NCBI RefSeq assembly: GCF_000272005.1
Contig: NZ_AKKU01000015.1
Span: 62,001-126,000 of the forward strand
Direction: 5' to 3'
Source: Alishewanella agri BL06
Lineage (GTDB): Bacteria > Pseudomonadota > Gammaproteobacteria > Enterobacterales > Alteromonadaceae
DNA: 64,000 nucleotides
Part shown: in pieces, positions 1 to 64,000 of the stretch
How the letters are laid out: the number at the start of each line of letters is the position of its first letter
Position numbering within the stretch: position 1 is the stretch's first letter
Made by a program: the position numbers and the translations under genes
Notes under the pieces: generated by a model
What the model saw: only the letters and a program-made list of their open reading frames with translations
Told to the model about the DNA's origin: nothing
Database searches by the model: none

Positions 1-51
1 AACTGATATTTTCAAACCTTAATCCTCTGCCGGCCAGTGTAACCGGATAAT

Positions 52-67
52 ATGACAATTTTATGAC
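52..67 (-). promoter_or_regulatory. Pho box, target outside window
   Basis: Read on the minus strand the site is GTCATAAAATTGTCAT: two GTCAT half sites 11 bp apart, as in the PhoB consensus. It lies just beyond the end of pstA on the side away from that gene, so its promoter would fire leftward out of the window. A missing pstB or phoU gene is a plausible target, but this cannot be seen. Confidence 0.65.
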
Positions 68-70
68 TAA

Positions 71-88
71 TAGGGCGTGTTGACGTTT
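71..88 (+). repeat. Solitary MITE terminal inverted repeat (left-end orientation)
   Basis: TAGGGCGTGTTGACGTTT here is identical to the left end of the 269-bp MITE-like element at 46004-46272. No matching right end lies nearby, and the sequence after it is the 3' end of pstA. It is therefore a solo end or remnant. The reverse-oriented copy at 17602-17616 is the only other solo end seen. Confidence 0.7.
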
Positions 89-95
89 ACTCGAC

Positions 96-1451
96 CTAGA
101 CCACCCGACGCCGATAGTAACGCCGTAACCGCATCGCCAGTAAATTTAATACACCAATCAACACGAGCAGCACCAGAGCAATCGCAAATACTCTGGGTTC
201 AGCGGCATCCGCATTCGAGCTCTGTAAACCGACATCATAGATTTGAAAGCCCAGACTCATAATTTGCTGATCCAGTTGGATATAAGGTGCGCTACTACTA
301 AGCGGCAATACCGGCGCATATTTTACTACGCCAACAAAAATCAACGGCGCTACCTCGCCAGCGGCGCGAGATACCGCCAGGATAATACCGGTTAACATCG
401 CCGGGCGGGCAGCCGGTAGGATCAGCTTACGCAACACTTCGGCTTTGGTCGCGCCCAGCGCATAACCCCCTAAGCGTAAACTGGATGGGATCCGCGCCAA
501 TCCCTCCTCGGTTGCGACTATTACCACCGGCAGAGTCAGTAGCGCCAGCGTCAGCGATACCCAGATCAGGCCGGGGGTGCCAAAGGTGGGTTGCGGTAAT
601 CGCTCCGGGTAAAACAGCTGGTCAATACTGCCACCCAACACATAGACAAAAAAGCCCAGGCCAAAGACGCCAAATACCACAGACGGCACGCCAGCCAGAT
701 TATGTACGCTGAGTCTCACCAGACGCACCAAACGGCCATCCCGTGCATATTCGTGCAGATAAATCCCCGCCATAATACCGATCGGTGCTACGACTACCGC
801 CATAAGTAACACCGACAACAGCGTACCGGTAATAGCCGGCAGTATGCCACCGGCACTGTTCGCTTCACGCGGTTCAGTACTGAGAAAAGACCACCATTGC
901 CCGGCAAACCAGCGCATCTTTTGCAACCAACTTAAGCTATTGGGTGCCAACTGCAGCATAATATCTGCTTGCTGCAGCCGCAGTTGCTGGCCATTTGCCA
1001 GTTGCAATAGTAACTGGCCCTCTGACATCGCTTGCGGCCAGCCATACAGCTCACCGAACTGCCGATGCCTGACCAGCAAGACCTCTGGTGGTCGCTGCAC
1101 GTCACTAAGCTGCTGTTGCCAGTACCAGCGAAAAGCCGGTGCGCCTGACGGTTGATATCCTTGCTTGACTAATATACGCGTTGCAGGTGCAGAAAAAGTT
1201 AACCCCGCCGCGGCCAACTGTGGAGCCGTCAACTGCTGTTGACTAACCACTTCACCCAGCACCAAAGAAGCCTCATGTGGTGATTCTGCGTTCTGACTAA
1301 CCCGAAATTGCACAATATCAGCCGGCCAGAACAACCCCAGACCACGGCTTAACATCAGATAAGACAGCGCTAGCAGCAGCATCAAAACAAAAGCACTGGC
1401 CAGGGCGGCCAGCCAGAACCAGTAATTGCGCTGATGGTAATCCGGCGTCAT
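96..1451 (-). CDS. pstA: Phosphate ABC transporter permease PstA (first system)
   Basis: Inner-membrane permease subunit of a high-affinity phosphate importer, 451 aa. An N-terminal membrane segment (about residues 13-36) is followed by a periplasmic insert to about residue 200, then the permease domain. The EAA-type cytoplasmic loop is visible near residues 328-370 (GGYALGATKAEVLRK, then SRAAGEVAPL), typical of PstA. Its start overlaps the pstC stop in an ATGA, so the two are translationally coupled. It is longer than enterobacterial PstA (about 296 aa) because of the periplasmic insert, the long form known in marine gammaproteobacteria. No pstB follows within the window. Confidence 0.92.
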   Translation of the reverse strand: MTPDYHQRNYWFWLAALASAFVLMLLLALSYLMLSRGLGLFWPADIVQFRVSQNAESPHEASLVLGEVVSQQQLTAPQLAAAGLTFSAPATRILVKQGYQPSGAPAFRWYWQQQLSDVQRPPEVLLVRHRQFGELYGWPQAMSEGQLLLQLANGQQLRLQQADIMLQLAPNSLSWLQKMRWFAGQWWSFLSTEPREANSAGGILPAITGTLLSVLLMAVVVAPIGIMAGIYLHEYARDGRLVRLVRLSVHNLAGVPSVVFGVFGLGFFVYVLGGSIDQLFYPERLPQPTFGTPGLIWVSLTLALLTLPVVIVATEEGLARIPSSLRLGGYALGATKAEVLRKLILPAARPAMLTGIILAVSRAAGEVAPLIFVGVVKYAPVLPLSSSAPYIQLDQQIMSLGFQIYDVGLQSSNADAAEPRVFAIALVLLVLIGVLNLLAMRLRRYYRRRVV

Positions 1452-3280
1452 GTGTCCAGCCTCTGGAAATTGCGTTTTAGCCGCTGGCGTACCAGATCAG
1501 CCAGGGTGTTAGCCATAAAGGTGAAAATAAATAACAGAATAGCGACTAAAAACAACATCCGGTAATGGCTACTGTCAACTGCAGCTTCCGGTAACTCAAT
1601 GGTCAGAGTGGCAGTTAAACTGCGTAGCCCCTCAAACAGGTTAAAGTTGCTGATTGGCGCATTACCGGTTGCCATTAAAATAATCATCGTTTCGCCCAGC
1701 GCCCGGCCCAGCCCCAACATGACCGCAGCCAGGACGCCTGGCAACGACAGTGGCCAAATCACCCGCCGCACGATTTGCCAATGCGTCGCGCCCAGTGCTG
1801 ATGCCCCCAGCGTTAACTGCCGCGGTACCTGTGACATCACATCGTAGCAAATACTAAAAATGATTGGTAACACCGCAAAGCCCATTGCCAGACCAACGAC
1901 CAAGGCATTACGCTGCTGATAACTGACGCCCTGCTCGTTTAACCAAAACCGAAAACTGCCGCTAAAAAACTGTTGTTGCAGGGTGTCACCGCCCAGTAAC
2001 GCCAGATAAGCTGTAACAAACAGCAAGGCGGCCAGCAGCATTAAATCCCAGCCGCTGCCAGGGATCTGTTGCCAGCGCTTCGGCAGCCGCGGCCACAGCC
2101 GCGCCAAAGCCAGCACCAGCAAGGGCAGCAGCAATAAAAACAGCAGCAATGCCAGCAAATGTTGCTCCAACGCCGGCGCCAGCCAGATCGCGGCCAGAAA
2201 ACCGATAATTACCGTTGGAAACAAGGCCAACAGCTCAATCAGCTGACTGAGCCTGCTACGTAACGGCTCACTGAGGAAACAGGCGGTATAAAGTGCCGCC
2301 AGTATGCCCAGCGGAACCGCAACCAGCATGGCATAAAATGCGGCTTTCAAGGTGCCAATAGTCAAAGGCACTAGTGAGTACTTACCCTGTCTTAACTCGG
2401 CGCCGCCACTACTTTGCCAGACATACTCCGGCTGCTGCCAACCTTCGTACCAGACCTTCTGGAACAGGGTGCGCCAGGAGATTTCCGGATGACGGTTGTC
2501 CAGTTGTAATGCAGTTGGTTCGCCTGGCCCCAGCAACCATAACTGTTCGTTACGCTGGCTAAACTGTAACCTGGTCGCCCTTTGATACTCCGCAGCCTGC
2601 CCCTGCCACAAAGGTTTAGTCAGATTGGCGTAAAACAGGCTCACGCCCCCCGCGGCATCCAGCACAGCAAAACCACTGCGGCCCTGTTCAGGTGCAATAT
2701 CGACAATGGCCGCATTGCGTCTGGCAAAAGGCTTAATCCAACTGATACGGAGCTGCCCGTGCTCATCAGGCAAGAAAAACCATTGTTTCAGCTGGCCACT
2801 ACTGTCACCGGAAACAATACTTTGCTTGCCTGCCAACCAACGCAGCGTCGTTAAATTCACAGTGCGATCCGTTAACGATAAACGCTGCAAACAGCCCGCT
2901 TCAGGTTGTCGTTGCCACCATAAACAAGCCTCGCCATTACTGGCAGCCAACAACAGATAACCTTGCAATGGCTCGACTAAGCTAAAGGCCACCTCAAAAC
3001 CGGCAGCAGTCGCCGCTGCTGCCGGTATCGGAGCTGGCGTTATGTCAAAAGCGGGGGGGGAGTGTTCTACCACTATCGGCTGAGCAGAAACCGGTTTAAA
3101 CAACGGCGTGACCTCTGTCAGCAGATAAACGAAGATCCCAAGCAAGGCCAGAATCACACTGCCACCTGCCAGTGTAATCAACCAGGACCAGAGTCGGTTC
3201 AACCAGCGGCGCTGCTGCGTTCGACGCTGCCGCTGTTTACCGGCGGGTAAGCGACTCAGCGGCGGGGTGCCTTGTGTCAT
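1448..3280 (-). CDS. pstC: Phosphate ABC transporter permease PstC (first system), with large periplasmic domain
   Basis: Second permease subunit of the first Pst system, 610 aa against about 319 in E. coli. One membrane segment near residues 32-55 is followed by about 240 residues that look like WD/beta-propeller repeats (LRWLAGKQSIVSGDSSGQL, EQGRSGFAVLDAAG). The six-helix permease domain starts near residue 305, with the EAA loop LGASALGATHWQIVRR and RALGETM. It overlaps pstS upstream and pstA downstream by ATGA junctions. The extra domain is presumably periplasmic; its role is unknown. The PstC assignment rests on the permease half. Confidence 0.9.
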   Translation of the reverse strand: MTQGTPPLSRLPAGKQRQRRTQQRRWLNRLWSWLITLAGGSVILALLGIFVYLLTEVTPLFKPVSAQPIVVEHSPPAFDITPAPIPAAAATAAGFEVAFSLVEPLQGYLLLAASNGEACLWWQRQPEAGCLQRLSLTDRTVNLTTLRWLAGKQSIVSGDSSGQLKQWFFLPDEHGQLRISWIKPFARRNAAIVDIAPEQGRSGFAVLDAAGGVSLFYANLTKPLWQGQAAEYQRATRLQFSQRNEQLWLLGPGEPTALQLDNRHPEISWRTLFQKVWYEGWQQPEYVWQSSGGAELRQGKYSLVPLTIGTLKAAFYAMLVAVPLGILAALYTACFLSEPLRSRLSQLIELLALFPTVIIGFLAAIWLAPALEQHLLALLLFLLLLPLLVLALARLWPRLPKRWQQIPGSGWDLMLLAALLFVTAYLALLGGDTLQQQFFSGSFRFWLNEQGVSYQQRNALVVGLAMGFAVLPIIFSICYDVMSQVPRQLTLGASALGATHWQIVRRVIWPLSLPGVLAAVMLGLGRALGETMIILMATGNAPISNFNLFEGLRSLTATLTIELPEAAVDSSHYRMLFLVAILLFIFTFMANTLADLVRQRLKRNFQRLDT

Positions 3281-4260
3281 AATCCCAACTCCTGAATCGC
3301 CTGCGCTCGCAGTGCCGCTGGCACTGGTACTAAACCATCATTACTGAGTAAGGCTTGTCCCTCGGCCGATAACACAAAACGCAAAAATGCCTGTTCAGCG
3401 GCAGGCAGGGCGCGCGCCGGCGCTTTATTCAGATAAATATAGAGTACCCTGGCCAGTGGATAACGACCACTGATGGCGTGTTCCGGCGTCGGCATTAGCG
3501 CCGGGCTGTTGGCGTCAGCCTGCAGCGCCAGTATTTTCACACCGGCAATTTGCTGGCCTAGCCCAGAATAGCCAATGGCATTGACACTTTGACTCACCGC
3601 CCGCACCACCGCCGCCGCGCCGGGTAATTGCTGCACCCGTTGTTGATAATCGCCCTCACACAGCACCTGCTGGCGGAAGAAACCATAGGTTCCGGAGGCC
3701 GGATTGCGGCCATAAGCGGCGACTGGACGGGATTGCCAGGTGCCAGCGAGGCCGAGTTCACCCCAGCGCTCAATCGCGGCCTGGCGATGACATAAGCGAT
3801 TTTGAGCATAAATACTTTCCAGCTGCGCCATGCTGATACTGCGCAGCGGATTGTCCTGATGCACATAGAGCGCCAGCATATCCAGCGCGACAGGCACGGC
3901 TATAGCATCGTAGCCAAAGCGACGCCGGAACCGTTCTTGCTCGACGGCCAGCATCGGCCGGCTCATTGGCCCCAAGCTGGCAGTGCCCTCTAATAGTGCT
4001 ACCGGCGCTGTCGCCGAGCCACTGCTTTGGATCTGTAAATTTAATTGCGGATGTAACGCCACAAACTGCCGCCGCCAGATCATCATCATATTATGTAGGG
4101 TGTCAGAGCCGGTGCTGGACAAGGTGCCGCTGAGCGGCGTGGGCTCGGCCACAGCAAGCGTTGCGCTTTGTTCAGGCGAGACTGCCCTGAGTGCCGGGCT
4201 TAACGCCGCCAGCACTAAGCTAATTATCATCAGGCGCAATTTTGCGGTTGCAACTAACAT
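3277..4260 (-). CDS. Phosphate-binding protein PstS-like (first system)
   Basis: Periplasmic substrate-binding protein, 327 aa, with an N-terminal signal peptide (SLVLAALSPALRA). The PstS-type signature GTLSSTGSDTLHNMM near residues 45-60 supplies phosphate contacts, and SGSATAPVALLEG and GRNPASGTYGFF follow. The ATG at 4260 is preferred over the TTG one codon earlier, because it has an AGG ribosome site at suitable distance. It is first in a coupled pstS-pstC-pstA operon. I see no Pho box in the 174 bp before it, unlike the second Pst system, so it may be expressed at a basal level. Confidence 0.88.
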   Translation of the reverse strand: MLVATAKLRLMIISLVLAALSPALRAVSPEQSATLAVAEPTPLSGTLSSTGSDTLHNMMMIWRRQFVALHPQLNLQIQSSGSATAPVALLEGTASLGPMSRPMLAVEQERFRRRFGYDAIAVPVALDMLALYVHQDNPLRSISMAQLESIYAQNRLCHRQAAIERWGELGLAGTWQSRPVAAYGRNPASGTYGFFRQQVLCEGDYQQRVQQLPGAAAVVRAVSQSVNAIGYSGLGQQIAGVKILALQADANSPALMPTPEHAISGRYPLARVLYIYLNKAPARALPAAEQAFLRFVLSAEGQALLSNDGLVPVPAALRAQAIQELGL

Positions 4261-4434
4261 CAAAGCCTAAGCATCTTGTCAAAAACGCCATCTTAGCGCA
4301 GCGACTGCGCTGACGCCTAGCAGAGTAAATAAAAATTCACAGATAACTGTAAAAACATCAAGTTGCCGCTAAACTCTATGCAGAGAAAAAACGATACCCA
4401 AAAGCATTATATCTTCCCTAATACAGGAGTTCGC

Positions 4435-4932
4435 ATGAAGCAGTTGGTGTTAACCATTATCGGTAAAGATAAAGCTGGCCTCGTTGAGCAATTATCCCGG
4501 GTAATCAATGAGCATCGTGGTAACTGGATGGCCAGTAACTTAAGTCACTTAGCTGGCTATTTTGCCGGTATAGTGCAAATTGAAGTTGCTGAGCCGGACC
4601 TGGCTGATCTGACCCAGGCGCTTGGCCAGGTGAAAGATTTGGATATCCGGGTGCAGCAAGGCGAAGATAGCCAGCTGGATAAGCAACAGCAATTACGCTT
4701 TGTCATTACCGGCAACGACCGTCCCGGCATAGTACGCGAACTCTCAACGGTATTAAGCCACAAAGGTGCCAATATTATTGCCTTTGAAAGCAGCAAACAA
4801 AGCGCGCCGAACTGGGGCTCGCCGTTATTTCATGCCGAAGCGACCGTGCAATTGCCAGCAGGATTAAAGCGGGATGATGTCACTGCCGCACTCGAGGCTA
4901 TCGCCACCGATATTGTTGTCGATCTAGAATAA
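4435..4932 (+). CDS. gcvR: Glycine cleavage system transcriptional repressor-like ACT protein
   Basis: GcvR family, 165 aa, two ACT domains: residues about 1-75 starting KQLVLTIIGKDKAGLVEQLS, and about 85-160 starting LRFVITGNDRPGIVRELS. In E. coli GcvR binds glycine and the activator GcvA and so represses the glycine cleavage operon; it has no DNA-binding domain of its own. The ATG at 4435 has AGGAG five bases upstream, which sets the start over an in-frame ATG 72 bases earlier. It is divergent from pstS and upstream of ppk. Gcv genes are not in the window, so the exact partner is unproven. Confidence 0.82.
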   Translation: MKQLVLTIIGKDKAGLVEQLSRVINEHRGNWMASNLSHLAGYFAGIVQIEVAEPDLADLTQALGQVKDLDIRVQQGEDSQLDKQQQLRFVITGNDRPGIVRELSTVLSHKGANIIAFESSKQSAPNWGSPLFHAEATVQLPAGLKRDDVTAALEAIATDIVVDLE

Positions 4933-4960
4933 CCAGGACCCACAGTGCCCTCGCACGGCA

Positions 4961-4978
4961 CTGTCATCGCTTTGTCAC
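4961..4978 (+). promoter_or_regulatory. Pho box upstream of ppk
   Basis: CTGTCATCGCTTTGTCAC matches the PhoB consensus (CTGTCAT, four-base A/T spacer, CTGTCAC) closely, and a further ACTGACAT half site follows. It ends 46 bp before the ppk start, right for PhoB-activated transcription of ppk-ppx. Confidence 0.85.
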
Positions 4979-5024
4979 AAAACTGACATAGAGTGCTTTG
5001 CAAGCAGTAAGCAGGAGCAAATTC

Positions 5025-7157
5025 ATGGAACAGCAGCACACCCCGGCCCCGTCCTCTGAGTATCCATTATTTCCGAGAGAACTCAGTTGGTTGGCCTTTA
5101 ACGGCCGGGTGTTACAGGAAGCCGCCGATACCCGCAACCCACCCATTGAGCGGCTGAGATTTCTCGGTATTTATTCTAACAACCTGGATGAGTTTTTCCG
5201 GGTGCGGGTTGCCGATGTGAAACGCCGTATTCTGCTGAAAAAATATCAAACCTATGAACACGAAGATGCTGAGCTGCTGCTGATTGAAATTCAAAACCAG
5301 GTATTGCAGCTGGGTAAGCAGTTCAACAAAATCTACCTGGATATTCAGTTGGAGCTGCGTAAACACAATATTGAGTTAATTGACGACAGTAAACTGACCG
5401 AGTTGCAATCCGGCTGGGTAAAAAGCTTTTTTAAAAATGAAGTTAAAAAGCATATCTCACCGATCATTCTGTCCAGCACTGATGCCTCGCTCAGTAAGAT
5501 CCTTGAAGATAATACGACCTATCTGATGGTGGAAATGACCGGCAGTAATAAACCGGAATATGCCATAGTGCAGGTACCCACAGATGAAGTATCGCGTTTT
5601 ATTGAGCTGCCGCTAAATCTGAATACCCGGAAGAAGAACGGTCATTACCGCCGGCAGATTTTGTTACTGGACGATATTATTAATCACTGTATTGGCGATT
5701 TATTTCAGGGCTTTTTTGAGTTTGACCAAATCTGTGCCTTCTCGCTCAAGCTGACCCGTGACGCTGAGTACAATATCAGCGATACGCTGGATCAGAGCTT
5801 GATTGATAAAATGTCCAAAGGGATCCGCCAGCGGCTGAAATCAGAACCGACGCGCTTGGTCTATGATGCTGCTATGCCGGAGCAAATGTTAAAAGTGCTG
5901 ACTAAACAGCTTGGCACCGGCTCGATGGATGCGTTAATTGCCGGTAGCCGCTACCGTAACTTCAAAGACTTTATCGGTTTTCCCAACCTGGGCCACCAGA
6001 GTATGGAGTTTGCGCCGCTGCCGCCGTTGCCCAGTGCAGATTTTGAAGCGCATCCCACTACTTTTGACGCCATTCGTAATGCCGATATTATGTTGTACTA
6101 CCCTTATCACAGCTTTGGCTACTTTACCGAGTGGGTACGGCAGGCGTCATTCGACCCTAAGGTCACCCATATCAAAATCACCATGTACCGGGTAGCGAAA
6201 CATTCGCGGGTTATTCATTCGCTGCTGGATGCGGTGCGTAATGGTAAGAAAGTTACCGTGGTAGTCGAATTAAAAGCGCGTTTTGATGAAGAAAACAACA
6301 TCAATTGGGCCAGAAAAATGACCGATGCCGGTATTGAAGTCATTTTTGGCCAGACCACGCTAAAGATTCACTCGAAGATTTGTCTAATTACCCGGCTTGA
6401 GAAAGGTAAGCCGGTACGCTATGGCCATATCGGCAGTGGTAACTTTAACGAAAAAACAGCGCGTATCTACACCGACATGAGCTTATTTACCTGCCATCCG
6501 GAAATCACCGCTGAAATTGAGCAGGTTTTTGAGTTTATTCAATACTCATACCGGCCATTCCAGTTTAATCATTTAATTGTGTCGCCTACCTGGAGCCGGC
6601 CGAAATTGCTGCAGTTAATTCAGCGTGAAATCGACTTCGCGGTGAGTGGCCGTAAAGCAGAGATTTTCCTGAAAGTGAATAATCTGGTCGACGAAGAAAT
6701 TGTGCAGTTGCTGTACAAAGCCAGTCAGGCCGGTGTCAAGATCCGGATGATTATTCGTGGAATGTGTACCCTGGTACCCGGCCTTCCCGGCAAGAGCCAG
6801 AATATTAAAGTGATCAGTATTCTGGACCGTTTTCTCGAACATGCCCGGGTGTATGTATTCCACAATGGCGGTGACACTGATTTATACTTATCTTCGGCCG
6901 ACTGGATGACGCGTAACATCGACCAGCGGGTTGAGGTTGGCGTGCCGATTCTGGATGCAAAAATTAAGCAAACGATTTTAACCACTCTGGATATCCAGTG
7001 GCGGGATAACGTCAAAGCCCGTATGATTGACGCTAAACAGAGTAACCCTTATGTAAAGCGTGGCAATAAGCGGAATATCCGCTCGCAGCAAAGCATCTAT
7101 GATTTCTTTGCTGCCCAAAGCCAGCTGTTACTGCAACAGACTGAACCGGAATTTTGA
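5025..7157 (+). CDS. ppk: Polyphosphate kinase 1
   Basis: PPK1 reversibly transfers the ATP gamma-phosphate to growing polyphosphate at the inner membrane. The protein is 710 aa, close to the family norm (about 690). N domain: FPRELSWLAFNGRVLQEA and NNLDEFFRVRVA. The two phospholipase-D-like C domains carry the autophosphorylated histidine in TLKIHSKICL and the second histidine in VYVFHNGGDTDLYLSSADW. The ATG at 5025 is chosen because AGGAG lies seven bases upstream; an earlier in-frame ATG at 4998 lacks this. It is directly coupled to ppx and preceded by a Pho box, so storage follows phosphate signalling. Confidence 0.97.
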   Translation: MEQQHTPAPSSEYPLFPRELSWLAFNGRVLQEAADTRNPPIERLRFLGIYSNNLDEFFRVRVADVKRRILLKKYQTYEHEDAELLLIEIQNQVLQLGKQFNKIYLDIQLELRKHNIELIDDSKLTELQSGWVKSFFKNEVKKHISPIILSSTDASLSKILEDNTTYLMVEMTGSNKPEYAIVQVPTDEVSRFIELPLNLNTRKKNGHYRRQILLLDDIINHCIGDLFQGFFEFDQICAFSLKLTRDAEYNISDTLDQSLIDKMSKGIRQRLKSEPTRLVYDAAMPEQMLKVLTKQLGTGSMDALIAGSRYRNFKDFIGFPNLGHQSMEFAPLPPLPSADFEAHPTTFDAIRNADIMLYYPYHSFGYFTEWVRQASFDPKVTHIKITMYRVAKHSRVIHSLLDAVRNGKKVTVVVELKARFDEENNINWARKMTDAGIEVIFGQTTLKIHSKICLITRLEKGKPVRYGHIGSGNFNEKTARIYTDMSLFTCHPEITAEIEQVFEFIQYSYRPFQFNHLIVSPTWSRPKLLQLIQREIDFAVSGRKAEIFLKVNNLVDEEIVQLLYKASQAGVKIRMIIRGMCTLVPGLPGKSQNIKVISILDRFLEHARVYVFHNGGDTDLYLSSADWMTRNIDQRVEVGVPILDAKIKQTILTTLDIQWRDNVKARMIDAKQSNPYVKRGNKRNIRSQQSIYDFFAAQSQLLLQQTEPEF

Positions 7158-8707
7158 GCATAACTGAATCAGCCAGCACCACCAGCCCTTATATCGCCGC
7201 AGTTGATTTGGGCTCGAACAGCTTTCACATGGTGATCGCCCGGATTGTCAAGGGCGACATCCAACTGCTGCATCGGGAAAAACAGAAAGTTCAACTGGCC
7301 GAAGGCTTAAACGAAGACTTGGTACTAAGTGAAGAAGCCATCGAGCGCGGGTTGAATGTGCTGCGGCAGTTTGCCGATACTCTGCAACCTTTCGCACCGC
7401 AGTCCGTGCGGGTGATTGCCACCTATACCTTGCGTCGCGCCAAAAATGCCGCCACGTTTTTACGACGGGCAAAAACCTTATTTCCGTTTCCGATTGAAGT
7501 GATTTCCGGTCAGGAAGAAGCACGTTTTATCTATCAGGGCGTCGCACATTTTGAGCACTTTAGTGGCAAGCGGCTGGTCATCGATATCGGTGGTGGCAGT
7601 ACCGAGTTTGCCATCGGCGACGGCGCCCAGCCACTGCGGCTGAGCAGTCGCAATATGGGCTGCGTCAGCTACGCGAAGAGCCATTTTCCGGCAGGGAAAA
7701 TCAGTGCCCGGCGCTTTAACAAGGCCATTATTCAGGCCGAGCAGGAACTGGAGCCGATTATCAGCAGCTTCCGGGCTACGGGTTGGCAGCAAGTCGTCGG
7801 TACCTCGGGCACCATCAAAACACTGCGTGATATTGTGGTCAACTTTGGCTGGACCAACGGACCGGTTGAGTTATGTCATTTATTGCAATTACGCGATTAC
7901 CTGCTTAACTTTGACAACAGTGCAGAGCTGGAACTAACCGGCCTCACCGATGACCGCAAGCTACTGCTCTGCTCGGGTCTGAGTATTCTGATTGCCGCCT
8001 TTCAGATGCTGCAAATTGAACAATTGGTCTATGTTGACGCCGCACTGCGTGAAGGCGTGCTGTATGAGATGAGTGATCGGATGCAACATCTGGATATTCG
8101 CGAACAAACTATGTACAGCTTGCTACAACGCTATGATATCGACCAGGCCCAAGCCAATCGGGTTAAGGGAACGGCGCTGGCGCTGTTGGCGCTGGTGCGC
8201 GATAGCTGGCAACTGGATGACGAAGATGCCTTGCTGCTCGGTTTTGCCGCAACCGTGTATGAAATCGGCCTGCATATTAACTCATCCGGGGTACAAAAAC
8301 ACTCGGCTTACATTCTGCAAAACGCTAACCTGCCGGGCTTCAATCAGGAGCAACAAAGTTTGCTGGCCTGTCTGGTGCGCTTTCACCGCCGTAAAATTCG
8401 TGCTGATGAAATCCCCTATTTCAGCCTGTATGAGTTGCCGAAGGTGATTAACTTGTTGGTACTGTTACGCTTGGCTGTGTTGTTAAATCAAAAACGCCGC
8501 GATGATTTTCTACCGCCTCTGACCGCAACCGCCAAGGTACAATATCTGCAGTTACAACTGGCTCCGGAATGGTTGCAACTGCAAAGCGTGCTGGCCGCCG
8601 ACTTACTGCAAGAGCAGAAAATTCTGAAGAAAATTGCTTTTAAACTGGAGATCCCGACTTTGCAGGATCTGCCCGATGGTGCAGTTTTTACCGAGCTGGC
8701 ATCCTGA
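7154..8707 (+). CDS. ppx: Exopolyphosphatase
   Basis: Ppx/GppA phosphatase, 517 aa, which releases phosphate from polyphosphate ends. It has the ASKHA ATPase-like fold: AAVDLGSNSFHMVIAR near residue 14, VIDIGGGSTEFAIG near residue 140, VGTSGTIKTL near 215. The C-terminal half resembles an HD-type domain (NSSGVQKHSAYILQN). No ATG is available at the N-terminus. A TTG at 7154 overlaps the ppk stop (TTGA), which suggests termination-reinitiation. The opposing activities of ppk and ppx share one transcript, as in E. coli. Confidence 0.95.
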   Translation: MSITESASTTSPYIAAVDLGSNSFHMVIARIVKGDIQLLHREKQKVQLAEGLNEDLVLSEEAIERGLNVLRQFADTLQPFAPQSVRVIATYTLRRAKNAATFLRRAKTLFPFPIEVISGQEEARFIYQGVAHFEHFSGKRLVIDIGGGSTEFAIGDGAQPLRLSSRNMGCVSYAKSHFPAGKISARRFNKAIIQAEQELEPIISSFRATGWQQVVGTSGTIKTLRDIVVNFGWTNGPVELCHLLQLRDYLLNFDNSAELELTGLTDDRKLLLCSGLSILIAAFQMLQIEQLVYVDAALREGVLYEMSDRMQHLDIREQTMYSLLQRYDIDQAQANRVKGTALALLALVRDSWQLDDEDALLLGFAATVYEIGLHINSSGVQKHSAYILQNANLPGFNQEQQSLLACLVRFHRRKIRADEIPYFSLYELPKVINLLVLLRLAVLLNQKRRDDFLPPLTATAKVQYLQLQLAPEWLQLQSVLAADLLQEQKILKKIAFKLEIPTLQDLPDGAVFTELAS

Positions 8708-9306
8708 TGTGTCGCTGTCCCTGGCTTGATCAAAGCAAAGCCGACTATGTCGCTTACCACGACGAGGAATGGGGCGTGCCGGTATTTGATGACCGCAAGT
8801 TATTTGAATATCTGACTCTGGAAGCGGCGCAAGCCGGTTTAAGCTGGTATACGGTGTTAAAAAAGCGCCTGAATTACCGGCTGGCGTTCGCCGGGTTTGA
8901 CCCGGTGCAAGTCGCAATGTTCGACGAGGCTAAAATCCAGAGCCTGCTGCAAAACCCTGGCATTATCCGTAACCAACTCAAAGTTCGGGCTGCGGTGAAT
9001 AATGCAGCACGCTTTTTAGAGGTACAACAAGAGTTTGGCAGCTTTGCCCGTTATCAGTGGCAGTTCGTCAATGGCCAGCCGCTGCTGAATCAGCGCCAGC
9101 AACTCAGTGACTATCCGGCGCGCACTGACATCTCGGACGCCTTTAGTAAAGACTTACAGCGACGTGGTTTTAAATTTGTCGGCTCGACCATTATTTACGC
9201 CCATATGCAGGCCTGTGGTATGGTCAATGATCACAGCCTGGATTGTTTTCGGCGCGACCAAATTATTGCTGGCTATCGCGATTTGCCCGCGCTCGATACG
9301 CTCTAG
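8707..9306 (+). CDS. tag: DNA-3-methyladenine glycosylase I
   Basis: Tag excises 3-methyladenine from alkylated DNA to start base-excision repair. 199 aa, the usual length. Family marks: MCRCPWL at the N-terminus, YHDEEWGVPVFDDRKLFEYLTLE, AGLSWYTVLKKR, and the zinc/tail motif NDHSLDCFRR near the end. The ATG overlaps the ppx stop (TGATG), so it is probably translated from the ppk-ppx transcript, an unexpected partner for phosphate storage. Its stop is two bases from the convergent phoR stop. Confidence 0.95.
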   Translation: MCRCPWLDQSKADYVAYHDEEWGVPVFDDRKLFEYLTLEAAQAGLSWYTVLKKRLNYRLAFAGFDPVQVAMFDEAKIQSLLQNPGIIRNQLKVRAAVNNAARFLEVQQEFGSFARYQWQFVNGQPLLNQRQQLSDYPARTDISDAFSKDLQRRGFKFVGSTIIYAHMQACGMVNDHSLDCFRRDQIIAGYRDLPALDTL

Positions 9307-9308
9307 CA

Positions 9309-10646
9309 TTATTTCACTTTAAACTTGGCACGCTTCTTCGGTGTCTGCACGCCTATCACCAATTCTGGTGGTAAGGCAAAAGAGAAGCTACTGCCTTTCC
9401 CCGGCTCAGAAAAAATCAATAATTGGCTGTTATGCCGGGATAATACATGTTTAACGATCGACAAGCCCAGCCCGGTGCCGCCGGTATTGCGCGCCCTGGC
9501 CTGATCGACGCGGTAAAACCGTTCAGTCAGGCGTTTAACGTGATGCGCTGCGATCCCTTCACCGTTATCGGTAACGGTAAAGAGGGCGCGCTGACCATCG
9601 CGCTGCCAGCTGACCTCGATTTCGCCACCAGCCGGCGTATATTTAATCGCATTCGTCACCAGATTCGAGAAAGCGCTACGCAGCTCATCCGGCGCGCCGG
9701 TGACTTTCAGCGTGGTGTCTATCGAAAAGTGTAATTTGTGCTGCTTATCCCGATTCAGGGTTTCCGCTTCCGTCGCAATCAGCTGCAACATTGCCGGCAC
9801 ATCCACCTCCTGATCAAATTGCACCCGCGCTGCGGCTTCAATTCGCGATAAGGTTAGTAACTGTTGCACCAGGCTATCCATGCGCCGGGTTTGCTCCAAC
9901 ATCACGCCGTGCGCTTTTTGCCAGATGGCAGCCGGCGGTTGCTGCTCACCATCCATCACCTCCAGGTAACCCTGTAATACCGTCAGTGGCGTGCGCAGTT
10001 CATGTGAAACGTTGGCAACAAAGTCTTTGCGGATTTGCTCTAACTGTTTAAGCTGGGTGATATCACGCACTATCAACAAAAATTGCGCTTTGCCATAAGG
10101 CATCATCTTACATTCCAGCATCACACTGGATGATGTGGGCGACATCACTTCCAACGGCTGCTGAAAGTTTTGTTGTTTCAGATAATGATGAAATTCCGGC
10201 GAGCGGATCAGGTTATCGATACGCTGACCTTCGTCACTCGGCCAACGCAACCCGACCAGCAACTGTGCCAGCTTGTTACACCAGATAATGCTCCAGTCTT
10301 CGTTTAATACCACTACCGCTTCAGGCAGCGCTTCGGCACCGTCGCGAAAGCGCCGCACCAGAGTGCGCAGCTCTTTGCGTTTACGGCGCTCACGACGTTG
10401 TTGAAAGTAAATACCATCGAAGATTTGCTGCCAGCTGCCATCACCGGCGGGTGGGGTTAACTTGCGATCGCGCCATAACCACTTATCGAGCAGAAAAATA
10501 TGTTTATATTGCCACAGCAGATGCCCCAGGCTCAGCAGCAATAAAAATAGCAGCACCTGGCCGAACATCCAGCCGACAAAGGCCGTTAGCCCATAGTAGA
10601 GCAGCGCCTTGCTGGCCAGCCGTTTTTTCGACAGCAGCAGGCGCAT
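9309..10646 (-). CDS. phoR: Phosphate regulon sensor histidine kinase PhoR
   Basis: Inner-membrane histidine kinase, 445 aa, that phosphorylates PhoB under phosphate limitation. Two N-terminal membrane segments (about residues 13-50) lack a real periplasmic domain, as in E. coli PhoR, so phosphate status is read through the Pst system. A PAS domain lies near residues 95-200, the phospho-acceptor motif VSHELRTPLTVLQGYLEVM near 214, and the ATPase N box (NLVTNAIKYTPAGG) and G boxes (DNGEGI, GGTGLGLSIVKH) at 330-415. It starts six bases after the phoB stop. Confidence 0.96.
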   Translation of the reverse strand: MRLLLSKKRLASKALLYYGLTAFVGWMFGQVLLFLLLLSLGHLLWQYKHIFLLDKWLWRDRKLTPPAGDGSWQQIFDGIYFQQRRERRKRKELRTLVRRFRDGAEALPEAVVVLNEDWSIIWCNKLAQLLVGLRWPSDEGQRIDNLIRSPEFHHYLKQQNFQQPLEVMSPTSSSVMLECKMMPYGKAQFLLIVRDITQLKQLEQIRKDFVANVSHELRTPLTVLQGYLEVMDGEQQPPAAIWQKAHGVMLEQTRRMDSLVQQLLTLSRIEAAARVQFDQEVDVPAMLQLIATEAETLNRDKQHKLHFSIDTTLKVTGAPDELRSAFSNLVTNAIKYTPAGGEIEVSWQRDGQRALFTVTDNGEGIAAHHVKRLTERFYRVDQARARNTGGTGLGLSIVKHVLSRHNSQLLIFSEPGKGSSFSFALPPELVIGVQTPKKRAKFKVK

Positions 10647-10652
10647 CAGCCG

Positions 10653-11342
10653 TTACTTCGCCGAAAAACGGTAGCCAGAGCCACGCACCGTTTGTACCAG
10701 ACGGTCGTGCCCGGTCGGCGAAATGGCTTTACGTAAGCGGCGGATATGTACATCAACAGTCCGATCCTCGACATAAACATTGGTGCCCCAGACATGGTCC
10801 AGTAACTGCTCCCGGCTGTAAACCCGTTCCGGGTGGGTCATAAAGAAATGCAGTAACCGGAACTCGGTCGGTCCCATATCCAGTGGTTGCTCTTCCGCTG
10901 ACACCCGATGTGATACCGGATCCAGTTTTAAGCCCTGTACTTCAATCACATCATCGAGGCTGGTCGGTGCAACGCGGCGGATCACCGCTTTGATGCGTGC
11001 CATTAACTCTTTTGGCGAAAAAGGTTTAGTCACATAATCATCAGCACCGACTTCCAAACCACGCACTTTGTCTTCCTCTTCACCACGTGCCGTGATCATA
11101 ATAATCGGAATATTGCGGGTGATCTCGTGTTGTTTCATTTTTTTGGCAATCTGAATACCACTACCACCGGGTAGCATCCAGTCCAGCAACACCAGATCCG
11201 GATAGGGTTCAGCCAACATGTTCAACGCGCTGTTGTAGTCAGCAGCGGTCGCAGCCTGATAACCGTTTTGTTCTAATACAAAGCACAACATATCGCGGAT
11301 TGGTGCTTCATCCTCTACCACCAATATTCTTCGTGACGACAT
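10653..11342 (-). CDS. phoB: Phosphate regulon response regulator PhoB
   Basis: OmpR-family transcription activator, 229 aa, identical in length to E. coli PhoB. Receiver domain with the acceptor aspartate in [14 protein letters not shown] and the switch lysine in [13 protein letters not shown]. The winged-helix DNA-binding domain runs from about residue 130 ([40 protein letters not shown]). The start has AGGA five bases upstream. A Pho box 56 bp upstream indicates positive autoregulation. PhoB is the predicted binder of all Pho boxes listed here. Confidence 0.97.
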
Positions 11343-11397
11343 CTTATCCTACCTGAGTTCCAGCTAATCGGGTTGCGACCTAGTATCTTCTTAAATT

Positions 11398-11415
11398 ATG
11401 ACAGTTTTATGAAAA
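11398..11415 (-). promoter_or_regulatory. Pho box upstream of phoB
   Basis: On the minus strand TTTTCATAAAACTGTCAT: a degenerate first half site and a perfect second, with the AAAA spacer of the consensus. It begins 56 bp upstream of the phoB start. The remaining 11416-11554 holds only one weaker look-alike. Confidence 0.78.
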
Positions 11416-11554
11416 ATAACAGCAGTTATCACGCCAGCCAGAATTCCCATCAACCCACTGAAAAATGACAGCTGGATGAATTTTTTATTGCAGCCAGCTC
11501 CGCTAAGCCCATTTTTACTGGCTTGGCGGCAGGTACTGATATCAGCGCAGCCAA

Positions 11555-11572
11555 TTGTAATAAAAGCGTCAC
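11555..11572 (+). promoter_or_regulatory. Pho box upstream of duplicated lipoprotein gene
   Basis: TTGTAATAAAAGCGTCAC matches the CTGTAATAAAACTGTCAC form of the PhoB consensus at most positions and is oriented toward the lipoprotein gene, ending 72 bp before its start. This ties the lipoprotein, and perhaps the receptor behind it, to phosphate limitation. Confidence 0.65.
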
Positions 11573-11644
11573 AGCCCTGCTTTAGTTTACAGCCACCGAG
11601 TTAACACTGACCCGATAAACTTTAAATCCAACGGAGAGATGGTA

Positions 11645-14338
11645 ATGGCGTTACGCAACTTCCTGAAATTAAGTGCTGTGGCTTCGGCTTTAATGCTAGC
11701 CGGCTGTGGCGGCGATCTGGTGGTAAACACCAATACAGGCGGTAATAGTGGTGGTAACAATGGTGGTGGCTCAGGCGGCGGTACTACCCCACCAGTCAGT
11801 GCTTGTCCATCTTTTGCTACCCAAGGCGCCAGCCTGGCTGGTGTAGCGAAGCCAGTGTGTGAAGTCACAGGCACTATCACTGCAGATACCCGCCTGACCA
11901 AAGACATTGCCTGGGCGTTAAGCGGCAAGGTGACTGTCGGTAATGATAATGCCAATAGCGCTACCCTGACCATCGAGCCGGGTACGCAGGTGTTTGGTAA
12001 AAGCGGTGCCGACTATCTGGTTATCGCTCGTGGTTCAAAAATTCAGGCCATTGGTACCCGTAGCGAGCCAATCGTCTTTACCTCTGTCAACGACATGCTG
12101 GGCTTATCGGATGAAAACTCCTTTGGCGAATGGGGTGGCGTCGTTATTCTGGGTAATGCCCCAACCAATAAATGTGACCCTGCCACCCTGGCCAGTTGCC
12201 AGGTAGAAGCCGAAGGTGAAGCGGGCCCTTATGGCGGTAATAACCCGGAAGATAACAGCGGTGCGCTGCGTTATGTACAGGTGAAATATGCCGGCTTTGA
12301 AGTTATCCCGGACAACGAATTAAACGGCATTACCTTTGCCGGTGTCGGTTCAGGCACCCGCGTAGAATATATTCAGGTGCATAATAATCTGGATGACGGT
12401 GTTGAGTTTTTTGGTGGTACCGTTGATGCCAAGTACGTGGTATTAACCGGCAACCGCGATGATTCGCTGGATTGGGCTGATGGTTGGACCGGCAGAGCCC
12501 AACATATCTTAATCCGCCATAACCCTAACGATACCAAAGCTAACCGCGGTATCGAGGCAGATAACCAATCTGGTAACTTTACCGCTGAGCCAATTTCTAA
12601 CCCGCGCATTGCCAATATGACCATTATTGGTAATAACTTTGACGGTGACGATGATTCTGAAGGTATCCTGCTGCGCGCTGGTACTGCCGGTGAAATCTAC
12701 AACACCATTATTACCGGCCCGGCGGGTATGGGTGAATGTTTTGAGATTAACTCAGATGAATCAGTCGCCAATGCGAACGGTGGTCAGATCCGTTTTGAAC
12801 ATTCAATTATCGATTGTGCCGAGCCATTCAAAGACACCGTTGATGGTTCAGGTAACAGCACCTTCAATGCAGAACAATGGTTCCGCGCACAACCAGGCAA
12901 TATCGTGGCCGATGCCTTATTAGGCGGTTATATTCCGGCACCGAACTCACCGGCGCTGGGCAATGGCCTCAATGTGTCTAACTTTATTGACCCTTGGTTT
13001 GATGACGTTGACTATATCGGTGCCTTTGATGGCGAAAATGACTGGACGGTTGGCTGGACCTTTGGCCTGCATCCAGATAACGACCTGGCAGCCTGCCCGA
13101 CTGGCACCACTGAAGTCGCCAGCCTGACTGGCCGTATTAACTGTCAGCTGACGGGTGATATTACCACCAGTATTACGCTGCAAGCCGGTGCTGACTATGT
13201 GTTAAGCGGTCGGGTACGTATCGGCCAGGACAACCAGAATAATGCCACTCTGAATATTGAGCCGGGCGTACGGATTTATGGTAAGTCAGGTGCTGATTTC
13301 CTGGTGATTACCCGCGGTTCGAAAATTAATGCTAACGGCACCGCCGCTAACCCAATCGTGATGACGTCAGTACAGGACGTGATCGGCTCACCGACAGCTG
13401 CTGGTCAGTGGGGTGGTTTGGTGTTACTGGGCAATGCACCAACGAATAAATGTGATCAGAACGATCTGGCTAACTGCCGGGTAGAAGCCGAGGGTGATGC
13501 TGGTCCATACGGCGGTGCTAACTGGGAAGATAACAGTGGTGTGCTGAACTATGTAGTAGTAAAACATGCCGGCTTTGAAGTTATTCCGGATAACGAGCTG
13601 AACGGTATCACCTTTGCTGGTGTCGGTTCAGGTACTCAGTGTTCAAACATCCAGGTACACCAAAACGTTGATGACGGCGTGGAGTTCTTCGGTGGTGCGG
13701 TCAGCTGTAAAAACGTGGTGTTAACCGCCAACGGTGATGACTCTCTGGATTGGGCTGATGGCTGGCGCGGTAATATGCAGTTTGTGCTGGTACAACACGC
13801 TACTGACGGCGCGAAAGCCAACCGTGGTATCGAAGCCGATAACCAATCAGGTAACTTTGGTGCCCTGCCAATCTCTAACCCGATTATCGCCAACATGACC
13901 ATTATTGGTAACACCTTTGACGGTGATGATGATTCTGAGGGTGTTCTGCTGCGTGCCGGTACTAACGCCAAGCTGCACAACTTTATTATTACCGGCCCAA
14001 CCGGCATGGGTGAATGCTTAGAGATTGAATCGAACGAGTCCCGCGCTCTGGCAGCCAGTGGTGAGTTGCAAATGACTCACTCAGTGATCGCTTGTAGTGA
14101 GCCGTTCCGCGGCACCGTCGATGCCAATACTACCGTAGAACAGTGGTTCCTGGCGCAAGAAGGTAACAGTACCGCCGCGGGTATGAGTGCAGTATTAAAT
14201 GGCGTGTTCACTATCGACACTACCCAGCCAAAAGCGCTGTCAACCGTGAATAGCTTCTTTGAAGATGTCGATTTTATCGGCGCGGTTAAAGAAGGTCAGG
14301 ACTGGACCCGCGGTTGGACCGTTGGCTTAGAGCGTTAA
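11645..14338 (+). CDS. Large tandemly duplicated lipoprotein, beta-helix-like, predicted Pho-regulated
   Basis: Unnamed 897-aa surface lipoprotein. Signal peptide and lipobox (LMLAGC) are followed by a Gly/Ser/Asn-rich linker. Two homologous halves of about 420 residues come next; both contain FEVIPDNELNGITFAGVGSG, DDGVEFFGG, DDSLDWADGW, NRGIEADNQSGNF and FDGDDDSEG. The repeated short strands and Asn/Gly/Asp turns suggest a right-handed parallel beta-helix, and the acidic DGDDDSEG could bind calcium. The ATG at 11645 is chosen over 11639 because GGAG lies eight bases upstream. It sits behind a Pho box and before a TonB-dependent receptor, so binding of a phosphorus-containing ligand is an inference. 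Confidence 0.85.
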   Translation: MALRNFLKLSAVASALMLAGCGGDLVVNTNTGGNSGGNNGGGSGGGTTPPVSACPSFATQGASLAGVAKPVCEVTGTITADTRLTKDIAWALSGKVTVGNDNANSATLTIEPGTQVFGKSGADYLVIARGSKIQAIGTRSEPIVFTSVNDMLGLSDENSFGEWGGVVILGNAPTNKCDPATLASCQVEAEGEAGPYGGNNPEDNSGALRYVQVKYAGFEVIPDNELNGITFAGVGSGTRVEYIQVHNNLDDGVEFFGGTVDAKYVVLTGNRDDSLDWADGWTGRAQHILIRHNPNDTKANRGIEADNQSGNFTAEPISNPRIANMTIIGNNFDGDDDSEGILLRAGTAGEIYNTIITGPAGMGECFEINSDESVANANGGQIRFEHSIIDCAEPFKDTVDGSGNSTFNAEQWFRAQPGNIVADALLGGYIPAPNSPALGNGLNVSNFIDPWFDDVDYIGAFDGENDWTVGWTFGLHPDNDLAACPTGTTEVASLTGRINCQLTGDITTSITLQAGADYVLSGRVRIGQDNQNNATLNIEPGVRIYGKSGADFLVITRGSKINANGTAANPIVMTSVQDVIGSPTAAGQWGGLVLLGNAPTNKCDQNDLANCRVEAEGDAGPYGGANWEDNSGVLNYVVVKHAGFEVIPDNELNGITFAGVGSGTQCSNIQVHQNVDDGVEFFGGAVSCKNVVLTANGDDSLDWADGWRGNMQFVLVQHATDGAKANRGIEADNQSGNFGALPISNPIIANMTIIGNTFDGDDDSEGVLLRAGTNAKLHNFIITGPTGMGECLEIESNESRALAASGELQMTHSVIACSEPFRGTVDANTTVEQWFLAQEGNSTAAGMSAVLNGVFTIDTTQPKALSTVNSFFEDVDFIGAVKEGQDWTRGWTVGLER

Positions 14339-14346
14339 GTCAGAGT

Positions 14347-14381
14347 GCTGCTGCAGCCAGGCTGCAGCAGCCCCTTTTTTT
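14347..14381 (+). terminator. Intrinsic terminator between lipoprotein and receptor
   Basis: Perfect 10-bp stem GCTGCTGCAG / CTGCAGCAGC with a five-base loop, followed by CCC and a run of T. It would end or attenuate the lipoprotein transcript before the receptor gene 63 bp later. Confidence 0.85.
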
Positions 14382-14443
14382 GACCTGAAGCCGGTAGTAC
14401 ACCGGCGTTGTTGCAGAAAATAAGCTTACAGGACAACGTTCAG

Positions 14444-17098
14444 ATGAGCAGCATGCCAAGTTTTACCATTAACCGGGTTGGCCGCAGCGTAATGCTGGCC
14501 CTGGCGACCGCCACCGCCCTGGTTTCTTTTTCTACCCTCGCTCAGGACACCGCGCCGGCTCCTACTGATGAAGAGCTGGAGCGCATTGCCGTGTCGGGCC
14601 GCCTGCTAAGCTCAGCCGCCTCCGCTGCCGCTGAGCGCCGCGAGCAACCTTATGTCGCCGAATTACTCGGCATGGAACAAATCTCCCGCGCCGGCGACAG
14701 TAATGCCGCCACTGCGCTACGTCGGGTTACCGGTTTAACACTGGTGAACGACAAGTTTATTTATGTCCGCGGCTTGGGTGAACGCTACTCCAGCACCTTG
14801 TTAAACGGTGCTATGGTACCGAGCCCGGATCCGACCCGGAACGTGATTCCGCTGGATATGTTTCCAGCCGGTATTATTGAAAGTTTAGTGGTACAAAAAG
14901 CCTATTCTCCGGAGCTACCGGCAGCCTTTGGCGGTGGTAATGTGAATATCCGTACCGCGACCATTCCGTTACAACGTAGCTTTAACCTGTCTGTTGGCAC
15001 TGGCTATAACAGCCTGAACAGTGACAAAGGCGTCGATTATGCCGGCGGTAGTGATGACTGGCGTGGTCGTGATGATGGCACCCGTGGTATCAGCCCGGTG
15101 TTGGCAAATGCGCTGCAGCAATATGGCACCATCTCACAAATTAATATCGCTGAAAGCCTGGGCGGTCTGAATGCTGGTACTCTGGCGCAGGCCAACACCA
15201 TTTTGCGCGAGCTGGGCCTGAGCTTTAACCGGGATCTCGATCTGCGCGAAACCAGTATTAAGCCGGATTTTGATGGCAGTCTGTCTTATGGTGAGCGGTT
15301 TGAACTCAGCAAAAACGTCGTCTTTGGTATGATGACCGGTGTTAGCTATGACCGTTCAACTCAGAACATTGAAGAGAAAGAACGCTATTTCTCCGTTTCC
15401 GGCGACAATCTGGTGCCGTTAAATCGTTACGATGATATCCGTGGTACTGAGCATCAGGTCAAACTGTCTGGCATGCTGAACTTCGGTTTAGAGCTGGGTG
15501 TCGACCACCGGCTGGAAAGTTCAACCATCTATCTGCTGGATACCAAGGACGAAATCAAAATTAAAACCGGTGACTCCATTGAAACCATCAATGAAACGAA
15601 CCGCTTTAATACCGACACCAGCATCCGCTACGAAGAGCGCACTATGCTGAGCAATCAGTTACGTGGCCGGCATAATTTCCCGTTTTTGTCTGACTTAGCA
15701 GTAGATTGGCAATTTACCGATGCCAAAGCCCGTCGTTATGCGCCCTCTGAAGTCGAGTTCCGTTATCTGAACGAACGGCAGGCTGATGACAGTTTGTTCC
15801 GCTTCCTGCGTCGTAATCAAAATGCAGTGAACTACAGCTTTGGCGATATGCAGGACGAAACGCAAAACGGTAGCTGGAACGCCAAATTACCACTGAGCCT
15901 CGGCAAAGCCGAAATGGTACTGAGCGGTGGCTATTCCTATTTTGAGCGCAGCCGTGATGCCAGCACTAACTTGTTTAACTTCAATACTGTTGGTTATAGC
16001 CTGCAGCAATTAAGCGGCAGCTTCTCAGAGATTTTCTCCGATGCCAATATTCTGAACCCGGCTAATGGCTTCCAGGTCTCAAACGTTACCACTCAGGCAG
16101 ATGATTATCTGGCGGCACAGATGCTGGATGCAGGTTATGCCGCGCTGGAAATCAATTATGATTATCAGTGGCGCTTAAACCTGGGTGTACGCTATGAGGA
16201 CTTTAAACAAATCTCGTTGCCGTTAAATGCCCGTGGTGAAGTCTCGGCCAACCCGGCAGAGTCGGCGTTGCTGGAGGATGGCTTCTACCCGGCACTATCA
16301 CTAACCTGGTTTATCAATGACGAGCTGCAAGCCCGCTTTGGTTACAGCCAGACCGTGATCCGCCCGGACTTACGGGAAGTGACACCGGTGCTGTATGTTG
16401 ACCCGCTGACCGACTTTAAGGTCACAGGTTTTGCCGGTTTGCAAAGTACTGATATCGACAGCGTCGATGCACGCTTAGAGTGGTATTACGATAACAGCAA
16501 CTACAGTATCGGTGCTTTCTACAAGAAGCTGGATAATCCGATCGAAGCCATTGAACTGTCTGGCTCTGACGGTAACTTGCTGATGTCATTCCGTAACGCA
16601 GAAAGCGGTAAAGTCTATGGTATCGAAGCGGAGTTTTTACAACAGCTCGATATGTTTAGCGGCGATTTTGGCAGTCTTGCCAATAATTTCTTCGTTGCCG
16701 GTAACCTGACGTTAAGCGACTCAGAAATCCAGATCCAACGCTTCCCGGGCGCTAACCTGACCAACCTGGAGCGGCGCTTAAGTGGTCACTCTAAATATGT
16801 GGTTAACTTCCAGCTGGGCTTTGACTCGGATGATGACAAGCACAACGCGACCCTGACCTATAACGTCTTTGGCAAGCGCATTGCCTTTGCCGGGGTAAAC
16901 CAGAAAGACGATGCCTTTGAGCAGCCGTTCCACTCGCTGGACTTTACCTACAGCTACAGTCCGCTGGACAATATGACGGTGAAGCTGGGCTTAAAGAACT
17001 TACTGGATGAGCAGGTCGAAATTCTGCAACAAGGTGAAATCCTACAGCAGCGTACCGAAGGCCAGAGTTACTCGTTAAGCTTTTCCTATAAGTACTAA
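14444..17098 (+). CDS. TonB-dependent outer-membrane receptor
   Basis: 884-aa outer-membrane receptor. Signal peptide (LALATATALVSFSTLAQ), then a TonB-box-like stretch (LERIAVSG). The plug domain follows (DSNAATALRRVTGLTLVNDKFIYVRGLGERY, SPDPTRNVIPLDMFPAGIIESLVVQKAYSPELPAAFGGGNV), then a long beta-barrel ending in the aromatic SFSYKY that signals BAM insertion. It would import a bulky ligand with TonB-ExbBD energy. The preceding lipoprotein probably acts as its surface binding partner, in SusC/SusD fashion, though it is not SusD-related. I chose ATG 14444 with AGGA ten bases upstream; 14408 is also in frame. Confidence 0.92.
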   Translation: MSSMPSFTINRVGRSVMLALATATALVSFSTLAQDTAPAPTDEELERIAVSGRLLSSAASAAAERREQPYVAELLGMEQISRAGDSNAATALRRVTGLTLVNDKFIYVRGLGERYSSTLLNGAMVPSPDPTRNVIPLDMFPAGIIESLVVQKAYSPELPAAFGGGNVNIRTATIPLQRSFNLSVGTGYNSLNSDKGVDYAGGSDDWRGRDDGTRGISPVLANALQQYGTISQINIAESLGGLNAGTLAQANTILRELGLSFNRDLDLRETSIKPDFDGSLSYGERFELSKNVVFGMMTGVSYDRSTQNIEEKERYFSVSGDNLVPLNRYDDIRGTEHQVKLSGMLNFGLELGVDHRLESSTIYLLDTKDEIKIKTGDSIETINETNRFNTDTSIRYEERTMLSNQLRGRHNFPFLSDLAVDWQFTDAKARRYAPSEVEFRYLNERQADDSLFRFLRRNQNAVNYSFGDMQDETQNGSWNAKLPLSLGKAEMVLSGGYSYFERSRDASTNLFNFNTVGYSLQQLSGSFSEIFSDANILNPANGFQVSNVTTQADDYLAAQMLDAGYAALEINYDYQWRLNLGVRYEDFKQISLPLNARGEVSANPAESALLEDGFYPALSLTWFINDELQARFGYSQTVIRPDLREVTPVLYVDPLTDFKVTGFAGLQSTDIDSVDARLEWYYDNSNYSIGAFYKKLDNPIEAIELSGSDGNLLMSFRNAESGKVYGIEAEFLQQLDMFSGDFGSLANNFFVAGNLTLSDSEIQIQRFPGANLTNLERRLSGHSKYVVNFQLGFDSDDDKHNATLTYNVFGKRIAFAGVNQKDDAFEQPFHSLDFTYSYSPLDNMTVKLGLKNLLDEQVEILQQGEILQQRTEGQSYSLSFSYKY

Positions 17099-17120
17099 CC
17101 ACACTCTGAGCCCCAAAGAC

Positions 17121-17147
17121 AAAGGCCCGCACAATGCGGGCCTTTTT
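17121..17147. terminator. Bidirectional terminator, receptor / small lipoprotein
   Basis: An 11-bp stem AAAGGCCCGCA / TGCGGGCCTTT with a three-base loop, then TTTTT on the plus strand and a T-rich tail on the minus strand. It serves the receptor gene (plus) and the small lipoprotein gene (minus), which converge here. Confidence 0.85.
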
Positions 17148-17171
17148 ACAACTTAACCTTGTATCTGCCTG

Positions 17172-17378
17172 TTATTTTTGCTCAGCTTTAACCCGCTTTT
17201 GCGGTGGGTTAACCCAGACAACATGGCCGGTATGTGCAGCAGTGCGGGTTAATGCCGGCGCCTGCTTCATCCGCTCTTCATCCAGTTGGTAGGTATAACG
17301 GTTAGTATCTAAAGTCGAACAGCCGGTTAATGCCAAAGCGGCGGCGACTGCGATTATGGTTGGAATGGATTTTTTCAT
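17172..17378 (-). CDS. Small lipoprotein, unknown function
   Basis: 68-aa protein with a short signal peptide and lipobox LTGC (cysteine at residue 20), then an Arg/Lys/Gln-rich tail (RYTYQLDEERMKQ, NPPQKRVKAEQK) with no recognised domain. I do not recognise the family. It is transcribed from its own AT-rich upstream region and ends at a shared terminator. A Pho box lies 160 bp upstream but points the other way, so Pho control is doubtful. Confidence 0.7.
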   Translation of the reverse strand: MKKSIPTIIAVAAALALTGCSTLDTNRYTYQLDEERMKQAPALTRTAAHTGHVVWVNPPQKRVKAEQK

Positions 17379-17537
17379 CTGCCTGCCCTCACCTGTGAAC
17401 TTGCTTGAACTATAGACAGCAAAAATCGGCCTGTCTAGCAGATTTTTGTTACAGTTTAATGAAGGTGATAAAATTATTTATTTTTATTTTAAGCTTATGA
17501 TTTTTATAAAATTTTAAAATGCAGCGCTTAATAATAA

Positions 17538-17554
17538 TGTCATATTTTTGTCAT
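17538..17554 (+). promoter_or_regulatory. Pho box without evident target
   Basis: TGTCATATTTTTGTCAT has two perfect TGTCAT half sites 11 bp apart, with another GTCAT 34 bp on. It faces plus, but the next plus-strand gene is about 6.8 kb away. Its target may be a small RNA, or the site may be a relic. Confidence 0.65.
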
Positions 17555-17601
17555 ATTAATGACTTTAAGCTTAGACTTGTCATAACCTCAGATAAAATCT
17601 C

Positions 17602-17616
17602 ACGTCAACACGCCCT
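17602..17616 (-). repeat. Solitary MITE terminal inverted repeat (right-end orientation)
   Basis: ACGTCAACACGCCCT matches the right end of the MITE-like element at 46004-46272. No left end is nearby. With the copy at 71-88 it forms an inverted pair around the first 17.5 kb. Confidence 0.65.
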
Positions 17617-17626
17617 GATCAGCAAA

Positions 17627-17655
17627 CAAAAAACCCGCCATGGCGGCGGGTTTGC
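17627..17655 (-). terminator. pstB terminator
   Basis: On the minus strand an 8-bp AACCCGCC / GGCGGGTT stem with a five-base loop is followed by a T run. It lies 20 bp after the pstB stop and closes the second pst operon without a phoU gene. Confidence 0.85.
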
Positions 17656-17674
17656 AAAACCTTCACTATCACCC

Positions 17675-18523
17675 TTAACCATAACGGCCGGTAATATAAT
17701 CTTCGGTGCGTTTTTGCTTCGGGTTAGTAAATAACTCGTTAGTGGCACCAATCTCAATCAGGTTGCCCAAATGGAAGAAAGCGGTACGATCCGATACCCG
17801 GGCGGCCTGTTGCATATTGTGAGTCACAATAACGATGGTAAAGTTTTGCTTTAACTCGTCGATCAACTCTTCAATAATCGAGGTCGCAATCGGATCCAGC
17901 GCCGAGCAGGGTTCATCCATCAAAATCACTTCCGGACTCACCGCAATAGTACGAGCAATACACAACCGTTGCTGCTGACCACCGGACAAACCGGTGCCTG
18001 GCTGATTTAAACGATCTTTAACTTCATTCCATAAACCGGCACGTCGCAAACTCGACTCGACAATATCATCCAGATCCGACTTTTTCTCGGCTAAACCGTG
18101 CAATTTTGGCCCGTAGGCAATATTTTCATAGATGGACTTTGGGAACGGATTCGGCTTTTGGAATACCATGCCAACTTGTGCACGCAATTGCACCACGTCC
18201 AGCGTCGGATCATAGATATTCCGGTCATCCAACTTAATCTCACCGGTTACCCGACAAATATCAATGGTATCGTTCATCCGGTTCAGACAACGTAAGAAGG
18301 TTGATTTACCGCAGCCAGACGGCCCGATAAAGGCGACGACTTCGTTTTGGTAAACGTCTAAATCAATACCGTGAATCGCCTGATTATCGCCGTAAAATAC
18401 TTTCACATCCCGTGCCGTAATCTTGACCGGCTGCGCCGCAGTCGCTGCCAGCGACTCCTGCAGCTTAATGTCGTTGATATCAGCGCTTGTTACGGTCGCA
18501 GTCTGAAGCTTGTCATTACTCAT
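17675..18523 (-). CDS. pstB: Phosphate ABC transporter ATPase PstB
   Basis: Cytoplasmic ATPase of the phosphate importer, 282 aa with a short N-terminal extension over the usual 257. Walker [11 protein letters not shown]-loop [12 protein letters not shown], signature LSGGQQQRL, Walker [14 protein letters not shown] and H-loop THNMQQA. The ATG at 18523 sits five bases after the pstA stop and has AAGGTGG ten bases upstream; an in-frame GTG at 18535 is less likely. It is the only pstB in the window and may also serve the first Pst permease pair. Confidence 0.97.
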
Positions 18524-18528
18524 CGGCC

Positions 18529-19896
18529 TTACCACCTTTTCTCATATTTTTTCCGCAGCCAGATGGCCAGCGCATTCAGGCTCAGCATTAACGCCAGCAG
18601 CACGATGATCGCCGCTGAGGTTCTGGCCTCAAAGAAATTACGTAATTCATTACCTTGCCACAGATAAATCTGTACCGGCAAAGCTGTAGATTGTTCAAAT
18701 GGACCTGCCGGTACCGACGCCACAAAGGATTTCATACCGATTAACAGCAACGGAGCGGTTTCGCCCAGCGCCTGCGCCACCCCGATAATGGCGCCAGTCA
18801 AAATGCCCGGTATGGCTAACGGTAATACATGGTGAAAGATTGCCTGCATCTTCGAGGCACCTAAGCCCAGCGCCGCTTGCCGGATCGATGGCGGTATCGC
18901 TTTTAAGGTCGAGCGGGTGGCGATAATGACAGTTGGCAGGGTCATTAATGATAACACCAAACCACCGACCACCGGCGCCGACATCGGCAGGTTAAACCAG
19001 CCGATAAACACCGCGGCACCGAGCAAACCAAACACGATAGAAGGTACCGCTGCCAGATTGTTGATATTCACTTCAACCAAATCGGTGAGTTTATTTTTTG
19101 GTGCAAACTCTTCCAGATAAATCGCGGCGGCGACACCCATAGGTACTGCCAGCAGGATCACCACCAGCATCATATATAAGGAGCCCATAAAGGCGCCAGC
19201 CAGACCGGCGGAGGCCAACGAGCTGCGCGAATCCGGGTTCATAAAGAGTGCAAAACTAAAACGATTCTGGATCACGCCCTCGGCAGCTAATTGGTCAACC
19301 CATTCCCGCACCTTGGCACTCAGCTGCTGCTGAGCATCCGGCAAACTGCGATCGATATTGCCTTTTAACCAGACGTCGATATTAGCATCGGTCAGTAAAT
19401 GCAGGGTTTTGGTTTGACCAACCAAAGTTGGATCAGCAATCACCAGATCCCGTAGCGCGAAACGTTCACCCGAAGTCACGATACGTGCCAGATCACGGCG
19501 ATGCTGCAACGCATCCGGGATCACTTTTTCCAGACCGGCCTGAATCAGCCGGTTGTAATTGACCATTCCCACCGCCGAGCGCCACGCCAGATCGCGCTCG
19601 CGAAAGTCATTATCAGATTCCTCTGCGCCCTGCACCGGCTGCTCCGGAATCTTCACTATTGCCGGATCAAAGTAAATATCCAGCGTGATGGTGGCCTGCC
19701 AGAACGCCGGCAAGCCTTTGGAGAAGATATTAATAAACAGCAGCGCCACCAACAACAAACTGCAGGCGACCGCACTGATACCCACACCACGGAATAGTTT
19801 TTCCTGGCGCTGGCGCCGTGCCAGCGATTGCTGCACCTTTTGCTGCACCTTAGACGGCGCCGGCAAGGGTTTCTTTTCAGTTTCTGCGACAGTCAT
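18529..19896 (-). CDS. pstA: Phosphate ABC transporter permease PstA (second system)
   Basis: 455-aa long-form PstA. An N-terminal cytoplasmic tail and membrane segment (about residues 38-60) precede a periplasmic insert of about 170 residues of the DUF3333 type. The permease domain follows, with the EAA loop [22 protein letters not shown] and [14 protein letters not shown]. It starts six bases after the pstC stop and almost abuts pstB. It differs enough from the first PstA that the two look like separate lineages, not a recent duplication. Confidence 0.94.
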
Positions 19897-19902
19897 CTTG
19901 GC

Positions 19903-21282
19903 TTACTCGTATTGTTCGCGATACTTACGGACGATCACCAGCGCAATAATATTCAGCAATAAGGTAATCACGAAGAGGGTTAGACCCAGGGCAAAGGCCA
20001 CTAACGATTGTGGGCTGGCAAAGTCATTATCACCGGTCAGCTGATTGACAATAGTTACTGTGACCGTCGATACCGCCTCGAACGGGTTAGCCGTCAGCGC
20101 CGGCGCATTACCAGCGGCCAGCACCACGATCATCGTTTCACCTATTGCCCGGCTCGCGGCCAGCAACACAGCCCCCACAATACCGGGTAAGGCAGCAGGT
20201 AATACCACCTTACGAATCGTTTCTGACTTAGTGGCGCCCAGGCCCAGCGAGCCATCGCGCAGTGCCTTGGGTACCTGAGTAATAATGTCATCAGACAAAG
20301 ACGAGATAAAAGGAATAATCATAATCCCCATTACTACCCCCGCAGTTAATGCGGAAGTGGCACGGATGGTCAGGCCCAGTGTTTGCCCCAGATCGGACAG
20401 AAAAGGACCGACAGTCACCAACGCAAAGAAGCCATAGACGATGGTCGGAATACCGGCCAAAACTTCAATCACCGGTTTTACCGTATTACGTAACTTAGCG
20501 GGCGCATATTCAGCCAGATAAATCGCCACCATTAAACCCAGTGGAATCGCGACTAATAATGCGATAACCGCAATCATCATGGTACCGCTTAACAACGGCA
20601 ATAAACCAAAGCTGCCCTGGTCGGTGGCGCCGGTAGTCGAGAACCGCGGGTTCCAGGTCGTGCCAAAAAAGAAGTCTGTCGGTTTGATAAAACTAAAAAA
20701 TTTCAGCGTCTCGGTCACCATCGACAACACAATGCCGATAGTGGTCAAAATGGCGATAGTTGAACAGATCACCAGCACTGCCTTCACGACCCGTTCCACC
20801 TGATGCCGGGCGCGGCGCTGTGGTGCAATTTTAAAGTAACTGAAGGTCAGGCCTGCTGCCGCAATCGCCGCCATCAACGCCGTTAGCATCAGACCGCTGC
20901 TATGCTGTAACTGCTGCATATAAGCTGCTGCTGCCAGTTCCCAATCAGCGGCTTCCGCGACGATGCCGAAATTTGCCGCCAGATTGGCAATCCGGCGCAG
21001 CGTTACCGCCACTGCCTGTGCATCCTGGCTCTGAATTTCCGGCGGTAAACTCTGCTGTACCAGTGCAGCTATCACATCAGGTGCCAACAGATTCCAAATA
21101 ACTAAGATAAAAAAAGCCGGTAATACGGCCCACAGCGCAACCATCATGCCGTAGTGCTGTGGTCGCGAATGCATCCGCTGTACCGGGTTAATTGTCGCTA
21201 CCTTGCGGCTGCGCACCATGCCTAGCTGATAGGCCATTGCCATCACTACCAGCAAGCATACAATTAACGTTAGGTTACTCAT
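19903..21282 (-). CDS. pstC: Phosphate ABC transporter permease PstC (second system)
   Basis: 459-aa permease. Three N-terminal membrane segments with a periplasmic stretch between precede a permease domain of six helices. Marks are AIYLAEYAP, GIPTIVYGFFALVTVGP, the EAA loop LGLGATKSETIRKVVLPAALPG and SRAIGETMIV. GGAG lies six bases before the start. Its own Pho box and the terminator behind pstS indicate that pstC-pstA-pstB forms a separate transcript from pstS. Confidence 0.95.
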   Translation of the reverse strand: MSNLTLIVCLLVVMAMAYQLGMVRSRKVATINPVQRMHSRPQHYGMMVALWAVLPAFFILVIWNLLAPDVIAALVQQSLPPEIQSQDAQAVAVTLRRIANLAANFGIVAEAADWELAAAAYMQQLQHSSGLMLTALMAAIAAAGLTFSYFKIAPQRRARHQVERVVKAVLVICSTIAILTTIGIVLSMVTETLKFFSFIKPTDFFFGTTWNPRFSTTGATDQGSFGLLPLLSGTMMIAVIALLVAIPLGLMVAIYLAEYAPAKLRNTVKPVIEVLAGIPTIVYGFFALVTVGPFLSDLGQTLGLTIRATSALTAGVVMGIMIIPFISSLSDDIITQVPKALRDGSLGLGATKSETIRKVVLPAALPGIVGAVLLAASRAIGETMIVVLAAGNAPALTANPFEAVSTVTVTIVNQLTGDNDFASPQSLVAFALGLTLFVITLLLNIIALVIVRKYREQYE

Positions 21283-21347
21283 CTTTGCTCCGTGTTAGCA
21301 GTGCGCCATTGCCCTGCAGCCAAAGGTCGACAGCATAAACGCCAAAA

Positions 21348-21365
21348 ATGACAGTTTTATTACAG
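21348..21365 (-). promoter_or_regulatory. Pho box upstream of pstC
   Basis: Minus strand CTGTAATAAAACTGTCAT is nearly ideal for PhoB and begins 66 bp upstream of pstC, just past the pstS terminator. Confidence 0.85.
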
Positions 21366-21379
21366 CCAGCGTAAGTGGC

Positions 21380-21411
21380 GAAAAAAGAGCCGACGGGCGA
21401 CTCTTTTTTAT
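21380..21411 (-). terminator. pstS terminator
   Basis: On the minus strand a 12-bp AAAAAAGAGTCG / CGGCTCTTTTTT stem (one G-U pair, five-base loop) ends in T residues, 16 bp after pstS. It separates pstS from pstCAB. Confidence 0.85.
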
Positions 21412-21426
21412 TAAGCATAGTTCAGA

Positions 21427-22455
21427 TTACAGTGACTGCTTGCTGCGAATTTGCTGCAGTATCTGCTCACGCTCATCATCTGATAACGGAATTAAACCTA
21501 CCGCTTCTAACGGGCTACCAAAACCTGAGGTGGCATCTGCTACGAAGAACTCGGCAAATTCCTGTAAACCCGGGATCACACCAATGTGTGCGCCTTTGAC
21601 ATAGAAGAACAATGGGCGGGCTACCGGATACTGACCAGACAACACCGTATCAACGGTCGGCACGACACCACTAACGGTCGCTACCTTGATCCGGTCACGG
21701 TTATTTTCATAGAAGGTTAACCCAAAGACACCAATCGCATCTCTCTGTGCTTGTAAACGCGCCAGAGTTTCAGTGTAGTCACCGGCAATTTCTACTACCC
21801 GGCCATCGGTACGCATCGCAACACAGAATTTACCCTGGTCATCTTTGCTCATGGCTTTGACTTCCGGTAATTCCTGACAACCCGGAACCACAACCTTCTC
21901 TTCATAGACTTCACGGGTACCATGGTTAGAACCCGGGATCGCCAGCAGAATGTTTTGATCTGGTAAGCTGGCATCAATCTGGCGCCAGTTAGTATAAGGG
22001 TTAGCGACCATTTTGCCATTTTGTGGTACTTGCGCTGCCTGCGCCAGGAACACATGTTCTGGTTTCAACGCAAAATCACCGGCATCAATCCGTGACGCAA
22101 ACACGATACCGTCATAGCCGATTTTGACTTCAATAATTGAATTTACACCATTGGCTTTACAGGCTTCTACTTCACCCGGACGCATTGGCCGTGATGAATT
22201 GGCGATATCAATAGTGTTGGTACCGACGCCCTGACAGAACTGGCGTAAACCGCCTGACGAACCACCTGAACCGACGACCGGTGTTTTAAACTGGGCAAAG
22301 TTATTACCAAATTCTTCTGCTGCAACCGATGAGAACGGTAATACCGACGACGAACCGGCAATTTGGATAGTATCACGCGTGCTTTGCGCAACGGCCTGCA
22401 GACTGATGCTGACAGCTGCAGCGACGACAACGGTGTGTAATTTTGACATTTTCAT
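21427..22455 (-). CDS. pstS: Phosphate-binding protein PstS (second system)
   Basis: Periplasmic phosphate-binding protein, 342 aa. Signal peptide ends at LQAVAQ; phosphate-contact motifs are IAGSSSVLPFSS, VGSGGSSGGLRQFC and PGSNHGTREVYEE. An in-frame ORF extends 99 residues upstream but lacks any signal features. ATG 22455 with GAGGG eight bases upstream gives a normal export signal, so I place the start there. A Pho box lies 54 bp upstream and a terminator directly downstream, giving a monocistronic, highly inducible unit. It is immediately downstream of a chemoreceptor gene. Confidence 0.95.
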   Translation of the reverse strand: MKMSKLHTVVVAAAVSISLQAVAQSTRDTIQIAGSSSVLPFSSVAAEEFGNNFAQFKTPVVGSGGSSGGLRQFCQGVGTNTIDIANSSRPMRPGEVEACKANGVNSIIEVKIGYDGIVFASRIDAGDFALKPEHVFLAQAAQVPQNGKMVANPYTNWRQIDASLPDQNILLAIPGSNHGTREVYEEKVVVPGCQELPEVKAMSKDDQGKFCVAMRTDGRVVEIAGDYTETLARLQAQRDAIGVFGLTFYENNRDRIKVATVSGVVPTVDTVLSGQYPVARPLFFYVKGAHIGVIPGLQEFAEFFVADATSGFGSPLEAVGLIPLSDDEREQILQQIRSKQSL

Positions 22456-22508
22456 CTGGAGTACCCTCAGTACCTGCTTAGTTGATGCACTCAGTTTGCG
22501 ATATTTTT

Positions 22509-22526
22509 GTGACACTAATATGACAA
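22509..22526 (-). promoter_or_regulatory. Pho box upstream of pstS
   Basis: Minus strand TTGTCATATTAGTGTCAC: two near-perfect half sites, 54-71 bp before the pstS start and just after the chemoreceptor stop. Confidence 0.88.
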
Positions 22527-22534
22527 ACGGCAAA

Positions 22535-24175
22535 TCAAACCACTTTAAATGAACGCCACCCCTGCTCCAGCTGTGCAGCGACAGCTGAGAGTTGTTCGCT
22601 GGCCTGTGCGGATGCCGCTGTGCCCTGATGCAACTGCTGGCTGGCATCATGTAAGCGATTAATGCCCTGATTAAAACGCACGGCCAGTTGCTGTTGCTCG
22701 GCACTGGCGCTGACAATTCTGGCATTAAAATTGTGTAGCGCTGTGACTTCATTGGCTAACTCGCCAAACATCTGCTCGGTTTGCCGTGCCAGCTGCACAC
22801 TGTGTAATGCCCGCTGATCGGCGACACTGATCCCTGCCAACGCCTTGTCAGCTTGTTGCTGCAAGCTGACTATCATTTGCCGGATCGATTCCGTTGCCGC
22901 TTTCGTATTCGCAGACAGGGTCCGGACTTCATCGGCAACGACCGAAAAGCCCCGGCCGGCCTCGCCAGCGCGTGCCGCTTCAATGGCGGCATTCAGCGCC
23001 AGCAAATTGGTTTGCTCGGAGATCTTGCCTATCACTTCCAGCACCCCGGAAATTTTTGCCGAGTCTTGCTGCAAGGCTGCGGTAAGCTTAGCACTTTGTG
23101 CCAATTCTGCCGCAAGTTGTTCGGCACTCTGCATACTGGCTTGACTCACCTGTCGCCCGTTGGCGCAGCGTTCTGTCGCCTCCTGGGCAGTTTCCGATGC
23201 CGCTTGCGTTTGCGCGGTTACCTGCTGTAATGCCTGCTGCATTTCAGCGGCTGCCAGCGCCAGCTGGTCTGCTTGCTGAGCTTGTTCAGCCGCCCCGCCC
23301 TTAACCTGTTCACCAAAGGCAGAAACCTCTGTTGCCTGCTGACTAAGCTGGGCTGCGCTCACCCCTAATTGTTGCAGCAAGTCTGCAAATCGCTGCAACA
23401 TCCGATTAAGTGCGGTTGCGGCTTCTGCTATTTCGTCCTGGCCCTGCGCATTGGCACGCAGCGTTAAATCCGCATCCTGCTCCAATCGCAACAACAAATC
23501 GCGTAATTGGCGCAGTGGCAAATTAACGGCTCGCCGGGTGCGCCAAATCAACGCCAAAATCAGCAGCGCTAATAACAGGCCCCCGAGCAGATAAACTTGC
23601 AACATCAGCTGAGTCAGGGCTGTGGCTTGATCCCGTACTTTCGCCGCCGTCGCAATTTGCTGCTGAATAAATTGGTCAGCTAGATCGGTAAACGGCTGGA
23701 TCTGCTGCTTCACCTCGTTACTAATCGTCGACTCATTTAAAATTCTGACCAGCAAAGCGTCTGTTCCGACATAACCAATCCAGTCCTGATAGTGCTTCAA
23801 AGCCCGGGCAAACGTCTGATCCAGCTCGGTAAAGGCCGCGGCTGTCTCTTCGCTATCTACGACCCGCTGCGCCTGAAATTGCTGCCAGTGTAATTCGGCC
23901 TGTTGCAGCAGAGTGGTGACCTTAGTATGGGTTGCCTCGGCTGAAGCCCAACCAGTTCGATATTGCTGGAGCTCAGCCAGACCTTGTTGCTGCAGGATCT
24001 TCTGCGTATGCATGACGTCAGCCAGAATCACCAGGTGTTCGCTGTATAAGCGGTTAAACAGTTGATCTTTCTCGTTGGCAGCATAAAATGAAGCCAATAA
24101 CACCGCGACCAGTAATCCCAGAGGTACCAACCCTAACAGCATTACCCTGGTCGCAATTTTTATCCCGAACGTCAT
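22535..24175 (-). CDS. Methyl-accepting chemotaxis protein, predicted Pho-regulated
   Basis: 546-aa chemoreceptor. Membrane segment 1 at about 9-30 is followed by a helical periplasmic sensor domain (about 31-190, four-helix-bundle style), membrane segment 2 at about 192-212, HAMP (about 213-265) and the signalling domain. The conserved hairpin tip reads [19 protein letters not shown], with [12 protein letters not shown] after it. Gln/Glu/Ala-rich stretches suit methylation helices. A Pho box lies 51 bp upstream, and pstS is the next gene on the same strand. Phosphate, or phosphate-loaded PstS, is therefore the best guess for its stimulus. Confidence 0.94.
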
Positions 24176-24225
24176 CGCTTTCTCCTCAGCCAGCCTTTCG
24201 CTGCGGCGAACCTTAGCAGTGCGAT

Positions 24226-24243
24226 ATGACTTTTTTATGACAA
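24226..24243 (-). promoter_or_regulatory. Pho box upstream of chemoreceptor gene
   Basis: Minus strand TTGTCATAAAAAAGTCAT, two strong half sites 11 bp apart, 51 bp before the chemoreceptor start. The divergent gene folM begins 83 bp away on the other side. Confidence 0.82.
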
Positions 24244-24325
24244 CGAAGTGATCGCAGCAACTGAGCTAAACCGCGTATTGCACGTAAAAAGCCGAACGTA
24301 TCCGAATCAAGCGAATAAACACCTT

Positions 24326-25063
24326 ATGCAGAACGAAATTATTGTAATCACCGGCGCCGCGCAACGCGTTGGCCTGGCATTGGCGTTAGATCTACAACAA
24401 GCGGGTTATCAGGTTGTCGCCAGCTACCGATCGGTGCGGCCCGGGCTGGAGCAGTTGCAGGCCGCCGGCGTCATAACTCTACAATGTGATTTAACCGACT
24501 TACCCAGCCTGGCGAACTTTATCAGCCAGCTACAAAGCTTGGGCCCACTGCGGGCACTGATTCACAATGCCTCAGACTGGCGCAAAGATCCGCCAGCACA
24601 GCACCAGAGCCTGCTACAACAACTGGAAGCCGAAGCAGCCAGTTTTGATTATCTGCAGCAGGTGCATGCCAGAGCGCCTTATTTACTGAACCGGGCCTTG
24701 CTGCCGCAACTGCAGCAAAGTGAGCAGGCGGATATTATTCAGTTAAGTGATTTTGTCGCCAGTGTTGGCAGTGCTAAACATATTGCCTATGCCGCCTCAA
24801 AAGCCGCGCTGGAAAATCTGACACTCTCCTTTGCCCGCCAGTTTGCCCCCGGCATTAAGGTCAATACCATAGCGCCAGCCCTACTGATGTTTAATGCCGG
24901 AGATGGCGAAGACTATAAACAGCAGGCTTTGCAAAAGTCGTTACTGCAAACCGAACCGGGTGCACAGGAAGTGGTTAAGGCGGTCAATTATATTTTGAGC
25001 AGCCGATACCTGACCGGCCGGGTGTTAGCTTTGGACGGCGGACGGCATTTAAACCTGCCCTGA
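24326..25063 (+). CDS. folM: Dihydromonapterin/dihydrofolate reductase, FolM-type SDR
   Basis: 245-aa short-chain dehydrogenase that reduces dihydromonapterin (and weakly dihydrofolate) with NADPH. Cofactor motif TGAAQRVG at the N-terminus, IHNASDW in place of NNAG, catalytic Tyr-Lys in IAYAASKAALENLT, and the FolM-like end LTGRVLALDGGRHLNLP. I place the start at 24326, where homology-like sequence begins, although the ribosome site there is weak and the frame is open 78 bases upstream. A terminator follows. Confidence 0.87.
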   Translation: MQNEIIVITGAAQRVGLALALDLQQAGYQVVASYRSVRPGLEQLQAAGVITLQCDLTDLPSLANFISQLQSLGPLRALIHNASDWRKDPPAQHQSLLQQLEAEAASFDYLQQVHARAPYLLNRALLPQLQQSEQADIIQLSDFVASVGSAKHIAYAASKAALENLTLSFARQFAPGIKVNTIAPALLMFNAGDGEDYKQQALQKSLLQTEPGAQEVVKAVNYILSSRYLTGRVLALDGGRHLNLP

Positions 25064-25077
25064 TTCGTTACCCTGAT

Positions 25078-25108
25078 AAAAAACGCCGGCAAATTGCCGG
25101 CGCTTTTG
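25078..25108. terminator. Bidirectional terminator folM / HiPIP
   Basis: 7-bp stem CGCCGGC / GCCGGCG with a five-base loop, flanked by AAAAAA on the left and CTTTT on the right. It works for folM (plus) and the convergent HiPIP gene (minus). Confidence 0.8.
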
Positions 25109-25123
25109 TACCAGGAAAAAGTT

Positions 25124-25414
25124 TTACACCTTCTTCACCCAGGCAGAGCACCAGCCTTCCGCAGCCACCAACTTGCCCGGGAAAATGGCACATGGCCGCC
25201 ATTCCTGACCATCTTCACCCTGGATCAGATTACAGTTGGCACATTTCTGATCAGCTTTTTCTGATTTATGGGTGTATTTCATGGCGGCAGCCAGGGGATC
25301 ATCCAGCTTTACCGGCTCAGCGGCAAAGGCGCGCAAACTGACGCCACCAACAGTCATACCGATGACGGCGCCGGCTGAAATCTTAAAGAAATTACGACGG
25401 TTAATATTATTCAT
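25124..25414 (-). CDS. High-potential iron-sulfur protein (HiPIP)
   Basis: 96-aa periplasmic electron carrier with one [4Fe-4S] cluster. The twin-arginine signal (NRRNFFKIS then a hydrophobic stretch to AFAA) exports it folded. Four cluster cysteines are visible in KCANCNL, RPCAIFPG and GWCSAWV with family spacing. HiPIPs donate electrons to photosynthetic reaction centres or to terminal oxidases and reductases; no photosynthesis gene is seen here, so a respiratory role is more likely. An FNR-like palindrome lies 55-68 bp upstream. Confidence 0.95.
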   Translation of the reverse strand: MNNINRRNFFKISAGAVIGMTVGGVSLRAFAAEPVKLDDPLAAAMKYTHKSEKADQKCANCNLIQGEDGQEWRPCAIFPGKLVAAEGWCSAWVKKV

Positions 25415-25468
25415 TCTGAAACTCCTGCATTGTTTAGTAAATAATACTGGGGATCCGTCTGCGCGGAT

Positions 25469-25482
25469 TTGATAAATATCAA
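25469..25482. promoter_or_regulatory. FNR-type box
   Basis: TTGATAAATATCAA fits the FNR consensus TTGAT-N4-ATCAA exactly. It is 55-68 bp upstream of the HiPIP start, suitable for class II activation, and 224 bp upstream of the divergent DUF819 gene. The rest of 25415-25705 shows nothing convincing. Confidence 0.7.
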
Positions 25483-25705
25483 CTTTAGCCGCTTTAGAGG
25501 TTAGCAGATAACGCCATACCGGGCGACCTATATTAGGTATTAATTGTGTTTAAGCCACTGCCGATTTTTGTGCCTGGCTGTGTCAGCGTGTTGCCAGCAG
25601 ACCACATTTTACGGCACACTGCCGCAGGCAGCTGGCAAACATTAACCCTGCTGCGTTATGTTGCGACTTTAATCCAGGCTGCGGCCTTAACTACAAGAAT
25701 AATAT

Positions 25706-26944
25706 ATGCAAGAAACCACTGTTCTGATCACTAATGATGCCGTAGTACTGGGCATCCTGGCGGTGATCCTGGGGCTGGTGTTCTATACCAGCCATAGCGA
25801 AAACCGTTACTGCAAAGCCTTTTACCGTTACGTTCCGGCATTGTTACTCTGCTACTTTCTCCCATCGTTACTTAACAGCTTTGGCATTATCGACGGTGAG
25901 GGGTCATCCCTATACAAGATGGCATCGCGCTATCTGTTACCGGCCAGTCTGGTGTTGCTGACCTTAAGTGTCGACTTTAAAGCCATCCTGGGTCTCGGCC
26001 CTAAAGCCTTAATCATGTTTTTAACCGGTACCGCTGGCATTATTATCGGTGGCCCTCTGGCGCTACTGATGCTTGGGAGTCTCTACCCGGAGGCTCTTGG
26101 TGGCGATATCTGGCGTGGCATGACCACCATTGCCGGTAGTTGGATCGGCGGTGGCGCCAACCAGGCTGCTATGAAAGAAGTGTTTAACGTCGATGGCAGT
26201 ATCTTCTCAGTGATGATCACGGTCGATGTGATCGTTGCCAATATCTGGATGGCGGTACTGCTGTTTATGGCCAGCCGTGCCAGCTATTTCGATCATAAGA
26301 CCGGCGCCGATACCAGTGCGATTCGTCATCTGCAGCAGAAAATTGAACAATATCATGCTGAAAATGCGCGAATTCCTCAGGTTACCGACTTAATACTGAT
26401 TTTGGCGGTGGCCTTTGGTGTAACCGGCTTGTCGCACTTACTGGCCGATCTGATTGTGCCGTGGATTGAGCGCGAGGCCCCACATTTAGAAATGTACAGC
26501 CTGACCAGCTCCTTTTTCTGGATTGTGGTGATTGCCACTACCGTGGGTTTACTGTTATCCGGTACTAAGGTCCGGAAACTGGAAGCGGTCGGCGCCTCTA
26601 AGCTTGGCACCGTATTTTTATATGTTCTGGTCGCCACCATCGGTATGCATATGGACGTCACGGCGATCTTAGACTATCCGGAGATGTTCCTGGTGGGTAT
26701 TGTCTGGATGGCCTGTCATGCCGGCCTGATGTTGTTTGTCGCACGTCTGATAAAGGCGCCGTTATTTTATATGGCAGTCGGGAGTCAGGCTAATGTCGGC
26801 GGTGCAGCCTCTGCGCCGGTAGTTGCCGCAGCCTTTCATCCATCGCTGGCACCGGTTGGTGTCTTGCTGGCTGTGTTAGGTTATGGTTTAGGCACTTACG
26901 GAGCCTATATCTGTGGTTTGATTCTGCAGCAGGTCGCGCCCTAA
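25706..26944 (+). CDS. DUF819 family membrane protein
   Basis: 412-aa integral membrane protein with about ten to twelve hydrophobic segments. DUF819 (YjcL-like) signatures are GSWIGGGANQAAMKEVF near residue 150 and VGSQANVGGAASAPVVAAAF near residue 355, Gly/Asn-rich paired motifs in inverted halves like those of secondary transporters. The substrate is unknown. It is a single-gene unit ending at a strong terminator shared with typA. Confidence 0.85.
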   Translation: MQETTVLITNDAVVLGILAVILGLVFYTSHSENRYCKAFYRYVPALLLCYFLPSLLNSFGIIDGEGSSLYKMASRYLLPASLVLLTLSVDFKAILGLGPKALIMFLTGTAGIIIGGPLALLMLGSLYPEALGGDIWRGMTTIAGSWIGGGANQAAMKEVFNVDGSIFSVMITVDVIVANIWMAVLLFMASRASYFDHKTGADTSAIRHLQQKIEQYHAENARIPQVTDLILILAVAFGVTGLSHLLADLIVPWIEREAPHLEMYSLTSSFFWIVVIATTVGLLLSGTKVRKLEAVGASKLGTVFLYVLVATIGMHMDVTAILDYPEMFLVGIVWMACHAGLMLFVARLIKAPLFYMAVGSQANVGGAASAPVVAAAFHPSLAPVGVLLAVLGYGLGTYGAYICGLILQQVAP

Positions 26945-26964
26945 GCATCGGTAACCCAAGCCGA

Positions 26965-27000
26965 TAAAAAAAGCCCCGGCAAGGTTGCCGGGGCTTTTTG
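26965..27000. terminator. Bidirectional terminator DUF819 / typA
   Basis: Stem AAAAAGCCCCGGCAA / TTGCCGGGGCTTTTT with a small loop, A-tract on one side and T-tract on the other, between the two convergent genes. Confidence 0.9.
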
Positions 27001-27016
27001 TTACCGGGTAAGACGC

Positions 27017-28852
27017 TTATTCAGCATTACGGCTGGCGCGTTTACGCTCGTTTTCCGTCAGGAACTTCTTACGGATCCGGATTGATTTTGGCGTCACTTC
27101 AACCAGTTCGTCATCATCGATAAACTCCAGTGCGCTTTCCAGCGTCAACTTGATCGGTGGCGTCAGGGTTAAGGCTTCGTCTGTGCCGGCGGCACGGATG
27201 TTGGTCAGCTGCTTACCTTTTAAACAGTTAACAGTCAGGTCATTGCTACGGCTATGAATACCGATAATCTGGCCTTCGTATACTTCGTCTGCATGGCTGG
27301 TAAATAAACGACCGCGCTCCTGCAGCGTGAACAACGCATAAGCCAGCGCTTTACCGGTCGCGTTAGAAATCAGTACGCCATTGTTACGCTGACCAATGTT
27401 ACCACCTTTAAAGTCGCCGTAATGGTCAAATGTATGGTACATCAGACCTGTGCCTGAGGTCAGGGTCATAAACTCGGTACGGAAACCAATTAAACCGCGA
27501 CTTGGCATCACGAAATCCATCCGGATCCGGCCTTTACCATCCGGCTGCATATCAGTCATTTCTGCTTTACGCTCACCCATCTTCTCCATGATCGAGCCCT
27601 GGTGCTGCTCTTCCACGTCGATGGTCACTACCTCGAATGGCTCTTGTTTCACGCCATCGATGGTTTTCATAATCACTTCCGGCCGTGATACTGCTAATTC
27701 AAAGCCTTCGCGACGCATATTTTCAATTAATACGCCTAAGTGCAATTCACCGCGGCCTGAAACCCGGAATTTATCGCCGTCTTCGGTTTCTTCTACCCGC
27801 AGCGCCACGTTATGCTTCAGCTCGTTGTTCAGACGCTCCAGGATCTGGCGCGAAGTTACAAACTTACCTTCTTTACCTGCAAACGGAGAGGTATTAACCT
27901 GGAACGTCATGGTTACAGTTGGCTCATCAACCTGTAACGCTGGTAAGGCTTCAACTTTACTGGTGGCACAAATAGTGTCAGAGATTTTCAGCTCGCCTAA
28001 ACCGGTGAATGCGACGATATCACCCGCAGTCGCTTCCAGTGTTTCATGCCGTTCCAGACCTAAATAACCGAATACCTGACCGACCTTGCCGTTACGTTTG
28101 CTGCCATCGGCACCGATGATGGTCACTTGCTGGTTTGGCTTTAAGGTACCACGTTTGATCCGACCAATCCCAATAATGCCTAAGTAACTTGAGTAATCCA
28201 GCTGTGATACCTGCACCTGAGTCTCACCTTCCAGTTCAACTTTTGGTGGCTCGACATATTTCACGATGGCTTCGAACAGATCAGTAATATCGTCTTTCTT
28301 CACATCGGCTTCTAAAGATGCCCAGCCGTTTAAGCCCGATGCATATACAATCGGGAAATCCAACTGCTCGTCAGAGGCGCCCAGGTTATCGAATAAATCA
28401 AACACCTGATCGATAACCCAGTTTACCCGGGCACCAGGCTTGTCGACTTTGTTAATGACAACGATTGGCTTTAAACCATGCGCAAAGGCTTTTTGCGTTA
28501 CGAAACGGGTTTGTGGCATCGGGCCTTCTACGGCATCAACCAGCAGCAAAACTGAGTCGGCCATCGACAGTACCCGCTCAACCTCACCACCGAAATCGGC
28601 GTGGCCCGGCGTGTCCAGAATGTTAATCTGATAGCCATTCCAGCGCACAGACGTATTTTTTGCCAGGATAGTAATACCCCGCTCAGATTCCTGAGCATTG
28701 GAGTCCATGATCCGCTCTTGCAGCTTGGCGCGTGAATCCAGGGTACCGGATTGTTGCAACAGCCGGTCAACCATAGTGGTTTTGCCGTGGTCAACGTGGG
28801 CGATAATGGCAATATTACGAAGTTTGTCGATGGATGACGCTGTGACGCTCAT
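27017..28852 (-). CDS. typA: Ribosome-associated GTPase TypA/BipA
   Basis: 611-aa translational GTPase that acts on the ribosome, notably in 50S assembly at low temperature and under stress. G motifs: [26 protein letters not shown]. Elongation-factor-like domains II, III and V follow, plus the BipA-specific C-terminus ([42 protein letters not shown]). Length matches the family. It is divergent from glnA across a 350-bp regulatory region, an arrangement also known in enterobacteria. Confidence 0.97.
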
Positions 28853-29031
28853 GAATAACTATCCTCTGTGTGGCACTAGATGACCAGAATGACCACCAGG
28901 CGAACGCAAATAAAAACTAAAGGGCGCGTATTCTACTCTGTTTTTGCACTGAAATAAAAAACTCCTGTAAGGATTTTGGTATTTTTTTTCAACAGCCTGA
29001 TTATCAGCTACACTCAAGGCCTTGCCAGACA

Positions 29032-29069
29032 GGCACCAAATTAGCGCACAAGCGCACCAACTTGGTGCA
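29032..29069. promoter_or_regulatory. Tandem NtrC enhancer sites for glnA
   Basis: Two sites: GGCACCAAATTAGCGCA (29032-29048, imperfect) and CGCACCAACTTGGTGCA (29053-29069, nearly perfect dyad). Their centres are 21 bp apart, two helical turns, which allows cooperative NtrC binding. They lie about 90 bp upstream of the predicted transcription start. Confidence 0.82.
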
Positions 29070-29131
29070 TGACCAGTGTTTAAGCCTGGGTGCAAAAATA
29101 CTAAAATCATGTAATACATACACTTAATATA

Positions 29132-29150
29132 TTGGCATGGTATTGGCATT
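29132..29150 (+). promoter_or_regulatory. Sigma-54 promoter of glnA
   Basis: TTGGCATGGTATTGGCATT has GG and GC exactly ten bases apart, the invariant -24/-12 spacing of RpoN promoters. Transcription would start near 29159, 44 bp before the glnA start. Confidence 0.8.
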
Positions 29151-29202
29151 ATTGGGGCAAGCAATCAGCGCAATGCTCAAAATGGGTTAGTTGGAGGATT
29201 AC

Positions 29203-30612
29203 ATGTCTGTAGAAAACGTATTAAAGTTAATCAAAGAAAACGAAGTAAAGTTTGTTGACCTGCGTTTTACCGATACTAAAGGTAAAGAGCAGCATGTAAC
29301 AGTGCCGGTTAGTCAGGTTTCAGAAGGGATGTTTGAAGACGGCAAAATGTTCGATGGTTCGTCGATCACTGGCTGGAAAGGCATCAACGATTCAGACATG
29401 ATCCTGTTACCGGACCCAAGCACTGCAGTATTGGATCCGTTTTTCGAAGAAACCACCCTTAACATCACCTGCGACGTTATTGAACCAAGCACCATGCAAG
29501 GTTATGACCGCGACCCACGTTCTATTGCCAAGCGTGCTGAAGACTATCTGAAGTCGACCGGTATTGCGGATACCGTGTTGTTCGGGCCAGAGCCTGAATT
29601 CTTTATGTTCGACGATATTCGTTTTGAAACCAATATGTCGGGCTCATTCTTCAAAATTAACTCGACTGAAGCTGCCTGGAACTCAGGTACTGCTTATGAA
29701 GACGGCAACAAAGGCCACCGTCCGGGCGTGAAAGGCGGTTACTTCCCATTACCGCCGGTCGATTCAGGCCACGATATCCGTAGCGCCATGTGTATGGTGT
29801 TAGAAGAAATGGGTCAGACCGTAGAAGCACACCACCATGAAGTGGCGACCGCTGGTCAGAACGAAATTGCCACCCGTTTCAATACGCTGACGAAAAAAGC
29901 CGACGAAATTCAACAATTAAAGTACGTGATCCACAACGTGGCACATATGTACGGTAAAACCGTGACCTTTATGCCAAAACCGCTGGTTGGTGATAACGGT
30001 TCAGGTATGCACTGCCACCAGTCATTGGCTAAAGACGGGGTAAACCTGTTTGCCGGTGACAAATATGCCGGTTTATCTGAGCTGGCACTGTACTACATCG
30101 GCGGTATTATCAAGCATGCCAAGGCGCTGAACGCCTTTACCAACCCGTCGACTAACTCATACAAGCGTCTGGTACCCCACTTTGAAGCGCCGGTGATGCT
30201 GGCTTACTCAGCCCGTAACCGTTCAGCGTCAATCCGTATCCCACTGGTACCAAGTGCTAAAGCGCGTCGTATTGAGTGTCGTTTCCCGGATCCGGCAGCT
30301 AACCCATACCTGGCCTTTGCCGCTCAGTTGATGGCCGGTATCGATGGTATCCAGAATAAGATCCACCCAGGCGATGCGATGGATAAAGATCTGTACGACT
30401 TACCAGCCGAAGAAGCAGCGAATATTCCACAGGTTGCCACCTCACTGGATGAAGCACTGAACGAACTGGACAAAAACCGCACGATCTTTACCAAAGGCGG
30501 CGTAATGACCGACGAAATGATCGATGCCTACATCGCTATCAAGCGCGCAGAAGCCCGCAAGGTTTCAATGGCTGTGCACCCACTGGAATTCGAACTGTAC
30601 TACAGTGTCTAA
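29203..30612 (+). CDS. glnA: Glutamine synthetase type I
   Basis: Makes glutamine from glutamate, ammonia and ATP as a dodecamer. 469 aa, equal to E. coli GlnA. Motifs: [13 protein letters not shown], the metal/ATP site [31 protein letters not shown], and the adenylylation loop with its tyrosine in [11 protein letters not shown], so covalent control by GlnE is expected. GGAGG six bases upstream fixes the ATG at 29203 over 29191. Expression is set by NtrC and sigma-54, and glnL-glnG follow downstream after one intervening gene. Confidence 0.98.
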
Positions 30613-30641
30613 GCCCGACTAGTGCAAAAGTACTAAAACAG

Positions 30642-30668
30642 AAAGCTCACTTCGGTGGGCTTTTTTTT
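30642..30668 (+). terminator. glnA terminator
   Basis: AAAGCTCAC / GTGGGCTTT stem closed by a TTCG tetraloop and followed by a T run, 30 bp after the glnA stop. Confidence 0.88.
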
Positions 30669-30739
30669 GTAGAAAATTTAACATTTTCCAGCTAGAGTTA
30701 TAAAACTGGGTCAGGATGACAATATGGGAATAAGGCTAG

Positions 30740-31255
30740 ATGCGGATACTGATTTTAATACTGACGTTGCTCACGCTAAGCTGCACCCTTTTGGCGCAGG
30801 AGAAACGTATTTATGTCAGCCGCGATGCCAACGGAGTGGTGATTTTCTCTGATAGTCCATCGCCAGGAGCGGAGGAAATTACCCTTACCGTTCGGCCTAA
30901 TCTGATGGATCCGACTGAAGTCAAATTCCCCGAGCCCAAGCCTGCTGCGCCAGAGCCCTTTAAAGTCCAGGTGTTTCAACCAGAAGATCAGGCGACGTTG
31001 CGTGATAATACCGGCTCAGTCTATATTGAAGGTCGGATCAAACCACGTTTTCAGCGCGGCTTAAGGGTGCGGCTGGTATTCGACGGCCTGGCTTATGGCG
31101 AACCCCAAAATAGTGCGGTCTTTGTGTTACGTGATATTGACCGTGGCGAACACACCATTCAATTAGAACTCATCGATCAAAACGGCAAGCTAATTGCAAT
31201 AAGTCCTGTAACAACGTTTTACTTACACCGTGCCAGTGTAATTTCACCAAATTAG
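30740..31255 (+). CDS. DUF4124-type exported protein
   Basis: 171 aa with a signal peptide (LILILTLLTLSCTLLAQ), then a DUF4124-like segment (RIYVSRDANGVVIFSDSPSPGAEE) and a C-terminal beta-rich part (VYIEGRIKPRFQRGLRVRLVFDG, RDIDRGEHTIQLELID) that may be an Ig-like fold. Function unknown. AAGG lies five bases before the start. It is between glnA and glnL in an otherwise nitrogen-control cluster, an arrangement I recall from related marine gammaproteobacteria; the reason is unclear. Confidence 0.85.
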   Translation: MRILILILTLLTLSCTLLAQEKRIYVSRDANGVVIFSDSPSPGAEEITLTVRPNLMDPTEVKFPEPKPAAPEPFKVQVFQPEDQATLRDNTGSVYIEGRIKPRFQRGLRVRLVFDGLAYGEPQNSAVFVLRDIDRGEHTIQLELIDQNGKLIAISPVTTFYLHRASVISPN

Positions 31256-31304
31256 TGCAAAGTCAGTGTAATCTGACACCGCTCGGGCTAAACTACCGGT
31301 CGAA

Positions 31305-31321
31305 AGCACCAATTTGGTGCA
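31305..31321. promoter_or_regulatory. NtrC site overlapping the glnL leader
   Basis: AGCACCAATTTGGTGCA is a perfect 15-bp GCACCAA-T-TTGGTGC dyad with flanking A. It ends 12 bp before the glnL ATG and abuts its ribosome site, as expected for NtrC repression of its own operon at a basal promoter. Confidence 0.82.
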
Positions 31322-31333
31322 AGAGGATAGCTT

Positions 31334-32395
31334 ATGCCCGAGGATCTGTTTGCCAGTGCGCTTGCCGACCAGCTGACCACCGCTGTGCTGGTGCTCGACC
31401 AGCAATTACATATCCGTTATTTCAATACCGCCAGCTGTGCTGTCTTGGGTTTGGGTGAGAAACGGCTCAGTAATCAACATTTTCCAACCGTATTTCAGCA
31501 TCTGGATTTAAAAGCCTCACACCTGCAGAATGCACTGTTGCACCGGCAGTCATTTAGCGTAAGCGACGTGCAGGCGGTCACACCGGATGGGCGCCATTTA
31601 CTGCTCGATATCGCCGTCACCCTGCTCGACCAGCAACCACTGCAATTATTACTGGAACTGAGGCAGGTTGATCAGCAACGTAAAATTAGTATGGAGAGCT
31701 TACAGCAGCATCAACATCTGGCAGCACGGGAGCTGGTGCGCAATCTGGCGCACGAAATCAAAAATCCACTTGGTGGTTTGCGCGGCGCCGCACAATTGTT
31801 GGAAGAGTCATTAAGCGAAGAACAAAAAGAATATACGCAATTAATTATTGCTCAGGCTGACCGTTTACGTAATTTGGTCGACCGTCTGCTCGGGCCTTAC
31901 CGACCACCACAGCTGTTATTGAGCAACCTGCATCAGATGGTCGAGCAGGTGCTGCAACTGGCCCGCATTGATAACCCGGCACCGATCCATTTTCATCGTG
32001 ACTACGATCCCAGTATTCCGGATTTCTACTTTGATCCGGAATTGTTGCAACAGGCCATTTTGAATATTGTGCGCAATGCCCAACAAGCCCTGGCCCAGGG
32101 CGGCGATATTACGTTGCAGACCCGGATTCTGTCGCAACATACCCTACATGGCAAAAGGTATAAATTGGTAGCCTGTATCAAGGTAATTGATAACGGCCCC
32201 GGCATTCCGGCCGAGATCCGAGACACCTTGTTTTACCCAATGGTCAGTGGTAAAGCCGGCGGGACCGGCCTGGGGTTATCTATTGCACAAACGCTTATCC
32301 ATCAACTGCGTGGCTGGATTGATTGTGAAAGCTGGCCAGGCTACACCGCTTTCACGCTTTATCTGCCAATTTCAGACCATGAGGACCCACTATGA
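31334..32395 (+). CDS. glnL: Nitrogen regulation sensor kinase/phosphatase NtrB
   Basis: 353-aa soluble kinase that controls NtrC in response to PII. PAS domain at about residues 10-120 (TTAVLVLDQQLHIRYFNTASCAVLG). Phospho-acceptor histidine in LAHEIKNPLGGLRGAAQLLE. ATPase boxes are NIVRNAQQAL, DNGPGIP and GGTGLGLSIAQTL. GAGG precedes the ATG at suitable distance. The stop overlaps the glnG start in ATGA. No membrane segments are visible, in agreement with the NtrB family. Confidence 0.96.
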   Translation: MPEDLFASALADQLTTAVLVLDQQLHIRYFNTASCAVLGLGEKRLSNQHFPTVFQHLDLKASHLQNALLHRQSFSVSDVQAVTPDGRHLLLDIAVTLLDQQPLQLLLELRQVDQQRKISMESLQQHQHLAARELVRNLAHEIKNPLGGLRGAAQLLEESLSEEQKEYTQLIIAQADRLRNLVDRLLGPYRPPQLLLSNLHQMVEQVLQLARIDNPAPIHFHRDYDPSIPDFYFDPELLQQAILNIVRNAQQALAQGGDITLQTRILSQHTLHGKRYKLVACIKVIDNGPGIPAEIRDTLFYPMVSGKAGGTGLGLSIAQTLIHQLRGWIDCESWPGYTAFTLYLPISDHEDPL

Positions 32396-33804
32396 ACCAG
32401 GATGTCTGGATAATTGATGATGATAATTCGATCCGTTGGGTGCTGGAAAAGGCCCTTAGTCGCAATGACATTCATTGTGAAAGCTTTGCCTCCGCCGATT
32501 TAATGTTACAACGACTCGATTACGAGCAGCCGGCGGTAGTCGTATCCGATATCAGGATGCCGGGTACCGATGGCATGGAGTTACTGGGTAAATTACAACA
32601 GCTCAGCCCGGAATTACCGGTCATCATTATGACCGCGCACTCCGACCTGGACAGCGCAGTCAATGCCTTTAAACGCGGCGCTTTTGAGTATCTGCCTAAG
32701 CCCTTTGACGTTAATGATGCGGTAGCACTGATCAGCAGAGCGCTGGAACATCACAAAAACCGCCGGGCGAAACAGCAACCGACGCCACCGCTGCTGAGCA
32801 CCGAAATCATCGGTGAGGCACCAGCGATGCAAGAGGTATTCAGAGCAGTTGGCCGCTTGGCCCGCTCTAGTATTAGTGTGCTGATTAATGGTCAGTCCGG
32901 TACCGGTAAAGAATTGGTGGCGCGGGCACTGCACAAACATAGCCCAAGACATGAGCAGCCCTTTATCGCGCTAAATATGGCGGCCATTCCAAAAGATCTG
33001 ATTGAGTCCGAGTTGTTTGGTCATGAAAAAGGCGCCTTTACCGGTGCCAATAATGCCCGCAAAGGCCGCTTTGAGCAGGCAGATGGTGGCACCCTGTTTC
33101 TCGACGAAATCGGAGATATGCCACTGGATGTGCAAACCCGTTTACTACGGGTGCTGGCCGACGGTCAGTTTTACCGGGTAGGTGGTCATCAGCCGGTTGG
33201 CGTGGATGTCAGGATCATTGCCGCCACGCATCAAAATCTGGAATCATTAGCACGGGAAGGTAAATTCCGGGAAGACTTATTTCATCGCCTGAATGTCATT
33301 CGGATTCATTTGCCGGCGTTAAAAGATCGGCGCGAGGATATCGGCAAGTTGGCGCGACACTTTCTACAGCAAGCTGCCACTGAGCTTAACGTTGAAGCGA
33401 AGACACTAAGTAAAGAAGCAGAACAAGTACTGTGCAATCTGGAGTGGCCAGGTAATGTCCGGCAGTTAGAAAATACCTGTCGCTGGCTAACCGTGATGGC
33501 CAGTGGCAAGCATATAGTGGTATCGGACTTACCGCCAGAATTGCTGCAGCAGCCCAAGCCGCAGCCGGTTAACGGTAGCGGTTTAACCGCAGATAACTGG
33601 CAAGCCTTACTGGCGAGCTGGGTCAGTGAGCGCCTGGCAGCCGGGCAGGATAATATCCTGGCCGAAGCAGCACCCGCTTTTGAAAAAGTGGTGCTGGAAC
33701 AGGCGCTACGTTATACCCATGGCCATAAACAAGAAGCGGCCCGCAAACTGGGTTGGGGCCGCAATACCCTGACACGGAAACTGAAAGAGCTCGGCGTCGA
33801 TTAG
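32392..33804 (+). CDS. glnG: Nitrogen regulation response regulator NtrC
   Basis: 470-aa sigma-54 activator. Receiver domain with acceptor aspartate in [16 protein letters not shown]+ domain with Walker [16 protein letters not shown], the sigma-54 contact loop GAFTGA, and Walker [14 protein letters not shown]. Fis-like helix-turn-helix at the C-terminus ([20 protein letters not shown]). It should bind the GCACCAA-TTGGTGC sites at glnA and glnL. Its stop overlaps the convergent Spy-like gene by four bases. Confidence 0.97.
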
Positions 33805-34274
33805 TTATTATCGGCGCTTTGTTTATGCCAACGTCCTGGCTTGCCGGCTTTGTCATGCCGCTTGCTGTGGCGTTGTTGCTGCAATTGCTGCAATTGTTCA
33901 CGTTGTTCACTGGTTAACAACTGCCGGATCTCATGCTGCAGCTTTAAACCGGCCAGTTGCCTTTGTTCACGCTGTGCCGCGCGTTGCGCCAGTAAGTCGC
34001 GCGCAGCTTGCTCGTCGAACTGCGGAGCGTCCAGCAGCGCTTGCATCGCCTCACGTTGTGCTGTTGGCTTAGCCGCTCGATGCGCTTGCATCAACTCGCG
34101 GATCTGTTGGCGTTGCTGGTCAGTTAAGTCCAGTTGCTGCCAGAGCTGACCATGCTGCCAGGCGCCGGTCATGTTCTGCCGCCACTCGCCTTTGTCGCCG
34201 GCCAGCGCCGGATTCAGGCTACTGATTAATAATAAACCGCTAGTGATACTGACTAAAATCGTTTTAACCTTCAT
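33801..34274 (-). CDS. Spy/CpxP-like periplasmic protein
   Basis: 157 aa with a signal peptide (SGLLLISSLNPALA). The LTxxQ-type motifs of the Spy/CpxP family appear twice: LDLTDQQRQQIRELMQ and LLTSEQREQLQQLQQQR, in an otherwise helical, Gln/Arg-rich protein. Such proteins are stress chaperones, and CpxP inhibits CpxA. ATG 34274 has GGAG eight bases upstream and is preferred over GTG 34283. It is divergent from cpxR with a CpxR box between, which favours a CpxP role. Confidence 0.82.
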   Translation of the reverse strand: MKVKTILVSITSGLLLISSLNPALAGDKGEWRQNMTGAWQHGQLWQQLDLTDQQRQQIRELMQAHRAAKPTAQREAMQALLDAPQFDEQAARDLLAQRAAQREQRQLAGLKLQHEIRQLLTSEQREQLQQLQQQRHSKRHDKAGKPGRWHKQSADNN

Positions 34275-34341
34275 TTTGTGCACTCCACTTTGTTGACGCT
34301 TTCAGTTTAGCCCGCCAAGTGCAAAGCAACGCAAACCTCAG

Positions 34342-34357
34342 GTAAAGGTTCTGTAAA
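34342..34357 (+). promoter_or_regulatory. CpxR box
   Basis: GTAAAGGTTCTGTAAA: two GTAAA repeats separated by six bases, within the known CpxR spacing range. It lies 68 bp from the Spy-like gene start and 56 bp before cpxR, so it could autoregulate both. Confidence 0.75.
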
Positions 34358-34412
34358 GGACCTGACAGTATGCTGACAACCACGTAAACTGAGCTAAAGC
34401 AGGAGGTTAGCT

Positions 34413-35108
34413 ATGCCCAAAATCTTGATGATTGATGATGACACCGAACTGACCCAACTGGTGGCGGAATACCTGGCATTGGACGGTTTCGAGTTTGAGG
34501 CGGTGCATGATGGGGAGCAAGGGCTGGCCCGGGCCAATGACAGCAATTGCGATTTGATTCTGCTGGATGTGATGCTGCCAAAACGTGATGGCTTGTCGGT
34601 ATTAAAGGCGCTACGTCAGGGCCCCTACTGTCCGGTATTAATGTTAACGGCCCGCGGTGACGATATCGATCGGATTCTGGGACTGGAACTCGGGGCAGAC
34701 GATTATCTGGCAAAACCCTTTAATCCGCGCGAACTGGTAGCACGGATCAAAGCCATCTTGCGCCGTATCGAACTGTTACAGCAAGAACAACACGATCTCT
34801 CACCGCTACTGGAGCTGAATGAGGTCCGTCTGAATGCACAAAACCGCCAGGTCAGTTGTGCCGGTCATCCGATCAGCCTTACCGCCACCGAATTTCAATT
34901 ACTCGAGCAGCTGATGCGTCGGGCCGGAGAGGTGGTCAGTAAAGATGATTTAAGCCGTGCTGTATTAGGACGGCGCTTACAACAGTATGATCGCAGTTTG
35001 GATATGCATATCAGTAATATCCGGAAAAAGCTGGCGCAGCATAGCCAGAGTGAAAAAATCCAAACCTTACGTGGCAGTGGCTATCTGTTTTTAATGGAGG
35101 GATCCTGA
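34413..35108 (+). CDS. cpxR: Envelope-stress response regulator CpxR-like
   Basis: 231-aa OmpR-family regulator. Receiver with acceptor aspartate in DLILLDVMLPKRDG and DDYLAKPFNPRELVARIKAILRR. The winged helix carries TATEFQLLEQLMRRAGEVVSKDDL and the CpxR-like VLGRRLQQYDRSLDMHISNIRKKL. The ATG has AGGAGG nearby. It overlaps cpxA by TGATG. The neighbours (Spy/CpxP-like gene, GTAAA repeats) support the Cpx identity over other OmpR members. Confidence 0.92.
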   Translation: MPKILMIDDDTELTQLVAEYLALDGFEFEAVHDGEQGLARANDSNCDLILLDVMLPKRDGLSVLKALRQGPYCPVLMLTARGDDIDRILGLELGADDYLAKPFNPRELVARIKAILRRIELLQQEQHDLSPLLELNEVRLNAQNRQVSCAGHPISLTATEFQLLEQLMRRAGEVVSKDDLSRAVLGRRLQQYDRSLDMHISNIRKKLAQHSQSEKIQTLRGSGYLFLMEGS

Positions 35109-36499
35109 TGCAGTTCGGCTGGCTCAACCCGGTTAATTCACTGGCTGGACGCATCTTTATCTGGTTTTGGTTAGTGTTAATGCTGACGGTCGCCCTCACC
35201 TTGTTGCTATCCAGGCAATTAATTGAAGATACCGATATCCGCCGTCTACCCCCCGGTATTACTGCGCAATTGCAGCAGCAGATTTTGCAATGGCAACAGT
35301 TACCGGACACGCCGTCACTATTACAACTCCTGTCGCAGCAGGCCGAGCAGCGCTGGGTGATAGTCCGGAGCCGCGACAATCAGTTACTGACGCCGCAGTT
35401 ACTGCCACGCAACTTCAACCTGAACTGGTTAACGGAACTTAACCAACTCAACCGGCCACGGTTGTTACGGCATAATAATATTCATCTCGCCGGCCCCTTT
35501 ATGCTGCAACTGGCTGACGAGCAACTGGCGTTGTATCAATTACGCCAGCGCCCATCGCAGCCCTGGTGGCGGTTAAGTAGTTTGTCAGAGCCCATTTTAG
35601 TCTTGCTGCTATTACTGATTTCCGCCGCGGCCAGCTTTGTCCTGGCCATTTCAATCTCGCGACCTTTGCGCGAACTATTGCAGCAAAACCTGCGCTTTGC
35701 GCATGGTCAGTTAGATAGCCGGGTTGAACAGTTAGCCAAGCGTCAGGATGAGCTGGGGCAGCTTGGCCGCAGTTTTAATACCATGGCCGAGCGGATCAGT
35801 GCGCTATTGCATAATCAACAGCGGTTGATGCGCGATATTTCACATGAATTACGATCGCCACTGGCCAGGGCGCAACTGGCTTTGGGTTTAAGCGAGCGCC
35901 AGCAGGATTTACAACAATTACCACGACTGAAAAGCGAGTTGGAACGGTTGGAGGCGATGCTGGATGAACTGCTGACCTATAGCAAACTCGACGCCGGTCA
36001 GTATCAATTACAGTACCACCCGGTTGATCTGGTGGCATTGACCGAACAGGTGCTGGATATTAATCAGTTGGAAGCCGATGCGAAGCAACAGCACTTCCGG
36101 TTCCAGGCACCGGCTCAGGTGTGGCTGTTGGCCGACAGCCACCTGTTGGGACGGGCAATTGAGAATATCGTGCGCAATGCTTTGAAATATGCCCCAACTA
36201 ACTCGCATATTGACTGCACCATTACAGTGCAGGCGCAACAACTCCTGCTGACAGTGCGCGATTATGGACCAGGTATTCCGCAGGCGCAGCTAAGTGATAT
36301 CTTTCAGCCTTTTTATCGGGTCAGTGATAGCCGCAACAACCAAACCGGCGGTACAGGCCTTGGCCTGGCGATAGTCGCGCAAATTATTCGCCAGCATCAC
36401 GGCCAGGTCAGTGCCAGCCTGCCGGCTGGTGGCGGCCTGCAAATCAATGTTACACTGCCGCTGCCACCGCCAAACCAGACGCTTGACCCAGATGACTAA
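35108..36499 (+). CDS. cpxA: Envelope-stress sensor kinase CpxA-like
   Basis: 463-aa inner-membrane kinase. Membrane segment near residues 15-35, periplasmic sensor domain to about 155, second segment (LVLLLLLISAAASFVLAISI), HAMP, then the acceptor motif DISHELRSPLARAQLALGLS. ATPase boxes NIVRNALKYAP, DYGPGIP and GGTGLGLAIVAQI. It phosphorylates CpxR on envelope protein misfolding. The gene overlaps pldB by eight bases, so the lysophospholipase is probably in the same operon. Confidence 0.92.
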   Translation: MQFGWLNPVNSLAGRIFIWFWLVLMLTVALTLLLSRQLIEDTDIRRLPPGITAQLQQQILQWQQLPDTPSLLQLLSQQAEQRWVIVRSRDNQLLTPQLLPRNFNLNWLTELNQLNRPRLLRHNNIHLAGPFMLQLADEQLALYQLRQRPSQPWWRLSSLSEPILVLLLLLISAAASFVLAISISRPLRELLQQNLRFAHGQLDSRVEQLAKRQDELGQLGRSFNTMAERISALLHNQQRLMRDISHELRSPLARAQLALGLSERQQDLQQLPRLKSELERLEAMLDELLTYSKLDAGQYQLQYHPVDLVALTEQVLDINQLEADAKQQHFRFQAPAQVWLLADSHLLGRAIENIVRNALKYAPTNSHIDCTITVQAQQLLLTVRDYGPGIPQAQLSDIFQPFYRVSDSRNNQTGGTGLGLAIVAQIIRQHHGQVSASLPAGGGLQINVTLPLPPPNQTLDPDD

Positions 36500-37511
36500 C
36501 CGCTGCTTTCCTGAACTCCGACAACTTGCCAACGAGACGACACTGAGTGATCACTGGCAACAAACCTTGCTCCCCTTCTGGCAGCAGCTGCAGCACGGCC
36601 ATTTTACCGGTGTCAACGGTATCCCCATCCATTACAGTTACCAGCTGACACCAGGTGCCACTGCGGCCTGGGTGATTAGCAGTGGCCGCATCGAAACCGC
36701 CGTCAAATACAGTGAACTGATGTACGAGCTGGTAAGTGCGGGCTACAGTGTCTTTATTCTGGATCATCGCGGTCAGGGGCGCTCTGGCCGCTTATTGCCC
36801 GATCCACAACCAGGTTATGTTGAATCATTTCAATGTTATCAGCAGGATTTAGCACAGTTTCTACGCCAGATAGTGCAACCGAACGGTCACCAGCAGCATC
36901 TGTTATTAGCTCACTCAATGGGTTGTGCTATTGCCGCCGCTTTACTGACTGGTGCCATGTGGCAGGAATGGCATAGCTTTTTCAGTGCTGCCGTGTTTTG
37001 CTCTCCGATGTTTGGTATTCACAGTGGGCCGGTCCCGACCCGCGTAGCTGAAGGTCTGGCATTAGCCTATTGCCGTCGCTTAAGGGCCAACCCACTGGCG
37101 CAGGCGGGCTATTTTCCGGGCCAGCAAGCTTATAGTGATAAAGTCTTTGCCGGTAATGATCTGACCTCCAGCCCGGCCCGCTATCAGGCACTGCGTGACT
37201 GCTATTTACGTGAACCGCAACTGCAATTGGGTGGTGTCAGTTGCCAGTGGTTGGTGCAGGCCATTCTGGCTATGCGTCAGCTAAGGCGGGATGTGGTGAA
37301 CTGTCAAACGCCGGTGCTGCTAATACAAGGCAGCGCCGACAAAGTGGTTGCCAATACTGCGCAGCGGCAATGGTTTAATGCCCTGCCAGCAGCTTTACCG
37401 AAGACGCTGTGCAGTATTAACGCTGGCCGGCACGAGTTGTTGATGGAGCAGGATGCCATGCGCCAACAGGTGTTTGCTGCCATTAATCAGTTTCTGCAGC
37501 AACTGGCTTAG
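36492..37511 (+). CDS. pldB: Lysophospholipase PldB-like alpha/beta hydrolase
   Basis: 339 aa. Serine hydrolase nucleophile elbow AHSMG near residue 138, the oxyanion-region motif LDHRGQGRSGR, acid and histidine probably in IQGSADKVV and AGRHELLMEQD. The family (PldB, monoacylglycerol-lipase-like) cleaves acyl chains from lysophospholipids at the inner membrane. I take ATG 36492, which overlaps cpxA by eight bases, because the frame is open much further upstream inside cpxA with no start signal. Co-transcription with cpxRA would link membrane lipid repair to envelope stress. Confidence 0.88.
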   Translation: MTNRCFPELRQLANETTLSDHWQQTLLPFWQQLQHGHFTGVNGIPIHYSYQLTPGATAAWVISSGRIETAVKYSELMYELVSAGYSVFILDHRGQGRSGRLLPDPQPGYVESFQCYQQDLAQFLRQIVQPNGHQQHLLLAHSMGCAIAAALLTGAMWQEWHSFFSAAVFCSPMFGIHSGPVPTRVAEGLALAYCRRLRANPLAQAGYFPGQQAYSDKVFAGNDLTSSPARYQALRDCYLREPQLQLGGVSCQWLVQAILAMRQLRRDVVNCQTPVLLIQGSADKVVANTAQRQWFNALPAALPKTLCSINAGRHELLMEQDAMRQQVFAAINQFLQQLA

Positions 37512-37529
37512 CGCCAGCTATATGGTGCT

Positions 37530-37994
37530 CTAGACACCACCGGCGAATTGTAGTTGTCGCCAGGCTTCATAACTGACAATAGCCACACTGTTCGACAGAT
37601 TTAAACTTCTGGCACCGGCTTGCATCGGAATACGAATTTTCTGCTCTGCCGGCAAACTATCGCGTACGCTATCCGGTAAGCCGCTGGTTTCTGAACCAAA
37701 CAACAGCACATCATCGCTCTGGTAACTCACCTGATGATAAAAGCGACTTCCTTTGGTGGTAATAGCATAAATCCGTCTACCGGCCATCGCCTGTAAGAAA
37801 TGGGCGTAATCCGGATAACGGCTGACATTCGCCAGATCATGGTAGTCCAATCCCGCGCGCCGTAATTTCTTTTCTTCAAAATCAAAGCCCATCGGTTCGA
37901 TAATATGTAAGCGGCAACCATTATTCGCCGCCAGCCGAATAATATTACCGGTATTAGGGGCAATTTGTGGCTGAAAAAGCGCAATATGTAACAT
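37530..37994 (-). CDS. trmL: tRNA (cytidine/uridine-34 2'-O)-methyltransferase TrmL
   Basis: 154-aa SPOUT methyltransferase that modifies the wobble base of tRNA-Leu isoacceptors. Knotted SAM site: [11 protein letters not shown] and [19 protein letters not shown]-terminal [18 protein letters not shown] is typical. Same length as E. coli TrmL (157). Single gene, convergent with pldB with 18 bp between stops. Confidence 0.96.
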
Positions 37995-38130
37995 GCTAAA
38001 GCTCCTTTGCCGTCATCAGCGCTACGCAGTCATGACAACACAAAATATTTTTCTGTCAGGTACTTGTGCCTGTTAGCTCAAACCAACTATATTCAATAGT
38101 GGTCATTAATTAACCAAGGACGATAACAGC

Positions 38131-40008
38131 ATGCTGCAGCTCAGCTCCGGCCTGATCATTTTGCTGATGACACTGGCAACCCCTGCCTATGCCGAGCAAA
38201 CCTTTCTCGAAGGCGGTCTGTTACTGACTACAGCCGTGCTTTGTTTAATGGGTTTAGCACTGTTACTCACCCTGAGCAGCCTGAGCCGTCGCAGCAAAAG
38301 GCTGTTACGCCAGCAGCGCAGTTTTCAGCAGCTACTGGCAGAAACACCCGGCATTATAGCCGTGCTCGACAAGAACCTGTTACTGCGAAATGCCAGTACC
38401 TCGTTAAAAAGTCTGCTGCAGGTGCAGGATCATAGTACCCTGGCCTCAGCGCTGCCGTTGTATGCGGATGCCGAGGGCAGTGTTAGTCTGGATAGCACCC
38501 TGAAAAGCCAGCTACGTCAGCACGGTGTCTGGCACGGCGAAGTCTGGCTGAAAACAGAACGTTATGCTGAAGCCTATAAAATCAGTATTCACGCGCTGGC
38601 AACCGAAAGTGTAAAAGGCCCTTTCTATTTGCTCTACGGACAAAATATTACCCAGTTACGGCAACAAAACGAACGTCAGCAGCAGCTGCAGGTACGGGAT
38701 GACCTGACGCTACTACCCAACCCCTTTATCTTTGAAGAGCAACTACGTCAGGCATTACTCAGCTGTGACGCACACTACCCCTCAGTGGCAGTGATGTTTC
38801 TACGGTTGCATGATAGCAGTTTGGCGCAACACCCCGAACAACTGACAGATGCTCGCTTGAGTGAGGCCGCCGAGCGACTACAAGCACTGATACCCAGTAA
38901 ATTTCTGCTGGCACGGCAAGCTGGCGCAAACTTTAGTATCCTGATCCCACCTCATTTATGCCTTTACAATAATAATATTATTCTCAACCAGTTAGCCCAT
39001 AAAGTGATCGGTGGTTTTAATCAACAAGATGCGCAGGGGCTGCGTTCTCCGCTACGGATCTATATTGGCATCAGCATTAGCCCAAATGATGGTGAGGATG
39101 TCAGCAGTCTACTCAGCAGTGCTGAAAAAGCTGCCGGTCGCGCCGCACAGCAAGCCGAAAGTGCGCTCTGCTTTGCCGATAGCGCCAGCCAGCAACAGGC
39201 GCCAGATTTATTAGCGCTGGAGGCTGAGCTGTATCGTAGTGCGGCACAAGGTGAGTTTGAACTGTACTACCAGCCTAAATTCAGTATCAGCAGCAACCGC
39301 ATTGTTGGTTTTGAAGCCTTATTACGTTGGCCCAGCCCACGCCGGGGCATGTTGCCGCCGCCGACTTTTTTGCCGGTGGTTGAAGAAACCGGCCTGATTA
39401 TCAGCCTGGATCGCCTGGTGTTCCGTAAAGCCTGTCAGCAAGTCAGCTACTGGCAGCAGACCGGCCTGATGCGCGGCAGGCTGGCACTGAATATTTCAGC
39501 TCAACAGTTTGCGCAAAAAGATTTTCTGCGCTTTATGCAGGACACCTTAGCCGAATTTGAATTAACGGCCAGCCTGTTTGAGTTAGAGCTGTCAGAAGCG
39601 ATCTTCGGACACCCGACAATTTGGCTGCGCGAACGCATGAATAGCCTGGAACGGCTTGGTTTTCGGCTGATTCTGGATAATTTCGGCGAGGGCGTCTCCT
39701 CATTGACGCAACTACGGCAATTTCCGTTTAACGGCGTAAAGCTGGCGCCATCACTGGTGCGTTATGTCGAACAGCAAGAACAACAGCGCAATATCTGCGC
39801 CACCTTAATCCGGTTAGCCGGATATCTGGAGCTGGATGTGACCGCAACCAATATCGAAACTGAGATGCAGGCTTACTTGCTGCATGTGATGGGCTGTGAT
39901 TGTCAGCAGGGCCATAGATTCAGCCGGGCGATCCCGGCTGAAGACATAGGTCAGTTATTGCTGAAAGAGAACCAACTGTTGAATAACCAGCGCCAGATAG
40001 CTAACTGA
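38131..40008 (+). CDS. Degenerate GGDEF-EAL membrane protein
   Basis: 625 aa. Export signal or membrane anchor and a second hydrophobic segment (about residues 1-50), PAS-like region (about 60-180), GGDEF-like domain (about 190-340) and EAL-like domain (about 360-615). Both enzymatic sites look broken. GGDEF is replaced by AGANF, and in the EAL domain DDFGTG reads DNFGEG, KID reads KLA and AEGVET reads ATNIET, although EALLRW is intact. It probably binds c-di-GMP, RNA or a protein partner without turnover, like LapD or CsrD. Convergent with gpsA, overlapping eight bases. Confidence 0.88.
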
Positions 40009-41011
40009 TTTCATCCTTGCGTTCGCGGCCCAGCAGATCCTGGGCTGCCAATTTGACGTTTTTACCCTGATACAACACCTGATAAATCTGCTCGGTAATC
40101 GGCATCTCGACCCCGACCCGCTGTGCCAGATTAAAGACTTCTTTGGCATTGCGATAGCCTTCGACCACCTGGCCGATGCTTTGCATCGCTTCCTCAACCC
40201 CTTTACCCTGACCAAGTAATAAGCCAAAGCGCCGGTTACGTGACTGGTTATCAGTACACGTCAGCACCAGATCGCCCAGCCCCGCCATCCCCATAAAGGT
40301 ATCTTTCTGGGCACCCATAGCACAGCCTAAACGACACATTTCGGCCAGGCCACGGGTAATCAGCGCAGTACGGGCATTGGCACCAAAACCAATACCATCT
40401 GCCATACCGGCACCGATGGCGATCACGTTTTTCACGGCACCACCCAGCTGTACGCCAATAAAGTCACTATTGGTGTAGACCCGGAATGTCTTGGCACAGT
40501 GCAATAAATCAGACAGTTGCCGGATAAACTCTGGATCAGCCGAAGATAACGATATGGCTGTTGGTAAACCCGCGGCCATCTCCTTAGCAAAGGTTGGCCC
40601 GGACAATACGGCCAGCGAGATCTGCTCGCCGAGAATTTCCCGTGCGACCTCTTGTAACAGACGGCCAGTTTCTGGTTCCAGCCCCTTGGTTGCCCAGGCA
40701 ACCCGGGCATCCGGCGCTAACAGCGGCTTGATTTGCTTTAACGTATCGGCAAAAGCATGACTCGGTACCACTACCAGAATGTCGCGACTTTGCTGAATAG
40801 CGGAGGCTAAGTCGGCCGTCAGGCTTAAACTCGGAGGTAACGGGATATCCGGCAGATATTTCTGATTTAGCCGTTGTTGCTGCATCAGGGCGATTTCTGC
40901 GGTATTGCGCCCCCATAAGGTAATAGGATTACCATTGCGGGCTAAACAAATTGCCAGAGCAGTGCCATAAGACCCTGCTCCTAAGACCGTCATCGCTGAG
41001 GTGCGGCTCAT
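40001..41011 (-). CDS. gpsA: Glycerol-3-phosphate dehydrogenase [NAD(P)+]
   Basis: 336 aa, cytoplasmic. Makes sn-glycerol 3-phosphate from dihydroxyacetone phosphate for phospholipid synthesis. Rossmann motif [17 protein letters not shown] at the N-terminus; [31 protein letters not shown], and the catalytic lysine region [14 protein letters not shown]. Its ATG overlaps the secB stop (ATGA), so the two are coupled, the same order as in E. coli (yibN-grxC-secB-gpsA). Confidence 0.97.
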
Positions 41012-41499
41012 CAGGCGTTCAGCTGTTGGCTTTCAGACTGACGCTGCTGCAGATACTGGGCAAATAAGGCGTCAAAGTTGACCGGCGCCAGGTTTAACTG
41101 TGGGAAGGTGCCACGGTTAACCAGGTTCGATACGGCTTCGCGGGCGTATGGGAACAGAATGTTCGGGCAGAATGCTGCCAGCATATGTGCCATCTGCGCC
41201 TCTTCCAGCTGGCTGATAGAGAAGATACCGGCTTGTTGTACTTCACACAGGAAAGCGGTTTCTTCACCCACAGTGGTGGTCACGGTCAAAGACAGAATCA
41301 CCTGATAAGTGCTGTCATCCAGCTTTTCGCTGCGGGTATCCAGATCTAATTTGACTTCTGGCTTCCACTCTTTGCGGAAAATCGCCGGTGCATTCGGTGC
41401 TTCAAAAGAAATGTCTTTTACGAAAATACGCTGAATTGCAAATTGTACGCCCTGTGCAGCCTGCTCTGCTGCTACGCCGTTGGCTTGTTGTTCTGCCAT
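41011..41499 (-). CDS. secB: Protein-export chaperone SecB
   Basis: 162-aa tetrameric chaperone that holds preproteins unfolded and delivers them to SecA. Family sequence: [22 protein letters not shown] near residue 20, then the acidic [10 protein letters not shown], and [32 protein letters not shown]. Located between grxC and gpsA in the conserved operon. Confidence 0.97.
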
Positions 41500-41517
41500 G
41501 ATAGATCCTGTTTTAAG

Positions 41518-41775
41518 TTATGCTTGTAATAATGAATCAAGTTTACCCTGGGCATCCAGCGCAAACATATCGTCACAGCCACCAATGTGCTGCTCACCAA
41601 TAAAGATCTGCGGCACCGTAGTGCGGCCGTTAGCGCGGTTAATCATTTCATCCCGGCGCTCGGGTTGCAAATCAATGCGGATTTCCTGATAAGACACCTG
41701 CTTCTCGCGCAGCAAACCCACCGCCCTTACACAGTAAGGACAATAGGCTTTAGTGTAAATAGTGACTTCAGCCAT
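41518..41775 (-). CDS. grxC: Glutaredoxin 3
   Basis: 85-aa glutathione-dependent dithiol oxidoreductase. Redox site AYCPYC at residues about 9-14, glutathione contacts TTVPQIFIG and GGCDDM. Length fits GrxC (83 aa). Two bases after the rhodanese stop, so part of the same operon. Confidence 0.96.
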   Translation of the reverse strand: MAEVTIYTKAYCPYCVRAVGLLREKQVSYQEIRIDLQPERRDEMINRANGRTTVPQIFIGEQHIGGCDDMFALDAQGKLDSLLQA

Positions 41776-41777
41776 GC

Positions 41778-42212
41778 TTACCTCTTCGCTTTTACTACCG
41801 GCAAACTGGCGCCGGTCCAGGCATTCATGCCACCTTGCAGAATGGATACCTGGCTATAACCTTGTTTCGCCAGTGCGGCTGCCGCTTTTTGCGCGGTAAC
41901 CCCAACCTGACACACTACTATAATGGGCGTATCTTTTTGCTTTTCAAGCCCGGTTAGTGGCTGTTTATCAATTTGGTCCAGTTTTACGTTACGGGCGTCG
42001 GTAATATGCCCTTTGCGATAATCCTCTTCCCCGCGGATATCCAACACCACAGCGTTTTCGCGATTCACTTTCAGCGTTAATTCAGTCGGGCTGATCGCTT
42101 TGATTGGCGACAGCTTGGACTTCAGCCAACTGCCAATAATCAGCATCACTAACACCAGCCAAATGATCGCTAACAGCAGATGATTTCCGGCAAATTCGAG
42201 TAATTGGTCCAT
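41778..42212 (-). CDS. Membrane-anchored rhodanese (YibN-like)
   Basis: 144 aa. One N-terminal membrane segment (LLLAIIWLVLVMLIIGSWL) anchors a rhodanese domain: LDIRGEEDYRKGHITDARNV, the active-site cysteine in VVCQVGVTAQKAA, and LQGGMNAWTGASLP. It is the first gene of the yibN-grxC-secB-gpsA order. The physiological sulfur donor or acceptor is unknown. Confidence 0.92.
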   Translation of the reverse strand: MDQLLEFAGNHLLLAIIWLVLVMLIIGSWLKSKLSPIKAISPTELTLKVNRENAVVLDIRGEEDYRKGHITDARNVKLDQIDKQPLTGLEKQKDTPIIVVCQVGVTAQKAAAALAKQGYSQVSILQGGMNAWTGASLPVVKAKR

Positions 42213-42416
42213 AGCGCAACTTTTCTTCTGATTGAGATTAAAAACAGCGCTGAGTATACCGATTTTATGGCAAATCGACAGCTAAAAAACACCGCAAGCC
42301 ACAACGCGAGGCCACTGATGGCGAATGATCGCTGGTGCAAAAACAAAAAAACGGTAAGATAAGCAGCATTATTCCGCTATTTCCGCAAAATCGATTGACC
42401 TGTTAAGGGAGACTGT

Positions 42417-43961
42417 ATGTCCACACCGAAGAAACCCCTGGTTTTACTGATCCTGGATGGCTGGGGCTACCGTGAGGAAAGAGAGCATAATGCCATTGCG
42501 CAGGCAGCCACGCCGGTAATGGATGCCTTATGGCAACAGTATCCGCATACGCTGATTTCCGGTTCGGGTCTGGACGTTGGTCTGCCTGATGGACAGATGG
42601 GTAACTCAGAAGTCGGCCATGTGAATCTGGGTTCCGGTCGCATTGTCTATCAGGACTTTACCCGCATTACCAAAGCCATTGCCGATGGTGACTTTTATCA
42701 CAACCCGGTGCTGGTTGAAGCTGTTGATAAGGCCGTCAGCCAGGGTAAAGCCGTACATCTGATGGGGCTACTGTCGCCCGGCGGCGTACATAGCCATGAA
42801 GAACATTTATTAGCGATGGTAAAACTGGCCGAACAACGCGGCGCAACTCAAGTTTATCTGCATGCCTTTCTGGATGGCCGTGACACGCCACCACGCAGCG
42901 CTGCTGCCTCGATTAAGGTGTTTGAGCAACATTTTGCCAGCTCAGGTAAAGGCCAGATTGCGTCGGTTATCGGCCGCTACTATGCCATGGATCGGGATAA
43001 GCGCTGGGATCGGGTCGAACAGGCTTATAATCTGATTACCCAGGGTAAAGCAGCCTACCGCTTTGACAGTGCCAGCGCAGCGCTTGAGGCGGCTTATGCC
43101 CGAGATGAAAATGATGAGTTTGTCAAAGCCTCAGCAATTCTCGATCCGCAGGGCCAGGCAATAGCACTACAGGATGGCGATGCGCTGATTTTTATGAATT
43201 TCCGGGCCGACCGGGCGCGGCAATTTACCCGCGCCTTTGTCGATGCTGATTTTCAGGGTTTTGCCCGTCAGGCACGACCGCAGCTCAGTAGCTTTGTGAT
43301 GCTGACCGAGTATGCCGCAGATATTAAGGCGCCCTGCGCCTATCCACCAGAGAGCCTTAATAATGTGCTCGGCGAATGGCTGGCCAAACATCAAAAAACC
43401 CAGCTACGGATCTCAGAAACCGAAAAATATGCCCACGTCACCTTTTTCTTCAGTGGTGGCCGCGAGGAGCTGTTTCAGGGTGAAGAGCGGATTCTGGTGC
43501 CATCACCACAGGTTGCAACCTATGATCTGCAGCCAGAAATGAGCTCAGAAGAACTCACCGATCAACTGGTCGCGGCTATTCAAAGCGGCAAGTTTGATGT
43601 GATTATCTGTAACTATCCAAACGGCGACATGGTCGGCCATACCGGTGTAATGTCTGCCGCCATTAAAGCAGTGGAAGCGGTTGATCGCAGTATTGGTCGC
43701 GTTGTTGCAGCCTTACAACAGGTAGGTGGCGAATGCCTGATTACCGCAGACCATGGCAATGCTGAACAGATGCAGGATGCCGTCTCTGGTCAGGCCCATA
43801 CGGCCCATACCAGTGATCCTGTGCCTTTAATCTATGTTGGCCGGCCCGCAACCGCAGTTGCCGGCGGCGTGCTGAGTGATATTGCCCCTACGATGTTGTC
43901 GCTGCTGGACCTGCCCGTTCCGGCTGAAATGACCGGCAAAGTATTGATGCAGTTGGCTTAA
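42417..43961 (+). CDS. gpmI: 2,3-bisphosphoglycerate-independent phosphoglycerate mutase
   Basis: 514-aa Mn-dependent glycolytic enzyme, same length as E. coli GpmI. Metal site LILDGWG at the N-terminus, catalytic serine in [35 protein letters not shown] and [20 protein letters not shown] upstream of the ATG. It overlaps envC by one base (TAATG), matching the conserved gpmI-envC-yibQ order. Confidence 0.98.
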
Positions 43962-45103
43962 TGCAGATGCGGCTAAGTTGTCTGGGAATCAATAGTATGC
44001 TACTGGCAGTATTGATGCTGCCTGTAGCAGTCGCCCAGCAAGCGCCAAAGGCTGAACAGGAATTGCAACAACTGCAAAAGCAGATTAAGCAAACTGAACA
44101 GCAGGTACGGCAGCAACGGCGCCAACTACAACAAGCTGAACAAAAATTACAAACTGCAGATAAAGCGCTGGCCGAAGCGGCGAAAAAACTCCGCGATACA
44201 GCAAGCCGTAAACAACGGCTGGAGCAAGAAAGTGCCCGCCTCAGCCAACAACAGCAACAACTGCAACAGCAACTGACTGAGCAACAACAGTTGTTAGCGG
44301 CGCAGCTGAAAAGTGCCTACAGTTTGGGCCAGCATGATTACTCCAGACTGATCCTGAACCAACAGGAAACCGGCAAGCTGGAGCGCATTCTTACTTATTA
44401 TCAATACTTTAACCAAGCCAGGCTGCGGCAGTTAGCCGAGATTAATCATACCGTTACCCAGCTGGAGCAGGTGAAACAGCAGCTAAACAACCAACAACAA
44501 CAGCTGCAAACTGAACTGACCGCGTTGCAACAACAGCAGCAGCAATTAACGGCGGCTCGCAGTAGCCAGCAGGAATCGGTTAGCAACCTGCAAGCACTAC
44601 TAAAACAGCAAGGCAGCCAGTTAGCCTATTTACGTCAGAACGAAACCAGCCTACAAAATACCATTAATGAGCTGCGTCGCCTGGCAGAGCGCAATAAAGA
44701 TCTGTCCGGTCTGACCGCAGGTCGCGGCCAATATCCGTGGCCATTACGCGGCCGGGTGCTGCAGCGCTTTGGTCAAAACCGCCAGGGCGGGCTGGCGTCT
44801 CGCGGCATTCTGATCCAGGGCGTCAGCGGCGCTAATGTGCAGAGCATCGCCAACGGCCGGGTGATTTATGCCGACTGGTTAAAAGGCTATGGTTGGGTCA
44901 TCGTCGTCGATCATGGTAAAGGTTTTATGAGCCTGTACGGCCATAATCAAAGCTTGCTAAAACAGCCAGGGGACAATGTCGAAGCCGGGGAAGCGATTGC
45001 GCAAGTCGGCGCCAGCGGTGGTCAAGCCGATCCGGGCCTGTATTTCGAAATCCGTGAAAAAGGCGATGCAGTCAACCCATTAAACTGGCTCGGTAAACAA
45101 TAA
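43961..45103 (+). CDS. envC: Murein hydrolase activator EnvC
   Basis: 380-aa periplasmic activator of amidases AmiA/AmiB at the septum. Signal peptide to VAVAQQ, long Gln-rich coiled coil (about 25-245), then a LytM/M23 domain (about 255-380: ILIQGVSGANVQSIANG, GYGWVIVVDHG, MSLYGHNQ). The zinc ligands needed for catalysis are incomplete (LYFEIR in place of HLHFE), as in E. coli EnvC, so it activates other enzymes. EnvC is controlled by FtsEX, encoded at 47.3-49.0 kb. Confidence 0.94.
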   Translation: MQMRLSCLGINSMLLAVLMLPVAVAQQAPKAEQELQQLQKQIKQTEQQVRQQRRQLQQAEQKLQTADKALAEAAKKLRDTASRKQRLEQESARLSQQQQQLQQQLTEQQQLLAAQLKSAYSLGQHDYSRLILNQQETGKLERILTYYQYFNQARLRQLAEINHTVTQLEQVKQQLNNQQQQLQTELTALQQQQQQLTAARSSQQESVSNLQALLKQQGSQLAYLRQNETSLQNTINELRRLAERNKDLSGLTAGRGQYPWPLRGRVLQRFGQNRQGGLASRGILIQGVSGANVQSIANGRVIYADWLKGYGWVIVVDHGKGFMSLYGHNQSLLKQPGDNVEAGEAIAQVGASGGQADPGLYFEIREKGDAVNPLNWLGKQ

Positions 45104-45217
45104 AAAACTTGCACCAGACTCGCGCTGTCCTATAACCTGAATGGGTGAGGTAAAACTGAGGTTTTACAGCGTGCTGCGTCTGGCAAGCTGCAAAACCGGC
45201 TTTGAAAAGGAATTGCT

Positions 45218-45991
45218 GTGCCGTTGTTTCGTGCTCTGTGCTTAAGTCTGTTCTGCGTAAGCAGCCTGGCTTTCGCTAATCCCCGCATTGCCATCATTAT
45301 CGATGATATTGGTTATCAGCGAGCAGACTTAAAGATGGTCGAGTTGCCGCACGCCCTGACTTATGCTGTTTTACCGCACACGCCTTATGGCCGTCAGGCG
45401 GCAAGACAAGCTTCACGCTCACAAAAAGACGTGATGCTGCATATGCCAATGGAAGCCAGTCAACAAAATGCGTTAGGCCCGGGTGCCCTAACGCAACATA
45501 TGAGTCGCCAGCAAATTCGTCATAGCCTGCAACACGCGCTCGACGATATTCCGTACGCTATTGGCATCAATAATCATATGGGCAGTTTGTTTACCGCTCT
45601 GGACAAGCCGATGGCCTGGACCATGGAATATCTGCAACAGCGGCAGCTGTTTTTTGTTGATAGTCTGACCACGCCACAAAGCACCGCCAAAAAGTATGCC
45701 GGCCAGTATGGCGTGACGCTGTTGGCGCGCCATGTGTTTTTGGATAATGAATTAACAGAAGCCGCGTTGGAGCGCCAGTTTAAACAGCTACTGCAGATCG
45801 CGCGCCGTCACCAGGTGGCCATTGCCATTGGCCACCCGTATCCGGAAACTTACCGCTTTCTAAAGCGACGCCTACCGCAGTTAGAGGCAGAAGGGATTGA
45901 ACTGGTTGGTATTTCGGCCTTATTACCGGAGAGCCATGCCGTCATTGCCGCCGGCTTTACCGCTCCCGCCATTGCCGCACCGCAAGAATAG
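45218..45991 (+). CDS. Divergent polysaccharide deacetylase, YibQ-like
   Basis: 257 aa with a signal peptide ending near SLAFA. DUF610/YibQ family: IAIIIDDIGYQ, LTYAVLPHTPYGRQAA, KDVMLHMPMEA, NNHMGSLFT, FVDSLTTPQS and IAIGHPYPET, the divergent polysaccharide-deacetylase core. Substrate unknown; presumably periplasmic glycan. The start is GTG at 45218 with AAGGA seven bases upstream. It follows envC after 114 bp and probably shares its role in the envelope. Confidence 0.9.
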   Translation: MPLFRALCLSLFCVSSLAFANPRIAIIIDDIGYQRADLKMVELPHALTYAVLPHTPYGRQAARQASRSQKDVMLHMPMEASQQNALGPGALTQHMSRQQIRHSLQHALDDIPYAIGINNHMGSLFTALDKPMAWTMEYLQQRQLFFVDSLTTPQSTAKKYAGQYGVTLLARHVFLDNELTEAALERQFKQLLQIARRHQVAIAIGHPYPETYRFLKRRLPQLEAEGIELVGISALLPESHAVIAAGFTAPAIAAPQE

Positions 45992-46003
45992 ACAATAAAG
46001 CAT

Positions 46004-46272
46004 TAGGGCGTGTTGACGTTTTCTGCTTAGATTTTGTTCGCACTGGCGGCGCTTTGATCGCGAAACGAGGAGCGCAGTTTAGTTATTCTAAATAAGTGAC
46101 GAGTGACAAAGAGCAAAGCGCCGCCAGCGCGAACCCTTCGGGCAGCGTTTGGCTGGCGTTTCTACTGCGTTATCGCTTGTTCATGTAGAATAACTACACA
46201 TCACAAGCTCTGCCTTGTATAAACACCAGCCAAACGGCTGCAAAAACAAGCAGCAAACGTCAACACGCCCTA
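46004..46272. mobile_element. MITE-like element with TA ends
   Basis: 269-bp noncoding element. Perfect 18-bp terminal inverted repeats TAGGGCGTGTTGACGTTT, extending to about 24 bp with one mismatch. Outermost TA at both ends is consistent with a duplicated TA target, as for Tc1/mariner/IS630 elements. Inside are two imperfect hairpins: arms around CTGGCGGCGCTTTG (46038-46058 with 46115-46134) and around GTTTGGCTGG (46143-46163 with 46221-46241). No ORF is evident. It lies between the convergent yibQ and rpoH genes. Solo ends occur at 71-88 and 17602-17616. Confidence 0.85.
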
Positions 46273-46287
46273 GAGGTTCTTAATAGC

Positions 46288-46313
46288 AAAACGGCGCCAA
46301 AAGGCGCCGTGTT
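46288..46313 (-). terminator. rpoH terminator
   Basis: Perfect 8-bp stem ACGGCGCC / GGCGCCGT with a four-base loop, followed on the minus strand by TTTTG; 15 bp after the rpoH stop. The short T run makes it moderate. Confidence 0.7.
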
Positions 46314-46328
46314 CGAAGCTATGATGGC

Positions 46329-47180
<852 letters not shown>

Positions 47181-47218
47181 GGTTTTGCTTATCCTGTATT
47201 GAGCTAAGTGAGATGATA

Positions 47219-47245
47219 TTAGCACTCTTTGACTGAGAGTGCTAA
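47219..47245. promoter_or_regulatory. CIRCE element (HrcA operator) upstream of rpoH
   Basis: Inverted repeat TTAGCACTC, nine-base spacer, GAGTGCTAA, identical to the canonical CIRCE sequence and spacing. It ends 39 bp before the rpoH ATG, where bound HrcA could block transcription from a promoter in the ftsX-rpoH gap. Confidence 0.92.
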
Positions 47246-47328
47246 TACTAGTTTCATCTCTTTTTAGATCTGCTTCTTATAAAGAAAGGATTTTTAATAA
47301 CACGGTTGTTAGGGCTAGCGTTAAGCCG

Positions 47329-48303
47329 CTAGGATGGCTCAATGGCACGTAAATGGCGGCGTACAGATAAATAGGAACCAATGACCCCCAGCAGCACCGC
47401 TAACAGAATTAAACCGCCAAACTCCTGCAAACTCATCGCCTGCAGCCGGAAGTCGCTCTGATAAAGATCACTGATACCGGCTATCGCGCCCCTTAGCCAC
47501 CACAGCAGAACTTCGGTTACCAGAAAAGCCAATAAGCCACCAAAGACCCCGAACCAGAAACCGGTATATAGAAAAGGCCGCTGAATAAAGGCATCAGTGG
47601 CACCCACCAGTTTCATAACTTCAATCTCCTCCCGTTTGCTGATAATCGACAGCCGGATAGTATTGCTGACAATCAACAGCACGGCACTGAGTAACAACAA
47701 ACCAATCGCTACCACCGCTTGTTGTAACAGCAGTACCACGGCATCAAGGCGTTGCAACCATTCCAGATCCAACTTGGCAAACTCAACAATCCGTTCTTTC
47801 TCTAGCTGTTGCTGCAACGCCCGCGCAGCAGCCGGCTCAGTATGCAGCGGCAACACCACCAACACATCCGGCAACGGATTTTCGGTCAGATAGTTCAGCG
47901 CGGCGCCAAAACCAGAAGCCTGCTGAAATTCCTGCATCGCGGCATCTTTAGAGATATGCCGTACCGCCGCGATTTGCGGATCACCCTCGAGGATAGTTTT
48001 CAGTCCCTGCACTTGTTGGCTGGTAGCACTGTCCCGGATAAACAGGCTGATCTCAGCAGCTTTAGCAAAACCACCGCTAACCTGCTGCACATTTTTTACC
48101 AGTAAATGCAGGGTGGTTGGCAGGGTTAAGCTCAGGCCCAGTACCGCCATGGTCATTAAAGACGAACCCGGGGTTCGCCATAACTCACCGAGACTAAACA
48201 GCGCCTGGCGCAAATGATTAACGAAAAACATGACAAAGCGGCGGATAAAATTGATTTTATTGGCTTTGGCGCCGCTGGCGCGACCACTGAACAGAATACT
48301 CAT
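47329..48303 (-). CDS. ftsX: Cell-division ABC transporter-like permease FtsX
   Basis: 324-aa membrane subunit of FtsEX, which regulates septal murein hydrolysis through EnvC. Cytoplasmic N-tail, membrane segment near residues 48-68, periplasmic loop (about 70-190, EnvC-binding region in E. coli), then three more segments (VVAIGLLLLSAVLLIVSNTIRLS and two near the end). IISKREEIEVMKLVGATDAFIQRPF is the typical cytoplasmic motif. It overlaps ftsE by ATGA. Confidence 0.95.
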   Translation of the reverse strand: MSILFSGRASGAKANKINFIRRFVMFFVNHLRQALFSLGELWRTPGSSLMTMAVLGLSLTLPTTLHLLVKNVQQVSGGFAKAAEISLFIRDSATSQQVQGLKTILEGDPQIAAVRHISKDAAMQEFQQASGFGAALNYLTENPLPDVLVVLPLHTEPAAARALQQQLEKERIVEFAKLDLEWLQRLDAVVLLLQQAVVAIGLLLLSAVLLIVSNTIRLSIISKREEIEVMKLVGATDAFIQRPFLYTGFWFGVFGGLLAFLVTEVLLWWLRGAIAGISDLYQSDFRLQAMSLQEFGGLILLAVLLGVIGSYLSVRRHLRAIEPS

Positions 48304-48983
48304 AGTGGCTCCTGCACCGGCATCAGGCCATCATTAATCATCCGCCCTTGCTTTAACGTTAGTGTCCGGTAACGCATTCGCGCGATCAGCCCCAGATCGT
48401 GAGTTGCCACCAGCACCGAGACGCCAACCTGATTAAAGGCTTCAAACACCCGCATAATGTCGCGCGACAATTCCGGATCCAGGTTCCCGGTTGGCTCATC
48501 TGCTAACAGTAACGGCGGTTTATTTACTACGGCCCGGGCGATCCCAACCCGCTGCTGCTCACCACCAGACAGCGTTTGCGGTAAACAACGCTGCTTATCT
48601 AACAAGCCGACCTTGTCCAGCGCTGCATGCACCCGTTTCACCATTTCTTTGCCAGTAAAGCCTTCAATCACTAAAGGCAGCGCCACATTATCAAACACTG
48701 TATGATTCATCAGTAAGCGGTGATTTTGATAAATAATACCGACATCGCGCCGCACATAGGGCACCTGACTGCGTTTCAATCGGCTCAGATCGATATTATT
48801 AATCATCACCCGCCCTGTGCTGGGCCGTTCAATCATACTAATCAGCTTTAAAATGGTACTTTTGCCGGCACCGGAGTGACCGGTTAAAAACACCATCTCA
48901 CCTTTGGCAATACGAAAATTAATCCGCTCCAGTGCGACAAAACCACCCGGATAGCTTTTACTAACATGATCAAACTGCAGCAT
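48300..48983 (-). CDS. ftsE: Cell-division ATP-binding protein FtsE
   Basis: 227-aa ABC ATPase. Walker [12 protein letters not shown]-loop [12 protein letters not shown], signature LSGGEQQRV, Walker [15 protein letters not shown]-loop THDLGLI. Forms the cytoplasmic part of FtsEX. Starts five bases after the ftsY stop, in the conserved ftsY-ftsE-ftsX operon. Confidence 0.97.
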
Positions 48984-48988
48984 AGCGG

Positions 48989-50269
48989 TTATTCCTTGTT
49001 AAACAGCGCCCGGATAAAGTCTTGCGCCTGAAACTGCCGCAAATCATCAATGGCCTCGCCGACACCGATAAAGCGGATCGGCACCTGAAACTGATCAGCG
49101 ATGGCAAAAATCACCCCACCTTTGGCGGTACCATCCAGCTTAGTTAAACTGATACCGGTCAGCGGCACGGCTTCGTTAAATAATTTGGCCTGACTCAGCG
49201 CATTCTGACCCGTGCCGGCGTCCAGCGTCAGCATCACTTCATGTGGGGCTGTGGCATCAATTTTTTGTAACACCCGCACAATCTTTTTCAGCTCTTCCAT
49301 TAAATGCGCTTTATTCTGTAACCGACCGGCAGTATCAGCAATCAGCACATCCACTTTGCGGGCTTTCGCCGCCTGATAGGCATCAAAGATAACAGAGGCA
49401 CTGTCAGCACCGGTATGTTGGGCGATTACCGGGATTTGATTACGATCGCCCCAAACCTGTAATTGCTCTACGGCAGCGGCGCGGAACGTATCCCCGGCGG
49501 CTAGCATCACCGATTTACCCTGTTGTTTAAATTGCTGCGCCATCTTGCCGATCGTAGTCGTTTTACCGACACCGTTCACCCCAACCATCAGGATCACAAA
49601 AGGACCATCCTGGGCGACAGGTAGCAACGGCTGCTCCACGTGCTGTAACAGCTCTGCCATATCCTGCTGCAATTTTTCGTATAGCAGACCGGCATCTTTC
49701 AGCGCTTTCCGATCGGCATGGCTGGTCAGCTGTTTAATCAGTTTCTGTGTGGTATCCATACCCACGTCCGCCAGCAGTAACTGCGTTTCCAGCTCTTCAT
49801 ACAGCTCATCATCAATTTTCTTACCGACAAATAATGACGCCAGACCGGCACCCAGATTCTGGCTGGTTTTTGCCAAACCTTGCTTCAGGCGGGCAAAAAA
49901 ACCGGGCTTTTTCGGATTATCCGGTGCAGCAGCTGGCGTTAGTGTCGGCACTGTATTCACTGCAGGTACCTCAACCACTAACTTACCAGCCTGACTTTCA
50001 GCGGTGGCTGTGGGCTCGTTAGGCGACACCAGGCTTGATTCTGCTGGTGCCTGTGGCGCAGCAACGTTCTGCTTGGCCTCTGCCACTACCGGCGGCGCGA
50101 CCATTACCGTAGCGGCAACCTGTTCTGGCGTCGCGATGGCTGCGGCCTCTGCTGTTTGCTCTGATGCTTGCTCTGGTGCTTGCTCTGGTGCTTGCTCTGG
50201 AGTCGGCTCCGGCTGTGTTGGTTTTTTGCCAAACCCGAGCCAGGAGAAGAGTTTGTTTTGTTTTGTCAT
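48989..50269 (-). CDS. ftsY: Signal recognition particle receptor FtsY
   Basis: 426-aa SRP receptor GTPase for co-translational membrane targeting. An acidic, low-complexity N-terminal A domain (about residues 15-110) includes a PEQA repeat block. The N domain and G domain follow, with G1 GVNGVGKTTTIGKMA, DTFRAAAVEQL, DTAGR, TKLDGTAKGG and the C-terminal IGVGEAIDDLRQF. The A domain binds lipids and varies among species. Divergent from rsmD. Confidence 0.97.
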   Translation of the reverse strand: MTKQNKLFSWLGFGKKPTQPEPTPEQAPEQAPEQASEQTAEAAAIATPEQVAATVMVAPPVVAEAKQNVAAPQAPAESSLVSPNEPTATAESQAGKLVVEVPAVNTVPTLTPAAAPDNPKKPGFFARLKQGLAKTSQNLGAGLASLFVGKKIDDELYEELETQLLLADVGMDTTQKLIKQLTSHADRKALKDAGLLYEKLQQDMAELLQHVEQPLLPVAQDGPFVILMVGVNGVGKTTTIGKMAQQFKQQGKSVMLAAGDTFRAAAVEQLQVWGDRNQIPVIAQHTGADSASVIFDAYQAAKARKVDVLIADTAGRLQNKAHLMEELKKIVRVLQKIDATAPHEVMLTLDAGTGQNALSQAKLFNEAVPLTGISLTKLDGTAKGGVIFAIADQFQVPIRFIGVGEAIDDLRQFQAQDFIRALFNKE

Positions 50270-50350
50270 ATGCTGTTAGGTCAGAGAGTGAAAACTAGGA
50301 TAAAATTGGACTTATACTAACACCTTTATCTGTCAGGCAAAAACGAATCA

Positions 50351-50953
50351 ATGAAACAATCGAATAGCCGCGCCGCCAGCGGCGGGCAAAGTGGATTTGT
50401 CAGAATTATCAGCGGCAAATGGCGCGGAAAAAAGCTACCGGTAGCGGATGCACTGGGGCTGCGCCCCACCACGGATCGGGTGAAAGAAACGCTGTTTAAC
50501 TGGCTGATGCACGACACTGCGCAAAGTACAGTCTTGGATTGTTTCGCCGGCAGCGGCAGCCTGGGTTTAGAGGCGCTGTCACGCTATGCTGACTATGTCA
50601 CGCTAGTAGAAAAAGCACCGGCCCTAGCCCGGCAATTACAACGGCATTTAGACAGCCTGAGCGCCAGCAATGCCGAGGTGGTCAACGCGGATTGTCTGCA
50701 GTGGCTGCAACGCCCGGCTTTGCGACAGTACAATCTGGTCCTGATCGATCCCCCCTTTCGGCAAGGTCTGGCCTTACCTTGCTGTCAGGCATTGGAGCAG
50801 CATGGCTGGTTAAGCGACAGCGCTTTGATTTATCTGGAAACGGAGAAAGAGCTGGCACTTAATGCGATGCCGGCAAATTGGCAATTATTAAAAGAGAAAA
50901 TCGCCGGGCAATTGGCGTACCGGCTGTGGTTAAGAGCAGGGGCAACGGCTTAG
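50351..50953 (+). CDS. rsmD: 16S rRNA (guanine-966-N2)-methyltransferase RsmD
   Basis: 200 aa. Methylates G966 of 16S rRNA. N-terminal RIISGKWRGKKLPV and LRPTTDRVKETLFNWL are family marks; SAM-binding CFAGSGSLGLEALSRYA; catalytic DPPFRQGL in the N/DPPF form. Its divergent pairing with ftsY is conserved in E. coli and relatives. Confidence 0.96.
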   Translation: MKQSNSRAASGGQSGFVRIISGKWRGKKLPVADALGLRPTTDRVKETLFNWLMHDTAQSTVLDCFAGSGSLGLEALSRYADYVTLVEKAPALARQLQRHLDSLSASNAEVVNADCLQWLQRPALRQYNLVLIDPPFRQGLALPCCQALEQHGWLSDSALIYLETEKELALNAMPANWQLLKEKIAGQLAYRLWLRAGATA

Positions 50954-50971
50954 CCGCTGCCCGCTGAGAAC

Positions 50972-51589
50972 TCAGGATTCTGCCGGAGTCAGCTCCATAC
51001 CAAGGTTGGTTAGCCCTAACTCCTTCACCCAGGCTTTCAGTTGTTGCATTTGTTCGCGGCCGATGCGCTGCATCGGTTGCACCAGCGCAATCAGCTCGGC
51101 CAGACACTCCATTTCGTATTGCATCAAGGGATCATCACGCACCAGCTTTTTCAACTCGGCTTCGGTGGTGATCTCAGCATCAGTCGCCTGATATTCCACT
51201 AAGCGCGCGACGGTAGCCTGAGAAATCTTTGCCACATTAATAAACTCAGCACCGTCTTGCTGACTGATCCCATTTAGCATCATATCCAGTGCTGTGGCAC
51301 AGTCGACGGCCGGATACACACCAAACATATCGTAATGATTAACTTCAGGTGTCGCTAACTCCAGCTCTTCGGCCAGGCGTTCAAAGTTAATTTTGGCTTT
51401 GGGTACCGTCAACCACTCCCAGCACAAATCGAGAATCTTCCGCACCAGCTGTGGATCACCAAACTGACTGACTTCGGAAAACAACTGATAATTCGGTAAC
51501 ATCCGCTCCAGTAGCGTCGCAGCAATGGCACCTTGCTGCGCTAAGGTTAAATCCCGCATTTGCTGAAAATTATTGGCTTTTTGTTTCAT
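50972..51589 (-). CDS. DUF416 protein, YjaG-like
   Basis: 205 aa, cytoplasmic, no signal or membrane segment. Family marks: QQGAIAATLLERMLPNYQLFSEVSQFG near the N-terminus and LDLCWEWLTVPKAKINFERLAEELE. Function unknown; structures of relatives are helical. Convergent with rsmD, 18 bp between stops, and downstream of the coiled-coil gene on the same strand. Confidence 0.87.
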   Translation of the reverse strand: MKQKANNFQQMRDLTLAQQGAIAATLLERMLPNYQLFSEVSQFGDPQLVRKILDLCWEWLTVPKAKINFERLAEELELATPEVNHYDMFGVYPAVDCATALDMMLNGISQQDGAEFINVAKISQATVARLVEYQATDAEITTEAELKKLVRDDPLMQYEMECLAELIALVQPMQRIGREQMQQLKAWVKELGLTNLGMELTPAES

Positions 51590-51645
51590 AGATTTCCTGT
51601 AAATTGCGCGCGGCAGTGTTTACACCCTGCTAAACACCCGCCGCG

Positions 51646-52968
51646 CTATGAGGTCGCTGAAAGTTGTCGCTGCGCGTATTCAAACTTCAGCTTAAATTCG
51701 GTAACACGTTGTTCCAGATCAGAGATTTGCTGTTGATACTGTTCGGTAAGCTGACTTAATTCCATCCGCAGTACCCGAATGGTTTCCCGGGCTTGATCGC
51801 TCTCCTGCTGCTGTTTCTCCAGCGCAATATCTAAGCGTAAACGCGCCTGCTGCAGTAATAATTCATTGCGCTCACTCTGCTCGCGCAGCGCCGTTTCCGT
51901 CTGCTGCAGAGTTGCCAGTTGTTGCTGCAATGCTTGCTGAGTTTCAGTTAGCTGTTGGTTTTCTTGCTGCAATTGTTGGTTAAGTTGATGTTTAAATTGT
52001 GCTTTTTGTTGCTGCTCCTGTACGTGTTGCTGTAAGGCAGCCAGCTGCTGCTGCAAGTCGGCGTTTTGTGAGGTCTGAGCGGCGACTTGTGATTCCAACT
52101 CTGAAATCTGGCTTTGTAATTGCTCTGTTTGGTTATGTGCTTGCTGCAAGGCAGCACTTGCCCGGGCGAGTTGTTGCTCCAAGTCTGTGATCTGATTGTG
52201 CTGCAACTCAGCTTGCGCCTGTTCTTGCTGTAACTCAGCTCTGGCAGCTGCCAGTTGCTGTGCCAGTGCGGTCAGCTCGCTGCGTTGCGCTGCAGCTTGC
52301 ACCTGCTGCTGTTGTAAAGCTGTCGTAGCCTGAGATAGGTGTTGCTGCAAGCGGGCGATTTCTTGCTGCCCGTTTTGCTCCGCTTGTTGCTGCTCGAGCT
52401 TTGCCGCCTGCTGCAGTTGCAGCCTATCTTGCTCGGCCTGCTGCAAGGCGTGTTGCGTCTGTTGTAGTGCCTGTTCGGCGGCAAGCTGACGTTGTAGTGC
52501 CAGCTGTAACTGCTCAGCTTGCTCAGCTAACTGCGTTTGCTGATTCTCGCTTTGGTTTTGTTGTGCCGTGTGGCTTTCACCAAGCTGCACTAATTGTTGC
52601 TGGACAGCGGCCAGCTCTGCCTCGGTTTGCTGCAGTTTTTGTAACAGTTGCTGGTTATGTTTCTCCAGCCCGGCCTGGATCCGTGGGTCAGCACCCGGTG
52701 CCGGCACACTGAAATCTAATTGTTGACGGCTTTGCTGCCAATCCTTGTAAAGCTTCTGATACGCCTGTTCATGCGCGATTAACCGCTGCTGCCAGCGCGC
52801 TTCGACCTGCTGCTGCATCTGACTTAACCAGTGTTGCTGTTGCTGTGCAAGTTCAGCAGCAAAGCCTTGCATACTTTGCTGCAAAGCACTGGCCGCCTGT
52901 TGGCTAAGGCTATCCGGGTCCGGCTTGGCGTTGGGTTGAGCTGGCGTTTTCATGTTATTCTCATTCAT
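51646..52968 (-). CDS. Gln-rich coiled-coil protein, unknown function
   Basis: 440 aa from the ATG at 52968 (TTG 52989 and ATG 52953 are alternatives; no start has a strong ribosome site). Almost the whole protein is predicted coiled coil with Gln in many heptad positions: repeats such as LQQAEQDRLQLQQAAKLEQQ, ELQQEQAQAELQHNQITDLE and LQQLAALQQHVQEQQQ. No signal peptide or membrane segment. Long coiled coils suggest a scaffold or filament, but no function can be assigned. Confidence 0.8.
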   Translation of the reverse strand: MNENNMKTPAQPNAKPDPDSLSQQAASALQQSMQGFAAELAQQQQHWLSQMQQQVEARWQQRLIAHEQAYQKLYKDWQQSRQQLDFSVPAPGADPRIQAGLEKHNQQLLQKLQQTEAELAAVQQQLVQLGESHTAQQNQSENQQTQLAEQAEQLQLALQRQLAAEQALQQTQHALQQAEQDRLQLQQAAKLEQQQAEQNGQQEIARLQQHLSQATTALQQQQVQAAAQRSELTALAQQLAAARAELQQEQAQAELQHNQITDLEQQLARASAALQQAHNQTEQLQSQISELESQVAAQTSQNADLQQQLAALQQHVQEQQQKAQFKHQLNQQLQQENQQLTETQQALQQQLATLQQTETALREQSERNELLLQQARLRLDIALEKQQQESDQARETIRVLRMELSQLTEQYQQQISDLEQRVTEFKLKFEYAQRQLSATS

Positions 52969-53167
52969 ACCAGTGGCCTGATCTGGCAATCTGCTTTGCT
53001 AAGTGTAATATGACTGCGGACTGAAAGCGAATCGCACAACAATGCTGTTGGAACTTCGAACCTTTTCAGTTATCTAATCTGGCAACTGAAGCACAAAACC
53101 AACTGATCGTGTTGCCCGATTGTTTGGTATATTCTATAACTGAATGCAATAGCAAAGGGTGATAAAA

Positions 53168-53752
53168 ATGCAGCTGTTATCTGTAGTCTGGCGGACCTTA
53201 GTTGTAAGTAGTGTCCTTTGGTTAAGCGCCTGTGCGGTTGGCCCGAATGTGCGGTCTGATCAGGCACCGGATGCCAACCTGAGTAATTATCGCACCTTTG
53301 GTTTTATGACTGAATTAGCCACAGATCGTGCCGGCTATACCAGCCTGGTCACGCAGCATATGAAAGCGGCAATCAGCGCCGAGATGACTGCCCGCGGCTA
53401 TCAATTTAGCGAGCAACAGCCTGATTTACTGATTAATTTCAACTCTAACGTGCAGCAACGGTCTGATATTCGCACCACGACAACCTCAGCTGTACCATAT
53501 TACGGTTATTATCATTACCGCCGCGGTTATTACAGCCCTTTCCCGTACTATCAGACTGAAGTTGAAACCGTGCATTATAAAGTCGGCACTGTGAATATTG
53601 ATGTTGTAGACGCCGGCCGTAAGCAACTGGTATGGGAAGGTATTGCAGAAGGGGTGTTGAAACAGCAGGATTTACAACAACCGCGTGAAGCAACAGCACG
53701 GGTTGTCAGCCAGATTTTCAGTCAATTTCCGGTTGGTCGCCCGACTAACTAA
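53168..53752 (+). CDS. DUF4136 lipoprotein
   Basis: 194-aa lipoprotein: signal peptide with lipobox LSAC, then a DUF4136-like body (ANLSNYRTFGFM, MTARGYQFSEQQPDLLINFN, VNIDVVDAGRKQLVWEGIAEG). A Tyr/Arg-rich insert (PYYGYYHYRRGYYSPFPYY) splits the domain. ATG 53168 with GGGTG ahead is preferred over GTG 53159. Function unknown. Confidence 0.87.
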   Translation: MQLLSVVWRTLVVSSVLWLSACAVGPNVRSDQAPDANLSNYRTFGFMTELATDRAGYTSLVTQHMKAAISAEMTARGYQFSEQQPDLLINFNSNVQQRSDIRTTTTSAVPYYGYYHYRRGYYSPFPYYQTEVETVHYKVGTVNIDVVDAGRKQLVWEGIAEGVLKQQDLQQPREATARVVSQIFSQFPVGRPTN

Positions 53753-53802
53753 GGATGCGATGGTAGCAGGCGACCGCGTAATACGGCGGAACGCCTGCAG
53801 TC

Positions 53803-54390
53803 TTACAAGATTTGCCCCTGTGTAGCCGCCACTTCCGCCACCTTTCGCTTTAAGTCAGTGCAATCGGCCCCGGCATCGGTTTGTTGAATCGATAAGGTGA
53901 GCTCTGCGACCTTAATGCCAAATTTATGCATCGTCGTGCGATTAATCAGGTTTTGTGGGTCGATCAGATATAACCAGTCTTTTACCGTGACATCCAGCGT
54001 ACTGCCATCATAAGGAATGCGCAGCACATATTGCCAGTACAAGGCATTACCCGCCAGTTGTCCTGCTGCTTCGCCAATCACATCGCCGGCCGTACCGCTA
54101 ACTTTGCCCTGACTATCCTGCTGCAACTGCCAATGCCGCTGTTCCACCCTGCCGTCACTAAAATAAAACACTTCGTATAAATCGCCACGACCTTGCTGCC
54201 ATTCACCACAAAGATCAGCGGTAAAACGCAAGGTTTGCCGGCCTCGCCAGTCATGCAATACGCCATAAGCGCGGCCACTGCCGGCAAAAAACTGGTCTAG
54301 CTGTAATACCGGTGTTTGCTGCCGGTAATCTGTGACCGATTGACTGCAGCCAGCAAGCAAGGCTGCCGCAGCCAGAAAAGCAATACGCAT
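53803..54390 (-). CDS. DUF3833 lipoprotein
   Basis: 195-aa lipoprotein with lipobox LLAGC. DUF3833 pattern: LQLDQFFAGSGRAYGVLHDWRGRQTLRF, EVFYFSDGRVEQRHWQL, GNALYWQYVLRIPYDGSTLDVTVKDWLYLID. The ATG at 54390 has GGAGG seven bases upstream, which decides against the upstream ATG at 54414. Function unknown; relatives are common in marine gammaproteobacteria. Confidence 0.88.
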   Translation of the reverse strand: MRIAFLAAAALLAGCSQSVTDYRQQTPVLQLDQFFAGSGRAYGVLHDWRGRQTLRFTADLCGEWQQGRGDLYEVFYFSDGRVEQRHWQLQQDSQGKVSGTAGDVIGEAAGQLAGNALYWQYVLRIPYDGSTLDVTVKDWLYLIDPQNLINRTTMHKFGIKVAELTLSIQQTDAGADCTDLKRKVAEVAATQGQIL

Positions 54391-54535
54391 AAAGGTTCCT
54401 CCATGTGATAGCAAGCTATACGTAGCAAAGCCCCTACTGGCTCACCCGGCAATCAGGCAACACATTGAAGGCCTCGCGGTGCTATGGCAAACTAGCCGCC
54501 AGATCAGCAACGGCCCCATACTAAGCGGAATCATC

Positions 54536-55153
54536 ATGTCATCAATTACTGTGGCGACCTGGGAACAGCTGGCCAGCGCCTTTTATCAGCACGGCTGGGT
54601 ATGGCTGCCTCATTTCTTGTCGCCCGCTCTCATCGCTGCACTCTGTGATGATTTACAGCAACAGCAGTTACGTAGTGCCGGTGTCGGCCGCCAACAAGAT
54701 CATCTGCAAAACCAGCAGATCCGGCGCGATCAGACTGCCTGGCTCGATGGCAGCAGTAGCGCCCAGCAAGACTATCTGCAATTGATGCAGCAGTTACAGC
54801 AAGCCTTTAATCAACGCTTCTTTCTTGGCTTATTTGATTATGAATGCCACTATGCACGCTACCAACAGGGTGATTTTTATCAAAAACATCTGGATGCGTT
54901 TCGCGGCCGTTCAAACCGGGTACTTACCACCGTAACCTATCTGAATACTCCGGAATCCGGTGGCGAGCTGGTGCTTTATGATGAGCAGGATCAGCTACTG
55001 CAACGGCTGCCGCCGGCCGCGGGAGGCTTAATCCTGTTTGAAAGTGAGCGCTTTCCGCACGAGGTGTTACCTGCAACCAGCGAGCGCCTGAGCATCGCTG
55101 GCTGGTTCAGGCGTAACAACAGTCTGCAGGGTATGGTCGATCCGGGAACTTAA
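54536..55153 (+). CDS. 2OG-Fe(II) oxygenase, prolyl-4-hydroxylase-like
   Basis: 205 aa. Iron ligands HLD (in QKHLDAFRG) and a distal histidine (FPHEVLPA), then the 2-oxoglutarate-binding arginine in ERLSIAGWFRR. VLTTVTYLNTPESGGELVLYDE is the conserved jelly-roll strand set. Substrate unknown; possibilities include a translation factor or a free amino acid. Its end overlaps the convergent DUF192 gene by four bases. The start at 54536 is chosen because sequence upstream lacks family resemblance. Confidence 0.9.
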   Translation: MSSITVATWEQLASAFYQHGWVWLPHFLSPALIAALCDDLQQQQLRSAGVGRQQDHLQNQQIRRDQTAWLDGSSSAQQDYLQLMQQLQQAFNQRFFLGLFDYECHYARYQQGDFYQKHLDAFRGRSNRVLTTVTYLNTPESGGELVLYDEQDQLLQRLPPAAGGLILFESERFPHEVLPATSERLSIAGWFRRNNSLQGMVDPGT

Positions 55154-55572
55154 TCGGCCAACAACTTTAGCTGACTCCCCACCCCCAGATTGCGGGCGGC
55201 AAACCAGCCTCTCGGCATTTCCAATGCAGCGATCACCGCAATTTCTGAAGGCACCGGTGTTTCATCAAAAGGCTCTAACGGCCGGATTTGATGGATCTGC
55301 CAATTGGCATCAATAAAAGCGACATCCAGAGCAATACCGGTATTACGCATCCATAAACTAATTTGCTGTGGCGTGCTGTACAGTAACAGCATCCCCGGCT
55401 CAGCACTGTCCTGAAACATCAGGCCCTGAGCTCTCAGCTCGGGGGTATCAGCCAGCTGCACCGCAACAACCTGCTGGTCCAATTGTAGTTTCACCAACGG
55501 AAAACCGCTGCTATCCGGCACTGCCGCACAGCTACTGAGCACCAGCAGCAACGAAAACAGCCATTTCTTCAT
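55150..55572 (-). CDS. DUF192 lipoprotein
   Basis: 140 aa with signal peptide and possible lipobox LSSC. DUF192 marks: TPELRAQGLMFQ, GMLLLYSTPQQISLWMRNTGIALDVAFID and LEMPRGWFAARNLGVGSQL. Exported proteins of unknown function. It starts one base past the ubiA stop, so it is probably the last gene of ubiC-ubiA-DUF192. Confidence 0.9.
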   Translation of the reverse strand: MKKWLFSLLLVLSSCAAVPDSSGFPLVKLQLDQQVVAVQLADTPELRAQGLMFQDSAEPGMLLLYSTPQQISLWMRNTGIALDVAFIDANWQIHQIRPLEPFDETPVPSEIAVIAALEMPRGWFAARNLGVGSQLKLLAD

Positions 55573-55573
55573 G

Positions 55574-56437
55574 TTAAAACCCCATACTGCATACCAGCCC
55601 GGTAAACAGCATTAATCCGACATAATGGTTATGTAAAAAAGCCGCGAAAGCCCCTTGCCGACTCTGCGCAGCCTGATAATGCTGCCAGCCAAAAGCCACA
55701 ACGGTTAACAGCAACGCCAGAAAAAACGGCCAGCTTAATGCTAACTGCTGCCCAATCAGCGCTAACAGCAACAGAAAGCCTAACTGGAAGACGGCAATAA
55801 TCGGCAACGCCCAACCACCAAACAATACCGCAGTAGATTTAATGCCGGCTTTCAGATCATCGGGCCTATCGACTAACGCATAGAAGGTATCATAAGCCAC
55901 TGTCCACAACAAATTGGCCAGATACAACCACCAGGCATAACTGGGGATCTCACCCTGTAATGCCATAAAAGCCATTGGAATACCCCAGCTATAAGCGGCA
56001 CCCAATACGACCTGCGGTAAGTGAGTAAAACGCTTCATAAAGGGATAGCTGCTGGCCAGCAGCACGGCTACCAGCGCCAACAATTGCGTTGCCCGATTAA
56101 GAAACAGCAATAGACTGGCAGCCAGCAGTAACAACAGGACAAAGAGTTGTAGTGCCTCCGTCGCGCTAACCTGACCGCTGGCCAGAGGCCGGTCGCGGGT
56201 CCGTTCAACCTGACCATCAAACTGCCGATCGGCATAATCGTTGATCACGCAACCGGCGGAGCGCATTAACACCACGCCCAGCGTAAAAATCAACCACAAA
56301 TCAAAAGGTGGAATACCATCTGCTGCCAGCCACAACGCCCACCAGGTGGGCCACAACAGCAAATAAATACCAATGGGCTTGTCCAGCCGCATCAGCTGCC
56401 AATATGCGTTTCGCTGTTGCCAACTTAGTGCCATCAT
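55574..56437 (-). CDS. ubiA: 4-hydroxybenzoate octaprenyltransferase
   Basis: 287-aa membrane prenyltransferase that attaches the polyprenyl tail in ubiquinone synthesis. First Asp-rich motif NDYADRQFDGQVERTRDRPLASG near residue 70, second in YALVDRPDDLKAGIKST near residue 195, and LMRLDKPIGIYLLLWPTWWAL at the start. About eight membrane segments. Overlaps ubiC by four bases. Confidence 0.96.
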   Translation of the reverse strand: MMALSWQQRNAYWQLMRLDKPIGIYLLLWPTWWALWLAADGIPPFDLWLIFTLGVVLMRSAGCVINDYADRQFDGQVERTRDRPLASGQVSATEALQLFVLLLLLAASLLLFLNRATQLLALVAVLLASSYPFMKRFTHLPQVVLGAAYSWGIPMAFMALQGEIPSYAWWLYLANLLWTVAYDTFYALVDRPDDLKAGIKSTAVLFGGWALPIIAVFQLGFLLLLALIGQQLALSWPFFLALLLTVVAFGWQHYQAAQSRQGAFAAFLHNHYVGLMLFTGLVCSMGF

Positions 56438-56952
56438 AATAACTCCACGGCCGGTAAAAACACTTCGGCCACCAGTAACGGTGCATCAGCGACCGAAAAT
56501 ACCGAACGTCTGGCCCAGTACTCCCCGGCAGCTATACCTGCGGTCGCCTCAGCTAGCTGCAAACGGGCCACCTCAATCGGGCCACGGCATAAATCAGGAA
56601 ACTGAAACAGAAATTCGCCTAATGGTTGTTCACCCAGTGCAGTGAGCTGGTGCAACTGCCGCCGGCTGCTCTCGGGCAGCCAACTTTGGGCATACACCGC
56701 CGGTTGCTGGTTACACGACATCAAAACTTCGCGCCGCACACAGGCACCGCTAATCGCCGGTAAACAAGGCCACAAAAAGTCTGGCAGCTCTGTTGTGGTT
56801 TCAGCCAACAGTGCCAGACGAAACTGCTGACAATGTGCCTTTAACCGCGCCGTAAGAGAGGCAGGCTCTAATAACCAGGGCTGCAGTTTTTCAGGTAAAC
56901 GCAGGGTGTCAGCCGCTAGCCAGGGCGCATTCAGTGATATTACTGCGGTCAT
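56434..56952 (-). CDS. ubiC: Chorismate lyase
   Basis: 172 aa. Converts chorismate to 4-hydroxybenzoate and pyruvate, the first committed step of ubiquinone synthesis. LRREV-like segment CVRREVLMSC, WLPE near residue 92, and the C-terminal IEVARLQLAEATAGIAAGEYWARRSVF with the E-Y-W-R-R ring. Coupled to ubiA, which uses its product. Confidence 0.93.
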   Translation of the reverse strand: MTAVISLNAPWLAADTLRLPEKLQPWLLEPASLTARLKAHCQQFRLALLAETTTELPDFLWPCLPAISGACVRREVLMSCNQQPAVYAQSWLPESSRRQLHQLTALGEQPLGEFLFQFPDLCRGPIEVARLQLAEATAGIAAGEYWARRSVFSVADAPLLVAEVFLPAVELL

Positions 56953-57094
56953 AACAATTCGGAGTCGGCCTGTAAAAGTGCCGGCATTATAGCAAGGGTG
57001 ATGATTTTTTTAAGGAAGATTTCACCGGTAATTAGGCAAAGTCTGATGCTGCTGATATGATAAATAGTAATTGCCAACTTCCGGACTACTGCCC

Positions 57095-57502
57095 TTGCGC
57101 TTGCTTAAACTTACAATATTGTCTGTTTCTCTTTGGCTGATGAGTGCTGGCACTGCGCTGGCGCAACAACCGCCTGCAGAAGTGGTGTATTATGGTTTTG
57201 ACCCCGATATTGTGACCAACTATGTGTCGGAAAATCGCCGTAGTCTGGGCTATTTACGGGTATCAGTTGAGCTGATGCTGCCAAACAAAGAACTGTTAAA
57301 AACCATTGAATACCACGAGCCGCTAATACTGGATACCATCATCGGCATTCTTAGCAAACAACCCGAGCAGCGGGTTAAATCATTGAGTGGTCGCGAAGAA
57401 ATCCGACTGCAAATTCTGGAACAGTTGCAAACCGTGATGAAACGCGAAACCGGTCAAACCATAGTGCAGGATATTTTATTTACCAAGTATCTGTACCAAT
57501 AG
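57095..57502 (+). CDS. Orphan FliL-like exported protein
   Basis: About 135 aa. Signal peptide (LTILSVSLWLMSAGTALA), then a FliL-type domain: YYGFDPDIVTNYVSENRRSLGYLRVSVELML and LEQLQTVMKRETGQTIVQDILFTKYLYQ. FliL supports flagellar stator function; no flagellar genes are nearby. No ATG is available. TTG at 57095 gives a normal signal peptide with GGAC eight bases upstream; TTG 57071 is the alternative. It stands divergent from ubiC, an arrangement I recall from Shewanella-type genomes. Confidence 0.8.
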   Translation: MRLLKLTILSVSLWLMSAGTALAQQPPAEVVYYGFDPDIVTNYVSENRRSLGYLRVSVELMLPNKELLKTIEYHEPLILDTIIGILSKQPEQRVKSLSGREEIRLQILEQLQTVMKRETGQTIVQDILFTKYLYQ

Positions 57503-57508
57503 CGCTGG

Positions 57509-58315
57509 CTAAGGCCGGCGCCGGTCCCGGCTTAAAAAAGCCCACAACAGCCCACAACCCAAGCCGCCTAAATGTGCCCAATTTGCCATATTAACCCATA
57601 ATAGATCCATAAAGCCCAGAACAAGCCAGACTAACATAAAGCCAAATAAACCATGGCTTAGCAAATAACGTTGCCGACCACTCAGCTGGTCGCTTAAGTA
57701 ACAATAGCCAACCAGGGCATACACCACGCCAGATAAGCCACCAAAATTCGGACCGGCTAATGCCAGTTGTAAACCATTGGATATCACTGCACTACTCAGT
57801 GCCAGTTGCAGTAAAAAACCGCTGCTTTGATAGCGTTCAATTTTGCTGCCTAACAGCCACCACCACGCCAGATTAAATACCAGATGGGTTAATGAGAAAT
57901 GCAGCAGAATTGGCGTAATCCAACGCCAGAGCTCAGCCTGATCCAGCAGCATCAGGCTGGCCGCCGCGGCACGAAAATCAATTTGCTGCCAGGCATAGAC
58001 CGCCAGTGTCAGCAGCAAAACTAACAGCGTTAACGGCATTTGCCGCCATGCCAGCTGGGGTCTTAAATTAACCTTGTGCGCCAGCTTTACACTCTGGCTT
58101 TGTTGCCAGGCCGCCGCCTGATACCGCGGATGATCCGGCTGGCGGATAAACTCAGTTAGCAACACTTCGACCTGAGGCACATCATCCGCAGCTGCCATTA
58201 ACACACTGACTTCACCCTGCAGTTCAAGTTTGACCTGCAATCCCTGGCTACGACAATAATCGGCAAACAATAACGCCGCCGGCTGGGCGCGGAATTCAGC
58301 AACTTTAGTTAGCAT
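57509..58315 (-). CDS. glpG: Rhomboid intramembrane serine protease GlpG
   Basis: 268 aa. Cytoplasmic N-terminal domain (about 1-85), then six membrane segments. Catalytic serine in GLSGVVYALVG and histidine in WAHLGGLGCGLLWA; HLVFNLAWWWLLG provides the oxyanion-region residues. Cleaves orphan or misfolded membrane proteins. Starts one base inside the glpE stop, as in the glpEG pair of E. coli. Confidence 0.95.
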   Translation of the reverse strand: MLTKVAEFRAQPAALLFADYCRSQGLQVKLELQGEVSVLMAAADDVPQVEVLLTEFIRQPDHPRYQAAAWQQSQSVKLAHKVNLRPQLAWRQMPLTLLVLLLTLAVYAWQQIDFRAAAASLMLLDQAELWRWITPILLHFSLTHLVFNLAWWWLLGSKIERYQSSGFLLQLALSSAVISNGLQLALAGPNFGGLSGVVYALVGYCYLSDQLSGRQRYLLSHGLFGFMLVWLVLGFMDLLWVNMANWAHLGGLGCGLLWAFLSRDRRRP

Positions 58316-58641
58316 CAGCTATCACTTTGGCCGCTAACAAAAGGCTGCTGGGTACGCCAGCTTTCAAAACCACCGTCCATACTGTAGACCTGTTCATAAC
58401 CCTGTTCGGCCAAATAGCGGGCGGCGCCCTGGCTGGAGTTACCGTGATAGCAGACCACAACCACCGGCTGTTCGAACGGCACCTGACGCATAAACTGCCC
58501 CAGGCTGGTGTTGGTCAGATGAAAGGCGCCCGCCATATGACCACTGGCAAAGCTTTGTTCGTCGCGGATATCGGCAACCACCGCCTGCTGTGCTAATAAC
58601 TCCAGTGTTTCTGCCACTGAAATACGTTTAAAATCACTCAT
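58315..58641 (-). CDS. glpE: Thiosulfate sulfurtransferase GlpE
   Basis: 108 aa, exactly the E. coli length. Single rhodanese domain: [21 protein letters not shown], catalytic cysteine in [17 protein letters not shown], and [13 protein letters not shown] 58641 with GGGAG five bases upstream sets the start; the frame is open 90 bases further up without a signal. Coupled to glpG. Confidence 0.95.
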
Positions 58642-58782
58642 AGCTACTCCCGATGCAAGGCCGCTATCATACCGTAGGTTGCCGCACTTTAGTACTATTC
58701 TGGCGAAATCCGCTACCACAGCACTGGACAATAGTTTAAACTTTCATTAACAATAGATAAAAGTCTACTGACGGAGTTTAGC

Positions 58783-59373
58783 ATGACCCTGTTAATTATT
58801 CTGGCGATCATCGCCGCCCTGGTGTTCTACATTATTAGTATCTTTAACCAATTGGTTAAATTGAAGAATCGCTTTCAAAATGCTTTTGCGCAAATCGAAG
58901 TACAACTTAAGCGCCGTTATGATCTGATCCCTAATCTGGTCGAAACCGCCAAAGCCTATATGCAGCATGAGCGCGAAACCTTAGAAGCGGTGATCGCGGC
59001 CCGTAACGCCGCGCTGGCCGGGTTGAAAGTCGCCGCCAATAATCCGGGCGATGCCGGCGCCATCAGCCAGTTAGCCCAGGCCGAAGGGGCGCTGCAAGGG
59101 GCGATGAGCCGCTTTAATATGGTGATGGAAGCCTATCCTGACCTAAAAGCCAGTGCCAATATGCAGCAGCTGTCGGAAGAGCTGACCAGCACCGAAAATC
59201 GCATTGCCTTTGCCCGGCAGGCCTTTAACGATGCGGTAACCGAATACAATAGTTACAAACAAAGTTTCCCGCCGATGTTTTTTGCCGCCAGCTTTGGCCA
59301 CAAACAGGATGCCAAACTGCTGGAGTTTGCCGACAGCGCAGAAATTCAACAGGCGCCAAAAGTCAGCTTCTAA
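58783..59373 (+). CDS. LemA family protein
   Basis: 196 aa. An N-terminal membrane segment (TLLIILAIIAALVFYIISIF) is followed by a helical LemA domain with NRFQNAFAQIEVQLKRRYDLIPNLVETAK, VIAARNAAL and AFNDAVTEYNSYKQSFP. Three bases separate it from the M48 protease gene, a pairing seen in many bacteria. It is probably a membrane scaffold for that protease, which is an inference. Confidence 0.94.
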   Translation: MTLLIILAIIAALVFYIISIFNQLVKLKNRFQNAFAQIEVQLKRRYDLIPNLVETAKAYMQHERETLEAVIAARNAALAGLKVAANNPGDAGAISQLAQAEGALQGAMSRFNMVMEAYPDLKASANMQQLSEELTSTENRIAFARQAFNDAVTEYNSYKQSFPPMFFAASFGHKQDAKLLEFADSAEIQQAPKVSF

Positions 59374-59376
59374 ATA

Positions 59377-61179
59377 ATGGCCACCAATTTCTTTCAGCAA
59401 CAGGATCTGGCCCGGCGCAATACTAAGGTGCTGATCCTGTTGTTCGCGCTGGCGGTGCTGGCGTTGATAGTTCTGACCAACCTGCTGGTGATGGTCAGTT
59501 TCAGCCTGTTTCAGGGCGCACCCTTACAACTGCCGTGGGAAGTGATCAGCAGTATCAGTCTGGTGGTCATTGCCGTGGTTGGTTTGGCCATAATGGCAAA
59601 ATGGCAGCGCTTAAAGCTCGGTGGCCGCACCATCGCCGAAGCACTTGGCGGTAACCGGGTATCCCCCTCAGCCCAGGAACCGTTGCAACGCCGGCTGTTA
59701 AATGTGGTTGAGGAAATGGCGCTGGCCGCTAACCTGCCGGTACCGCCGGTCTACCTGTTACCGGAAAAAGGCATTAATGCCTTTGCCGCCGGTTACAGCC
59801 CGGCCGATGCCGTGATAGGTGTCACCCAAGGTGCGCTGGAGCAACTTAGCCGCGACGAACTGCAAGGCGTAATCGCCCATGAATTTAGCCATATTCTAAA
59901 CGGCGATATGCGGATGAATATCCGACTCATCGCGGTACTGAATGGCATTTTATTTATTGGCCATCTCGGTTATTACCTGTTACGCGCTGGCCGCGGCGCC
60001 AGCTATGCCCGCTCCAGACGCAATAATAATGAGGGTGCCGGCGCCATTTTGCTGTTAGGGGTTGGCCTGATTGTTATTGGCTACCTTGGTTCATTTTTTG
60101 GTAATCTGATTAAAGCGGCCGTCAGCCGGCAGCGTGAATATCTGGCCGATGCTTCGGCGGTACAGTTTAGCCGTAATCCAAGCGGTATTGCCGGCGCCTT
60201 AAAGCGTATCGGTGGCCATCAATACGGCGCCAAAGTGCAGCACGCCAATGCCGATGAAGTCAGTCATTTATTTTTTGGCGAAGCGCTAAGCCGCTGGGTA
60301 TCTATCTTTGCCACTCATCCGCCACTGGAAAAGCGTATTCGCCGGCTCGACCCGAGCTGGAATGGCCGCTACCCGGCAAGTCAGGCGCCGGTTAAACCCT
60401 CGCCATCACAAGCAGCAGAACAACCGCAGGAACGGCAACGTCGGGCCATGCTGGCGGCGATCCCGGTATTGTTGACGCAAAGCAGTCATCAGACCCGCCC
60501 GGCACAAGCCATCGCCTGTGCTTTACTCCTTAGAACCGACACCTTAGCTGCGCAGTTAACCGCCATTAAAGCCTATGGTGGCAGCCAGCTGCTGGCCGAA
60601 GTCGATCAGCTCTCCGATCCGGTACAACGCCTGGCCCTGCCACAGCAGGTACAGTTATTACAAATGTCGGTACCAGCGCTTAAGCAGCTGAGTGAGTCAG
60701 AGTTCCGCGCCTTTGACAAGTTACTGCGACACCTTGCCGGTAACACGCCGGATCTGGCGCAGTGGTTAAGTTTAAGCTTATTGGAGCATGTGGTCGCCAG
60801 CGAGTTCGACAGTAAGGAACTAGTACGCCAATACAACCGGCATAATCTGGCGGAGCTGTTACCTGCGTTGCTACCGCTGCTAAGCGCTGTGGCCAATGCC
60901 GCTGGCGACAGCAGCCGGCAACAGCAAGCCTGGCAGGCCGCACTCCTTGCCCTGCAGCTGGACACGACCACCGCACAACCGGCAGTGCAATTTAGCCAGT
61001 TAGATCAGGCGCTACGGCCACTGCTTACCGCGTCACCGGCAGTTAAGCAGCAATTATGGCAAGCCATACTCGCCGCTGTTACCGCTGATAAAACCGCTTC
61101 TGCTGCGGAACAAGGTCTGCTTAACCTGCTGGCGCTGCTGCTGGAAATGCCATTACCCGTTACCGACGATTTCAGCTAA
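59377..61179 (+). CDS. M48 family membrane metalloprotease with C-terminal extension
   Basis: 600 aa, about twice the length of HtpX. Two N-terminal membrane segments (about 15-80), M48 catalytic part with zinc motif VIAHEFSHILNGD near residue 166, two more segments, and the distal glutamate region REYLADASAVQFSRNPSGIAGALKRIGG. A soluble C-terminal extension of about 260 residues (from about 345) is helical and of unknown role. Substrates are probably membrane or envelope proteins. Translationally close to lemA. Confidence 0.93.
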   Translation: MATNFFQQQDLARRNTKVLILLFALAVLALIVLTNLLVMVSFSLFQGAPLQLPWEVISSISLVVIAVVGLAIMAKWQRLKLGGRTIAEALGGNRVSPSAQEPLQRRLLNVVEEMALAANLPVPPVYLLPEKGINAFAAGYSPADAVIGVTQGALEQLSRDELQGVIAHEFSHILNGDMRMNIRLIAVLNGILFIGHLGYYLLRAGRGASYARSRRNNNEGAGAILLLGVGLIVIGYLGSFFGNLIKAAVSRQREYLADASAVQFSRNPSGIAGALKRIGGHQYGAKVQHANADEVSHLFFGEALSRWVSIFATHPPLEKRIRRLDPSWNGRYPASQAPVKPSPSQAAEQPQERQRRAMLAAIPVLLTQSSHQTRPAQAIACALLLRTDTLAAQLTAIKAYGGSQLLAEVDQLSDPVQRLALPQQVQLLQMSVPALKQLSESEFRAFDKLLRHLAGNTPDLAQWLSLSLLEHVVASEFDSKELVRQYNRHNLAELLPALLPLLSAVANAAGDSSRQQQAWQAALLALQLDTTTAQPAVQFSQLDQALRPLLTASPAVKQQLWQAILAAVTADKTASAAEQGLLNLLALLLEMPLPVTDDFS

Positions 61180-61307
61180 AACTGCAACGCCAAACTCTAC
61201 CGCCTAAACACGCTTGCGGTTAATTCGCAGCAGGATCCGGCCAGAGGGCTTTAGTGCAGCTCCGACCTCAGGTAGAATAGCGCTTTGTTTAGCTAGCCGG
61301 GGTGCCC

Positions 61308-61772
61308 ATGTCTGATAATCGTTTGTTCCTGTTGTACGATCCGTCGTTCGACGAAATGGATGCCGAAGGCTGCCCGGGTTTTGGCTATGTACTGCTGTTT
61401 TCCGAGCAGGATGCCGAACAATTTACCCCGGGTGAAAACCCCAGCTGCGCCGCCGTTTCAATGCTGTTTACCGATCATGCCGATGGCAGCATCAGCGGTG
61501 ACTTATTAGGCTGGGCGCATCTGGATGATCCGGTATTTCAGCGCTATCCGCTCGGGCATTTTCTGGCCTTAATGGAGCAAGCCGCCCAGGTGGCAATTAA
61601 TGCCTACCGTCAGGTGCATCAGGTACCGGATAAGCTGGTGGCGGTGCATTTAGCAGACGACGACCTGCTGCAATTTGATGTGCAGTTTCTCGACCTGCAG
61701 CTCACTGATCAGCAGGCAGAAACGCAACTGGCACAGCAATTGATGCTGGGCCGGCCTTACCTCGATTCGTAA
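61308..61772 (+). CDS. Hypothetical acidic protein
   Basis: 154 aa, cytoplasmic, rich in Asp/Glu (YDPSFDEMDAEGCPGFGY, FSEQDAEQFTPGE, VAVHLADDDLLQFDVQFLD). I do not recognise a domain. ATG 61308 with GGGG ahead is preferred over GTG 61302. It lies between the M48 protease and the HDOD gene as a single unit. Confidence 0.75.
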   Translation: MSDNRLFLLYDPSFDEMDAEGCPGFGYVLLFSEQDAEQFTPGENPSCAAVSMLFTDHADGSISGDLLGWAHLDDPVFQRYPLGHFLALMEQAAQVAINAYRQVHQVPDKLVAVHLADDDLLQFDVQFLDLQLTDQQAETQLAQQLMLGRPYLDS

Positions 61773-61840
61773 ATCCTTAATTCTGATTAGCAGCAGCGCA
61801 CGACAAAAGGCATACCCAAAAGGGCGCGGGAGTACAGCAG

Positions 61841-62713
61841 ATGGTCAAAGCAATCGATATGAGCCTGGTTGAGCATGCGCTGCAGGGCTTTACCATTCCG
61901 CCACAACCCCAGGTACTGCGGCATATCCAGCAACAACTGAATGCCGCCGAACCGGACTTAAACCGTATTGCCTCGCTGATTGCGCTGGATATCGGTATTG
62001 CCGGCTTTACGCTAAAAGTGGTCAACTCGGCCTACTTTGGGCTACGCAATAAAATTACCTCGGTGGAGCAAGCCTGCCGCTATCTGGGATTAAACCGGGT
62101 AGTGATGCTGGTACGCAGTGTACTGCTGCGCTTTACGCTGGAAGAAGGCCGTCAGGATGAGTTTAGCCGCAAGCTCTGGACCAATGCGCTGCATACCGCC
62201 ACCCTGGCGATGACGCTGGCGAAACAGCTGAATTTTGACCAGCAGTGTCAGGACGATTGTTACTCGCTGGGGTTATTTCGCAACGCCGGCATGGCACTGA
62301 TTAGCCAACAGGCGCCGCAATATGCCGCTGTGCTGCAGCAAGGTTTGCTGCAACAGCAGGCGGTCAGCAGCATTGAAGAGCAGCATTTTCATACCAGTCA
62401 TGAAGTGCTGGGCTATCTGATTGCCGAATCCTGGGGTCTGACCCAGACACTGTGTAATATTATTGCCTATCACCACAGCCCGGCGCTGTTGCTGGAAACC
62501 GATAACCAGGCCGAACATCAGCGCTTTGCCATTTTAAAAATTGCCGAATTTTTCAGTGGTGAAAGCCGGCAGCTATTTCAGGTTAATCTGGATCCGGAAT
62601 GGCAGCTGCATCAAAGCCGTATTCTGGATGTGCTGGAGCTGGAGCCGCTGCAATTACCGGAGCTGGCCGAGCTGTTGCACCGCCAGGAACTGCGCACCAT
62701 CTATAGCGTTTAA
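61841..62713 (+). CDS. HDOD domain protein
   Basis: 290 aa. HDOD domain over most of the length: IPPQPQVLRHIQQQLNAAEPDLNRIASLIALDIG, LKVVNSAYFGL, SVEQACRYLGL, WTNALHTATLAMTLAK, and the C-terminal HTSHEVLGYLIAESWGL followed by IIAYHHSP. The HD metal-site residues are partly absent (GLFRNAG where HD-GYP enzymes have HD), so a signalling or adaptor role is likely. No attached output domain. Confidence 0.9.
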   Translation: MVKAIDMSLVEHALQGFTIPPQPQVLRHIQQQLNAAEPDLNRIASLIALDIGIAGFTLKVVNSAYFGLRNKITSVEQACRYLGLNRVVMLVRSVLLRFTLEEGRQDEFSRKLWTNALHTATLAMTLAKQLNFDQQCQDDCYSLGLFRNAGMALISQQAPQYAAVLQQGLLQQQAVSSIEEQHFHTSHEVLGYLIAESWGLTQTLCNIIAYHHSPALLLETDNQAEHQRFAILKIAEFFSGESRQLFQVNLDPEWQLHQSRILDVLELEPLQLPELAELLHRQELRTIYSV

Positions 62714-62722
62714 GGCGGCTTT

Positions 62723-62893
62723 ATGGCCCACCACAAAACCACCCTGCCGCAAAAAATCTGCCCGGTGTGTCAGTTAGCTTTTAGCTGGCGCAAAAAGTGG
62801 CAGCGTAACTGGGATGACGTGCGCTACTGCTCTGAACGCTGCCGCCGGCAACGCCAGCATGCGCACGCCACCTCGCCGCAAGACAGTGACTAA
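62723..62893 (+). CDS. DUF2256 zinc-ribbon-like small protein
   Basis: 56 aa. DUF2256 signature: [16 protein letters not shown] and [12 protein letters not shown], with four cysteines in CxxC pairs that would bind zinc. Its stop TAA touches the dusC ATG directly, so they are coupled. Function unknown. Confidence 0.88.
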
Positions 62894-63832
62894 ATGAAAA
62901 TCGTACTGGCCCCAATGGAGGGCGTGGTGGATCACCTGATGCGCGAGATGCTGACGCAAATTGGCGGCTATGACTTGTGCATTACCGAATTTGTGCGGGT
63001 GGTGGACCAAAAACTGCCGGCGAGAGTATTTACCCGGCTGTGCCCGGAACTGCTGCAAGGTGGTAAAACCCGCGCCGGCACCCCGGTACGGGTGCAATTG
63101 TTGGGGCAGGAACCACACTGGCTGGCCGAAAATGCAGCGCGGGCGGTGGAACTGGGCTCACCCGGCGTCGATCTGAATTTTGGTTGCCCGGCCAAGGCGG
63201 TGAATAAAAGTCGCGGCGGCGCTGTGCTATTAAAAGAAACCGAGACCCTGTATCGGATCGTAAAAGCCGTGCGCGACGCCGTACCGGCGCAGTTCCCGGT
63301 CAGCGCCAAAATTCGGCTCGGTTATGACGATACCAGCCTGGCGCTTGACAATGCTAAGGCCATTGCCGAGGCCGGCGCCAGCAGCCTGGCGATCCATGCC
63401 CGCACCAAAAGCGATGGGTACCGGCCACCGGCGTACTGGCCCTGGATTGCCAAAATAAAGCAGCAGGTAAAAATACCGCTGGTTGCTAATGGCGAGATCT
63501 GGAATGCCGAACAGGCGCTGCTATGTCAGCAGCAAAGTCAGTGCCAGGATATTATGCTTGGCCGCGGCGCACTGGCGATGCCCAATCTGGCGCGGCATAT
63601 CCGGGATCAGGCCGCCCCACTGCCCTGGCCAGAGGTGCTGGCGTTATTGATGCACTATTCCGAATTTGAAATTGCCGGCGATAAAGGCAAATATTACGCT
63701 AACCGGGTAAAGCAATGGTTTAGTTACCTGAAACTGCAATACCCTGAGGCGCAGCAGTTATTTAGCCAGCTGCGCTTACTGACCAAAAGCCGGGATATTT
63801 TGCAGTTACTTGAGCAACAACGCAGCGACTAG
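62894..63832 (+). CDS. dusC: tRNA-dihydrouridine(16) synthase DusC
   Basis: 312-aa FMN enzyme that reduces U16 in tRNA. MKIVLAPMEGVVDHLMREML is the flavin-binding start; LNFGCPAKAVNKSRGGAVLLK carries the catalytic cysteine; ARTKSDGYRPPAYW and LVANGEIW follow. The MEGV and CITEFVRV pattern fits DusC better than DusA or DusB. The downstream gene starts nine bases after its stop with a shared AGGAG. Confidence 0.95.
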   Translation: MKIVLAPMEGVVDHLMREMLTQIGGYDLCITEFVRVVDQKLPARVFTRLCPELLQGGKTRAGTPVRVQLLGQEPHWLAENAARAVELGSPGVDLNFGCPAKAVNKSRGGAVLLKETETLYRIVKAVRDAVPAQFPVSAKIRLGYDDTSLALDNAKAIAEAGASSLAIHARTKSDGYRPPAYWPWIAKIKQQVKIPLVANGEIWNAEQALLCQQQSQCQDIMLGRGALAMPNLARHIRDQAAPLPWPEVLALLMHYSEFEIAGDKGKYYANRVKQWFSYLKLQYPEAQQLFSQLRLLTKSRDILQLLEQQRSD

Positions 63833-63840
63833 GAGACCAC

Positions 63841-64000
63841 ATGGCGCAGGGCAGTCTGATTTGCCTGGGTACCGGCATTATGCTGGGCGCCCATCTGGAC
63901 CCGCTTAGCCGCAACTATATCGCTGCTGCCGATGTGGTCTTTGTGCTAATGGCCGATGCGTTAACCGAGCAATGGTTACTGGAAATGCGCCCGGACGCCC
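63841..64000 (+). CDS. SAM methyltransferase start, borosin-type (SonM/OphMA-like), cut by window edge
   Basis: First 53 codons of a tetrapyrrole-methylase-fold SAM methyltransferase. The opening GSLICLGTGIMLGAHLD, then LSRNYIAAADVVF and QWLLEMRP, match what I remember of the split-borosin enzyme SonM (GSLVCVGTG, LSRSYIEHADIVF, QRWL) and of fungal OphMA (GSLTIVGTGI). Ordinary cobalamin or siroheme methylases start differently (VGAGPGD). AGGAG five bases upstream overlaps the dusC stop. The C-terminus, and any precursor peptide, lie beyond the edge. Confidence 0.7.
   Translation, partial: MAQGSLICLGTGIMLGAHLDPLSRNYIAAADVVFVLMADALTEQWLLEMRPDA

Follow-up and report, generated by a model that had tools for sequence, protein, structure and literature searches.

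The gene cut off by the right-hand end of the window (the whole stretch of 64,000 nucleotides analysed, G000:C15:62001-126000, from Alishewanella agri BL06) encodes, by sequence, a type IV split-borosin methyltransferase (MT). It heads a cassette in which a small candidate precursor gene is followed by a gene for a TPR-GGDEF protein (the receptor), and a hypervariable block runs from within the precursor into the sensor part of the receptor. This linked, modular and hypervariable receptor points to signalling. We think it probable that the cassette is a type IV split borosin whose N-methylated peptide serves as a signal, with a TPR sensor that faces outward detecting it and controlling c-di-GMP. 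With slightly less assurance, we lean towards a wider proposal for the order: that its split borosins are cell-cell signals, N-methylated and perhaps membrane-permeable RiPPs, which hypervariable outward TPR sensors pass on to a kinase or to c-di-GMP. Species would exchange pherotypes as blocks, and some genomes would be sender-only and others receiver-only.

The MT gene starts with an ATG 8 nt past the stop codon of the upstream Dus gene, with AGGAG just ahead of it, and has 53 codons before the window ends. Features beyond that point are numbered on the extension L002, where the L002 position is the window position minus 60000 (Table 1). The visible 53 residues matched no Pfam family; the full protein matches TP_methylase (PF00590, 1.6e-16). 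Its best PDB match is SonM (7ltc, 2.7e-73, over residues 4-255), to which it is 47% identical over 252 positions, and further matches are to fungal borosin enzymes (6mjf, 7.8e-49; dbOphM and OphA, ~1e-48 to 1e-43; MroMA, 8e-37). Up to E=10 there were 26 distinct PDB sequences, 25 of them borosin enzymes and one a designed protein (E 0.14); RsmI, CobA and siroheme methylase were not among them. An NCBIfam search gave only YabN and uroporphyrinogen methyltransferase, both far below cut-off. The four SonM residues probed by mutation in PMC8429565 (Y58, R67, Y71 and Y93) correspond to Y60, R66, Y70 and Y92, and all four are present in 28 of 28 orthologues. Like SonM, the protein stands alone, with no fused clasp or core, and would N-methylate the backbone of a separate precursor.

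Membership of PF00590 would also suit a methylase of the general tetrapyrrole or rRNA kind, with no relation to borosins, but we give this a negligible chance: apart from the designed protein the PDB matches are borosin enzymes, the active-site residues are kept, and SonA-like precursors adjoin the gene in relatives. On the PDB and NCBIfam matches, together with the active-site residues, a generic tetrapyrrole methylase was rejected. The preliminary description, which pointed to a likeness with the N-termini of SonM and OphMA, had read the truncated gene as the possible start of a borosin alpha-N-methyltransferase, intact beside Dus and DUF2256 genes and with a strong ribosome site. This reading was correct, the frame runs on to full length, and comparison of the full protein with SonM, OphMA-type enzymes and tetrapyrrole methylases came out on the borosin side.

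The best-matching named loci are those of Alishewanella jeotgali and A. aestuarii (both 99%), followed by that of Arsukibacterium perlucidum (83%). A search of 60 genomes found MT matches in 38, counting the window's own; of the 30 further genomes of the genus, 28 have one. In G011 there is, in addition, a truncated MT of 139 aa, a second copy accompanied by a precursor and GNAT of its own (L042 flipped 217-636 and L084).

Table 1. Coordinates of the cassette and its neighbours. Positions without a prefix are window positions.
Feature	Position	Strand	Basis or remark
DUF2256 gene, upstream of Dus	62723..62893	+	PF10013 1.6e-21
Dus family tRNA-dihydrouridine synthase, upstream neighbour	62894..63832	+	PF01207 6.5e-75
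Split-borosin alpha-N-methyltransferase, 265 aa	63841..64000 (cut by window end)	+	PF00590, SonM match
Complete MT gene	L002:3841-4638 = G000:C15:125841-126638	+	Frame end equivalent to 64638
GNAT	L002:4625-5185		PF13302 3.9e-12; 14-nt overlap with MT
Candidate precursor, 82 aa	L002:5262-5510		Small ORF, in place in 28/28 loci
Receptor N-part, up to in-frame TAG	L002:5517-6080		
Receptor C-part with GGDEF, same frame as N-part	L002:6195-7265		PF00990 5.9e-47
Hypervariable block	L002:5401-6150		41-58% identity

The cassette runs MT, GNAT, 82-aa ORF, TPR-GGDEF gene, after which come genes on the opposite strand that, going by their sequences, we presume to be tdh/kbl-like. Across the 28 orthologue loci (the window's own and 27 others) the gap from precursor to receptor ranges from −170 to 35 nt. 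We saw neither a protease nor an exporter in the cassette. Scans of the region for promoters and terminators gave no more than shuffled sequences, within their spread. A palindrome, TGCCTA-CAT-TAGGCA (L002:5218-5232), lies in a short conserved stretch 5′ of the Alishewanella-type precursors; it is exact in L036 and altered in L037-L039, and the window holds no close copy of the pattern. Elsewhere, a pepsin-like aspartic protease (PF00026) lies beside a borosin MT (L064 flipped 1018-2325 and G054:C1:625543-626772), where it is a candidate maturation protease. Six of the 60 genomes have this protease, and all six also have an MT; as it is absent from the window genome, it was discarded as the maturation enzyme of this strain.

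The 82-aa ORF begins 623 nt past the MT stop codon, behind the GNAT gene, and is likely to be the precursor on which the MT acts. On its own it gave only weak phage tape-measure matches, and an AlphaFold model of a precursor of the window type was poor (pLDDT 59). A typical precursor of the genus reads MxNVIxxLExLGxDAxL...KIVCMIxPAEEP, followed by a Pro/Glu-rich tail; the window strain has the putative core KIICFIV where relatives have KIVCMI and similar, and a 31-residue Pro/Glu-rich tail follows. Five Alishewanella-type precursors, the window's included, have a shorter leader and were kept apart from the other 23 of the 28 in hhalign comparisons with the SonA group. The 23 reached a probability of 96% over leader and core, seven other precursors 98%, and the five only 12%; what links the five to the other precursors of the genus is the core (74%, 17 columns) together with their position. 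The L077 precursor matches SonA itself at 3e-14. It is via relatives only that KIICFIV appears equivalent to the SonA core region. A small separate precursor gene close to the MT, with a helical borosin-binding domain and a hydrophobic C-terminal core, had been predicted from the truncated gene; the small gene and the hydrophobic core are in place, but the leader alone is not recognisable as SonA-type, the borosin-binding domain of type IV precursors being a five-helix bundle, and the core is followed by the long tail rather than ending the peptide. By eye, none of the precursors has an evident export signal.

To describe the genes that accompany the MT across the order we surveyed 129 loci holding 132 MT places, which come from related genomes and are not independent. 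One list of 107 MT places contributed 80 additions, 14 being already in the set and 13 left out, two of which lie inside included stretches. A precursor-like ORF lies near 127 of the 132 places; the five without one on the same strand are L122, L133, L140, L145 and L166. A same-strand partner lies near 125 (97 GGDEF, 17 histidine kinase and 11 TPR-only proteins). The seven places with no called partner are L113 and L114, each beside another MT that has one, L132, L145, L153, L161 and L166; L153, which has a weak TPR match by Pfam, and L161 are at contig ends. A recognisable GNAT gene was near only 57 of the 132.

As seeds for the precursor profiles we used loci up to L084, so that L088 and later loci are unseeded; these hold 82 MT places, with a precursor at 77 and a partner at 75. 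The profiles match 140 ORFs, 134 of them near an MT, against a background of 863 of 4334 small ORFs near an MT. The other six matches are five second precursors and that of L122, which adjoins its MT but lies on the opposite strand. For GGDEF genes only, chance adjacency within the window's own genome is about 5%, an estimate from 48 of 50 GGDEF places. Partners are spread over at least eight of the order's family codes (f1, f6, f7, f13, f14, f15, f16 and f20). In L041, L043, L044, L048 and L050 a second precursor stands ahead of a second GGDEF gene under one MT, which suggests that the two genes, precursor and receptor, move together.

Six partners in which Pfam recognises TPR served as seeds for the profile of a single TPR sensor family. 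It covers the N-terminal parts of 110 of 112 long partners, whose output is a GGDEF domain or a histidine kinase. The two outside it are the L122 partner, a GGDEF protein 2100 nt away, and the kinase counted for L079, which is unrelated and upstream; a TPR kinase lies downstream in that locus. TPR-type partners thus number 124 of 125 at most. The commonest Pfam family, TPR_12, was found in 79 of the 112 N-terminal parts, and L036 matches none. For the 11 TPR-only partners the assignment comes from phmmer comparison with six proteins, which Pfam places in TPR families, L130 below cut-off. Two other arrangements were seen within the order: a tandem pair of borosin MT genes 5′ of one precursor and TPR kinase (L082:6992-8633), and a paralogous cassette of the genus (L067, L069-L075) in the order precursor, TPR-GGDEF, MT, with short SonA-like precursors that end in FxFPVK-like cores. 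Outside the order, two of seven loci combine a precursor with a GGDEF or kinase neighbour: L177, where the GGDEF protein directly follows the precursor, and L178, with both GGDEF and kinase. No GGDEF or kinase neighbour is present in the other five. Two loci outside the order (L180:5946-6833 and L181:4535-5767) have what appear by eye to be transporter-like genes after the MT.

Hydropathy suggests how the receptor is placed in the membrane. Of 113 long partners, 105 begin with a hydrophobic stretch near the N-terminus and 112 contain a further one inside the protein, an arrangement that should place the sensor on the periplasmic side. The A. jeotgali sensor, modelled from three sequences (pLDDT 86), is a superhelix of helical repeats with a long helix at its end. 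In Foldseek it retrieved LGN first and then NprR-NprX (2.5e-4) and Rap-CSF (5.8e-4), at sequence identities of 10-15%. The modelled sensor therefore resembles peptide-binding TPR folds, with no specific match among them; TPR folds bind many ligands and LGN outranks both NprR and Rap, which speaks against a peptide-specific reading of the fold.

The distribution of sequence differences within the cassette was followed by comparing the window genome with two sister species, G016 and G003, pairwise in 150-base bins. Most bins between L002 positions 1351 and 5400, like most of those beyond 6150, were 93-100% identical, while the five adjacent bins of the block fell to the values in Table 1 in all three pairs. 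The edges of the block are sharp, with 93-100% identity at 5370, 44-60% at 5400 and 100% at 6180-6269; it begins just past the codons for KIICF of the precursor and ends within the receptor sensor. Lower values in flanking bins involved the window genome at 2851-3000 (85%), 6751-7050 (91-92%) and 9901-10050 (89-90%), and G016 at 6151-6300 (89-90%) and 7051-7350 (69-83%). The sole other low stretch is L002 901-1350, where the window genome is 62-85% identical to both sisters. This second divergent stretch, window 60901-61350, lies just ahead of and at the start of a 156-aa ORF at 61302.

Over the 28 orthologues, mean identity was 73% for the MT and 70% for the GGDEF part, as against 32% for GNAT, 35% for the leader, 50% for the core, 41% for the tail, and 29% and 39% for the N- and C-terminal halves of the sensor. 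L041 and L044 share 96% identity in the MT and 98% in GGDEF but only 28% in the tail and 28% in the N-terminal sensor half. L041 and L042, of the same type, share 85% in the MT with 69% in the tail and 64% in the sensor, and in the close pairs L043/L044 and L048/L050 the tail and N-terminal sensor half are still 83-97% identical. In 17 of the 28, the nearest neighbour by MT differs from that by sensor. The tree of the N-terminal sensor half rejects the clade of L002, L036 and L037 (p-AU 1e-7), which the rest of the same protein supports at 100/100, and groups L036 with G010, on long branches and with five open forks. As the sensor half rejects a clade backed by the output half, the block difference is, on this comparison of trees, one of allele replacement and not mere fast drift.

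Ligand and sensor appear to co-vary, in contrast to a conserved output part, with linkage as a confounder. Given MT distance, tail distance correlates with sensor distance (partial Mantel 0.50, p=0.001); tail distance does not follow GGDEF distance (−0.21), and a correlation with the sensor is also seen for GNAT (0.54). Caution is needed in reading the first value as contact between tail and sensor: they are physically adjacent, so co-transfer alone could yield it. By analogy, the variation of precursor tail and sensor resembles pheromone-receptor polymorphism.

In the mechanism that we propose, the MT would bind the leader of the precursor and N-methylate the backbone in the hydrophobic core, and GNAT may acetylate the precursor or the peptide. 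A protease would then release the peptide, which would leave the cell and be sensed by the adjacent receptor, with its predicted signal peptide, outward TPR superhelix and single TM helix and its GGDEF domain or, in relatives, histidine kinase; the GGDEF output would be c-di-GMP synthesis. Precursor tail and sensor half would be exchanged between species as a block, giving specificity types like those of Bacillus comQXP and staphylococcal agr. What the sequences themselves establish is the MT, the kinship of the precursors within the genus, the linkage of the genes, the layout of the receptor as far as hydropathy shows it, and the variability of the block; methylation, cleavage, export, binding and any influence on c-di-GMP are inferred. 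Several points weigh against signalling: the cassette shows no protease or exporter, the strain's own receptor is interrupted, its own leader is not SonA-like, and there are the five partnerless loci outside the order.

Those five loci would also fit an ordinary split-borosin natural-product cluster, whose peptide acts elsewhere (as an antimicrobial, on metal or on membranes) and whose TPR-GGDEF protein or kinase merely tunes the cluster or reports product level. Regulators are common in RiPP clusters. According to the discussion in PMC8429565, no final product is known for type IV. We nevertheless consider such a cluster unlikely, as a plain regulator is not expected to share a hypervariable block with the precursor tail or to be duplicated in precursor-receptor units. 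Less likely again is that the precursor stays unprocessed and, inside the cell or in the periplasm, serves the receptor as a regulatory subunit, its N-methylation being structural and no free peptide signal arising. This would account for a cassette with no visible protease or exporter and for the long Pro/Glu-rich tail past the core, but the precursors have no export signal evident by eye whereas the sensor should face outward, and the exchange of alleles between species suggests communication between cells.

Some genomes appear to have only one working half of the system. The window strain has an intact MT and precursor, and its receptor has an in-frame TAG at codon 188 (L002:6078-6080, equivalent to window 66078-66080), where the sister species carry intact copies. 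It may therefore be a sender with no working receptor; an assembly error at the TAG is possible. The converse is found in G010, which has an intact receptor but, in the interval from Dus to that receptor (L085 flipped 7930-8326), neither MT nor GNAT nor a recognisable precursor, a receiver-only state that, from the gene content, is due to loss of these three genes. G025 has an orphan receptor, its only MT being a paralogous one elsewhere. Block hypervariability and the receptor-only G010 would fit attack and immunity pairs too, in which cells whose TPR protein does not match are harmed by the peptide, while a matching TPR protein confers immunity or recognition. Such kin competition seems improbable to us, if a shade less so than a regulatory subunit: GGDEF and histidine kinase outputs would be superfluous for immunity, and a self-harming peptide would hardly be tolerable in the window strain, whose MT and precursor stand beside an interrupted partner.

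Neither the partner nor the hypervariable block had been foreseen in the preliminary description, and it is these that set the cassette apart from its closest known relative, SonM/SonA of Shewanella oneidensis (PMC8429565; borosin types as defined in PMC11395268 and PMC11285071). The two systems share a separate MT of ~263 aa, the four active-site residues and an adjacent small precursor, and one locus of the order, L077, has a SonA-like precursor and the gene order MT, precursor, TPR-GGDEF; here, GNAT lies between MT and precursor, the leader is shortened and a long Pro/Glu-rich tail follows the core. In the main text of PMC8429565, GGDEF, tetratricopeptide and cyclase each occur 0 times, and the literature that we searched, a scope outside which the main split-borosin surveys and supplements lay, contained no paper that mentions both borosin and diguanylate. 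As far as this search goes, the enzyme is of a known kind and the linked, modular, hypervariable receptor is new. A linked, co-diversifying receptor offers a direct handle on the purpose of the peptide, and if the signalling reading is true, it would define a RiPP class that serves Gram-negative bacteria as a pheromone with input to c-di-GMP.

Other systems share single elements of the cassette. The Bacillus ComQXPA system has different chemistry and a kinase receptor that is not known to contain TPR. It shares polymorphic genes for a modifying enzyme, signal and receptor, and its comQ is not congruent with the housekeeping gene gyrA, according to PMC4408185; here, in contrast, GGDEF proteins predominate among the receptors, the MT that would do the modifying is conserved, and specificity is putative. 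In RcbA/RcbB of Vibrio vulnificus, a TPR-GGDEF protein has a TPR part that controls the cyclase activity, but its partner is another TPR protein, and borosin MT or precursor are not mentioned in the portion of PMC12282931 consulted. The RRNPP receptors NprR and Rap share the TPR superhelix, which in their case binds a peptide pheromone. Both are cytoplasmic, whereas the TPR part of the receptor described here should face outward on a TM protein.
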